A DNA stretch of 64,000 nucleotides from Pocillopora verrucosa (Eukaryota; Cnidaria; Anthozoa; Scleractinia; Pocilloporidae), in NCBI RefSeq assembly GCF_036669915.1, contig NC_089321.1, positions 2,198,316 through 2,262,315 of the forward strand, written 5' to 3'. Positions 1-64,000 of the stretch are shown one piece after another. Every line of letters starts with the position of its first letter. The first letter of the stretch is position 1. The position numbers and the translations under genes are program-made. A model generated the notes under the pieces. It searched no databases, had not been told where the DNA came from, and saw only the letters and a list, made by a program, of their open reading frames with translations.

Positions 1-229
1 TGACGAATAAGGAACAGTGCTTGTAGAATGTATTTCATCCATATCTAATGGAACCTTTCATGCAAAGAATACAAAACGACAATGGAACAAAAAGAAGACA
101 CAAATCGAAAGGAAAGAACAGAGAGCGCGATGGAGACTATTTGTAATGTGACCAGGACATATTATTTCTCAGGCTACTTAGAGGAAGGCTTCTAGGGCCT
201 GGGCCTGACCATGCAGTTCATTTTCCAAG

Positions 230-3200
230 ATGGCGGCTCTTTTTGATGGACTGATGTTAAGAAGAATTTTTCTTATGTTTTTCATATTTTCGAGATGTTC
301 GATCGTTTACGGCTGGGATTCTGTAGATTTAGAGTTATTCGACCTTGTAGAAGAAATCAAAGATAATTTTTATGACATACTTGGGCTAAAACAGGTTAGT
401 ATGACGGAATCTTTCTCGTCGGATAAATTCTTAACGATAGCTGGTTAGCTAAAGTTGAATGACTTATTGACCGTAGGTTCAACTTATGGTTGTATTTGTC
501 GAAAGAAAAATATACTCACGGGCTTTCAATGGATAATATATCGAGTTTAGTGTAAGTTCAATTATTGTAACGTAACGCGGATAACTTCTGACAAAGTGTG
601 GTTTTGCACCACTGATCGTACTCAAGGTCTGTTGAGCATATGCTACTTTCCTCTTGGTTAGTCAAGGTGGTAAAATTTCCGCACAGCCCCATACTATTGT
701 AAAACAAATCTGTTTTCCCAATGGCAATGTATTGTTTTTGTCATTGTTTTCTATATCCAAGAACCGAATGCATAATGTGGTATGGGGTTGTGCGGAAATT
801 TTACCCATTTTTATTGTCTGTAACCTTATTGACAATAGTTCTCAACCAATGAGTGAGCAAGAATTTTTGCAGTTATTGGGGAAAAAAAAGGAAATGAAAG
901 TGTGTAACTTATTTATGATCATCAATAAGTTACCAGCTGTCAAAAGGTCAATCAAAATGCGTTGACCTACATTGGATGGAAATTCTACTTCATTGCTTTT
1001 ATCTGAGAATTCTCACTGATTTAATTTTTCCATTTACCTTTAGGATGCAAGCCAAGCAGACATCAGAAGGGCATATCGTAAACTGTCTCTTCAGTTGCAC
1101 CCTGATAAGAACAAAGAACCTGACGCTGAGGTTAAATTCAGGCAGGTGAATAAAAGACAGAAATCTGTTGTTTAGATCCAAAGTAACTTAGTTAACATGT
1201 AGTAGTAATAGATAGCTTACCAAATTGGTCGTCAATAATCCCCTAATTGACATTTTTTCTTTATTCTCATAACCTATCCAGGGTGTGAAATTAATTTTTT
1301 TTTCTAGTAGCCACTTGGCTCCTAAATTTTTCAAAGTGGTAGCCAATTCAAAAAAAGTTGGTCGCCATTTTTAAAGACAAATAAAACCTTTTTTTAATGC
1401 TGCTAGCGTTCTAGATAGACCCTCCAAAATTAAGTTAGGAAAAAGATCTTTAACTTGCTACAAATTGGACACTAGGATGTCCAATTTAATTCACTTTATC
1501 TCTAAGTAAGGTTATGATGAAGCATTCTAGTCACCAATTTGGCGACTAATTTTCAGGATTTGGTTGCCAAAGTGAAAAATTTAGTCGCATTGGCGCCTGT
1601 ATTGGGCGCAATTTCACGCCCTGCTATCTGGTTGATATTTTATTTATGTTGTAAAGAGAAAATTCTTTCTTAGTCACTCATGGAGTGAAAGGGTTTAACT
1701 CCCAGAATTGATTAACATGTAACTTCTCCCTATTATATCCATACATACATCACTTAGCAGACAGCGAGAGAATACTCAAGCTTATCAGGTAGAAGTTGTT
1801 ATCTTGATCTAACACCAAATTCTTGTAATCAATTTTAACAAAAATGTGTAGCATCAAGAGGGGATGATTAACAATCAGATCTTCAGAGTTAACCCTTTAA
1901 TTCCCTGACCAAATTTGTAATTCTCCTTACTGTCAACCATACTATTCTTATAAAGTTAGTTCAGAGAATTAATTGTTGGATCAACTAATCATCCCCAAAT
2001 TAATATTTTTCTTTAGTCTCATCACTTATCTGGTTGTTATTGTATTGATATTGTAAGGAGAAATTCTGTCTTGGTCACTCATGAGAGTTGAAGGGTTAAA
2101 GGGTGAACATTAAATTCTCAGCATCAAAATTATCAGACAGTTGGGGGCGGATTTATTTTTAGACCTCCGAGGAGAAAGGGGTAGACTTCGTAACAAAATC
2201 GGAAATCATGGAATCACGCCCATTGAAAAACATTACACAGGAAAATGCAAATAAGCTAGAAAAGAGAAAGAGAGCATGCATAGCTTCACACAGGCCTGTC
2301 AATCCAACTGTCAATCATGTAATCCCCCATGTACGCCGTGTTCGCAAGTATTGTTTCTTGCTCAGACAACTGAAACATAGGGCTATTCATTGAAGAAGAA
2401 TAAGTAGTGTTATCTTGGTCCTTGCTCTTTACCAACAAAAATGTGAATCTTAAGAGACTGAAGCTGGTGGTGAGCTTTTGCAACCTCTTTCCCAGGTCAT
2501 TGCATCCACAAAGGGTGACGCTTTTCAATGGGCACGATTCCCTAATGGAAAATTTTAAGTCAATTCAAATTATATCATGAGAGAACTATGTGCATGTTTA
2601 CAGACATATATATATCTAAGTATATAGGTTTGCAGTTATAGGAAATACAAAAGCTTTGCTGATTCCAACACCTGCTTTTTTGTTAAATTTAAAACTAGAT
2701 CTTTCGGCTGAAACACCTCATTGATTTAGTCAGGTTCACAGTATTCCCCTGAATGCAGGTTTCATAATTGTCAAATCTCTCCTTGTGATCATCAGCTTGT
2801 TGCAGTATCAGAGGTTCTGAAAGATGAAGAGAAAAGAAAAAGGTAAATACTACAGAGTATATTATGTATTGTGACAATACTATAGAACTTACTTCATAAT
2901 GCTGGGTAAGAGGATGTGATTTGTGTACACTATTTGGTTTTTTATTCTCTGGAACTCTCATGTTTCACATGCAAACTTAGCAATAACCATTAGCTCTTCA
3001 CAGAATGTGATTTTGTGAACTGAGTTGATATATAAATTGGCCACCATGAAGAATTTCTAAAAGTGATGTTTTGAGCATTAGCCCCTTGCCAATTTGCATT
3101 TTCAACTCAGTTGATAAAACCAGGTGACAAAACAATTTTCTTTTAGAAACTTGCCACCTTTATTCTGTAGCTTAGTTGTAGAGCACTAGAGCATGGAAAT

Positions 3201-6200
3201 CTGAAAGTCAACAGTTCAACTTCTAGTGCAAGACTCAGTTTTGTGTTGTTGTCATTGTTGTTCCACACTCACGACAATTTAAATAAAATCTTTCTTTATT
3301 TACTCTTTATACTGTTTTCCATAGATACAATGGCATTCTGCGTGATGGCCTGCCAGATTGGCGACAGCCTGTATTTTACTACAGGAGTGTGCGCAAAATG
3401 GGACTTATTGAATTCACAATCCTTCTCCTTTTGATATTAACCATTGGACACTACATTGTGGCTTGGTCTATTTATTTGGAGAAAAAACTTGAATTGGTAT
3501 GTTCCAGTTGGAAGCTTGTCATCTCTCTTAACCCTTTATACCCTAACATCAACATGCATATTCTCTATACTGTTCTTTAGACATTTCCCAAGGTACTGAC
3601 AAAAAAAATTTGTTTAACAATCCAGAGCTTCTTAAGTTGGTGATCATTTTCTTTAATTCTTGTAACCTTGATATATGATTTAGGGGCAATATGGTCAGGA
3701 GAAACTAGATGCTCGTCATTCTTAGGGTTAAAAAGTCAAAGGAATACTGAATAGGATTTCACTTTGCTTGTACCAAATCCAATTTAAAGTTCTTCTGTGT
3801 GTAATTTATGGTGAGCACCTCTAAACACAGGTTAACAGTGTTAATGGTTTATGAATTGTTTGATATCTTAAGGACACCTGTAGGATGGGTTAATTGCAAT
3901 CAAACAAACATAAATATATTTTCTCTGATATAAACCTTTAGCTAATAAAAAATAAGTAATGTTTCTATAATGGCCACAGTCTGCTTTCTCTGTCCTTAAC
4001 CCCTTCACTCACAAGATCTCACTAGTAGTTCCCCCTTACTGTTTGCCATATAATTGTTACAATATAAGTTTGGAGAGTTTGGCACTGGATCAACCAATAA
4101 TCCACTGATTGATTTTTTTTTTCTTATCACTTGTCTGCTTGAATTTATATCGCAAGGTTAAATTGTACGGAGAAACCTGTCTCAGTCACTCATGGAAGCT
4201 AAAGTGTTACTTTGTGACTTTTGTCATAGTTCAATCAAATCAGGTTCCTAAATGTATGAATTCTGAATTTTTGTTTTGGCTATTCTTTTCTCTACAGGAA
4301 GAGCTCCTATTTTCCAAGAAAAAACGCGAGGACAAGAAACGGAACAAAAAGTTGAAATCCAAACTGAATGATGAAGACATTCCTGATCTTGCAGACATAA
4401 TGGGTGAGACTTGTTGACCAGTTTCATCTGACGGCGTTGTTTTCACTCCTAAAAAAAGACTAGATTTGAATTTAAAGCTCTCATAAATACCACTGTGTTC
4501 TTTACAGTAAGGACGCCCTGAAAAAGGTTAAAAGTTTTCTACAGTTTTCGGATATTTGCTTCCCTATGAACGCAACAATACTCCAAGGTGCACCACAAGG
4601 AGCCAAAGTTTATCCTTGTCTTGATAACATAAAACTACTGGGGATAATGCTACTTCCCTGAAAGTGATGATGGTCTATCACTGGTTACCCGCCTCTCCAC
4701 TTCCCCCCCCCCCCCCCCCGTGCATTTTTCGTAATTTCGAGTGGAAAGTCGCGGTCGCTGATTTTGCCTTTTACAGAAAAAAGAAGATTATCAAATCCCG
4801 CTTTTTGGAAGGGCATTTGAACACAATTTTGGCCCCGTGGGGCGGGCATTTGAACGAACCAATCTTTAACAGTTCAAATGCCCCTGGGTTGCCCCGGGGG
4901 ATGTTGGAGCTTCGAATGGATCGACACGTTACATCTTGAGTCAAACGATAATGCTTCATCATAAACTGTCCTTGTTGTTTCAGTACAAGAGGTTGGTGTG
5001 TCAAAACCCACACTGCGCGATCTGCTGCCATTCAAAATGACGCTCTGGCTGATTGGGTTCTGTACGTCACTGCCTGAGCAATATCGGGCTATGGTGGAAT
5101 ACTTGGAAGAAAGAAGGAAAGAAAAGATTAAGGAAGAGGATGAAGATGACGATGATGATGATGATGAATTGGAAGGTGAGTTGGTTGGTTGTTTTTCTCC
5201 CTGTTAGTGGTATTTCAAATCACCACCCGCAGTCGTGTGATTTGCAAATTACTTTCCTTGCATTTTAAATCCGCAAATTTAAATAGAGCTTCCTTTAAAT
5301 CACTACCGAATTTTTAGAATTGTCATTAGGAAAACAACTCTTAGAGCTACAAAAGGCGCAGAGAAATTTTCTGCACTGTGCAATGTAAATTATTGCAGAA
5401 ATGGCGCTATGAACTTGCCCACGTTTCGGTTTTGTTTTACGAAACGCAGTCTAAAAGCAATGGTCCTTAAGAGACTGGCTGTAATCTTTCCTTGTGATGT
5501 TTTTTTTTCTTGTTTGTTGCATTGATTTCATACTTTCCGCTGCTGTTAATAGTGTTTGTGATGTAGTTTGTGTTGTTGTTGCAATTTAAACAATATTATC
5601 CGGCAAACGTGCAGCCGCTACATTGATTTATTTGTTTTCAGGTTTGTAAGGAGCACGCACAACTTTGAAGTTGAAGCTATTGTGCTATTGCTTCAAGGCC
5701 CCCAAAAAACTTTTAATAATTTTTTTGTATATTAATTGAATTTCGAAGAAAAACCATCAAGACCACGAAGGAGACAGAGAGTAAACATTCCACAGGAAGA
5801 TACAGAAGACAACAGCTGGGAGGGTGCTCCTGTCACCAATGTGTTAAAGATGGCCACAGATAACGGCGACCATTCTGCTGTAACAGAGAAGGTATTGGAT
5901 GCGGTGATCTACTGATTCAACAGCATTGTTAGAGCTTGCAGTTTAGCGTTGTTTTTCTGTTGTTTTTATTAGATGTGTTTGGTCATATTTAAGTTCAGAA
6001 CTAGAAGCGAACATAAGAAAAATTTTCTTAACAAATTCCAGTCATGGCCTGTCTGTTTAGTATAGCGCAAAAGAGAGATTGTTAGTTAACAACTATTCGA
6101 CGAAGTAGAGGTGACTAGTGGTGGATATTTATCGAGCCGCATAGTGGCAAAGGTAATATCAACCGCTAGCCACTGACAGTGAGATGGATAGATGTTTCAA

Positions 6201-8795
6201 CATAAACTTAAATAGTGAGATAATACAGCACAAAAAAATGATTTTAACTTATTTATTCCCGCCTGCAACGATTATGATATTGCTCGGAGGTCAATGGCAA
6301 AGGATATTCGGAGTTTTAGTAGCCAATCAGAGCGCGCCTTCGACGCTAATTACTGTTTTAGAATATACAAATTATTGATATCCTTTCATAAGGTAGAGCC
6401 AACAGTTGAAGCTTATTACGTGCCATTTATAACTGCATTTTTGCAGTATACGCAAGTCTATTATGTTATAGCCTCTCTTTATCGCGTTTGAATAGTAAAC
6501 CCCCAGAAGGTTTTGGTTTCTTTTTGAAGGAAAATTATGCTTCTGAATGAACCCACATTCTGAACCCACGTGAATGTCGTCTCCGTCCCCCACAGAAAAA
6601 AAATGTTACATTATGGCTTTGCGCGGTTTGACAGTCCAAATATAAACCAAACCTTGAAACAAGCTAAAATCTCGGTCACGACCGCCTTCATTTAAAGGAA
6701 AAGAAGCAGTTTATCTGATCTTTTACATTTTTTCCAGTCAGGTGAATGGACAGATCACGAACAATCCCTTCTTACCCGTGCTATGGTGAAATTTCCCGGG
6801 GGGACACCGAACCGTTGGGAAAAAATTGCTGTAGAGATTGGGAGATCAATAGAAGAGGTAAGGAAATGAGAAGTCCCAATAGCCGCTTGAGCCAGTCGGA
6901 GGTTTTGATTATGATGTCATGGCTACAATTTCATTTCATGTCAGCTTAACGTCCTGTTTTCCTGTTGATGCTGCAGGTTACAAAACAAATGAAAAAGTTA
7001 AAACAATCCTATGGAGCACCTACTCATTCATCGAACGCAGGTAGAAGAATTGTACTTGCTACTTAAAATACTTTTATTTAATTATTTCCTTTTTTTCTTC
7101 CCTGTTGTTGTTGTTGTTGTGAGCTAACTTAGCATTCTATTGAACCATTTCGTTTTGGATAAGGTTCTTCTGTTTTATGATATGGAATATATATTTTTAT
7201 ATTGGCAATCACTTTTTTGTTAGTTGTGTCACGTTACCTATTTGTCGACGCGTTTGTGTCAGGGAACCGTTTAAATGAAACGCAAAGTTATTACATTCTC
7301 TTGAAGGTCCAACATACCCAATGCGAGGGCCTATTTTTTTTTCTGAGCCGAACCAAAGGAAATCATATACTGTTTCTGATTCATTTGTTTGTGCGTCTTT
7401 TTTTCTCTCGCGTTTTATAAGGTGAAGGTGACTTAAGTACGTTAGTAATAAACAAGAAAAAGGCAATGGTGAGCGATGAATGCCTGGAGCAAGCTGACGA
7501 ATGCTACAACTTTGGAAGCAACTCAAATCGTCGCCGTAACAAATCGTCGAGAAGTCAACAGACGACAAAGAACGTTGCCGATCGGCCCGTAAGCCAAGTA
7601 TCTGTACCTTCCGTGGTGCGTGACAGGACTTCAGAGCAATCGGATGACGTTACTAAGAAAAACGTGACAGATGATGACATTACTGCGTGGAGTCAGAATC
7701 AGCAGAAACAGTTGGAGATTGCGTTACAGAAGTTTCCGAAGACTGTGGCAGATAGATGGACTTGTATAGCTCAGGCTGTGCCTGGCAAGACTAAGGTGAG
7801 GAAGTAGAACTTGACGTCTTCTTCAAAACCAAAATCAATGCATTCTCAACGGCCAATCACAACAAAGATGGAGATAACGATGAGCCAATCAGAACTCAAA
7901 GTAGAAACCAGCAAATTGTCTCGATTGGTTTTAGACTTCGATTAGTCCCTCCTTTTCGGCGTAATCCGTCGCTCGAGTCAAAAAAAGCAGTGAAAAAGAA
8001 TTGATGTCGGCACGCCGCGGGGAGCTCCAGGAGTGACGTCGCTCGAAAAGTAAGGACCGCGGACTATTTTACAAGAGCCTCACTCATGGAGCTCCTGCGG
8101 CGCATCGACGTCACTCCTAGAGCTCCCCACGGCGCCCTAACATCAATATTTTTCATTGAGTTTCTTGACTCGCGCGACAGACTACGCTGAAGAGGAGGGA
8201 CTGCTCGTAATCAAGATTGGTTTTTAGATTTGTTCTCGGTTGATCGAGAGAGTGGTGCAAGGTTTCAAGACCGATCAAAGAGCGAATCAAAAGAAAAATC
8301 GTAGTAGTCCGAATGATAGCTAGCAGGCCATCATTATTAGCGTTGCAGACTGCGCGGTTCTCCGCCCGCGGGAAGGTTGGAGGCGAGTCAGGGGAAGGTT
8401 TTCCGGAGTGGTAGCACTAATAACGTCATATAATCAAAAGAAAAATTGTTGCTTACCGTTCACAATAGATGTACTGGTTTTCAAAGAGGGTCAAAAGCAT
8501 ACTGTATTTCCTCCAATAAGCGCCCACCCCCTTAGGCAAATACATCAAGCAAGCACCCGCCCCCACCTCCCCTCGAAAAGGCGCCCTAGGCGAGGAAATA
8601 ATCTATTTATTGCACACACAAAAATTATTTTATCAAAATTGAACTTTTTCAATGTCAGCTCAACTTTTCTTTCTGTTTTATTTTACACAGCTTGACACAT
8701 CTAATACCCTTTTTTTGCAGGAAGAATGTATTTTGCGGTACAAATTTCTCGTGGAATGTGTTCGGAAAAAAAAGCTGGCCGGGCAGCAACAGTAA
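230..8795 (+). CDS. DNAJC1: DnaJ homolog subfamily C member 1 (ERdj1/MTJ1-like), 11 exons
   Basis: Exons read from splice sites with consistent phase: 230-394, 1044-1145, 2796-2842, 3325-3496, 4298-4403, 4984-5175, 5749-5891, 6738-6857, 6977-7040, 7422-7795, 8721-8795; 519 aa, close to the vertebrate length of about 550. Residues 1-28 form a signal peptide. A J domain follows (about 45-105) with the HPD triad at 74-76, then the family motif [13 protein letters not shown], one membrane helix (about 133-156), a Lys-rich and Asp/Glu-rich cytosolic segment ([10 protein letters not shown]), and two SANT/Myb domains (about 313-358 and 455-507). In the known family the lumenal J domain stimulates BiP ATPase activity and the cytosolic part contacts ribosomes. 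The start is the ATG in CCAAGATGGCGGC, just before the signal peptide. All expected domains are present. Introns carry several short mobile elements. Confidence 0.93.
669..805. mobile_element. Short MITE-like element with 26-bp inverted ends
   Basis: In DNAJC1 intron 1, the segment starting GGTAAAATTTCCGCACA at 669-694 reappears in inverted orientation at 780-805, with only one or two differences. The arms bracket about 85 bp of unrelated sequence. This is the structure of a small non-autonomous DNA transposon. A target-site duplication is not clear. Confidence 0.7.
1195..1698. repeat. TTAACCC-type element copy, split by an insertion
   Basis: Remnant of the dispersed roughly 210-bp family described at 22772-22982. 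The left part (about 1195-1278) and right part (1624-1698, ending in GTGAAAGGGTTT) match neighbouring regions of intact copies. They are separated by the CAGGG-ended element at 1279-1623. Confidence 0.7.
1279..1623. mobile_element. CAGGG-ended non-autonomous DNA transposon, copy 1
   Basis: Begins CAGGGTGTGAAATTAAT and ends AATTTCACGCCCTG, so the ends are inverted repeats of about 14 bp. It is flanked by a direct CTATC on both sides (1274-1278 and 1624-1628), a probable 5-bp target-site duplication. No coding capacity was seen. The second copy is at 52080-52547. Superfamily not assigned. Confidence 0.8.
1692..1895. repeat. TTAACCC-type element copy
   Basis: Starts GTTTAACTCCCAGAATTG and ends CAGAGTTAACCC. 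It is a diverged copy of the dispersed TTAACCC family, abutting the previous and next copies and sharing terminal bases with them. It contains the subfamily stretch AGAAGTTGTTATCTTGATCT, also seen at the 32027-32632 copy. Confidence 0.7.
1890..2098. repeat. TTAACCC-type element copy
   Basis: TTAACCCTTTAATTCC at the left and GAGTTGAAGGGTTAA at the right. The interior contains GGATCAACTAATCATCCCC and ATTGTAAGGAGAAATTCTG, shared with the copies at 22772, 25504 and 47101. Confidence 0.8.
3165..3290 (+). repeat. Diverged tRNA-derived SINE fragment
   Basis: TAGCTTAGTTGTAGAGCACTAGAGC resembles a tRNA A-box region, followed by a weak B-box-like GTTCAACTTC and the tail ACTCAGTTTTGTG...CCACACTCACGAC. 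This matches the tRNA-like SINE at 49357-49670, but is clearly decayed. Confidence 0.5.
3528..3730. repeat. TTAACCC-type element copy
   Basis: Left end TTAACCCTTTATACCC, right end CATTCTTAGGGTTAA, in DNAJC1 intron 4. The interior (CATATTCTCTATACTGTTCT and AGGAGAAACTAGATGCT) belongs to the subfamily also seen at 30338 and 58762. Confidence 0.8.
3996..4209. repeat. TTAACCC-type element copy
   Basis: TTAACCCCTTCACTCAC at the left and CATGGAAGCTAAAGTGTTA at the right, in DNAJC1 intron 4. Interior matches the 25504 copy (GGATCAACCAATAATCC). Confidence 0.75.
4703..4719 (+). repeat. Poly-C homopolymer (17 C)
   Basis: Uninterrupted run of C in DNAJC1 intron 5. Similar runs lie at 34447-34456, 43674-43688 and 44615-44631, all in introns. 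Confidence 0.95.
4790..4930. repeat. Dispersed repeat with GGGCATTTGAAC motif
   Basis: Contains GGGCATTTGAAC twice, a GC-rich middle, and GGGGGATGTTGGAGCTTCGA. Related sequence occurs at 47740-47935 and 57130-57250, so this is a dispersed repeat of unknown class in DNAJC1 intron 5. Confidence 0.5.
7944..8202. mobile_element. Foldback (long inverted repeat) element, copy 1
   Basis: The left arm (AGTCCCTCCTTTTCGGCGT and onward, about 7944-8050) is imperfectly complementary to the right arm (about 8095-8202, ending GCTGAAGAGGAGGGACT). Both arms carry GGGAGCTC and GACGTC blocks. It lies in the last DNAJC1 intron. A diverged second copy lies at 10017-10241. Confidence 0.75.
8500..8615 (-). repeat. 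Dispersed AAGCGCCC-type repeat
   Basis: TACTGTATTTCCTCCAATAA followed by GCGCCCACCCCC and AGCACCCGCCCCCACC. The reverse complement resembles the GGGCACTTATTT series at 42899-43167. Class unknown. Confidence 0.45.
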
Positions 8796-9469
8796 ATGGA
8801 AATAACTCTTTCAAATTGTGAAATTATTTTTTTCCATTAACTTATCAAAATTTGTAAAGAGAATTCATTAAAATAGATCACTATTAAATTGGTAATTGAA
8901 ACCATAACCATGAAAAAAATCGTATTTCTTCTGTCTTGTTATGTAGGATAAAATCTGGTTGTCTCGTGGTAGTTCTTTTGGATGTCACGCAATGCTCTTA
9001 TTGCATGTTATCTCAAAGAACGCCCTAGAATAAGACCTACATTCTGGTGAGGCTTAGACAATCCTAATCATTCTTCTTGTACGATAAATCAGAATAATTC
9101 TGCTACTTAATGAGTAAAAAAATGACAGAATTAAGACTAACGTTAAAGACCAGCGGGCACAAAAAAGGCCAAATGCACAGGCTACTAATTGATAAAATGC
9201 AACAGAAGATCAGGGGCTTTTATTCACAACCGGCAGAATTTGCTATTTTGTTTTGCCAATATAAGCAAGTCTGTAACGCCTTTCGTTCGTCCAACAAGTT
9301 ATTGAATAAATTCGTTCTTAACTTGTAAAATATCCATGTTGCGCGAGACGTTGACTGAAAATTCTAACCATACACAGGCTCTTTAGACGGCCAATCTCGC
9401 ATCCTTTACAATCATTTTTCGTCGAGCTGTCTAATAATATTCTTTAATTTCTTGGCAGTTCTTAACAAG

Positions 9470-9845
9470 AAGATTATTTTTGAGACAGATGTTTTTCGTC
9501 TTCTCATTAGCGTAGGACAAAGAAAATATTCTGAGTCCTTACGAGGAATCAAATCTCAGGCCGTCAGATTCCGCGCTTCGATGCCCTACTACTGAGCCAA
9601 AGAGACTCTACGGTGTGCGAAGTCCATCACGGAGTTCATATGACAAGCCTCCTGCATACTACTAGGATCAGCAATGTCGATAGCATCATAGAATTGGAGA
9701 GGTGGTAAAGAATTAGAGAAAGATGTCTTTCATCTTGTCATGAGCGTGGGTCGTAAAGGAATCGAACCCCAGACCTTCTGATTCCGCGCTCCGATGCTCT
9801 ACCACTCAGCCGCTTTTTACCGAGCTTAAAAACTTACCATCTCTC
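9470..9845 (-). mobile_element. Dimeric tRNA-derived SINE (minus strand)
   Basis: Read on the minus strand there are two tRNA-like heads, about 9815-9740 and 9610-9540. Each has an A-box-like GGCTCAGTRGTAGRGC and a B-box-like GGTTCGATTCC. Each is followed by a tail with CTTTGTCC, CTCATGACAAGA and ACATCTTTCTC-type motifs. A linker containing TGCTGATCCTAGTA joins the two. The same arrangement occurs at 49357-49670. Confidence 0.75.
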
Positions 9846-10016
9846 TTATTCTAGGATTATTTTTCCGTCTCAAGTTTGTGATGAACTAAATTTTGTAAAG
9901 CGTCACAAATTGCTCTTCGGGCCTAAAATCAATCAATTATTTGTGTTAGTGATCTACGTAACAGCAATTGCACTGTAAAGATGAAGGAATCAATTGATAC
10001 CTAATAAACAACAAGC

Positions 10017-10241
10017 AATCCCTCCTTTTCGACGAAGTCTGTTCAGCGTGTCATAAAAAATAAGTAAACAAAAAATTTTTTTGTAAGCGCGCGCGGAACT
10101 TTGAACGTGAGGCACAAGAGAAGTAGTCAGTTACGTGAGCTTTACGCTCTGGGTTCTGCGCGGCGCACTGACATCAATTTTTTTTCTTTCACCTATTTTT
10201 TTTTCGAAAGGCGCGACAGACTTCGTCGAGAAGCACAGACT
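10017..10241. mobile_element. Foldback element, copy 2 (diverged)
   Basis: Left end ATCCCTCCTTTTCGACGAAG, right end GCGCGACAGACTTCGTCGAG; these ends are partly complementary. The ACTGACATCAATTTTT interior matches the copy at 7944-8202. Confidence 0.6.
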
Positions 10242-13200
10242 CTTCTCTTATTCGAGGTACCTAGCATGGCTTATCCATTTTTCAAATGAACACGAATGGC
10301 CACGACTAATAATCGTCGAGGGTAATCTACGCTTCCTTAAGAGGAATTTACAGTGATTTACAGTTAATCCATCCTGAGAACGTCCAACAGTTTAGGATAA
10401 TAAATTGTTTGGTTAGATCTAAGTCAAATCCAATTGGAGTTCAAAGCTTTACTTGGGTATTTGTACCGAAGACCAGATGCACCTTTTTTTTCGATGTGTG
10501 GAGCAAAGCTGCACATGCAGGTGGTCCAACCGAAACAGTGGCAGAGAGCGGGTAGGACTTTTTACGTGGGAGGAGGGGGTGTTTTATCAATTAGTGTTAT
10601 TGTTATTCAACCGGAACTCGACAACAAACAGCGGAATCACCGGCAGTAACCACTTCCCCCCTCCCTCTCTTATCCTCTCTTAGCTACACAGTTCTGAAAG
10701 GAGATCTCGATAGAAATGTATGTTGAATTCAATTCACGAGGGAAATCAGTGAGGGAAACCCGGCAAACAGAATTGCTTACCACCAAGAGATTGATTTTTT
10801 TTTCTTTTAATCCTATTGCTCTTCACATAGCACAGGACAAGTAAAAATCCTCGAACAGTCGACATCTCGATCCAGCATTTGATGATTCGAGACATTCAGG
10901 TTCAGGGGTGTCAGTTTATTTGGTAAGTATGTCTGGTTTCAAACCCCTACACCCTTAAGCCAACCTCCTCAACTTTAACCAAGACATGGACTACAACCAA
11001 GAAAATATTTAAGATCTCTTGCTCTAACTAGAGCCCAGTAACCCACCAAATGTGCTCAGCGGGATAGTGGGGCTGCCTGATCTCTGATCAGAGAAAGACT
11101 GAGCTCTTTCGTGAAACTTTTCGGACGTGTGATTACACAAATAAGCAGTTGGTCATTGCTAAGGTCAAATACCCTTATTCTTACTTATTTTTTTGTATGA
11201 CCTTGGAAATCTTTGTGAATGTAAAATTGCGACTCTGGAATTATCTGTCTTTAGCACCACCAGATAAGTCGTTTTTATTCAGATCCAATAATCTCGTGCT
11301 TGCAGCTTAATTTCATACCATAACAGTGCCACGTGTCACGTAAGCTGAGAATTATGCGGCGGTATATTCATTTTACCTGGCTGAGCAGAGATAGAACTTT
11401 AAAGAGAAAGATATTTCAAGATTTGAAGGGTGGAAAGTGGAGTACAAAGAGCATTCTATTTACGTCTATTTCCTGATGGAACGTTTGATCAGGTGATAAT
11501 GTTGATCGGCCGACTTGTCTCCCGTGGCGAAACAAAATAAAGCGGTTGTAATCATAAACGATCGTTTTGATATGGGATTTTTTGGCGCACACGCAACTAA
11601 TTGAAGTCACGAAGGTGTTAGTTTTCCTGCTGTGCACAATGCGACATAAAGAATCTCTGTAACTTGGTTAATTCTTCAAAAATCTTGATGGTAGTGTTGC
11701 ATTTCGATTGCAGGAGTTAGATGGGTCGCACCCTAAGAGAATCTCATTCTGGATAAATATACCTCAGACTTCGTCTGAACATTCTTTGATCAATAAAAGT
11801 CTCCTGGTAATTTCAATTTTGACGGTAGCCGGTTAGATAGCCTATCAGAAAAGTTCATTAGAGATGAAAGAAGAATTCTTTCTTCGTATGAAGTGAGAGT
11901 ATGCGCATTGTGTGCAATCCAGCAGGGCTTAGCCCCTGGAACTTTCTTAGCGCTTGATAGTATTGTAGATAATATCTTAAGTGTTGTACGTCTGTTGACA
12001 AAGCGGATTTGGGAAAACATTTTGCTTCGGCGTCATAAATCTGAACAACCTCTGCCCTAGTTGTCTTGAAACATACCTTGACAAATCACAAGCATTTCTA
12101 TTCAGTAAAACATCTGTCCTGTACATGTCGAAAAACTAGAACCTTATGTGGTTTCCCTTGTAGGGGTTCGGTTATACGATGGCAGCACGTTACTACAGTA
12201 GACGCTCATAACACGCTAATCTATGACAATCAAATTGTCTGTAAAACTTCTCACTGGCTCTGTTTGACAAGCAACTTGAAGATGTTTTTATTACACCAAA
12301 TAAATGCAAGATTACTTATCTAGGGAATGTTGGTTTTAGAGCTTTTTTTTTGCACGATTCTGTCTCAGCTGGGATGTTGATCACGCGAGGGGAGATAAAC
12401 AACGCTGCCATGTCTTACTCGTTTGTATGTTATTGACAAAATTCTTGTTTGAGCTTAAGGAAACATTTTTTGAAGTCACGGTGTTTTTTCGTTGAAGCAC
12501 TGTGAATTCGAAGCAGCGCCCCATTAAATATCCTGGCTTATTTGCTGATCTCGTATCTCATCTTTTTAATGTCCAGTTTCCCTTTAATCTATCAATACAT
12601 AAAACGTGACCAAAAAATGAACGAAGTGCCTGTATTTCTAACCATGTCTGTTATTGCCTTCTGTCAGATGTTCAACAACCCTCCTAATTCAGTGCCCAAA
12701 CTCAACATTAACCATCTCTCTTAGAGGCCGGTTCGACACTGCTGATCCAATTAAAATACAGGGCAGTTCCAACATATGAAAGAACAGTATGACCTAATTA
12801 TGCGTGGCTTGCCAAAGAATCGGTAGATCTCAAGGTAAAGCATCCGCTCGTGAACTCGATTGGAAGGCCTAGGTCTCGACTAAGATTTCTTTCTTTGTCC
12901 CACGTTTGTCTCACAAATGTTTCAGATCTTTCTCCGTATCACAGTTTCTGGGTAAATTTTGTTTGCACTATTTTTGGCAGTATGGAGCTTCATGTGACCC
13001 TGTTGACAGCAATAAAGAAAAATCACCTCCAAAGTGAAAAGAGATCTCTTCATAAAGAAAAATCAATTAATTAACACAGATGGAGTCCATTGACGGCTCT
13101 CACATCTGGCTACCTTTTGTCGGTAGAAAATGTTCGAGAAGGCTAGAAAAGAAAAAAATTGAGATATTTATTCCAACATGGGAGGATCCTTATTACTTTG

Positions 13201-13764
13201 AAGTTAAACCATTTTTCTGACATAAGAAACATAGACGAATATCGTTCTTTAAAGATGTATTTTCTTTCTAAGCCAAGGTGTAGTCTGTACGTTGTGTACA
13301 TTAGTCGAACAAAGCCTTTGTTCTTACTTTTTAAGGAAAAAAGGAAAACAGGAACCACTAATGCTTGAGGACATTTAGGCTCTGTACAATAGGTGCAAGA
13401 GAAAGGTAAGGACCTGGGCAAAAACAAATTCAGGAAACTTCCGAACAAAAGCGAGAACTTTGAGTTGAAGAAAGGGAAACCCAGAACATGACTGACTTTC
13501 GCGCATGAGTGGTAGGTTCGATTAGCAGTGTCTTGGCGGTCAGTGACGTTCAGGAAAGAGATAAAATGAGGTTGTTAAGTCTGTGATATGATCAGGCTCT
13601 CCACAAAGCACGCACAGAGTATAGAAAGTAAATACGAGAGAGTATTGATTACATGACCCCTTGCGATACACGATGACAGCTTGAGTTATATATATACACA
13701 TGCACGGTATACGATTCACGCATTTGAATTTACCAGTGTGCACCGTTCTCCAGTTTGCGGCAGA

Positions 13765-16700
13765 ATGGGGAAAGACCTCGCCATGATTCATACATCTTAC
13801 AAAACGTGGTTGTGCAATGCTGCGCTGTTTGCTTTGATCTGTGCTGCATTTGGGGCAGGAGTACTTTTGGGTCCTATTGTTACCGCTCGTGGAAAGGACG
13901 AATTGACGAGGAACTTACATTGCAGCCCGGACGGAGATAAAACATCGCAGTTCGCAAGCAATCCTCAAAGACGTTTGAAATCTGAATGCATTTCTCGAGG
14001 GCAACTAAAAGACTTTATGAAGCAATGGAGTCGTACCTTAGGTGATTTGATCGAGAAGAAAATGCTGAACGCCACCAAGAGGAAACTAAATCATGCAATC
14101 AGGAAATTCTCTAAAAATAAGGATGTTCAAACGCAGAGAACAATGGAAGGTAAGCTTACGTTTTGTTTTTTTTTTTAATTGCTAATTTCTCTCACATAAC
14201 CTTGTATTAAGCCAAGGAGTAGCATTTGGCGAATAATGATACTATGAGCAAGTGTGTGGTAAGGAATAAAAACACAGCGCCTCTTGTTAATTTTTGCAAG
14301 AAAGGGGGGAAATTGTGATTTATTCTGAAAGAAAAAAACCGAAAATTCTCTTCTTAGTACCAGATTTAATCCAATTTAAGCTTCCAACCTTTAGAATTTT
14401 ACTTGTCAACGAGCCTCTAATGTTAATCTCCTTTCGATACTTTTTAAATTTCATCGGATCGCGAATAAAAGACGCACACAAAAAAAAGCATCAACAACTA
14501 CATGAGACCTGTCGAGATACAGTCCAAGTTAAGTAATGAAAATTTCCTCAAATTCACTCAAAAGGCTTAATCATTCGTGTTTTCGAATATGAAGTTATTT
14601 GCTGTTAAGAGTATCATCGGCAGTAGATTAAAAACTAATAGCTACATGGTTAATTTTGCCACACACTAACGTTACGACGTCTCGACTAAACTTTAATCAG
14701 CTTTTAGCAAAAATAAGGTAATAAAACAGGCCACATCGACTTTAGCTGGACAGCTAACACAACAAACTGTTACAAATAGAAATAACTCAAACAACAGATT
14801 CTCCGATTTGCTTTTCAAGAAGTTACGAAAATTTTTCACGAGCTCAGGGCTAAAACATGTTTGATATCAGCTGCAGAGTTTTTTCATTAAGATGTTTCCG
14901 TTTGGCTTTCACGAGTTTTTAACGCCCGCAATACAACTTCATTCATCTTTTAAGAATTATTAAAACGGGAATCGAATGCGGTTTCACAAAATTGATGCGG
15001 TTTCATAAATTGATTAGAGCGGTGAGTTTCCATCAGGTTGTAAAACATCCGAGAACTCAAAAATCACCCCATGCTGAAACACAAGTAGTGGAAATCAATA
15101 TGCCATAAAGTGTGTTTTGCCTCCCATGCAGTGTCGCGGGACATTGATATTCTCTCAGTCTCAATTGCTCAGCTAATTTTTCTCTTATCTCTAATAGATA
15201 CCCTGAGCAGAATATTAATTTCATGCGATTATCGAGTCACGTCTATTCGATAAACCCAGGAGGGTTCTATAATCTTAATATTTGCCTTGCGTGCTTGAGT
15301 TAAAGACTGTCACGAATTCCAGAGAACACGGACATTCTTTCCTCTCGGGACCTCTCTCCGAACACGGTTATCCTGATTGATATCTCGAGCGACTTAAGCG
15401 AGCAGTGTGCTTCATTTTGTTTCCTCCCGACACAAGAATTTTTTTGCTAGTATCTCGGCATGTCATAGCCGTTACTCGCTGTATTAGTTTTGCTCTCTGC
15501 CAGTGTAGAGATTCAATGTTTTCCTTGACCTACCACCCTGTGATCAAACGACCGATGCTGTCTTTTGGTTCGTGTTGGTTGTGCATATTTCTCCTTATTT
15601 TAGAGAGGTCTAACTTAGATTATTCCTTAAACACTTTGCAGTATTTCGTGCTTTGAAACATATTCAAGAATGCGGTTTAAATCATTAAAATCTGAGATCC
15701 GGCGATAAGGATAGCTGTTCCCGCGCCATAATGTTGTGGCACGTGGGTTTTGCTTTTGTTCCGCGATTGTGCGGAACAAAAGCAAAATCCATTAAAATAT
15801 TTGCTCCTCTTGAAAGATGTGGCAATTAAAACCACTCTTGAAACACGAAGGAAACAAGTTTCGCCCCTTCACTCTGTCAGAAAGTAGACGCAGCTTTTTA
15901 TCAGCCGTTTATCGCGTGTTCGATGTCAGAGTTCAATGAGCCATCGCGTACTGCTGTTTATAGCCTGTCAAGACACCGTGCACCGAAACGCGGATAGACA
16001 CGCAAACCGAACACAGTAGTTACACCCGCCGCGTCTGAGTGAGGGGGTAATAGACATAATACTGGATAAAAATCCAAGAGTTAAACTAGCAATCCTCAGC
16101 CTTTAATTCACAAGAGCAAAACGAAAATTTCTACCTGTTTTCTGAGTCGATTTATACTAAGCCAACTGTCATTGCCAATCAATTTGCACCAGTTAGTTTA
16201 TTTGGAGAGTTTTCCAGTTTGCATTCAGGGCCATGGCTATCAAAGAAGTTCGCCGATGAACCCTCAGGCGCAAAATAAACTTCTCTAGTCACATATACCC
16301 CTGACTCGCTGCCAAAATTCCTCTCTCTACAGTCTTCCATTCTCTTAAAGGAGAAAAACACACGTAACAAAAACAAAAGGAGAAGTGGATGTCGATTGAC
16401 GATTATCGCCGAAGAATCTCGAAAGACATATTTAAATTGAACCAAAAACCTTTGGAAAGTTTATGCCTTAAAGCGCGTATTTGTGTATTCCTTTAACCTA
16501 GTTTCCATTAGGATCTCTAGCACTGAAAAATTCTTTACATTTCTCCTCCTTTGTCTTCACCTGATGGAGGTGTCGTAGGAAGTTAAGGGAAATCTGGAGT
16601 CCCTCACAATTCCACTCAATTGCAGCTCTATCTTGGCTGACCGGGCGACCTCAACTCCCCATTTGCGCTTTGTTAACAGCCGACAATTTTGCTTCCATTC

Positions 16701-19578
16701 AGTCAGGATGAATACAATTTTGTCTTATTCACGATGTTGATTGAGGATGTGTATTTACAGCGACGCCAAATTGGATAGAGGTGCTAAATACATCAACACT
16801 TAGATAAAGGGCTTTATTTGTTTTAATGGGCTTTTTTTCCCGGTAGCGTTGATAAACAACATGCTAGCCAACTGGACTTCTCAACTGTTACAGCAAAACA
16901 ACGTGCTTATGCCTTCGGAGAAGCCAGTGACAGCTCGCTCGCCAGAAACCAAAGGGTCCACAGAGAGGAAAACTGTTAAATCGACTACTAAACCAGACCT
17001 AGAAGTGATCGAAGTGGACTTTGTTGAGCCCACGTCACAAGGTAACACGAATGAATGGTTTGTGTGTTCAGGTTCTACATGTAGATATAGGGTTCAGCAA
17101 AGTGTCACCTCAAAAGAACCGACTTCTAGCAACCTCTCACTTGACTCGAATGTTGACCTACTATTACTGACCATTAACGATCAGTTAACTTAATCTGTAG
17201 CCTTCGAGGATGGCTCTTTTGTAGACGTTTTAAGCGGCGAAGCTGCTCAATATGAATGAATGAGACGAAAATCGCGACATCCCTTCTCGCTTAGAATCAA
17301 TATCGCCCTCATTCATCAGTATTCATCGAGTGCTTAGAAAACCGCTTGCGATCGACTAGAAAAACTTATTTGCTGTATGCTATTGATAACCTCCAGTCCT
17401 CTCTTTATTCATTCTCCTTTTTGAATCTTGTTTGTTAGATACGTCCGTCAGTATACCCGTTCCCATTGCCCTCTACCCCCTCAATGGCAAATACAAAACT
17501 TGGGACGTCAGTGGACGGAGCAATCCCAACGGTAATGCGCACGGGGTTCGACTCGCCCCAGGACCAGACGGAAATCCTCAAGGCTCGTACCAGTTTTCTG
17601 GGAAGAGTAGCAGCTTCATTGCATTTCCAAACAAAGGTGCACTGACTGCGAAGTATTCCATAACTCTTCTTGCCTGGGTTAATGTCGAGTCTAAAGGTGG
17701 ACCTATATTTAACTACAATCCGAAGGGGTGGGGTGTTAGTTTGTGGGTCAACTCAAAACTTTTCCTCGCCGCTAAATTTATTGAGGACGACAGCGCTTGC
17801 AGGACGTGTTTGGTTAGCGCGCTGCCTTTAAAAGAAAACGTGTGGAGTTATGTGGGGATGTCTTACGACCGTACCAGTGGCATTGCCAAGCTCTTGGTGA
17901 ATGGACGTGTGAGTAGTAAGAGAAATATTGGAACAACGATTGGTGATCTGTCAACATCATGGAATGTGAGGATGGGCGCTCGCGCTACGAAGGACGGGAA
18001 CTATTTTAAAGGTCGGATATCCCGGATGCAAGTCTACGACAGGGCACTGACTCAACGTGAAGTCGAGGTTGTTTCAAGTACTCTCACAGGTAAATTTCAT
18101 CACTTTCGTCCAACTGTTTTAAGTCTACGGTTTGTCTATCAGCACTCGTCCAAGTGGGTTTAGTGTGTCTGCAGCTGTCTTCCTGCCTCAGTCAGTCTGT
18201 CTGTCTCTATTTGTCTACCTTTGTGTCTATCTATTAGTCTAATAGTCTGTCGACCATCTCTTAAAGGGTCTTTCTGGGGTTAATCTTTAGCCGTGAAACG
18301 ACTAAAATCATAGTCGTCAGGCGTAAAAATTGACATGCAGATTTAAAGCATTAGAAGTAAAAAAGGCAAACTATAAAAAAGATTTATTTAAGTCAAAACG
18401 GAAAGAAATTAATCGTTAGCCATAAAATGGCCAAAATTTTGGTGTAGGCGCATTCTTCGTTATTCCTTTCTTTGAGTTGAAAGAGAAACGAAAGAAAAGA
18501 AATTGAGTCGCCCCTGGTGAAAATTTCCGACTCATATGCTGCATGATTGCTTATCTTTCGATTGGCATGAATATCTTTCTTATTTATACTGACTTCCTCG
18601 GTGAATAATCAGATCTACCAACAGGGTCGTTAAAAGCAGGTTCCTGCTCAGACTGACTCACCTAATGACCTAAATCTTATTTTCTGTCCTACAGCTGGTA
18701 TCTGCCCACAAGGATGGACGGGATTTCACTCATCGTGTTATTTGTTGTTCAACCGGTTGACAAACCAGTGGAATCACGCTAGACAGGTTTGTCGGGAGCA
18801 CGGAGGAGACCTGGTCAAGATCGAATCTCCAGAAGAAAACCATTTCGTTTACACACTGGCATATTCCAAAGCTGCCGATAAAAAGTATGTAAAGCCTTTT
18901 ATTTCAAAATTCATCTAGAACTGCGACATTAATAACGATGTGAATGATCATTATCGGATGTGTTTGTACAGGGAAGCCAAGTTCATTCTCCGTCAAAGTT
19001 TCGGTTTGTGCAACTCACATAGTGGCGAACATAGCTTGGTTTACGAGTTGAAATTTCCTAAGTAAGTCCGAAACTCAAATTGGTGAACCGCGCTGAATTT
19101 CTCATAAGGCAAAATCCGTCTATCTAACTTAAACTGTTTTCATATGACGAAGTTATGGGAGAAAGCATATTCACGAATTAATTTTCTCGTTGTCTCAAGG
19201 TACATGTGGATAGGCTTGCTGCGCGGCTCGTCGAGCGAGCAGTTTGCCTGGGTACACACATCTCCTCCAATCCTGTATTCCAATTGGGCAATTGAGGAAC
19301 CGAACAACCTTCATGGACGAGGCGAAAACTGCGGCCATATTTACATCTGGAAGGGCGATAAGGCCATGCAGTGGAATGACGAACTCTGTGTCAACCCGAC
19401 AATTGGTCCAATGATTTTCATGTGCGAGATGAAACCATTGGATCTCGAGCTCAAACCGATTAACTCTGGAAATTCAGTCATCGAGGGAGGCTCCGGTGAA
19501 GGGGAGTCTGGGTCGGGAGAGTCCGCGAGCGGATGGGCCAGTGGAGACGTCAACACCTTCCCGTCCAGACTGGACTAA
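13765..19578 (+). CDS. Type II membrane protein with LamG-like and C-type lectin domains
   Basis: Five exons in consistent phase: 13765-14149, 16847-17041, 17439-18089, 18695-18884, 19200-19578; 599 aa. The in-frame opening upstream has no ATG, so ATG 13765 is the start. A short cytosolic head is followed by one membrane helix (about 17-39) with no signal cleavage motif, predicting a type II anchor. A charged, Ser/Thr-rich stalk runs to about 195. Residues 200-405 form a concanavalin/LamG-3-type jelly roll (ALYPLNGKY, YQFSGKSSS, LLAWVNVES). Residues 414-551 form a C-type lectin domain with WIGL (477-480), EPN (507-509) and WND (532-534), the set that usually gives calcium-dependent mannose-type binding. 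The tail (about 556-599) is Ser-Gly and acid rich. It is probably a surface glycan receptor; ligand and role are not known from sequence. Confidence 0.88.
15745..15790. repeat. Near-perfect hairpin, 20-bp arms
   Basis: GGGTTTTGCTTTTGTTCCGC, then the 6-base loop GATTGT, then its near-exact reverse complement (15771-15790). It lies in the first intron of the lectin gene. It may be a foldback remnant or a structured RNA element. Confidence 0.8.
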
Positions 19579-19613
19579 GTCGCGATAAAGTAAATTACAA
19601 CGTAGATCGTGGA

Positions 19614-19619
19614 AATAAA
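19614..19619 (+). terminator. Putative poly(A) signal AATAAA of the lectin gene
   Basis: AATAAA lies 35 bases after the stop codon in GGAAATAAACATC. It is the first canonical signal downstream. The short resulting 3'UTR is plausible but unproven. Confidence 0.45.
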
Positions 19620-20289
19620 CATCGCGCTATGGAATGTATATAATCAATTGCTTTTAGAGAAACAATGCTAAGTTTATTTGCTCAGCGTAGCGACTGAGAA
19701 ACCACAGTCATTTTCTTAATTTTTAAAGACAATGTACGCGGAATGCATTAGTCATATCATTTATCTCGACGTACCATATTTTTCCATACTATTTATGAAC
19801 AATCTCTCGAGGTGCTGAATTATTTGAGGTCGTTCACGTCACTCGACGAAGTATGTTTACGCGAACCGACAATATGAGATACCATCAGCACTGGTTGTAA
19901 GGCAGAGGAAAAACGGACGGAATCATAGAACCCCTAGGTGCCGGTGTAGCAAACAAAGTGCAGAATGTCTTTGCATCTTAAAGGAATTTTAAAAGGATAT
20001 ACATAAAATAGATACAGGACCGACCAAAATACACGGTTACTCGAAGTTCGTTTGTTTAACCAGAAAGACACAGTATTTTAATTGGCTTTGTAATCAGTAA
20101 TTTTAAAAAAATATGTACATTGCATTCTTCTTCATTCTTCTGGTCCCATAACACTTTTCTCACCACCGATTGGAAAAATAGTGATACAAGGCAATCCATA
20201 TATCTTTAATCAGTTGTCTACAGTCGGGAAACCTGCTTGCATGGTAGATAAGGCAGTCTTAAATTGAGTATCGAAAGCGATTCTGGATA

Positions 20290-20510
20290 GCTTTGCTCTA
20301 TGATTGGTCGAGAAAACTCGTGCCACCATCTCAACCAATCAAATGCAACACTAAAACTAGTCCCAACTTGGTCACTCGTGTTTTCCCGCGTTTTAAGCAG
20401 GTTGCCTGTTTTTACTTTGAGTTCTCATTGGTTAACGATGATGTCAACCTTTGCTCTGATTGGTCTTTTGGTTTATCGACACTCAATTCAAAACTTCTCT
20501 CACAGTAAAA
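20290..20510 (+). repeat. Dispersed ATTGGT-rich repeat, copy 1
   Basis: Contains TGATTGGTCGAGAAAACTCG, TCAACCAATCA, a middle with CGTTTTAAGCAGGTTGCCTG, and GCTCTGATTGGTC. The same order of blocks occurs at 38490-38720, and a partial one at 59465-59580. Class unknown. Confidence 0.65.
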
Positions 20511-21539
20511 CTATTCATCCTTTTAGCCAGGGTATATATCCAAGTGTTTTCCTTAAAGACGAATCCATTCACATTGTACAGCGATATCACGTCCTCAAGA
20601 AGGAGTTGTGTCAGTTGTACTGCTTCTCATTCTTTCCGTTTCGTACGAGCCGCCTTCTTCGTCAATATAGTTTCATTCAAATAAGAATCTGGAAATGCGA
20701 TTTCCGATGTGTAGACGAGGCAATGAAAGCGCTTTGTTGTTTCATTCTGACTTGCTGCACATCATCCTACATCACGGCTTCGTTTTTCTCTTCTCCTGGT
20801 AAGACAAAGAAAACAAATCACTTGAATTCACTTCGCTGAAATGTCCCTGTGTTCGTTAACATCAAGGACGTAGCAAGGGGGGTGGGGGATCGATAGGTGT
20901 AGCCTGGAGACACCTTGGGTGGAAGCTCCCGTACTATCGTCCTCAAGCATAACACGACAAAAGGGGAGATAAAACACAAAGAAACAAGCATGATAACGCA
21001 TGTAGATCTCAACAGATTGGAAGTTAAAAACTTGAAAAGATTAGTACTAAGTTCCTCGCGATGCAAAAAATCGTCAGACAGCCCGTTTAGCACTCCTAAG
21101 AAAAAGACATGACTTAAAGGTAGAAATTTTAAGAGGACAAAGAGGACTGCGGCCCAGTATCTCGCAGTTTTTTCGGGTATGAAAATAACGACAGTAGAGA
21201 TGCTGAACGTTCCAGGGGGGACACAAAACCGCTAGCTACGCAGGCTAAATGAACTGCATTTCTTCTTAGGATAATTTTACTTAACTTACTCAATATAAAA
21301 CAAACAATCTACAAAGTCACATGCACTCGGGCACCAAGATTTTTTCCCCGTTGTGAATTGTTTTTGCTTCACTATTCTCGTTCACGGCTCCTTTCGACTG
21401 GTCATAGTCCAAACCTAAAACATCACTCCGCGCCAATCCGGCGCACTGTGGTGTCGTGTAGTGAGTTTTCCTGTCTCTAATCACATCGCTCGAAATGCTA
21501 CCTGGCTATGATACATCTTTAAATATTTAAGTAACATCA

Positions 21540-21760
21540 TAATTCTTAGAGAAAGATTTTTTCGGCTTGTCACGAGCGTGGGACAAAGAAAAAATTCTGA
21601 GTACCTATGAGGAATCGAACCACAGACCTTCAGATTCCGCGCTCCGATGCTGTACCACTGAGCCACAGAGACTCTACGGTGAGCGAGGTCTATTACGAAG
21701 TTCGTATGACATGCGTCCTGCATACTGCTAGGATCAACAATGTCGATAGCGTCATGTTTG
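21540..21760 (-). mobile_element. tRNA-derived SINE (minus strand)
   Basis: On the minus strand the tRNA-like head GGCTCAGTGGTACAGCATCG (about 21668 downward) includes a B-box-like GGTTCGATTCC. It is followed by CTCAGAATTTTTTC, TTTGTCCCACGCTC and GACAAGCC. The upstream linker has GTTGATCCTAGCAGTATGC. Same family as 9470-9845 and 49357-49670. Confidence 0.75.
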
Positions 21761-21904
21761 TATATAGAATAAGAGTGATAGTAAGTTTTGAGCCCGGTAA
21801 AGATATAGATACATCTGCACATGGACGGTCGGCAAGCCAACTCGTGTAAGTGTGTTTATATCTCAGTGGAGTGAAGGTTGTGATCATGTTATGAGTATCT
21901 AAGT

Positions 21905-22110
21905 CTTACCACTTGAAACGCTAGGAGTGATCAGCGTGTAATTTCTCCCCTACAATATCAACCCTGTATTACGGTCACAAGAAAAAAGGAAATGATTACC
22001 AATTACAGAGGCTCTTGATTTTAGAAAAATTCTCGTTGTCCTTAGGAAATGTATGGAGAATATTATAGAAAATTTGCAAATTGATGCTAAAATGTTAAGG
22101 CTTAAAAAAG
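21905..22110. repeat. Diverged TTAACCC-family copy
   Basis: Interior motifs GTGTAATTTCTCCCCTACAA, AGGCTCTTGATTTTAG and AGGAAATGTATGGAGAA match other copies (52644, 53633). The terminal repeats are degraded. Confidence 0.6.
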
Positions 22111-22771
22111 AAACCTAAGATGTGAAAACCCTAAAAATTGTTTTAAGGCTTTTACCTAAAAAAAAAAACTTTACCAGTAAAACAGACCAATAAAATTTAT
22201 TTTGCCATGTTTCACAAATGATACCTCTGTAAACGTAAGTCACGTATTAGCAAATAATGTTTTAAGATAACTCTGCTGTGTACAACACGTAAAACACCTT
22301 TTTGACGTTAGTTTTTGCACCTAGACATTAACCTTCTTGTGAACTACGAAAACGTTACCTTCTGAAAACCACAATTTTTACAACGAGAGAGTAGGACGCG
22401 GCTAACATGTTTTTTTATCACCAGATTAATATGTTTATAACCTACAAACGGCCTGTAATTTTGCCTTGGTCAACGTCAAACATGAAGAAACGAAGCAAGC
22501 CATACCCACAAGGCCAATGTACCAAGCTGCTTCCTCTCTTCTTGCTCAACAAACTTCAAAACAGTGAAAATAATTTATCTAAATTTTGGATACCAAATCC
22601 CTTTTAGGAACTCAACTAAAGAATTTCATCAAAAACTTAAACTGTAAAACACTAAAAAATTTCCAGCATTCTTGTATAAACCAATGAGTGGAAACACCAT
22701 ATTTCATTTGTTTTGTGACTCGAGATAAATTGAAATTGTTAGATTAGTACCTAAAACCCACAATATCTTTG

Positions 22772-22982
22772 TTAACCCTTTAACTCCCATGAGTGACCAA
22801 GACAGAATTTCTCCTTACAATATCAATACTATATCAACCAGATAAGAGATGAGAACAAAGAAAAATATCAACTTGGGGATAATTAAATGATCCACTATTA
22901 AATTCTCTGAACTAACATTATATGAATTTTATGGTTGACAATAAGGAGAATTACAAATTTGATCTGGGAGTTAAAGGGTTAA
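22772..22982. mobile_element. TTAACCC-type MITE, reference copy
   Basis: Well-preserved copy of the commonest repeat here: TTAACCCTTTAACTCCCAT at the left and GGGAGTTAAAGGGTTAA at the right, 211 bp, with no coding capacity. If the outer TTAA is the target duplication, the inverted ends begin CCCTTTAACTCC, as expected for a piggyBac-derived non-autonomous element. That assignment is inference. Confidence 0.85.
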
Positions 22983-23427
22983 TTTATTCTCAGAACTCTT
23001 AATAATTTTGAAGACGAGACAAAATGAATCATAAAAAATGAAATGACTAAGGAAAAACCAATTAAGTACTTGATGACACAAATCTTGAATGCAAAGAAAT
23101 TTTCTTTGTGTAACTTTAACAAGACCATTTGCCTTACTAAGCATCCTAGAGGTATACAACTTAAGAAACTTAAGAAGTAATGTTTATTGCGAGGACGTAT
23201 TAGTGACCCTTATACAGGTAAATGCTGATAAAAAACATATTCCTTAAAAGAAATGAAAAGAGTCTCACTGAAAAGATTCTGTGGACAGACTTTCTGTAGG
23301 GTCAGTTAGGGAAAAAACCCTACACATGCACATGAATGCAACTCAAAACCCACTGAAACAGTGGAAACAAATCTGAACCATTACCAGGCCATCAAGTTCC
23401 TAGTTTATGACTGAAGACAGATCTGTC

Positions 23428-23607
23428 TTAACCCTCTAACCACTGAGAGTGACTAACATCTAAACTTTAAGATCACAATAACTAAGAATGATCTCTGACT
23501 AAAGAATCTACTGATCGTTAAACAAAGTCTCATTCTCAGTACCACAGGAAATGTAAAGAGAACAGTATGGAGAATGTGCATACTAATGTTAAGGTGTAAA
23601 GAGTTAA
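23428..23607. repeat. TTAACCC-type element copy
   Basis: TTAACCCTCTAACCACTGAG at the left, GTGTAAAGAGTTAA at the right. Carries the GAGTGACTAACATCTAA subfamily interior. Confidence 0.75.
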
Positions 23608-24204
23608 AGTTTTAAACAGAGACTTCAAAGTTTTTTAGTTCTCTTAGATTTGTAACTATGCTACCTTAACTGATCTTTGGATTTGCTTTACACTTCATAT
23701 GCAACTTTAATTCCAAACTACCTTCCTACCAGTATAACATTACACAGACAGTTCCACAACTTTGGTTGATGTAGAGTCTTGCCGTCATTGTTCTGTGAAA
23801 TACAGTCCCCAAGAACCATATCTTTCTTGATGCAGTCTGTATGTCCCATGTCTCCCGTGAAGTTCAGTCCATAAGTTCCAAATAACATGTGATATATAGT
23901 CAAGTTCCCTGTAATCCAGTTCTTCATGTCTGTAAAACCAGTCCATCAAGTCCAGTGTCTTTCCCATTGTCAAACAAAGCAATTCCAGTGGCAGTGGAGC
24001 ATGTGTGCTTGAAAATGAGGAAAAGCTTGCTATCTGTGCTCAATGTTGTTTTAACTCAGTTCTACAAGTTGATTGCCACATGACATAAACCAAAAGGGGT
24101 GTCTTGCATAGGAAATAAACATGAAGAAACAGGTTCTACATTACCTTTGATACCTTAGTCTGTGAGGACGAAAATGCTAGTTGTGTAATTCTGCTGTTCT
24201 AACA

Positions 24205-27200
24205 TCATGTGCGAGGTCGTTTTCTGGACGCTTCTGACTTGGGTGGATCAGCATGCATCACCTTCAACTTCATACCAAGAACTTCATGGCCATGCATTCC
24301 TTCAATGGCTGCATCTGCAGACTCCTTGCTTGCGAACTTGGCATAACCAAAGTTACGATCTTTCATCATCCACACATCAATCAGGTTCCCAAACCTGCTG
24401 AAGACATCCTTAAGGGCACTTTCTGGTGGTGGGGCTGGTTGACAAACAATAAACAGTCTTGAAACAACCTCAGAGGTTGGATCTGCCAAAGGAGATGGTG
24501 CTGGAAGAGCTGCTGAAGTGTAGACAGCAGTAGAGTAGTCCACTGCATATGAGCCACCAGTGAGAGATGATTTAGAGCCGTGCGACTGAATCTGAAAAGC
24601 TGTGTCACTACCCTGCCCTGTACCATTACTGCGCATTCCAGGAGGATCTTCCGCATATTTTACCACAAGCTTTGAGCCCAATGGGTATTCAAACCCATTG
24701 AGTTTTTCCTTAGCATAGATTGCAGATCCTACAGAGTTGTATGTGACATAAGCAAAGCCCTTAGATTCTCCAGTGCCATAATTCCGCTTCAAATCGCACA
24801 TCTGCATACCAGGAATGATGTCAAACAAGCGCGATAATTGCTCTGCCCCTATCATAGGGGACACTTTAACAAACAGCCTGGTGGGGGTATGTGACGTTGT
24901 AATAGACTCTGCAACTGCTGCTACAGGGTTTTGAGTTCCATAGTAATCTGCAACTCCCTGAAGCGATGCAGCATTATTCACATTCATGCTGACTGTATGG
25001 CTGCTGACTGGTGCTGCCGCAGCCTGAGGGTAATTATTTACCTCTAGAAATGGATTGTGTGGGATTAATGTAGATTGCATGGCTGCTGCTGCAGCTGCTG
25101 CATTTCTGGCAATTTTAGCTGATTTGGGCTCAGCCCAAACAGCTTTAAGAGTCTTGTCACAGTTCTCAAGTGCAACAGCTGCTGCAGATGACTTCCTGAA
25201 CTTAACATATCCAAAACCTTTGTTTTCACCAGTTTTATGGTCACGTACAATTTGGACATACTCTATCTCCCCAAAGTCCTGGAATTTTTGACGTAAGTTA
25301 TCCTCTGTGTACTCTTTTGGACAGATGATGAATAAACGGGTCAGTGCTGTTTCATCATGAAAATCTGTTTTAGAGCCTGAACCTTTAGACTGGGCAATCA
25401 TCGCCTAAAAACAAAATAATAAAAAATGTTCTTATTAGGTGAGAAGCAAGAAAGGTTGAATTCTAGAGATCTAGAGTGCCAGTTTCTTTGTATAAGTGAC
25501 AGATTAACCCTTTTACTCCCAAGATCTAATTAGTAATTCTCCTTACTATCTGCCATACAACTCTTATGATGCTAGTTCAGAGAATTTGGTATTGGATCAA
25601 CTAATAATCCCACGATTGATATTCTTCTCTATTCTCATCACCTGCCTGCTTGATATTGTATTGATATTGTAAGGAGAAATTCTGTCTTGATCACTTGTGG
25701 GAGTGAAAGGGTCAAGGTAAAATCTGGGCAAAGCACTCCCAAAAGAATGTGTACCTTTTTAATTAAGTTTATATCTTTTTAAAAATAATTGTAAAACATT
25801 TTTGATACATTCATTTGTTTATAAAGGTTCCAATTACAATTTTTTTTTCACAATAAACTTTGTTTATTTCCAACCTCAGAAAAGCCCTTTGTGCTTTACT
25901 GAGGAATTGTTGACCAAAAGTCCAACCAGCCATCACCATTTTTCCATCCTGCCAATTTTGAAGGCAGCTGGCCCTTAGCGACAAACCCTGATCCCTCATC
26001 TCACTCCTAGGGCAGTACCTTAGGCAGTGAGCTGTGATAACATCTTATTTCACACAGGGTATATAACACATCCATAAATAAAAAATCTTTTTTCTGATCT
26101 TCAATTCATTTGAAAAAAATACAGCACTGGTAAGTCCTACAAAAAACCATTGTTTGAGAGGCTAATGGACAATGCCATAAAGAGGTTCACTTAATATTTC
26201 AATAAACCAAGAGTTGATAGTACTTAAAAAAAAAGAATCACTGGCACTAAGAGAAAAATCAATTTTAATCTTACTGGCATACTGACTAATTACCATTTGA
26301 AGAAACTTGATGCAAACCATGTAAATTTGCTTAATGAAGAAATATTGGCTGATGAGAGATATTGTAAGACCCTAAGGTGAAAGACATATTAAAATCCTAA
26401 ATCTTCAACAGCATTTACATAATCTCCTCTTATGTTGAAAGAAAGATATAGGATTGAACAAGAAAAAAAGGCTTGTTATTGTAATGTGCACCTACAATTT
26501 TGGTACAAGTACACAAAATACTACAAATACAAAATTAGTTTACAAGTTTAGCATTAAAATATTTTCATATACCCGATAGGTTTCAATAATAAACTAATTG
26601 TTTGCCATCAAACATAAACGAAGGAAACTAATACTAAAAATTCCTCTTCTCATGAGGACATGAAATATAAATAACCACTGTTGGGTGCCATCTGCAAATT
26701 CAGTGACACTCATATAATTTTCAAACACCTAATGAGCAATTTTGCTTTTTTCCATGTTAGAAACAAAACCTGGACTTGAAAGAAGCAATTAGTGATATGA
26801 ACTTAATTGACTCTCATAAAAGCCCAGAAGAAAGTGAAAACCTTTCAAAAGTTGTCTTACTATGGGGAAAAAATGTTCTGTTATGTTTACATAACAACCA
26901 ACCTTTCCATATAGCACCTTTCAAACAAAAAAACCCAACTTTTCAAAGATTGAAAATATAAAGATTATCTTGAAAGTAAACCTTTTAATTAATGTTACAG
27001 ACATTTTTGATGCACTCATCAAAATTTCATTTTGAAAATTAAGGAAAAATTAGTTTTAGAAGCTTCACCTTATCAAGATTTCACGTCACTCAAAAACACT
27101 AAAGCAAGAACAAGCTATTTCCTATCAATTTTTAACAACTTTCTCTTGGTGAGATGAACAAAGAGCTCTTGGAGTCTGTAGGGGCATTTTGTAAATTTAT

Positions 27201-28208
27201 CCAAAATATAACTCAAGATTGTCCAAACGCAATTAAAGTTTACAGAAGAGATGACGTTTCTGTCTCGCTGAAATCCCTGATAAAGAAGTTTGCGATAAGC
27301 ATATGATAATATTTGGCCAATTATGAAGTTAATAGGAGATCGTGAAATATTCATGCTTGAAAGGTACATGTTTTTCACTTATCCACGTTGAAACACCCTA
27401 CAGAGATGTTTAGGGTGACATAAAAAAAACAATACGTGCCAAAACCAATTTTACGGAAGAAAATCTCATCAAACAAAGCAATCGCTAAAGATCTGACCAA
27501 ATAGATATGTTCTTACATAGACCTGTTTCCTAGCTTACGGCAAAAAAGTGGTCATGTAACATAAATAATTGAAAGCTTTTGAAAGCATTCGATTTAGACA
27601 ATAACTCTGCTTCCCTTTCTCTGATCCATCCATCACTATTTCTAGCAAGGAAAATATTAGACTGAGTTCTTTATTGTAAAAACCCGAATAAGAAACAGTT
27701 TCAGCTATAAATGCATATTATCAACCGTAACACCAAGAAAAACGCTTTGAAAGCTCCCAAAGAACAGGTTTAAGTTCTAGCACATGGCATTTTGTAATTA
27801 GTAGTGGGATGTTAGGATGCTTACGATAGAACAAACTTCAATACAAACTTCAACATAAGGGGACAAGAGATGATTTGTTTGAAATCTGAGTCTGTCAAAA
27901 TCAAAACGTACCTTAATTGGTTTAGGATCATCTGCAATAATTTTTCCATCCATTTCTTCGCAAGCTCGAGCTGCCGAAGACGCTTTGGCGAACTTTATGT
28001 AACACACGCCACGATTTTCTTTCGTCTGTTTGTCCTTCACAACCCAGATATCTTCAATGGTGCCAAATTGTTCGAATGCGGCTCTCATGTCTTCCGACGA
28101 GTGCTTTTTACTACAGACTATGAAAATACGCGAAAAAGGCGGGCTGTCCACGTCTACACGGCTAGAAATTGAGCCCGTATCCATACTTTGTTGGTTACTC
28201 ACAGCCAT
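24205..28208 (-). CDS. RBM45: RNA-binding protein 45, two coding exons
   Basis: Exon 1 is 28208-27912 and exon 2 is 25404-24205, joined in phase 0; 498 aa against 476 in human. Four RRM domains are visible: RRM1 about 27-103 (RIFIVC, GVCYIKF), RRM2 about 122-196 (RLFIIC, GFGYVKF), RRM3 about 272-350 (RLFVKV, GFAYVTY) and RRM4 about 415-485 (RLFIVC, FGYAKF). RRM2 and RRM3 are separated by an Ala-rich linker. The C-terminus ends in a basic SRKRPRT, a likely nuclear localisation signal. The junction reading KPIKAMIAQSKGSGS matches the RRM1-RRM2 linker of the family. Vertebrate RBM45 is a nuclear RNA-binding protein active in neural development and stress responses. The 2.5-kb intron carries a TTAACCC-type element. 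The start is the ATG in CAAGATGGCTG. It is divergent from the AF10-type gene. Confidence 0.93.
25504..25715. repeat. TTAACCC-type element copy
   Basis: TTAACCCTTTTACTCCC at the left and GGGAGTGAAAGGGTCAA at the right, inside the RBM45 intron. About 2 kb of the same intron (25716-27911) holds no other recognisable feature. Confidence 0.8.
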
Positions 28209-28833
28209 CTTGAAAGCTTTGAAAGCAGCAGCCGTGACGCGAACTGCCTCGTGGGAAATGAGCAGTTCCGCGTTTTGGTTCGCCCCAGTTCTCCGAAGTG
28301 ATTCTTATGCAAGGGGAGGGGAGAGTAAGGGGATAAGCGATTCTCGATAGCAGAAAGAAAGTAAGGTGGAAAAGTTTCATCCCTGTATTTTAACGAAAAA
28401 GAATTCAAAGTAAATTTAGATAATTCCGTGTGGCAGCAACGTTAACGATAACGACAATTTTGATCCCCTCCTCGTCAAATTAGGAATTGAGGGACAAGGA
28501 AGTATCAAAAAGGCAATGAATGGACGGGCAATAGTGTAAGCCGAAAATAATTAGACTCGATAACTTATTATTGAATTGATACTTTGTACTACGTTAGTGC
28601 TTCAAGGGAAAGTCTAAGAATATTGTAGTGATTCCTTAGCGGTCAGCGCAACTACCATTAACGCAGCCGCACCAAGCACATGTGGAGCCTCGCGCGTCGA
28701 GCGCGTCCATTTTAGTTTTGGGAACCAAACTCGAACTCTAACGCGGTTCTTTTGTCTCCCGCATGCCTGATTCGGTGTAGTCCAGGTCAGAAACGCTCCT
28801 TACAGGGGTTCAAAATCTTCGAAACTGCTAAAC
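28209..28833. promoter_or_regulatory. Shared upstream region of RBM45 and the AF10-type gene
   Basis: 625 bp separate two divergent start codons, so both promoters and both 5'UTRs must fit here or overlap. No TATA box stands out. The part near RBM45 is somewhat more GC-rich. Treating it as a bidirectional promoter is inference from gene order. Confidence 0.5.
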
Positions 28834-31800
28834 ATGGTAAAAGAGATGATAGGTGGTTGTTGCGTTTGTTCGGACGAAAGAGGATGGGATGAGAACCCAC
28901 TGGTGTACTGTGACGGCCATGGCTGCAATGTTGCCGTTCATCAGGGTAAATACAACTTACCTTTAGAGGATTCATTGCAAGATTTGAATCTTTTTTGATG
29001 ATTTATGGCTGTGCATTTATTAATCATCAGCATGTTATGGCATCGTGCAAGTTCCTAAAGGACCGTGGTTTTGTCGGAAATGCGAATCGCAGGAAAGAAT
29101 CGCTCGAGTGGTAAGCTGCTTATATTAGTCTATGAACACTTGACAGCTCCTAAAACAGATGTGGAGCTTTCAGCTGGTACAGAATAGGTTTATTCTCATT
29201 TCCTAACCAAATTTTTGTCTGATTTAGCGCGTAAATTTCTCTCAATAAAACTGTCACGAAGGTCGTGTTTACAAGATAGCGTGACTCGACACGCAGGTTG
29301 TAGATTTCATGCTGATCGTTCAGTTTGCACTTGCAGGTTAGCTATCAGGGTACGGTCGAAGTACTATTTCATTTTTGCAGGGCCTAACTTTTAGACATTG
29401 CAGATTTTAGAGGCTTAACCACTTGGTTTTGAGGAAAAAAATCTTTCATAAGTTTTGTATTTTTTTCTGTAATGTACAGAGCACTTGCTAAATGCTAAGA
29501 AAGAAATAGGTTTCTCGTCACCTTACATTGTTTTGTATTTTTTCTGTAATGTACAGAGCACTTGCTAAATGCTAAGAAAGAAATAGGTTTCTCGTCACCT
29601 TACATTGTTGTTTTCTATCGTCAAACACTTCTGTAGCTCATTTAAATTTGATTTTTGAAGTCCTATTCATCATTTTTTCCATTTAGATTGATTGGGGTTT
29701 TTTGCTTATTGATAATTTGCGCTTAAGAATTAAACTGAAATTTGAAGATACTGGAAATTGACAAACTGTACATGTGTACGTGAATCTTTATCTAGGGAAT
29801 TTTGAAAACTCACAATCTTTAAATGAATCTAAGTCACAACTAACCAATAGGATTTCAGTTCTGGAGAGCAAGAGAACCAATTGCTAGCAAAACAGCCCTT
29901 TCCTCTGTGTCCTGAAAATCAATTTTCAGGCCTCATTGAGGGCTACCAGGAAAAACATGTAAGTTCTGAGCGTCCAAATGTTGTAAAGGATGGCTGAAGG
30001 CAGTTTTTGGTCTTTAGGGCAAAGAAAACAGAGAGCAATACTTCTAGACATGTTTACATAAGCTAGTTACAAACATTCATTTTTTGTTTGAGTGGGAAAG
30101 AACCAGCTATTTCTGTTTGCCCAGACCCTACATATTGAGAGAGTCCTAGGTTAATAGTGAAATGTCTTGATTTCAAACTTATATGCACTATCTCACCACC
30201 ACTTTTTACACAGTCATTTATACTGTTAACTTTGATCAAATTTGTCTAATTGCAGAAATGTGAATTGTGTCCATATAAAGAAGGTGCTCTTAAAAGAACA
30301 GATACTGGAGGTAAATTTGTAGTCCACTTAGTAACTTTTAACCCTTTACACCCTAATATCACTATACATATTCTCCATACTGTTCATCACACATTTCTTA
30401 AGGTGCTGAGGAGGAGAATTTGTTTCACAATCAAGAGCTTCATTAGTTTGTGATCATTTCTTTTATTCTTGTGACCTTTATGTTTAATTCAAGGGAGATA
30501 TTGCAAGGAGAAATTAGATGTTAGTCACTCTTAGAGGTGAAAGGGTTAAAATAAAAATGATATAAAATAGGTCATTTGTTCTAAAAGATGTGTTTGTCAT
30601 CCATTGGATTTCTAGATTTAAGAGCATTCAATTGTTTGTCTCACAAGTAAGAGTTATTGTCAATGATATTATGTAATTTAACATTTTGACACCTGTGCTT
30701 TAAGTCCTCATCACGTGAAGAGATTGTACTGTTACACATTACTACATATAGCATCTGATCATGTGGTCTGAGGTGAGAGAAGTCCTGGGAAAGTCATCTC
30801 ACTTTAATTTGCTTTTCCTTTCTCCCTTTTTTCCCTCGTGCTCTTTCCTACTTTTAGCTCATTGTAGTGAGTGACATTTGAAGAGCCAAAGCCAAAGTTG
30901 GAATTTCAGTCATTACACACAACATTGGTCTTTTTTAGAACTGTTTCATTCTCTCACCTACAGTACCACTCATGTATATGTTAACTGCACAGATGCTTTT
31001 CGTACGCTCAGAAGCAGGATAGTCAGACACACATATACGCTTTTTTAAGTGCTCAGTCACAAAAATCATCAATGTAGATGAATTGAATTTTTTAAATCCA
31101 AGTTTTATTTTGTAGGCTGGGCTCATGTTGTCTGTGCTCTCTACATTCCTGAAGTGAGATTTGGAAATGTTTCCACCATGGAACCAATCATTTTGGCATC
31201 TGTTCCTCATGATCGCTTCTGCAAGGTAATGGATTTGTTGGCCTTTTTGCTCATTGTAGTGTTGCTTCACATTCTCCACCAGCAGTTTTAATAAGCTGTT
31301 AGGCAGACAAGTCTTGAAAATTGAACTGATTTTCAGCTGGGAGATATACATGTACAATGTGGTTTTGATCTATGTGTAAGAATAGCAGTCAGAGAGATTG
31401 TAAATTCACTTCTAAGGAAAGGAAAGGCTTTGGCTCAACCTGCCTTTTGTTAAAAAAAAAAAACCACATTTACCAACTCAGGGCACTTTCTCTCATACTT
31501 GTGTTTTATATAAATTTTGGTCAGCAGGGAACTCATCACCCATTTCTAACCATTCTATAGCAAAACTAAAAGGAAAGTGAACCTCTGATAATTCAAAATG
31601 TTCATCATGTAAAACATTGTATCTGCCCTTTTCATTCTTTGGCATGCATGTGCACAAGTTTGGCAGTAAAGCAAAAAAAAAAAACATAGCTTGGCCTTCT
31701 TTGACAATGCTTCAGATACCTGTTAAATTTGACTCAGTGTTATCATAGATGCTGATACCAGTATTGTGTATTTACGAATAACTACTGTAATCTGCATTTC

Positions 31801-34800
31801 TCATCAGACATGTTACATTTGTGAAGAGAGAGGAAGAGAAAGTAAGACAGCTCATGGAGCTTGCATGAGCTGTAACAGGACAGGATGCAGACACGCTTTT
31901 CATGTCACTTGGTAAACCATTTAGTTTCACACAATTTATGGTAGAGTTTTGAGGGCAATTTCTTATTTGCAGTGGTTTTGCTGCTCTTTGTCTATTGATT
32001 AGTTAAGAAACCTTGCACCATCCTCCGAACCCTTTTATACCTAGAGGTGATTGATATGTAACTTCTCCTCATAATATCCATATTTCATTCAGGAAACAGG
32101 TCATGAGAATACTCAAAATTATCAAGTAGAAGTTGTTATGTATAGGTAATCACATGAGGCCAAGTACTATTAAGGATTAATTGCACGAGAGTTTTCAAAA
32201 TTTTCCAAAATTTTGAAAACTCAAGTGCAATTAATCCTTAATAGTACGAGGTCTCATGGGATTACTTGTTTATCAATAAAGGGCAAAATTTATACGAAGG
32301 AAAATCACGCGCGCAGTCTATTTTTATCTGGGAAGCCTGTTTAGCGCTACGGCAAATCATCAATCAAATTGAACTGACCAATCGAAACGAACGGTTGCTA
32401 TGCAACGGATTAGCCAATCATTAACAGGTAATCATGCCCTCTCTTGATTACTAAAAATGCCCTCGATTAAGAAAAAAATGCCCTCTCTCTCAACCAATCA
32501 GCGCTCAGTAATTTTGCCCTTTATTGATAATTTGATTTAACACCAATTTCTAGTAATTGAGGTACTAGAGGAGGAAGATGTAGCAGCTAGAGGGGAGAAT
32601 TAACAATCAGATCTCAGGAGTTAAAGGGTTAATGGAATCAAGAGCTAACCAGACTCTTTTGATGATGAGCAAAATACTGAATAGGTGATACCCTTTTAAT
32701 TGAATAATTTCTTGTTTTTGGTTGTATTTCAGTGCACAGAGTTCTGGATTGCTGTGCGAGGAAAATGATGGCCAGTCAGGCCCTACAGTCAAGTATGTTG
32801 GTTACTGCCAGTTCCACTGGAACAAAAGGGTAATGCAGGAGTTTTGTTTGATCAAGTTTGTTTGTTTGTTTTCGAGGAGAAGGGGGGTGGGTGGGTGGAT
32901 CAGACATTGGAGGTTGGGGACTGCATTAAAGTGAAGTGGGTAGCCATGAAAACCTTGTGAGTGGCATTCAGTCACATTTGTCTCACTGCTTACCAGTGGA
33001 AGAATACACAACTAACCCAATATTTGTCATAGGGCAGGGAGGAGGAGGGAATAGCAACCCAAAATACATTGGTTCTGGTAAGCTGTCGAGAAAGCCTGAC
33101 AAATCCTGGGGAATCAGACTAGTTTAATTTGTGTATTTCTTTAAGAAGGATTAGGGTATTTTTTACAAGAAAGAAAAGTTGGTAAAAACAAGAAAAGTAC
33201 AAATCAACATCGGCCTGACGTTGGTTTTAAACTACAGTAGATAATGTAACATTTATTTTTACTCACATGTAGTGTCTCATTTTTTAACAGGCTAAAGGTG
33301 TTCTGTTCAACAGTAAACCTGCAGAAAAAACGATCAAGATTCAAGAAAAGGACAAAGATATCAAGGAAAAAGATACAAAGAGCAAAGACAATAAAGACAG
33401 AGACAGCATGGAAAAACCAAAGATTGACAAAGAAAAAGAAAAAGAAAAGAAAACTCCAAAACCAAGGTTGTCCACTGGTCCCACTGCTACATCTACTGAA
33501 CAATCACCAAAGCCTGACAGCAATGCCACCAGTTCGTCAAGTCAGCCTTCCACTCCTAAACAAAGAGGAAGAAAACCTTCTACTGTTAAGACACCTACAG
33601 AGTCACCCAGTAATTCTAAGACAACCATAGAGACACAGAAACCACTAAACAGTATAACTGCCAATAGTCCTATCCAGTTGCCAGTGCCTGGAGTTGTACC
33701 ACTGCCGACTCTGCCTGTTCAGAGTGGTACCTCCAGCATTGCAGTGGCTGCCACAAAGGACCCTATCCTAAGACCGGTGGGAGTTCTTGGCCCAGAGATG
33801 CTGCCCAAATCTGTATCTTCTCAGTTGCAGGACATTCCACAACCTTCTACCAGTGTACTAGTACCTGAGATAGCAAAACAAATGGACACAGATATACCAA
33901 AAGAAGCAATTGTGCCTAAACAAACAATCAAACAGACTGTGGTGGGTAATACTCAGGCTAAGAAACGGGCTGCACCCAAGAGTGGAGATGAACCCAAGAG
34001 AAAAGTTGGTAGGCCTCCCTTAAAGAAAAAACCGAACACGTCCTCAGTAAGTCGCAAGAATGGAACGCCAGTTTCTTCCTCGAATACAGTGACATCGCCT
34101 TTAAATACAGCATTTCCATCAACGTTTCCTCAGGACAACCTCGGGGCGTCAGCATCTGCTCCATCGTTGCCAACCTTTTCTAATCAGAATGTGCTTCCGA
34201 GCAACACCCAGGGAGCAAGTGTACGTCAGAATGGTCCAAGGATTCCAAGTCCGAACACATACACGATCCCACAACCACGAAACAGAGGACTTCTGGAGAA
34301 CGGCCATGTACAACGGCCACCAAACAATAATGTGAATCAAGGACCTTTGTAAGTGGCCACTTCAATTTCTATTTTTCGTAGCAGGTCTTAGTTTCATTAT
34401 TTAGTCATGTGGGGAGTTGGAGAATTTTTCTATTAGAGGTCAATTTTCGATAGGACCCCCCCCCCCCTCAAACTGACTGAGACCCCTCCTCCGTTCCCTT
34501 GTGCCCCTTCCCCCTTAAAAAAATATATTTTTCTAACACACAACTCACAACCCCACCCCACCCCCCGGACGATGATTGATAAGTGGTGCCGTAGCACTAG
34601 GGTATGGGTGTCTTTCAACGGGTGTCCGTTTTTTTTAACACAGACAACTCCCAACAAGCTTAGAAGAACTTCTGGAATATCAGTGGGAACAGGGAGCCCA
34701 GTTTCTCATGCAGCAAGCGTCACAGTATGATGGTAAGTATATGAAGCGATACCTAATGGAGAACGCAACGAATGAGACATGCGCCTCTCGCGCGTGTGTT

Positions 34801-36983
34801 GTCTTTCGCGTTCGCCTCGCGCGTCCCTCCTCTTGCTAAAAGGATGCAAACAAATGAAGTTTGTCCCACAGGCTGAAGGAATTGTTACCACAAAATGAAA
34901 CACTCAACCTATAACCCTAAGAGTGACTGGCTTCTAATTTCTCTTTGCAGTATTACCTTTGAATCGAATGATCACCGATTTTAGAAGCTCCTGATAGTCA
35001 ATCAAATTTTTCTTGCTAGTATCGTTGTTAAGACAACAGAGTGGGTAATATGAAGACTAATGGTAAGGCGTAGAAGAGTTCATTCTCAGAGATAGACAAC
35101 ATAAAAAGTATGATCATGTTGGATAAATTAAGCCGTAGATCTTGGTATAGAGTCGGGCCTTGATCAGTTTCCGCATGGTTTTTATTCCTGTTTTTGTTTG
35201 TTTCTTTGTTTGCTTTCAACGGCTACGACAACAATCATCCATGGAATACCCTTCGACAGGAACTTTTGAATCGAGAGATTCAAACAGTAGTTTTCTCTTT
35301 TAAACACTCCACTATTTTTTTTCTTCTCTCTGCTTCATAGTTGCGTCTCTGATGTCCAGCCTGCATCAGCTTAAAGCCGACAATTCACGCCTCGAAGAAC
35401 GTCTGTCGACCCTAACAAACCGGAAAAACCAGTTATTACAAGTTAATGCCCGGCTGGCCACTCCCATGTCTTGCACAAACACAAGCTCTTCGGTCACGCC
35501 ATCTAACGCGAGGCAACCTGCTGTGAGTGGTCCTGGCGTGACAACTGTAACGCAAGGTGCCTTGTCCACTGATACCAAAACCACACCGAGCAATTATGGT
35601 CCGCGAGGGTCCGTAAGTGCTGGCTCAGATGGGGCACCCAAAAGGGATGTCTCTCCGGGCACTAAGGATGGTAAGGTCCCTCTGAGTTCTAGTGTTAAAC
35701 CAGTGAATGGCAGCGTTGGAGAGAAGGAAATACCTAAAATATCAAATGGGGATTTGAAAGGTGGAAAGAACAAAGAACAGCAAAAGAAAGGTCCAGAGAC
35801 AAATTTGAACACTGCGCTAAGTACGTCTTCGTCCTCGCCGTCCTTTCAGAAGCAGCCGGTGAAGGCAAGTAGTTTGCTTGTCCCGACGGCGGTAAAAACA
35901 GCACTGCCTCCTCAAACACTTTTAGCTCAGCAGGAAAAAGAAAAGCAGCAGAAACAAGCGCAGGTGAATTTGATGTCACAGGTTATTGCACCTGTTCATC
36001 CTACCTCAAAAACAACACAACAGGTACAACAACAACAACAACAACAACAACAGCAACAGCAGTTGCAGTCGCGTTTTCAACCTCAGCAAAAAATTATTCT
36101 TCCTCAGCCATTATCTACGAGTCAGGCGTTTGCAGCGCCATCGTTTCCTCAGACACAGCAGACAGCCAACCAAAAAGTGCTCTTGCAACTGATCCAACAG
36201 GGAGATGATATGCATCGCTTGTCCAGCCAGAATGCCGCCTTCAGCCACGATAAAACACAGCTGGTATCACAGCAGGTTCAGGCCCAGAAGCTGTTGCCAG
36301 GCACAGTACCTGCTCAGCAGTTCGCGACTCAGTCGCTCTCGCTTCCCGGCTACCCAGGGTTTTTGACATTCAGTGATCCAAGGACCGGGGCTCGTGTGGA
36401 TATGATGAAGACCACGCATTTGGCCCCTCTTCCGATGGTCTCGTTGGACAACAATCAGACAGGCCCTAAGGAGCGTTCTCAGGTACGTAGGTGACTAATC
36501 TTACTCGTTCGACTGACTTCTGGTGAAATTGAGCACTAAATTTTACAACCTTGATACTAAACCCTTTTTCATCTGTTTTGTGAGGGGCCCCCCCTCCCTA
36601 AAATGTGGTAAGAACACCAGTGACACACTCGCTTGTAGCTCGCTTGTCATATTCGTTACTCACCACGTTTTGAAGTTTTTTGCGATCCATCATTTAACAA
36701 GTGCAATGCCCGAGTACAAGATTGAATCCAATCTCTACCTTTTCATATGTCGCCTGCTTTTAAGCCCGTACCATACTTATACGACAGCCATAAGTCTTGA
36801 TCGTTGGTACTGCTTCCGGTTCACTTTCAGTATTTCGACATGGATAAAGGTTCCAACGCTGACAAGACTTCCAGAAACGGATAACGTCATTATTACCTGA
36901 TCTCCCTGGTAGGTAAGCAGGCGCATCAACACCTGACTGAAGAGAAGACCGTCTTTCTCAAGGACAGTGGAAATCGAATTTAA
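28834..36983 (+). CDS. MLLT10: AF10/AF17-type PHD-finger protein, 10 exons
   Basis: Exons: 28834-28945, 29031-29110, 30256-30310, 31116-31225, 31808-31911, 32733-32829, 33291-34348, 34644-34732, 35341-36482, 36921-36983; 969 aa. Residues 9-60 are a PHD finger (GCCVCSDERGW, VYCDGHGC). A zinc knuckle and second, extended PHD follow to about 183 (CELCPYKEGALKRTD, WAHVVCALYIPEV, CRHAFHVTCAQ). In the known family this PZP module reads unmodified histone H3 and the protein recruits DOT1L for H3K79 methylation. Exon 7 is Ser/Pro/Lys-rich with an AT-hook (KRKVGRPPLKKK, about 422-433). Exon 8 encodes the octapeptide region (ELLEYQWEQGAQFL) and exon 9 opens with the leucine zipper (SLHQLKADNSRLEERL). 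A polyQ run lies near 797-811. The last exon is the least certain part: reading through the 36483 donor would add only VRR and stop at 36494. It is the single ancestor-like counterpart of MLLT10 and MLLT6; the symbol follows the better-known paralogue. Confidence 0.92.
29452..29608 (+). repeat. Tandem duplication, about 78-bp unit, two copies
   Basis: The unit from GTTTTGTATTTTTTCTG through TCGTCACCTTACATT occurs at 29452 and again at 29530, differing by one T. It lies in AF10-gene intron 2 and the near-identity suggests a recent event. Confidence 0.95.
30338..30548. repeat. TTAACCC-type element copy
   Basis: TTAACCCTTTACACCC at the left and GAGGTGAAAGGGTTAA at the right, in AF10-gene intron 3. 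Subfamily with CATATTCTCCATACTGTTC and GCAAGGAGAAATTAGATG. Confidence 0.85.
32145..32266. repeat. Long hairpin with 60-bp arms
   Basis: Arm 32145-32204 (GGTAATCACATGAGGCCAAG and onward) is complementary to arm 32207-32266 at roughly 53 of 60 positions, with almost no loop. It looks like the end of a foldback element, or a recent inverted duplication. Confidence 0.85.
32270..32530. mobile_element. Short element with 20-bp perfect inverted ends
   Basis: TTATCAATAAAGGGCAAAAT at 32270-32289 is exactly inverted at 32511-32530. The interior is about 220 bp and has repeated ATGCCCTC motifs and CCAATCA boxes. No ORF. A non-autonomous DNA transposon is the simplest reading. Confidence 0.8.
34903..35080. 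repeat. Diverged TTAACCC-family copy
   Basis: AACCCTAAGAGTGACTGGCT, TCTAATTTCTC and TGGTAAGGCGTAGAAGAGTT match the GAGTGACTAGCATCTAAT subfamily. In AF10-gene intron 8. Confidence 0.6.
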
Positions 36984-39018
36984 ATCGTTAAGTTAAATTG
37001 TGTATCTACATGCGTGGAAAGTGAGTCATTCAAGTGGGCCTCGCTTCCACATCTCCTGCCTATATCAAGGCTTGACACGCCGTTCAAGGCTGCTTTGGCG
37101 TATCAAGAACTTCAGTAATGTTCGAAAATATCAGACAGAAATGGAAACGAATTTTCATGGAGCCAAAACTGGGAGGACAGCGAGTGGTTACTGGGCCAGC
37201 CACCCGTTACTAGCAATTGTGGATGATCAAATGAAGAGACCGACCACCCATTAAGGCTTTGTTCTATAGTCAATCCTCTAAGTTTCTCCTGGAGTCAAGG
37301 CACCTGGTCTAAAAATAATTTTACGTACTCCCTTTCCCCTTCCCGATTTTAGCCTTATTGTTCCATTAGACGCCGCAGGGCGTTCATGAAAGCAATATCC
37401 TCAATACGGTCCGCCTCTAGGTGTCTCAACGAGATCGTGCATCAGAGAGAGAACCTTTTTAAAATAATTATACCTCCGTTGTAGCGAATGCAGTGGCACG
37501 TTTTGCAAATCGTTTGTATAAAGTTTTTACGTAGCTTTTAGACTTTCAACTGCATATGGCTTGCAGCCTTACTCTCGATTTGTTTTATTTTCATTATTAT
37601 TTATATTAATATGCGAGAGTGCTATTTTAGTTAGCTGCTAGCGCATACTTTCCCTTCCTTTCTCTCAAGGGTGGGTCATTGTTAGCAACTAAAATTGTCC
37701 AGAGATAGAGATAAAAACGAAACGCAGTGTAATCTTAGAAGCAGTGCTCGTTTAAAGTTGTTTAAAGAGATGCGCGTTTTTTGTTTTGGATGCGCTTGAT
37801 TATTTAACACATAATTATTCCAAAAACGTAGATGTTGCAAAATTCGTAAATTGCCATTGATTGGCTTGGAAAGTTTTGATTCGTTAGCGGCTTTCTGTGG
37901 TGCAGAGACGGATTTCAGAGAGTTATATTATGCGACGAGGTGTACATTTGCTTAATGTGTAAAGCTGATGATAAATATTTCATCGTGACTCTTCTTGTAG
38001 TTCGTGTTTGTTGTTATCTAGACATTTTGGTCCGCTTAAACTTGACTTGGGAGACTTTGCGTTTACAACAAAAACGATCACATATGCAAAATAGCTTTAC
38101 GAATGTCATCGTGGTTCTCGATGATTTAACCGTCCGAATCTGCCGAAACCTAGCTTCCTGTTAAACAGATGTTGCTTTGGTTTTAAGAATTATGGAAAAT
38201 ATGTCTGTTTTGGGGGACAATTCTTAGGGTGTACCTATCCTCTGAACCCTGTGCAGGGCTCGATTTTTGACCATGGTGTTGGCGGTGCAGCGCGAACGCA
38301 CCTAGATGTCTCCTGCTTGTTCGTGCCGGTCCTGCCGTGCAGAAAACCTTGATCCTGCTTCGAGCATGTAAATAAATCAAGCAGGCTATTCTGCGGGTTT
38401 CAAGGAGCGCATTGACCCCAAAGTCTGGTTTCCTTGATAGGGCAATCTCCAATTAAGTTTCGAAATTTATCTAAGACAACATTGTTTTTCCTATACTTTG
38501 CACTGCAATATGATTGGTCCAGAAAACTCGCGCCGCCTTCTCAACCAATAAGACGCAAAACTAAAACCATAATCACGACTAGGTCGCTCGCGCTTCAGGC
38601 GGTTTCCTTTTTTTACTCCGAGTTGTCATTTGCTCCTCGTGATATTTGCCTTGCTCTAATTGGCTGTTGTGGCCGCTTTAGTTTTGGTCTCACGACTCTC
38701 GAAAATCGAAAAGCGCTTTATTTTGTTGGTTAATTTGCAATGTAAGTGGTCTTCCATCTGAATAATAGATTTACACAACAAACACGCAAATCAGTCAACG
38801 AATCAAAAACACAAGAAGGTGATGCCATCATCAACTTTAACTTTTATTGTTTCGTCTAAATATAAAATATATGCAACCATTTTGCAAATTTCATTCATGA
38901 ACAGTAAGAAACAAGTAATAATATCGCCAAGAAATGTAAGAAACCCAAAGAAGTCTGTGCCATTTTCATTGTTCAATGTTTATATTTATGTCAAATTAAG
39001 CCACTGCAAAAGTCTTAA
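36984..39018. other. Intergenic gap, about 2 kb
   Basis: Between the AF10-type gene and the convergent orphan ORF. It should contain the AF10-gene 3'UTR and, at the far end, the 3' side of the orphan. A dispersed repeat lies at 38490-38720. No coding frame is convincing. Confidence 0.55.
38490..38720 (+). repeat. Dispersed ATTGGT-rich repeat, copy 2
   Basis: TATGATTGGTCCAGAAAACT, CTCAACCAATAAGACGCAA, CAGGCGGTTTCC and GCTCTAATTGGCTG follow the same order as the copy at 20290-20510. Confidence 0.65.
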
Positions 39019-39654
39019 TTACTTCCGGAATTTGCGAACCTTTGTAGATTTCGTTCCACCCCTGAACCTTGCGAAGAAGTTTGACAAAGTTGATTTTTTG
39101 TTTTTCTCATTTTCCTCTTCTTCCCAAGCATTTTTGTCCTTTAAATTCAAGGCAACTTGATTAGTAACGCAGACAAGACTTGAACTTGTTTGAATGTCCT
39201 CATCATTGTAGAGCAGATTTCCAGTTATTTCATCTGTATTGATTACATTGAAATTGTTTGACAGAGTGGGCGGTGATGGACCTTCGTCTGACTGCAGCGT
39301 TCTTACAATTTCCTCTGGAAGAACCAACGCGATATCGCAGTCAGTGTCCTCCTCATCTACTTCATATTCTTCAGCTGGCACCACCTTGTTCCTTTTAAGT
39401 CTCCCTCTTTTCTTCTTCCGGTGCCTCACGACTTCTTTGGCGGAGTTTCTGTCAAGTAATTCTCCACTGCTGGTCCCGGCTTCCGGTACAATGGGATAAA
39501 ACACACCTTCATCTACTTTCTCAATTTTCTTCACTCTCGTCTTTCGAACAAATCGGAATCTGACCCTACCGTTCTCGTTTCGTTTTAAACCAAAGCTGAT
39601 CAAAAACATGAAAAAGAAAACCATGGAAGATATCCCGCGAGATACGTGAGACAT
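39019..39654 (-). CDS. Orphan single-exon ORF, 211 aa
   Basis: I do not recognise this protein. One intact frame runs from ATG at 39654 to TAA at 39019. The N-terminus has a short hydrophobic stretch (residues 11-23, MVFFFMFLISFGL), flanked by Arg and by a basic run. It is either a weak signal/anchor or simply a hydrophobic start. A very basic block (RHRKKKRGRLKRNK, about 77-90) is followed by an acidic one (EEYEVDEEDTDCD), and the end is basic again (STKVRKFRK). A structure of this type suits a nuclear or membrane-tethered disordered protein, but no function can be named. It lies divergent from calaxin, 845 bp away. An unseen extra exon is possible. Confidence 0.6.
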   Translation of the reverse strand: MSHVSRGISSMVFFFMFLISFGLKRNENGRVRFRFVRKTRVKKIEKVDEGVFYPIVPEAGTSSGELLDRNSAKEVVRHRKKKRGRLKRNKVVPAEEYEVDEEDTDCDIALVLPEEIVRTLQSDEGPSPPTLSNNFNVINTDEITGNLLYNDEDIQTSSSLVCVTNQVALNLKDKNAWEEEENEKNKKSTLSNFFARFRGGTKSTKVRKFRK

Positions 39655-40499
39655 TTTTGCATGTAAAGTTTTCCTTTTTCACAATGCACACTGATTGCGT
39701 CAAATGCTTATGTCACAGTACAACTCAAATAAGAACAGCGCGCGCACAGTTCTCAAGTCAACATGAAAATTCTCCCTACTTACCATTTTATATTTCGTAC
39801 AACTCTTTTTGGGAGAATTCCACCAAGAAAGATACGACGTATTAACATCACATTAAAGCTGCCTTTTGCTGCCAACATATTACTTTCGACGAAGATTAAA
39901 GGAAACTGCAAAAATTACTTTGGGAACTCGTGGTTCGGTGGGAAAGAAATCAAAACAAGAAAGGCATTACGAACTAAGGAACAAGATCAAGGCTGTACAT
40001 GTAACAGCCAGTTTCTGCTGCACAGAGGGACCAAGAGTTTTGTCCACTCATCGTCTGAGTTTGTAATTAAGCGTGAGCGTCCATGAAACAAAATATGAAA
40101 AGGAAGGGAATTTAACAATGATATCAAGTCTAACCGGTCACTCTTACTTTTTCAATTTGTTTCCACACAGTTTTGTTTCATTTACTTTGTTTCTTCAAGT
40201 TTACTAAGGCAAGACCCCACAGAACGTTAAATCTTATAAACTGTTTTTCTCTAAAAATTTTTTCATCGAATTCAAGCCAGTTGAATTAGAGAAAAGTTGA
40301 TCGGTCAGAAAGATCTACCCAAGCTTGAGATACAATCGGGTTAGTTTATGACAGAGAAGAAACTGGGCAATGACGCGACAAATGCGTGCGATCTGGGGTC
40401 TATTGTTGCATAGCAACGTTAGCAACGTCCCCGCCATCTTTCAATAATACTGTGTGACTAGGAGATTTCTCAAGCTTGGAAAGTTAGATCATTATTAAT
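39655..40499. promoter_or_regulatory. Region between divergent orphan ORF and calaxin
   Basis: 845 bp between two divergent start codons. No domain-bearing frame. It should hold the promoters of both neighbours. Nearest to calaxin is the inverted-repeat-like GTTGCATAGCAAC (40403-40415), which resembles an X-box (RFX-type) motif. Confidence 0.4.
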
Positions 40500-43400
40500 A
40501 TGGCAACAATAACAGCAAGACGAAATCAAGACAAGATCGCCGAGAATCTGGAGCGCGAGACTCACTGTTAGTATGGCAATTATTCTTATATTGCACGTAT
40601 TTCTGTGGTGTATCCAGTTGACTTGTACTTCTCGCATCATGTTTGAAATTAGCTGCTGCTCTCTTCTCCACTGCACTGAAAAGTCCCATGTAATCTAACC
40701 AGGCAGTTGAAAATGCTTCCAAAACTCATTTTGCTCTCAGTTTTGAATTTTTGCATCAATTTATCAAAAATTAAATATTCTTACTTTGTTGAGTTTCTGA
40801 CTGTACGTAACTTAGCGATGAAGTGTTCGAATTCGAAAACTGATCGAGCACCTACCGATCATAGAGCTTTCCATCGTCTTACGCCAGTTTAGAGTCAAAC
40901 GGAAGTAACGATGATGATATCAAATATTTTATTAGGTTAATTTTGATATTATGGGAAATTGACGTCAAGGAATCCCCAGATTCTGTGGTAATGCCCGATA
41001 CTCGGCCACATAGGTGTAGCTAGAGACCATCAGAATGCTATAACTAGGCTATGAACACGAGAGGTAGAACTAAATTGATTATTGTTGCTGAATTATAGCT
41101 TAAACAGAGCCCCTTCCCCATCCAGTTCTATCTCTGATTATCTTCCCTCGCCCTCTTTTGTTTGATGTAACCAGTATGATGACAGGTGCTTAATAGTGAC
41201 ACCACATGCAGCAATCCAGTGATCCTTAATGGATTTGGCTGTATTGTCAATCAGCATCACACCTGGGAAAGGAGACCAATCAGTGTTCATTTGGGAACAT
41301 GGTGCAAAATAGAAATTACATGAAGTGAGATCTAGAATGCACAATGCTTTAAAATCATCATGATTATTTATATGTTGATGTCAAACAATTTAACTCATAA
41401 TTCGCATTTTGTTGAATTAGTGTATTTCATGGTGATATTGTAACAGAATGGATTTTTGATGATTTTATACTTAAAATTTTGCTCCAACTGGGTTTCAGTT
41501 TCTGGAGAGGAGGTCAAGAGCTTGTTAGGAATGTTTGAAAATAATGCAAAGAATGGGAAAATGGATAGGACAACATTTAGAGACATATTGTATAACGATT
41601 TTGGACTGACAGAGGATATCATTATGGACAGAGGTGAGCTTTTTCTTAATCATGATGATGATTAATTTTCTTTCTTAAATGAAGTGAGCCATTATCAGTA
41701 GTGATAAATTCAAGGCTTTCATTCAAGGTCATTGAAAAAAAGTTACCAAATCTCTATTATCCATGTACACCTTTAACTGATCAAGACAGAATTTCTCCCT
41801 GTGCTATCAATACAATATTTAGTAGAAAAGTGATGAGAATAATGAGATTAATATCGATTAAAGGATAATTAGTTGATCCAATACCAAGGAGAATTTCTAA
41901 GGTCAGATTTTAGGAGTGTAAAGAGTAACCTCCCTTTAATGAGTATATGGCATTTGCAGATAATTTCACTATTATCATGGTTAATGGTAATCTTTTGTAA
42001 AGTCAACTTATGAGCCAGAGGGCCAACTGCAAAAGTTCATAGCCCTCTCTGAAGACTGAAGCAATTGGGAATACCACCACTCCTCTCCTCCCCCCTGGAT
42101 GGGATCCCAGTCCCATCAAGTGAAGGCACATTCTATCCCCTTTGTTTACTAGTCAGAGTCCAGGATTTTCCCCATGTTGCCCTCTCACAGAGCCAAACCC
42201 ATGATTAATATCTGCACAGATAATGAATCAAATAATTGATCTGGGCAAAGAAATAGATCTAGGTGAAATCATGCACATATATACATGTAGATCACTGTTA
42301 CTTTTTTAACCTCAAAAGTAATAATTGACTGAGTCAGATTGCCAGACGAAAAAATGTTCAGGTTGAGGTCTGACGTAGAGCTAAATATTTTTTGTTCTGA
42401 CCCACAGTAACTTGGTCAATGAATAGATACTTTTTTTTGTATGTTGCAAGAGGCACAGTGATCACACCACACACTGGCTCTGGAAATTGGCTTATGCAGC
42501 CTTTTCACTCCTCCTTGTGCCATGCTAATACAAGGATTTTTGGTAGTGTTTTTGGTAGAGTATGAGCTGCATGATGTGGATCATTCAATATTTAGTGCTT
42601 ACTGTTAGTAGCATCCAGATAGTGTACATGTAAGAAAGCCACAGATCAAGATAGTTGTTGACATCATTAACCTACTATACAAAGGTATATACTAATTTAT
42701 GAATTTATTTTTATTTTTTAGTATTCCGAGTTTTTGATGAGGATAATGATGGCAATCTTAATATGAAGGAGTGGGTTTGTGGCCTGTCAAAGTTTCTAAA
42801 GGGAACATTTAAGGAGCAAATGGATTGTAAGTTCTAGTTAACAAAAGTAACTAAAAACCTCATCATAATGATAATGCATCTACTGCATATCCACAAATAA
42901 GGACCTAGGGGCTTATTTTATAATTTGAGCCAAAAAGAGGGGTGCTTACCAAAAGGAGAGTGCTTAATCTAGTGAGTTGCTTATTATTCACCTGTACTGA
43001 TTCCACTGTAGTTTAAGCGAAAAAAGTTGTAATTTAAAGTGGCAATAGAAACAGGTTTTTCCTTGTATCCCCACTATATTCAAGGAAGTGAGGGTGGAGG
43101 GGGCAGGCTTTTTTTTAAGAGGGGCACTTATTTGGGAGAGGGCACTTATTTTAGGGAACATAGAGTCTCGATCAATAACATACCATTTTTTATATTCCCC
43201 TAACCTTGAAACTGAGTAACATTTTCAAAAATTTTTTTTTTCCTTACATAGTTTGTTTTAATGTGTATGACCTCAATGGACAAGGCTACATATTACGAGA
43301 ACAAATCCAACACATGTTAAAAGAGTGCATGGTCAAGGTAAGTTCAGGGGGGAGGGGTTCACAGACCAGCTAATGACATCTGCACCACAACCACATACAG

Positions 43401-45027
43401 TTAACGGGGTTCACAGACCAGCTAATGACATCTGCACCACAACCACATACAGTTAATTGTGCAATCTAGCTATTTTGTTATTAGTTGTGATGGTGTTCAA
43501 ATTTTTTTTCCCAGTTTAAAATTGTTGAAAAGAGTATGATTTTCACTCTCCTTTATCTTATATTCTGAATGTCTGAAATGTGGAATTGATCTATAACTTT
43601 TTGAATTAGGAAAAGTTTCAAAAACAGAAGCTCTAGGGAATGCTTGTTTCTGCCATTTGAGGGTTGTACAGTGCCCCCCCCCCCCCCCAATACGAAGGGC
43701 CTAGTAGTCCATAATGGGGGATAACACTATACATGAACCTAAATGACACACACTGTAGATTGGATTCTTTTAAATTTAATCAGAATTCCAAGGTTTAGTT
43801 TGTGAGATTTTGCTACAGGGGGGGTGAAGCAATTCTCCCAGCCAACTCATGGAAAGGCTCGCAGGTCTCTGCTAGTTGACTCAATTTTAAAAATTCTGCA
43901 GAAAAAAAAGGAGGATTTTGCAGCCAATGCAGACTATTTGTTTTTTCTTGACCCTCAGTCATCAACTGAAGAAGATGCAGATGAACAAGTAAAAGACCTT
44001 GTTGATTTATCGCTGAAGAAAATGGTGTGTTCTGGGTTATATGCTTGTCTGATACATGTATTTAAGTTTCCTCATCACAGGAAGTGATTCAACCATACAG
44101 GTCTTGGACTGTGTACAGTTATTTGTAATTTTCCAGAAAAAATATTTTTAAGGTACATGCTTGGATTAACTTAACAAATTGCTGATTTATATTGCAAACA
44201 AAAAGAGAGTGACACAGATCAATGTTAACAAGAAAGAGCAAACCTTGATTATTGAAAACTTTATTTTGCCAACGCACTGGATAACTGTGATAATCTTTCA
44301 AATAACCAATCCCAGTTTAAAGAAAATAAGAAATTTGTTGTTTCTAATATTTTGCTCACCAGGATGAGGATAAAGATGGAAAGATTTCACTAAATGATTT
44401 CAAAACTGCTGTAACCAAAGAGAAACTTCTCCTGGAGATATTTGGAAAATGTCTGCCTGGATCCAAGGTTTGTACTACCTTGAATTAACAGACTTGTCAC
44501 ATGAGAAATGTCCTTGATTCTGGTCTTTGCAAGCATGCTGGCATAAAATTGATGAGACTAAGATATGTCAAGCAGGTGGTTAGTCAGGCTTGCACCATGA
44601 AGACTTTTGTCAATCCCCCCCCCCCCCCCCCACCTCTGAGAATCTCGTCATATATGTCTGAGTGTATAATGTGTTGAGAAAAGATGAAATCACCGGTCAG
44701 AGTAAACGATGATCATCTTCAGTTCCCTTTTGACTTTGTTGCAGAAGTTTACAACCATTAGGTTTTGTCACACAATGCCCTTTCTTCTCCAAATTTTGTG
44801 ATGAGACCTAAGAACTGCTGCATAGGAAATTATTTGTTGGCTGATTGTGGTGTGCCTTTTCTGTATTTTGGCAGTTGATAACTGCCTAACTGTCCATGAG
44901 AGGGAACTATTTTTCACTTTTTCTGCTCGTTATTTTCAGCATCATGTGGCTAGTTGTTTGACTATGTATATCTTCCTTTTCATTCTAGGAAATAGCAAAA
45001 TTTCTTCAGAGTTTTGCAAGCTGTTAA
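40500..45027 (+). CDS. CLXN: Calaxin (EF-hand protein of motile cilia), 7 exons
   Basis: Exons: 40500-40566, 41499-41633, 42722-42826, 43252-43337, 43959-44024, 44363-44467, 44989-45027; 200 aa, close to the 211 of human CLXN/EFCAB1. Family signatures are present: [50 protein letters not shown] and [16 protein letters not shown]-hand loops are at 73-84, 109-120 and 154-165. Calaxin is known to bind outer-arm dynein and tune ciliary beating with calcium. The second loop has Gln at positions 5 and 12, where acidic residues normally bind calcium. The open frame upstream of exon 5 (43824-43958) is intron: the acceptor at 43958 gives the family-correct join [12 protein letters not shown]. The short last exon ([12 protein letters not shown]) is placed by phase and acceptor and is somewhat less certain. 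Confidence 0.92.
41765..41928. repeat. TTAACCC-family copy, degraded ends
   Basis: CACCTTTAACTGATCAAGAC at the left and TAGGAGTGTAAAGAGTAA at the right; interior GTTGATCCAATACCAAGG matches 47101-47307. In calaxin intron 2. Confidence 0.65.
42899..43167 (+). repeat. Dispersed GGGCACTTATTT-type repeat
   Basis: Recurrent motifs GGGGCTTATTTTATAATTTG, GTGCTTACC, GTGCTTAATC, GGGGCACTTATTTGGGAG and GGGCACTTATTTTAGGG. Related in reverse to 8500-8615. In calaxin intron 3. Confidence 0.5.
43354..43456 (+). repeat. Tandem duplication, 52-bp unit, two copies
   Basis: The unit starting GGGGTTCACAGACCAGCTAA and ending CCACATACAGTTAA occurs at 43354 and 43406 with essentially no differences, just after the calaxin exon 4 donor. 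Confidence 0.95.
43674..43688 (+). repeat. Poly-C homopolymer (15 C)
   Basis: Uninterrupted C run in calaxin intron 4. A 17-C run lies at 44615-44631 in intron 6. Confidence 0.9.
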
Positions 45028-46642
45028 TAGTAAAGAGTGCCATTTTAACTACCATTAGAAGAGACAGATCAATCTTTGTATGTAAAGTAGCCCAACTTTG
45101 ATAGTTGTTGAATAAAAAATAATGAATAGGGACTCATTCAACACTTAAACATTAGTTTTTCCAGTCATCATCAAACATAGCTGGTAGCAAAGGAACACTT
45201 TTTTCTTAATGGTACATAAATAAAAAATTCATATTGAAGACATCCATTGTAAATAGGAGCTGAAGAAGATGGTTACATAAGCTTTTTTCATTCTGAGAAA
45301 TAACAAAATTGCACAGTACATGTAAGTTAGAGGTCATACTTGTCTGATGAATAATAAAGAATGCCATACCAATTGTTATGAAACTCTTTTGGTGTGCAAA
45401 GTATTTTCTTGAAATAGTTTTATAGTTTTTGTGGACCCAGCCATGAGCTGGCCCAATGAAGTGAATTCATGCAATGCTATTGACTACCCAATCAGGCAGA
45501 TCTTAAAACCACAGACAGGCACTCAAATATATGACTGCAAAGTATTTTTTTTTGCCACCTCAAGAAAATTTGAGACAAGCCAGGGAGAAGTGTGTTGGGA
45601 TTCTGACACTAACCTTTCAGTATTGGACCCCTTACAGACTTCTTGCCAGTTTATGCAGCTCAATGTCCCATTATTTCCCGCAAGTGAAAAAGTGCTCATA
45701 GGGAAGGCTCATTAATGAGGACCTGTTTGCATGCTAGGCAGATCATTGTGATCAATCCTATGACCACCTGTCTTCTTTTTAGACAACCAAGCTTGGCTTG
45801 TTTGGCCAGGCTTAAAAGACACAGACAGGGAATGTCAAAACATGCCTGTTCACAGCTGTAGTAATTTATCACAGTATAAAACATACAGCTTCTGCATTGC
45901 TTGGGTTCTTTGAAATTGCTATTATTGTGTTTGTTTCACTCTTAAGAAACAGGCAGCAATTCATTTTATCTAGACCTTTATCAACTCGATCTACTGGCAG
46001 CCTGTTTAATATGCTTTATTTTGTTATAAATCCACAAAATACATCTAGGAAAAGCTTATTGTAGATCAATTTCTATGTTTATTATTCTGGCATGTCATTA
46101 TTTTATAAATTTTTTTAGACAAAAATTATCATACATTGAGCTATTTAAGGATACTAACTTTGCTTGGAAAAACTTCTACTAACAGTAACTGCAACAGTAC
46201 CATATGTGGTATTAAACACTATGAATACCTCTACCTCAGAGCTATGTGTAACTGCTGTAATAAAATTTATGCTTTTTCCTTGATTTAGAGGTTCACAGAT
46301 TTAGTTGAGTGCTTCATTCTAACCTTCTTGTGGCTCTGGGCCACAAATAATCTCTGATTTCTGTTATTTGAAAATTGATGGAGAAAATTTTATCCTTGTT
46401 TTGATCGTGTTAAGAGGTAGAAAGGTAGAAAGGTAGAAGTTTCCAAGAGTGGGGAATCTTAACAATCAACCATGCAAAACTGAAAGCCAACAGCAACTTC
46501 TTCAAAAGTATTTCAATTTCATGAAATTAAGGGATTTTCTATTGATGTCATACATTAATTGTTCCAGTAGGAACTTAATCAGTGCCAAAAGTTAGTTTAA
46601 AAAAATCCCTCTAAGTGGCTCTTTCAGGAAACATTTACTTCT
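45028..46642. other. Convergent intergenic region, about 1.6 kb
   Basis: Lies between the 3' end of calaxin and the 3' end of the secreted-protein gene. A poly(A) signal (45111-45116) fits calaxin. A diverged second copy of the calaxin terminal exon region lies at about 45277-45420. No gene is supported. Confidence 0.6.
45111..45116 (+). terminator. Putative poly(A) signal of calaxin
   Basis: AATAAA in GTTGAATAAAAAATAATG, 84 bases after the stop codon. Confidence 0.5.
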
Positions 46643-49600
46643 TCAGTATTTCTCACAATCAGCAGAGCTGTACTGGGTGCAAATGGAGTCACTGGTTTCT
46701 TCTGAGTATTTTGGCATTTTGTCAAGTCCAGCTCCTATAAAAATAGTGAAAAGCAAAGGCATAATTTGGCCAATTCAATAAACATTATATAAAATAATGT
46801 GATATAACCATAAAGATAATAAGGTATACTGATTAGATCAATTAGTACTGTAATAACCTAGGGGAAGACAAAATGAACAGTAGAAAGAAGAAATAGCAGA
46901 AGGATATAGATTAAGAACAATTTAGATCATCTTTTCTTTGCCAAAATGTAGGGTTGGTTACCAATGAAACACTAACTTTGTTACAGGTAACAGGCAGATT
47001 AATTACCTTACACATTAAAAAAGCTAAATTGTTTGTATGTTAAAAGGACAAACCTTGAAATAAGTAAAAGAAATAACATGATTTTGGGTGCAATTTGGTG
47101 TTAACCCTTCAACTCCTGTGAGTGACCAAGACAGAATTTCTCCTTACAATATTAATAAAACATCAAGCAGAAAAGTGATGAGAATAAAATATCAGTTAGG
47201 GGATTAAAAGTTGATCCAATACCAAATTCTCCAAACTTACATCACAAGAACTGAATGGCAGACAGTAAGGGGAATCACTAATTAGATCTCAGGAGTTAAA
47301 GGGTTAATAAGTACAAGTGAACTTTTCAAAGACAACAATATTGCATGAGCACTTGTTAATAAGGTACATGAAAAAACATCACAGAAAGTCGAGATGATGA
47401 AATTTTGAAAGCATGTGTGCATTCCTTTTCAGCCAATCAGAAAGGCATAATTTTTCATGTACATTATTACCAGGGGAAATTTTCACACAAATAGTATCAA
47501 ATGAGATAATACTATGTAAAAAACCAAAGCAATACTGGATTACTAATGACACTCAACAGGAAATTGCTCTGTGTATACTACTCAGTTTGACAGTCTCATA
47601 CCAGTGATCAAGTTGTGAAGGTTACAGTAGTTTGTACCATAGTCCAACACAGCATACCAAGTTTCAGAGGTGGAATAGCCCTGAAAGAAGGCGTAAAAAA
47701 GATGTGCAAAGTAAAAATCTCATGTGTTGATCAATTTGAAGCTTCAACATCCACACCCCCCCTCTCCCTAGGCATTTTAACTTATGAAGACTGTTTTGTT
47801 CAAATTCCCAACTTGATAATTCCATTCCACTTTCCCACCTCTGCTGTGCAGGGACAACCGTCAAATGCCAAGGGGTTGCCCAATGGGGATGGGGATGTTG
47901 AAGCTCCAAATTGATTGGGGCACAAGTATTGGAACATTCATTTTATATATCCCGTGTCTGTAGATGGTGAATACACATTACATAAGACAAGGCTTAGCAG
48001 GTCTATGGTTTTATATTTCATCTATTAACACCGATTATGACTACAGTGTACTTCGATGTCTTACTTAGCCTAAAGTTCAGAAACCTGCCATCAGATCACC
48101 TCACAAGAGTAAGAAAGTTGTGCACAAGAAGCCACATCACTACCAGAGAATTTATTTCACATCACTCTCTTTCAGAAATGTTGCTTTTTAAGAATGGTAA
48201 CCTTACTGAATGTTTACTAAGTGATTTAATTTATATCATGAACCTGTAAAGATATCGAAAAATGATTGGTGCACATCTAAGAACTGTGGTCAACCACAAT
48301 CAAAGCATCAAAAATGTTTCCATCAACCCATCAATATTGACCCACTAAATGCCAAAGAGAAGCAAAGATGGAAGATTCTCTCTGCATGTTATACTCAAGC
48401 CAGCATCTTTCTTTCCTATATTTCCATTAGTTTCCTAAATGAGGGAACAACACTTTTATCAGGGGTGAGGTTTTAACAATAAATTTGTTTTAGGCCATGG
48501 CCCCCTTGACTTTTTGTAGGTAAGAGGGAAATATGAATTAAGGAAACTATCTTTATAGCCAGAGAGGTGATTGGATGTCTTCTAAATATACTTGCATTTT
48601 GTTTTATTAGCCTGGAGAATCTCATACCTCTACACTGCACAGTTCAGTTCCATTTGCAGTAAAAGTAAATGTGAGGTCATCTTTGTAGTGCTTCTTGGGC
48701 GTCTCATGGATTGCTTTGATTTCAGTATCAGTCTGACTTTCTAGCTAAAGAAGTAATGATCAAAAACCAAAAATATAAATAGAATTAGAACATGGCATAT
48801 AGTAGAAATAGTCAAGGCTTTACCTTCAACTGAAAATATTCCCATCTTGATTTAAGAAAACAACTGTTGTGGCCAGAGAAAATTTACTGAGTTGGCTACA
48901 TCACAACAACCCTACACAGTAACAAGGCAGATAAATTTGAAAATCTCAATATTCTCTAACGACCCGACATTTATTTTGATCTATGGGAGGAGGTTTTATG
49001 AAACAATGGTTGGGCTTCTACGTAAACATACCGTATAAAGACACTTTTCCCCTTTACCATCTGGGCAGGTTTCATTTGAATGCCACTTCTGAATCTGGTT
49101 AACAATGGCATCATTAACCATACTGCATTTTACTGCCCAAGACCTGAAAGATATGTATCAAGTAACTTATTTCAAAGCTGACACAAAAACGGTTTTTTTT
49201 TAACCAGCAATACCTTGAACCTGCTGGCAAATATGGTAAGAATACATCTGCAAGACAGACCTGGCTATTTTGAAAAAAAAATATAACCTGCTCTTACAAG
49301 TATGATGAGTATAACCTATAACAAGTATAACCCGCTCACACAAGTGTAACTTTTCATTTTTCTTTGTCCCACACTCATGACAAGACAAAAAACATCTTTC
49401 TATAATTCTTTACCAAGCTGAAAACTTACCATCTCTGTAATTTCTATCTACAAACATTACATTGCTGACATTGCCGATCCTAGCAATATGCAGGACGCAT
49501 GTCATATGAACTTCATAATAGACCTTGCTCACCACAGAGTCTTTGAGGCTCAGTGGTAGAGCATCAGAGCATGGAATCCAAAGGTCTGAGGTTCAATTCC

Positions 49601-50340
49601 TCATGAGGACTCAGAATTTTTTCTTTTCCCACACTCATGACAAGACGAAAACACATCTTTCTTTATTACACAATAGAGCTCCCATGGTTAAAACCAAAAT
49701 GCACAGATTACACACAGCTACTGATTTGGTTGTCCTCCCCTTTTTTTTTCAATTTACTAACTTGCCCTTGATTTGATTAAAGGAAAGCCATGTGACTTGA
49801 AGGGTAGTAACCTGGCAGCTTATCTTTCCAATAGCAAGCAATATGGGAAATGACAGCCTTCGCAGAAGACATGTAACTTTGGCACTTTGGAAGACAACTT
49901 CGGAAAAGTTTGGTGACTCCTTTGAATGTAACAATGGTAGGAGGTGCCATACTTCAACTTTTTATTTTTAATGAAGAATGAGAAATGTAGGTTTTCTGCT
50001 GTCTAATTCTCCTCTAAATTTTTTAGTTCCTGACTGCATTGGAAGACCTACGAATCGTGCAGATATTATATGTTTATAGATTTGGGGTAGATCACTCGGA
50101 AGTTTGAAGATATACATATTTATTAATTAAAATGGAGAGATGAAAACTACTTTTAAGATTAACATTTTGTATTATTCAACCAGTTTCGAGTGAGCTATGC
50201 GTGATCTGATATTCATGAACGCAGGTATCTTACGTAATCACATTCCCTTACCAATTTATTTTGCAAGACGCATGTAGAGGCCCTAAGCTGCCTACTGCAT
50301 GGAAGACAACCATGAACATCAGTGAGAGAGTTAATTTCAT
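46643..50340 (-). CDS. Secreted eight-cysteine protein of an unnamed family, 5 exons
   Basis: Minus-strand exons found by reading splice sites: 50340-50252, 49143-49032, 48744-48628, 47680-47602, 46734-46643. All phases agree and the 162-aa frame ends at TGA (46645-46643). Residues 1 to about 20 form a signal peptide (MKLTLSLMFMVVFHAVGSLG). The mature part has eight cysteines and three N-glycosylation sequons (NWS, NET, NGT). Conserved-looking segments are HYKDDLTFTFTANGTELC, STSETWYAVLDYGTNYCN and SDSICTQYSSADCEKY. From memory, this combination resembles small uncharacterised secreted proteins common in cnidarians; I know no function. No membrane helix follows the signal peptide, so it is probably extracellular. 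The longest exon is only 117 nt, so simple ORF scanning misses it. It starts 196 bp from divergent NMT and ends convergent with calaxin. Confidence 0.85.
47101..47307. repeat. TTAACCC-type element copy
   Basis: TTAACCCTTCAACTCCTGTG at the left and AGGAGTTAAAGGGTTAA at the right, in the last intron of the secreted-protein gene. Confidence 0.85.
47740..47935. repeat. Dispersed repeat related to 4790-4930
   Basis: TTGATCAATTTGAAGCTTCA lies just upstream, followed by a C-rich block, GTTCAAATTCCC, GTCAAATGCC and GGGGATGTTGAAGCTCCAAA. The same blocks occur at 57130-57250. In the intron between exons 3 and 4 of the secreted-protein gene, next to exon 4. Confidence 0.5.
49357..49670 (+). mobile_element. 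Dimeric tRNA-derived SINE (plus strand)
   Basis: A first unit is represented only by its tail (TTTGTCCCACACTCATGACA, then AACATCTTTCT). A linker with TGCCGATCCTAGCAATATGC follows. Then comes a tRNA-like head, GGCTCAGTGGTAGAGCATCA with B-box-like GGTTCAATTCC, and a second tail (CCCACACTCATGACAAGACG). In intron 1 of the secreted-protein gene. Confidence 0.75.
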
Positions 50341-50536
50341 CTTAAAGCACGTGGAAGGATATCTGCAAAGCAATCAGTTCAACACTGATAAAAGTTGTGA
50401 AGTTATCTTGTAGACGTCATGTGACATTGAGCTGTGTCAATCATCGACAATAATACTCGAGCATGACTGAGCATGATGGGAAGGTAACCCTCGAGTAGAG
50501 ACTGGGTCAGACACATGTGCACCATTCCTCTTCAAG
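50341..50536. promoter_or_regulatory. Compact bidirectional promoter region (secreted protein / NMT)
   Basis: Only 196 bp separate the start codons of two divergent genes, so promoters and 5'UTRs must share this space. ACGTCATGTGAC (50414-50425) resembles a CRE/E-box-type site; no TATA box is evident. Function inferred from gene order. Confidence 0.5.
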
Positions 50537-62286
<11,750 letters not shown>

Positions 62287-64000
62287 ACATCGGAATGTTC
62301 TGGATCAACAGAACATCCTCTCTAGACCCTCTTGACATTTAAACGATATAATGGTAACAACAAAAAAGCTTGCGGATGAGGAGACACACTGTAAGGAAAT
62401 ACATGACGCAGGAGCGTACTCGATGAAGGCCACGACGCAAAGAAGCTAACTCAGAGTGAATTTCCTAAAAAAAAATTAACAACAAAACTGTATTTAAAGC
62501 GCTTTATCAAGCATACTGCAAGTTGCAGACGTTAGAAAAAAAGTTTTTTTTTAATGTGTATGCGTTTTGTGGGTATTGCTAAATCGGCTTAATGTCGGTA
62601 TCTGAACAACTGCGTACCTACCCACCCCTCCCCTAACCCAACAACCGTCAACTGATAGCAACTGAGGATTGATGTTTGGTTAGGGGGAGTGGTAGGCGTG
62701 CATTTGCTCAGATAATGAAACTATTTTAAAGATTTTTGTTATCAGATTTTAGGTAGTTTCGTTTATACTTGTTCAGTGATAATGAAAGTACTGTAGAGAA
62801 TGCACCTTTTTCAATGGATGGATTAGATGGAAACTAGATTGCGCCGCTTATGGAAAGCAGATGGTATTAATACACGAAAGCTAGTCTTACAATGACCTTA
62901 CAAGAATTAGTTAGAAACGACTGGTAGGGAATTGTACTTAAAAGGTTTGTACTTGTGAGCTTGATTAGACATTTACAAGAAAAAAAAAACAAAAAAACAA
63001 ACATGACAGCTGACAAACGTATGTCGTCAGTTGGCCAGTGTTGTGCAAGTCAAGGTTTTCAAATCTTAGTGTCAAATAATATCGGCAGTGTTAAGAACTT
63101 TCCGACTTCATGAAAACGTAATTGTCCTGCTATGGGTGATTGTAACCTTGCGTGACATTGAGTCACCAGGTGTCACGCAGGGTGACAAACGCAACGTGGT
63201 TTGTATTTCAAGTTGTAGAACCAGACTTAAGTTGATAATCGCAAAAAATGCCATGGAGTAAGTTGAAAGTTTATGAAGCTTCTTAACGGACAGTTTTGCA
63301 TGGGAATCAAGGAAGTAAGAGCAGTATTCTTCTTCTTGGACGTCAGATTCTTGACTTGCCTCATGCATATACTATGGAAATCTGGTTGCAACCATCTTAT
63401 TTACTTCCTATTTAAAAAGCAGTTTGAAAAAAGTAACGCTACTAGTAACGGAATGTTTTAATTGATAGTAAACTGAATATATTCAATTTTTCATGTTTAT
63501 GGTATTGTGTGGTTTGCAAATTGTGTGTTAAACAATGGGGGGGACGCATGGTTTTTTAGAGGAAACGGAGGGTGGGGTCAGTTGTCACTAATAGAGTATT
63601 AGTGGGGACCATAGAAAAAGCAGGGGGTTTCATAAGAATATTACTGAGCCTTACGGGGGAATCAGGAGAATTTTATCGTGACAAAACCAAAATCCTCCGA
63701 CTCCCCCGCCCTCAACCCCTCAAGACGATAAATAGTGACCGGTCCTAACCTACTGGGGCAAAATATTCGTGTGCAGAAAACTCATTTAAATGAAATTTCT
63801 GTATCGTTAGAATGCTTGATTTGTTACGTAAGACCAAGAGAAAGTAATAGGACCTATCATTTTCTGTTGGTAAAGCTTATTCCAAGACTACGATTGACGT
63901 TCACAAACGTATAGAAGTTTTATGAAACAAATTTGAATCGGAAACCTCAACTGTTAAAGGACTTAAGAAAAATAAGATGGTTAAGAGAGGTTGTCAGTAA
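62287..64000. other. Downstream of NMT, no gene seen
   Basis: The first part should be NMT 3'UTR. The rest is AT-rich with short frames lacking domains. No repeat of the families above was recognised. Confidence 0.55.

Follow-up and report, generated by a model that had tools for sequence, protein, structure and literature searches.

The window, the whole stretch of 64,000 nucleotides analysed here, harbours a gene of five exons on its minus strand (46643-50340), which join into 489 nt without internal stop and encode a protein of 162 aa. We tentatively favour the explanation that this is a real, single-copy spliced gene, and that its product is a secreted, disulphide-bonded alpha/beta domain with a DUF1499-like core, binding a ligand or a partner. 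As things stand, the gene is nothing categorically new, and adds one more uncharacterised secreted protein.

Gene structure

The hidden five-exon gene that an earlier note had claimed is borne out, as the exons join in frame across four GT...AG introns and give the 162-aa protein. The introns 1-4 measure 1108, 287, 947 and 867 nt, calculated from the exon coordinates, and split the codons in phases 2, 0, 0 and 1. A stop codon is present in frame 12 codons upstream of the ATG, and candidate poly-A signals are found downstream. The features are listed below; each of the five exons is also matched in the search of the own genome.

50252..50340, minus strand: exon 1, coding part, with the ATG, the hydrophobic leader and C26, ending in codon phase 2
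50266..50340, minus strand: predicted signal peptide, no longer than residues 1-25, cleavage placed by the -3,-1 rule
49032..49143, minus strand: exon 2, from part of residue 30 to residue 67, with C36, C56, C64 and sequon N53
48628..48744, minus strand: exon 3, residues 68-106, with KHYKDDLTFTF, C103 and sequon N98
47602..47680, minus strand: exon 4, residues 107-133 (the last in part), with TWYAVLDYGTNYCN and C125
46643..46734, minus strand: coding part of exon 5, from part of residue 133 to residue 162, with CTQYSSADCEKY, C151, C159 and the stop codon TGA
46015..46083, minus strand: two candidate poly-A signals AATAAA, with 5' ends at 46083 and 46020, 560 and 623 nt past the stop

Features of the predicted protein

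The signal peptide, the eight cysteines and the three N-glycosylation sequons announced in the earlier note were all found in the joined protein, the first as a hydrophobic N-terminus (mean hydropathy 1.64 for residues 1-19) corresponding to a predicted leader. The cysteines are located at positions 26, 36, 56, 64, 103, 125, 151 and 159, with 9, 19, 7, 38, 21, 25 and 7 residues between successive cysteines and no CCC. The sequons are the N-x-S/T sites N29 (NWS), N53 (NET) and N98 (NGT); since N29 lies near the likely cleavage site of the leader, two would be the safer count. Secretion of the product is very probable. The predicted mature protein has about 138 aa, 15.6 kDa and a pI of 4.9, and contains zero arginines.

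We infer that the mature protein forms disulphides, is glycosylated and folds as one compact domain. Read by eye, its secondary structure includes a helix (residues ~38-50) and strands at residues ~62-71, 74-83, 88-99 and 100-109, followed by a turn or helix at DYGTNYCNLHNL. No catalytic motif was recognised by eye in the protein.

Resemblance to DUF1499

DUF1499 (PF07386) is the sole family that Pfam lists for the protein as a whole, with an E-value of 0.018 and 15.9 bits against a cut-off of 22.6. The match places residues 67-128 of the protein (62 residues) on positions 52-108 of the 114 positions of the profile. Trimmed pieces, picked after the match of the whole protein was known, gave E-values of 0.0066 and 0.0057 (17.3 and 17.5 bits, below the cut-off of 22.6). 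The matches of trimmed pieces to CTD1 and DUF5301 (E 0.032 to 0.14) were judged to be due to chance. Masking KDD abolishes the DUF1499 match, and masking DYGT together with YCN leaves a match of 12.4 bits at residues 67-111; both halves therefore contribute to it. No Pfam family was listed for a piece of 51 aa that contains KDD and DYGTN and lacks the first strands.

Column conservation of DUF1499 was taken from an alignment of 38 out of 80 fetched bacterial sequences, numbered after the bacterial locus L010. Among the fully or almost fully invariant columns are F100, D102, D103, R118, S119, S121, R122, G124, D127, G129, N131, R132 and R134. The core [FY]-x-D-D, S-x-S and D-x-G-x-N is present in the same order in our protein, as Y87, D89, D90, S109, S111, D119, G121 and N123, in a correspondence that takes small insertions and an alignment that is not statistically secure. 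The arginines of the family (R118, R132 and R134 invariant, R122 nearly so), G124 and the CPxxPNC start are all absent from the protein; where DUF1499 has CPxxPNC, it has C26 and C36, separated by nine residues.

The same secreted, disulphide-bonded protein could quite plausibly have a fold unrelated to DUF1499, that of an animal cysteine-rich domain, with a role as an extracellular, mucus or skeletal matrix component or as a secreted signal. In agreement with this alternative, the DUF1499 match falls under the cut-off and does not surpass the top one of ten Pfam controls, which comprised nine shuffles and one reversal of the mature protein. The best controls reached E-values of 0.014, 0.03 and 0.047, the reversal reached 0.12, and six out of the ten gave no family. 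As one control in ten scored as well against another family, the E-value alone is insufficient for homology with DUF1499. A profile of 80 bacterial DUF1499 loci also speaks for an unrelated fold, as the protein obtained no score of note from it (-1.4 bits for the best piece, 6.5 for the best out of 2000 shuffles); the loci were fetched with a bait sequence as the 80 closest to it out of 497 confirmed relatives, and the set is therefore narrow. The same holds for hhalign of the single sequence against DUF1499, which scored 13.6 in the register of Pfam, a comparison in which at least 10 out of 200 shuffles reach 15.05, and for the PDB searched by sequence, where the three matches listed, the best with E 0.58, were judged to be chance. 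Nevertheless, the DUF1499 match runs for 62 residues across the most conserved motifs of the family and recurs with trimmed input, whereas the two best control matches span just 14 residues (MFA1_2, E 0.014) and 22 residues (E 0.03).

A DUF1499-like core in the protein is thus a real possibility rather than a likelihood. We do not file the protein under DUF1499, because of an E-value insufficient by itself, the negative results with the bacterial profile and hhalign, and the missing arginines. A search of the own genome with DUF1499 returned nothing at E <= 10, and the same search also misses the separate exons of this gene.

The bacterial DUF1499 protein at L010:1399-1863 was modelled as a helix, four strands and a helix (pLDDT 89), and bacterial DUF1499 is predicted to be a KA1-like alpha-beta4-alpha domain. 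The order of helix and strands read by eye in our protein is the order of this model. The solved folds nearest to the model include KA1 domains and the N-terminal domain of BamC, and START-like proteins, e.g. 2ffs, are also among the fold matches listed for it; that a family is missing from these fold lists carries no weight. Fifty-six out of the 80 bacterial DUF1499 ORFs possess a lipobox or some other hydrophobic segment at the N-terminus according to our own thresholds, 21 possess neither, and three were unassessed. The search with phmmer, using a consensus sequence, revealed no solved DUF1499 structure (best E 0.54), and in the full-text literature searched DUF1499 was found solely as a table entry, one in each of two papers.

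Proposed role of the protein

In the explanation that we favour, the small soluble protein would enter the secretory pathway and shed its leader, and the mature protein would be held by up to four disulphides. It would consist of one compact alpha/beta domain whose core resembles DUF1499 and which has acquired extra loops with cysteines, ahead of strand 1 and at the C-terminus. Outside the cell or within a lumen, such a protein would bind, without catalysis, either a partner protein or a ligand that is small or lipid-like. Ligand binding, suggested by comparison with domains of similar predicted shape, is in itself rather unlikely.

A related proposal, possible but less likely than not, is that the gene represents a secreted branch of the DUF1499 fold in animals. 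In this branch the exported bacterial core would have stayed outside the cytoplasm, the arginine cluster would have disappeared and as many as four disulphides would have been acquired. If true, the DUF1499 family would comprise animal proteins as well as bacterial lipoproteins, and its function could be sought in the animal branch, with the small protein as a tractable handle.

Coding potential and splice sites

We have very little doubt that the five-exon gene is real, and it is very probably active. The main reason for taking it as real is the agreement between phase, splice sites, leader and protein features. The codon score, trained on other likely coding stretches within the window, sums to +9.9 bits for the five exons. 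The null consisted of 5000 random sets of intron pieces with exon-matched lengths, each in its best frame, and had a mean of -54.0, a standard deviation of 12.5 and a maximum of -9.5; as the intron pieces were allowed to hold stops, this comparison is biased towards the gene. In the frame of the gene, exons 1-5 score -4.1, +2.1, +8.0, -1.1 and +5.0, the highest score corresponding to exon 3. Exons 1 and 4, both below zero, are individually without coding signal. Another open frame of exon 5 scores higher (+8.2 vs +5.0), and in exon 1 another frame is slightly higher (-2.6 vs -4.1). Ranked with a splice-site consensus, the donors of the four introns are 4, 9, 7 and 15 among 291 GT sites; among 287 AG sites, their acceptors take places 20, 18, 1 and 8.

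A crude spliced-gene finder exceeded 100 out of 100 dinucleotide shuffles at intron penalties of -15 and -17, and its score was reached by four out of 100 shuffles at -19 and by seven out of 100 at -21. These settings, -15 to -21, had a minimum exon length and higher intron costs; with too low an intron cost the finder gave an over-spliced path, which scored above 150 out of 150 shuffles. The whole five-exon chain was not recovered in any of the four penalty settings. Exon 3 was found exactly and the donor of exon 2 was used in three out of four settings, the acceptor of exon 5 was used in all four, exons 1 and 4 were used in none, and exon 5 was always read in the other frame.

The exons 1 and 4 without own coding signal, the better score of exon 5 in another frame, the failure of the finder to give the chain and the shuffles that reach its score at strict penalties are in agreement with a chance chain of exons or a dead gene, from which no protein is made. 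Nonetheless, this alternative is very improbable, as the five exons are all open and in phase, their donors rank 4-15 of 291 and their acceptors 1-20 of 287, and their summed codon score exceeds 5000 out of 5000 null sets. The in-frame stop upstream, the poly-A signals downstream and the position between two genes of known type also stand against it. The real gene supports raw reading of the sequence as a way to genes whose exons are too short for good ORFs.

Genomic context

The gene is located between a calaxin/EFCAB1 gene, convergent to it, and an N-myristoyltransferase (NMT) gene, divergent from it, and therefore sits within normal gene territory. The calaxin/EFCAB1-like EF-hand gene occupies ~41500-45027 on the plus strand, its last exon ending near 45027, and a joined 120-aa piece of it matches solved calaxin and EFCAB1 chains with E-values of 1.4e-42 to 1.5e-41. 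The NMT gene, also on the plus strand, covers 50537-60194 and perhaps extends beyond; 55985-56152 (+) matches NMT (E 2.7e-29) and 60025-60192 (+) matches NMT_C (E 2.1e-19). We take the end of the exon starting at 50537 (+) for the start of NMT, and Pfam lists no family for this exon. The start codons of the two divergent genes enclose a short spacer.

50341..50536, no strand: head-to-head spacer of 196 bp between the start codons, candidate shared promoter (putative role)

No TATA[AT] was found on the minus strand of this spacer.

Other elements were observed in the introns and elsewhere in the window. Intron 1 contains a tRNA-like element at 49539-49611 (+), with 37.6 bits for Rfam tRNA and no call from ARAGORN, which may be a tRNA-derived SINE. 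It is adjoined by a 36-nt repeat at 49616-49651, a second copy of which, 89% identical, is present at 49356-49391. Intron 3 harbours an inverted repeat (47730-47760 / 47885-47915) with 31-nt arms that are 90% complementary, and stretches resembling it by eye are found near 57130-57520. The open frames 17432-18160 and 19144-19575 (+) match Laminin_G_3 (3.3e-18) and C-type lectin (9.5e-07), and a long open frame at 24208-25401 (-) contains three RRM stretches (8.2e-41).

Copy number and related sequences

The protein search of the own genome (353,415,432 bases in 52 contigs; six candidates scored) found five places at E <= 10, which correspond to the five own exons. The motif T-N-Y-C-N-(L/I/V/M/F)-x-N-(L/I/V/M/F), searched as a DNA pattern, has a single occurrence in the genome, in exon 4, so that neither the protein search nor the pattern detected a paralogue. 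Similarly, tblastn within the window returns the five exons alone, the next best match having E 1.3. From these sequence searches the gene seems to be single-copy.

The protein has no match above the cut-off in Pfam and none in NCBIfam, which agrees with its earlier description as a member of an uncharacterised family; the strong constraint also claimed for two of its blocks is putative. PHROGs gave a single match, to a tape-measure protein (E 0.086), judged to be chance, and the phage collection gave no match to the protein. A plasmid match from Azospirillum (E 3) was dismissed: its locus has two ORFs of at least 80 aa, one per strand, and both are in frames other than that of the match, which was therefore judged to be chance. 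Among viral contigs, the protein query led to five stretches by pattern, none of them confirmed, and the query with the DUF1499 alignment led to 33 stretches, also with zero confirmed. One motif pattern gave no stretch in the viral contigs, and a looser one gave nine, all nine in stop-to-stop frames of 15-54 aa without likeness around the motif. NYCNLHNL and six other peptide strings were not found in the full-text literature searched, a weak test, as such strings are seldom printed. Similar sequences are presumably present in other eukaryotes, and orthologues may well already figure in public animal annotations as uncharacterised proteins.

Comparison with known systems

The small cysteine-rich proteins (SCRiPs) of stony corals resemble our protein in being secreted and cysteine-rich. 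The SCRiP products described in the source have 41-48 aa (40 in some table rows) and the cysteine spacing Cx6-7Cx4-6CPx3-6Cx4-6Cx5-6CCCx2-5 (PMC2652719). Despite the secretion, the eight cysteines and the presumed coral origin, membership of the SCRiP family or identity with another nematocyst peptide is extremely improbable, and by the sizes and spacing given in that source SCRiP membership is contradicted, as the mature protein has about 138 aa, another cysteine spacing and no CCC.

The likeness to lipocalins, with whose folds a comparison had been suggested earlier, consists of about 160 aa with a leader and a WY motif, and a lipocalin reading found no support. The WY is located here in the C-terminal third, and no lipocalin was listed by Pfam at E <= 10, a search in which the HMMER filters drop most weak matches. 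Lipocalins possess a GxW motif near the N-terminus; the tryptophans of our protein are at positions 30, 32, 50 and 114, none of them in GxW.

The link from our protein to KA1 domains and to the N-terminal domain of BamC runs solely via the model of bacterial DUF1499, and the KA1 domains in the list come from intracellular kinases, unlike the predicted secreted protein described here. With DUF1499 itself the protein shares a collinear weak match, the aromatic-x-D-D / S-x-S / D-x-G-x-N core, the apparent order of helix and strands, and likely export. It differs from DUF1499 in a score below the cut-off and in lacking the conserved arginines and the CPxxPNC start, and it possesses eight cysteines and, at its C-terminus, an additional tail with CTQYSSADCEKY, encoded by a five-exon animal gene.

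What the first reader, a model, noticed from the sequence alone, without database searches (positions are those of the whole stretch)
46643..50340. Hidden five-exon gene for a small secreted eight-cysteine protein
Five small minus-strand exons, none long enough to appear as a good ORF, join in perfect phase into a 162-aa protein with signal peptide, eight cysteines and three N-glycosylation sequons. The blocks TWYAVLDYGTNYCN and CTQYSSADCEKY look like strongly constrained signatures of an uncharacterised family. An even cysteine count suits a disulphide-bonded extracellular domain.
Basis: partly seen in the sequence, partly recalled or inferred. Interest (0 to 1): 0.75.

Follow-up and report, generated by a model that had tools for sequence, protein, structure and literature searches.

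The report
Animal-wide secreted cousin of bacterial DUF1499
A predicted five-exon coral gene encodes a small eight-cysteine protein whose close relatives occur from sponges to amphibians; it is a likely distant cousin of an uncharacterised bacterial protein family (DUF1499), and in animals it would work as a binding protein inside lysosome-like compartments or outside the cell.

Summary
Five minus-strand exons (50340-46643) with four GT-AG introns join in phase into 162 aa with eight cysteines. A 162-aa Pocillopora meandrina database protein matches over its whole length with 3 differences. All five genome matches fall at this one place.

The family is animal-wide: sponges, placozoan, cnidarians, molluscs, arthropods, echinoderms, sharks, ray-finned fishes, amphibians; no named amniote among the rows listed. 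The cysteines are near-invariant; the glycosylation sites are not.

It is not lipocalin-like. Profile comparison makes it a distant homologue of bacterial DUF1499: hhalign 90.1% with motif-picked and 90.4% with Pfam-picked bacterial domains, against at most 1.0% and 1.5% in 30 column shuffles each. Predicted folds share b-a-b-b-b-b-a order. The coral protein alone scores below Pfam's cut-off.

Two indirect leads point to endolysosomal or pigment-organelle lumen: membrane-anchored members carry sorting-type motifs in 19 of 24 tails against 6.7 expected, and the zebrafish member is iridophore-enriched. Function is untested.

The parts
50252..50340 (-). exon 1: start codon, hydrophobic signal-type start, conserved HASC block, first cysteine
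   Evidence: phase and GT donor; HAxC and Cys26 conserved
49032..49143 (-). exon 2: helix 1 and the cysteine-rich animal insertion (Cys36, 56, 64)
48628..48744 (-). exon 3: strands b2-b4 with the DUF1499-like DD pair (D89, D90) and Cys103
47602..47680 (-). exon 4: S-x-S ... D-x-G-x-N core (S109, S111, D119, N123), Cys125, start of helix 2
46643..46734 (-). exon 5: C-terminal animal-specific tail with Cys151 and Cys159, stop codon
49539..49611 (+). tRNA-like element inside intron 1, part of a dispersed repeat
   Evidence: RF00005 37.6 bits; similar stretches at 21547-21809 and 9483-9750
50341..50536 (.). 196-bp gap between this gene's start codon and the first ATG of the divergent + strand neighbour's reading frame (likely N-myristoyltransferase)
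   Evidence: read; a later + strand exon at 61589-61954 hits NMT_C, while the first reading frame itself has no Pfam hit

Best explanation
The five exons encode a small eight-cysteine protein, predicted to be secreted or lumenal, that is a likely distant animal homologue of bacterial DUF1499 domains and would act as a non-enzymatic binding protein in the endolysosomal or outer-cell space. Shown by calls: the reading frame, its single place among the genome matches, the animal-wide family, the near-invariant cysteines and the profile match to DUF1499. Predicted: a b-a-b-b-b-b-a domain of about 110 residues, with an animal-only cysteine-rich insertion between helix 1 and strand 2 and a cysteine-bearing C-terminal tail that would clamp the fold. 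Inferred: the residues shared with bacteria (D89, D90, S109, S111, D119, N123) lie at the start of strand 4, the end of strand 5 and the turn before helix 2, so they probably form one polar site that binds a cation or ligand. Inferred from relatives, not from the coral protein: many members are type II membrane-anchored with Yxx-phi or acidic di-leucine tails, and a zebrafish member is iridophore-enriched, so the usual workplace is probably the lumen of endosomes, lysosomes or lysosome-related organelles; the coral form, lacking an anchor, would be delivered as a soluble protein or released.
For: Gene. Family breadth. Cysteines: 7 of 8 in 100 of 100 and the eighth in 99 of 100 aligned members; each of the eight in 191 to 193 of 193 rows. 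DUF1499: Pfam model matched by 85 of 100 members at E <= 10, best 9.3e-06; hhalign 90.1%, E 1.6e-6, with 66 motif-picked bacterial domains (30 column shuffles at most 1.0%, reversed 0.2%) and 90.4%, E 1.4e-6, with 41 domains picked by Pfam's model without my motif (30 shuffles at most 1.5%); a bacterial profile finds 107 of 202 sequences at E < 0.01 against 0 of 1005 shuffled; models share the element order and AMPK/KA1, BamC and AHA1-type neighbours. Core: S109 192, S111 189, D119 193, N123 191 of 193 animal rows; D-D 41, S-x-S 41 and 38, D 41, N 41 of 41 Pfam-picked bacterial domains. Sorting motifs: 19 of 24 non-redundant anchored tails against 6.7 +- 2.0, reached in 0 of 5000 shuffles. Pigment cells: LOC100535932 iridophore 221.28, melanocyte 0.98, RPE 4.64, embryo 0.18 (PMC3706446, passage); wu:fc46h12 matches the xanthophore marker gch2 at 24 hpf and is reduced in sox10 mutants (PMC6594659, passages).
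Against: The coral protein alone scores 15.9 bits against Pfam's cut-off of 22.6 and 7.9 bits, E 0.037, with my bacterial profile. The hhalign matches cover only 54-72 columns. The bacterial Arg and Gly after S-x-S and the Arg after the Asn are absent in animals. The stretch holding W114-D119 is one of the less certain parts of the model (block 111-120, pLDDT 77), and no coordinates were available to check that the site residues meet. The two location leads come from different members: the zebrafish iridophore protein shows no such motif; wu:fc46h12 is a long-branch paralogue whose expression turns to ventral crest, heart and dorsal aorta at 48 hpf; the coral protein has neither anchor nor motif. 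Yxx-phi also serves plain endocytosis. In the looser set of tails the count is 27 of 45. Bacterial neighbourhoods gave no clear hint. No ligand, partner or localisation was tested.
Confidence: 0.5

Rival explanations
1. An ordinary extracellular protein (mucus, matrix, haemolymph or innate defence), with the anchored forms being cell-surface proteins that are merely endocytosed.
For: The named cnidarian members aligned have a short signal-type start and no long tail; eight conserved cysteines; Yxx-phi motifs also drive endocytosis (general knowledge).
Against: Slow divergence across animals (48-70% identity to the coral protein among the 120 listed relatives other than the congener) is unusual for defence or mucus proteins (general knowledge); acidic di-leucine motifs in four tails (Trichoplax, Daphnia, Artemia and one unnamed) and pigment-cell enrichment fit organelles better.
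Confidence: 0.3
2. A carrier of a lipid or other hydrophobic ligand, like START/Bet v 1 proteins, or a phospholipid binder like KA1 domains.
Against: A shared fold shows no function; no sequence match to any solved chain at E <= 0.5; the conserved site is polar; pocket volume was not computed.
Confidence: 0.2
3. An enzyme using the near-invariant His, Asp and Ser residues.
For: H23, H80, D119, S109, S111 nearly invariant in animals; some fold matches are enzymes or parts of enzymes (norcoclaurine synthase, polyketide cyclases, spermine synthase), whose active sites I did not compare.
Against: No histidine is among the invariant or 90% columns of either bacterial set.
Confidence: 0.07
4. A chance assembly of exons or a pseudogene.
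For: No RNA evidence was available; exons are short.
Against: Full-length 98% match to a database protein of the same length and animal-wide conservation across all four junctions.
Confidence: 0.01

Closest known systems
DUF1499 (Pfam PF07386), bacterial proteins of unknown function
   Same: Predicted element order; DD at the start of strand 4, S-x-S at the end of strand 5, D-x-G-x-N before helix 2; many look exported (lipobox-like pattern in the first 60 residues of 36 of 98, a loose pattern without control)
   Different: Animal members have eight cysteines, an insertion after helix 1, a C-terminal tail, two extra residues between S-x-S and D, and lack the bacterial Arg/Gly after S-x-S and Arg after Asn; the coral protein is under Pfam's cut-off
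Zebrafish LOC100535932 and wu:fc46h12
   Same: Members of this animal family by sequence (for wu:fc46h12 through the Megalobrama protein of that name)
   Different: Pigment-cell expression is reported for the fish genes; nothing is known for the coral gene; wu:fc46h12 is fast-evolving
KA1 domains, BamC N-terminal domain, AHA1/START-like domains
   Same: Similar strand and helix arrangement
   Different: No sequence relation found; no such eight-cysteine frame (recalled)
Lipocalins
   Same: Small, secreted, disulphide-bonded (recalled)
   Different: No eight-stranded barrel in the model

Membership tests
DUF1499 (PF07386) | score over Pfam's gathering cut-off (22.6 bits) | tested here: not met
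   15.9 bits for the window protein; two relatives carry PF07386 precomputed (P0056, P0186) and the best of 100 relatives reaches E 9.3e-06
DUF1499 (PF07386) | profile-level homology | tested here: met
   hhalign 90.1% and 90.4% with Pfam-picked domains; 30 shuffles each at most 1.0% and 1.5%
DUF1499 (PF07386) | DD, S-x-S and D-x-G-x-N residues | tested here: met
   In the 66 motif-picked domains DD and D-x-G-V-N were demanded by my own pick, so their invariance there means nothing; in 41 Pfam-picked domains they are DD 41, S 41 and 38, D 41, G 39, N 41. Animals:
DUF1499 (PF07386) | Arg and Gly after S-x-S and Arg after the Asn | tested here: not met
   Arg 41, Gly 41 and Arg 41 of 41 Pfam-picked bacterial domains, absent in animals; so I call it a distant homologue, not a member
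DUF1499 (PF07386) | predicted b-a-b-b-b-b-a domain | tested here: met
   (both predictions)
Lipocalin | eight-stranded antiparallel barrel | tested here: not met
   model has five main strands and two main helices, pLDDT 88.3
KA1 / BamC / START-like folds | structural similarity standing clear of other folds | tested here: inconclusive
Endolysosomal type II membrane proteins | cytoplasmic Yxx-phi or [DE]xxxL[LI] motif before a single anchor | tested here: not met
   coral protein: short signal-type start, no tail; other members: 19 of 24 non-redundant tails

The most novel reading that the evidence does not exclude
An overlooked animal-wide lineage of the bacterial DUF1499 fold, armoured with four disulphides, is a core lumenal component of lysosome-related organelles, including the guanine-crystal compartments of fish iridophores, and in corals of lysosome- or symbiosome-type compartments; it was lost in amniotes.
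Probability: 0.25. Interest if true: 0.75.

Novelty: new variant of a known kind. Interest (0 to 1): 0.52.

Why it matters
A protein family conserved at about 48-70% identity to the coral protein across the animals listed, with no assigned function in the papers that my searches found (one zebrafish paralogue has a published mutant), probably does something basic. Linking it to DUF1499 gives both families a shared site to test, and the zebrafish mutant and pigment-cell expression give an immediate experimental entry point. If the organelle reading is right, it would add a new lumenal component to lysosome-related organelles.

Tried and rejected
Lipocalin-like fold: rejected on the model. Solved-structure relatives by sequence: three chance-level rows for the single protein (best E 0.58), none for the profile. 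NCBIfam: one sub-cut-off row in 6 proteins. Viral structure library: one match under 0.001, an uncharacterised phage protein, E 2.4e-04, TM 0.38-0.43; not pursued. Close prokaryotic members: a scan of genome contigs with two peptide patterns from the animal alignment gave 20 stretches, none a relative; it would miss divergent ones. Bacterial gene neighbourhoods of 119 loci: the widest clusters are in 7 loci each, one all Vibrio, the other AMP-binding enzymes of different groups; no control for chance, not followed. Own-genome scan with the Pfam model: 0 matches, which short exons may explain. Protist origin: two transcripts from protist data sets (P0057, P0071) nest inside animals in the tree of 51 of 201 proteins, so I treat them as likely contamination. 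Literature: DUF1499 in 2 papers, one table entry each (passages); PF07386 in 1 paper, listing only; the string GTNYCN in 0; six LOC names in 1 paper. PMC6588384 and PMC5752677 mention wu:fc46h12 in a reagent list and an expression table (passages). Amniote absence rests on the best 120 rows, some unnamed; lower rows were not shown. Mended after the report check: my first bacterial set had been picked by motif, so I repeated the comparison with a set picked by Pfam's model; it is again picked from the best-scoring rows, but only 19 of its 58 domains fit my motif.

Full report
What is there. A protein search found a 162-aa Pocillopora meandrina protein at 98% identity over the full length (3 differences), and 289 of 299 candidates at E <= 10. 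In the 353-Mb own genome all five reported matches lie at this one place, exon by exon. The gene is therefore real and its near-twin is already in databases as an unnamed product; no RNA reads were available to me.

How wide the family is. One search lists corals and other cnidarians, molluscs, annelid, brachiopod, rotifer, nemerteans, bryozoan, echinoderms, hemichordates, amphioxus, sponges, Trichoplax, crustaceans and a springtail. Searches (elephant-shark query; salamander query) add sharks, rays, ray-finned fishes, coelacanth and frogs. No named amniote appears among the 120 best rows of either; some rows carry no name and lower rows were not shown, so loss in amniotes is likely but not proved. 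Identity to the coral protein is 48-70% in the rows below the congener.

What is constrained. In an alignment of 100 of the 120 proteins listed, seven cysteines are present in 100 of 100 and the eighth in 99 of 100, and 99 of 100 have exactly eight in the mature part. Sequons are scattered: no column is shared by more than 18 of 100. Over 193 of 201 proteins (8 partial or fused rows dropped) S109 is kept in 192, S111 in 189, D119 in 193, N123 in 191, D89 in 176 and D90 in 167.

Relation to DUF1499. The window protein meets Pfam's DUF1499 model at 15.9 bits, under the cut-off of 22.6, but 85 of 100 relatives match it at E <= 10, best 9.3e-06. I fetched bacterial DUF1499 genes with a motif recalled from memory; five of five tested pieces hit PF07386 well above cut-off. 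Aligning 66 non-redundant bacterial domains against the 100 animal ones gave hhalign 90.1%, E 1.6e-6; 30 column-shuffled controls reached at most 1.0% and the reversed alignment 0.2%. Because the motif and a DD filter had been demanded in that pick, I repeated it with domains found by Pfam's own model in 150 and 79 bacterial genomes (73 and 31 with a match): 58 loci, 41 non-redundant domains, of which DD, the first Ser, the Asp and the Asn are kept in 41 of 41, the second Ser in 38 and the Gly in 39; hhalign gave 90.4%, E 1.4e-6, against at most 1.5% in 30 shuffles. A profile of the first bacterial set finds 107 of 202 animal-set sequences at E < 0.01 and 0 of 1005 shuffled ones; the window protein itself is at E 0.037. 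The bacterial model (pLDDT 94.7, pTM 0.89) has the same element order and similar structural neighbours. The match superimposes bacterial D78-D79, S98-x-S100, D106 and N110 on D89-D90, S109-x-S111, D119 and N123. Animals lack the bacterial Arg and Gly after S-x-S and the Arg after the Asn, and add eight cysteines. I conclude distant homology, not membership.

Where it works. The coral form has a signal-type start and nothing else. Of 186 proteins with the HAxC block (6 of 192 dropped), 45 have a long N-terminal tail before the hydrophobic stretch, some of them doubtful gene starts. Yxx-phi or [DE]xxxL[LI] motifs occur in 27 of these 45 (12.0 +- 2.6 in 2000 shuffles, none reaching 27). After requiring a strong anchor (34 tails) and less than 65% identity (24), 19 carry a motif against 6.7 +- 2.0, with 0 of 5000 shuffles reaching 19. 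Such motifs direct endosomal and lysosomal sorting, or plain endocytosis (general knowledge). Independently, the zebrafish protein LOC100535932 lies in the main, slower vertebrate group, and its gene is listed among iridophore-enriched genes at 221.28 against 0.98 in melanocytes, 4.64 in retinal pigmented epithelium and 0.18 in whole embryos (PMC3706446, passages). A fast-evolving paralogue, wu:fc46h12 (branch of 0.71), is expressed like a xanthophore marker at 24 hpf, then in ventral crest, heart and dorsal aorta at 48 hpf, is reduced in sox10 mutants, and maternal-zygotic mutants show heart oedema while homozygotes are viable (PMC6594659, passages). The Megalobrama protein named wu:fc46h12 stands in for the zebrafish one, whose sequence I did not have. 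Iridophore and xanthophore pigments lie in lysosome-related organelles (general knowledge).

Mechanism, with its weak points. I favour a non-enzymatic lumenal binding domain, clamped by disulphides, with one conserved polar site. The site, the disulphide pairing and the compartment are inferred. The location leads come from members other than the coral one, and from different members each. Around 119 bacterial genes the widest neighbour clusters are in 7 loci each, one in Vibrio only and one of AMP-binding enzymes from different groups; without a control for chance this is at most a faint hint of acyl or lipid metabolism.

Verdict. Observation confirmed; interpretation partly supported. The gain is to turn a lone hidden gene into an animal-wide family with a probable bacterial cousin and a testable cell-biological setting.

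Noticed in passing
49539-49611 (+), within intron 1: A tRNA-like element (Rfam RF00005, 37.6 bits; ARAGORN finds none) inside a repeat with similar stretches at 21547-21809 and 9483-9750: likely a tRNA-derived SINE.
   Followed up: partly
intron 4, about 47101-47308: A repeat of about 210 bp with seven further similar stretches over 100 bp in the window, 68-81% identical.
   Followed up: partly
50477-50920 (+) and 61589-61954 (+): Divergent head-to-head neighbour, likely N-myristoyltransferase: the later exon hits NMT_C at 2.5e-20; the two start codons are only 196 bp apart, suggesting a shared promoter.
   Followed up: partly
P0190, P0191, P0183: wu:fc46h12-type cyprinoid paralogues sit on a branch of length 0.71; P0190 and P0191 have lost the core Asn and the first Asp.
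   Followed up: partly
P0057, P0071: Transcripts from protist data sets nest inside animals, next to anemones and abalone: likely host or prey contamination.
   Followed up: partly
P0129, P0131, P0133, P0154: Several vertebrate members bear the automatic label 'C-type lectin domain-containing protein'; P0129, the one of these scanned against Pfam, matched no family at E <= 0.05.
   Followed up: partly
L008, L009, L015, L021, L064, L079, L104: AMP-binding (acyl-CoA-synthetase-type) genes within about 3.5 kb of bacterial DUF1499 genes in 7 of 119 loci, 6 on the same strand.
   Followed up: partly
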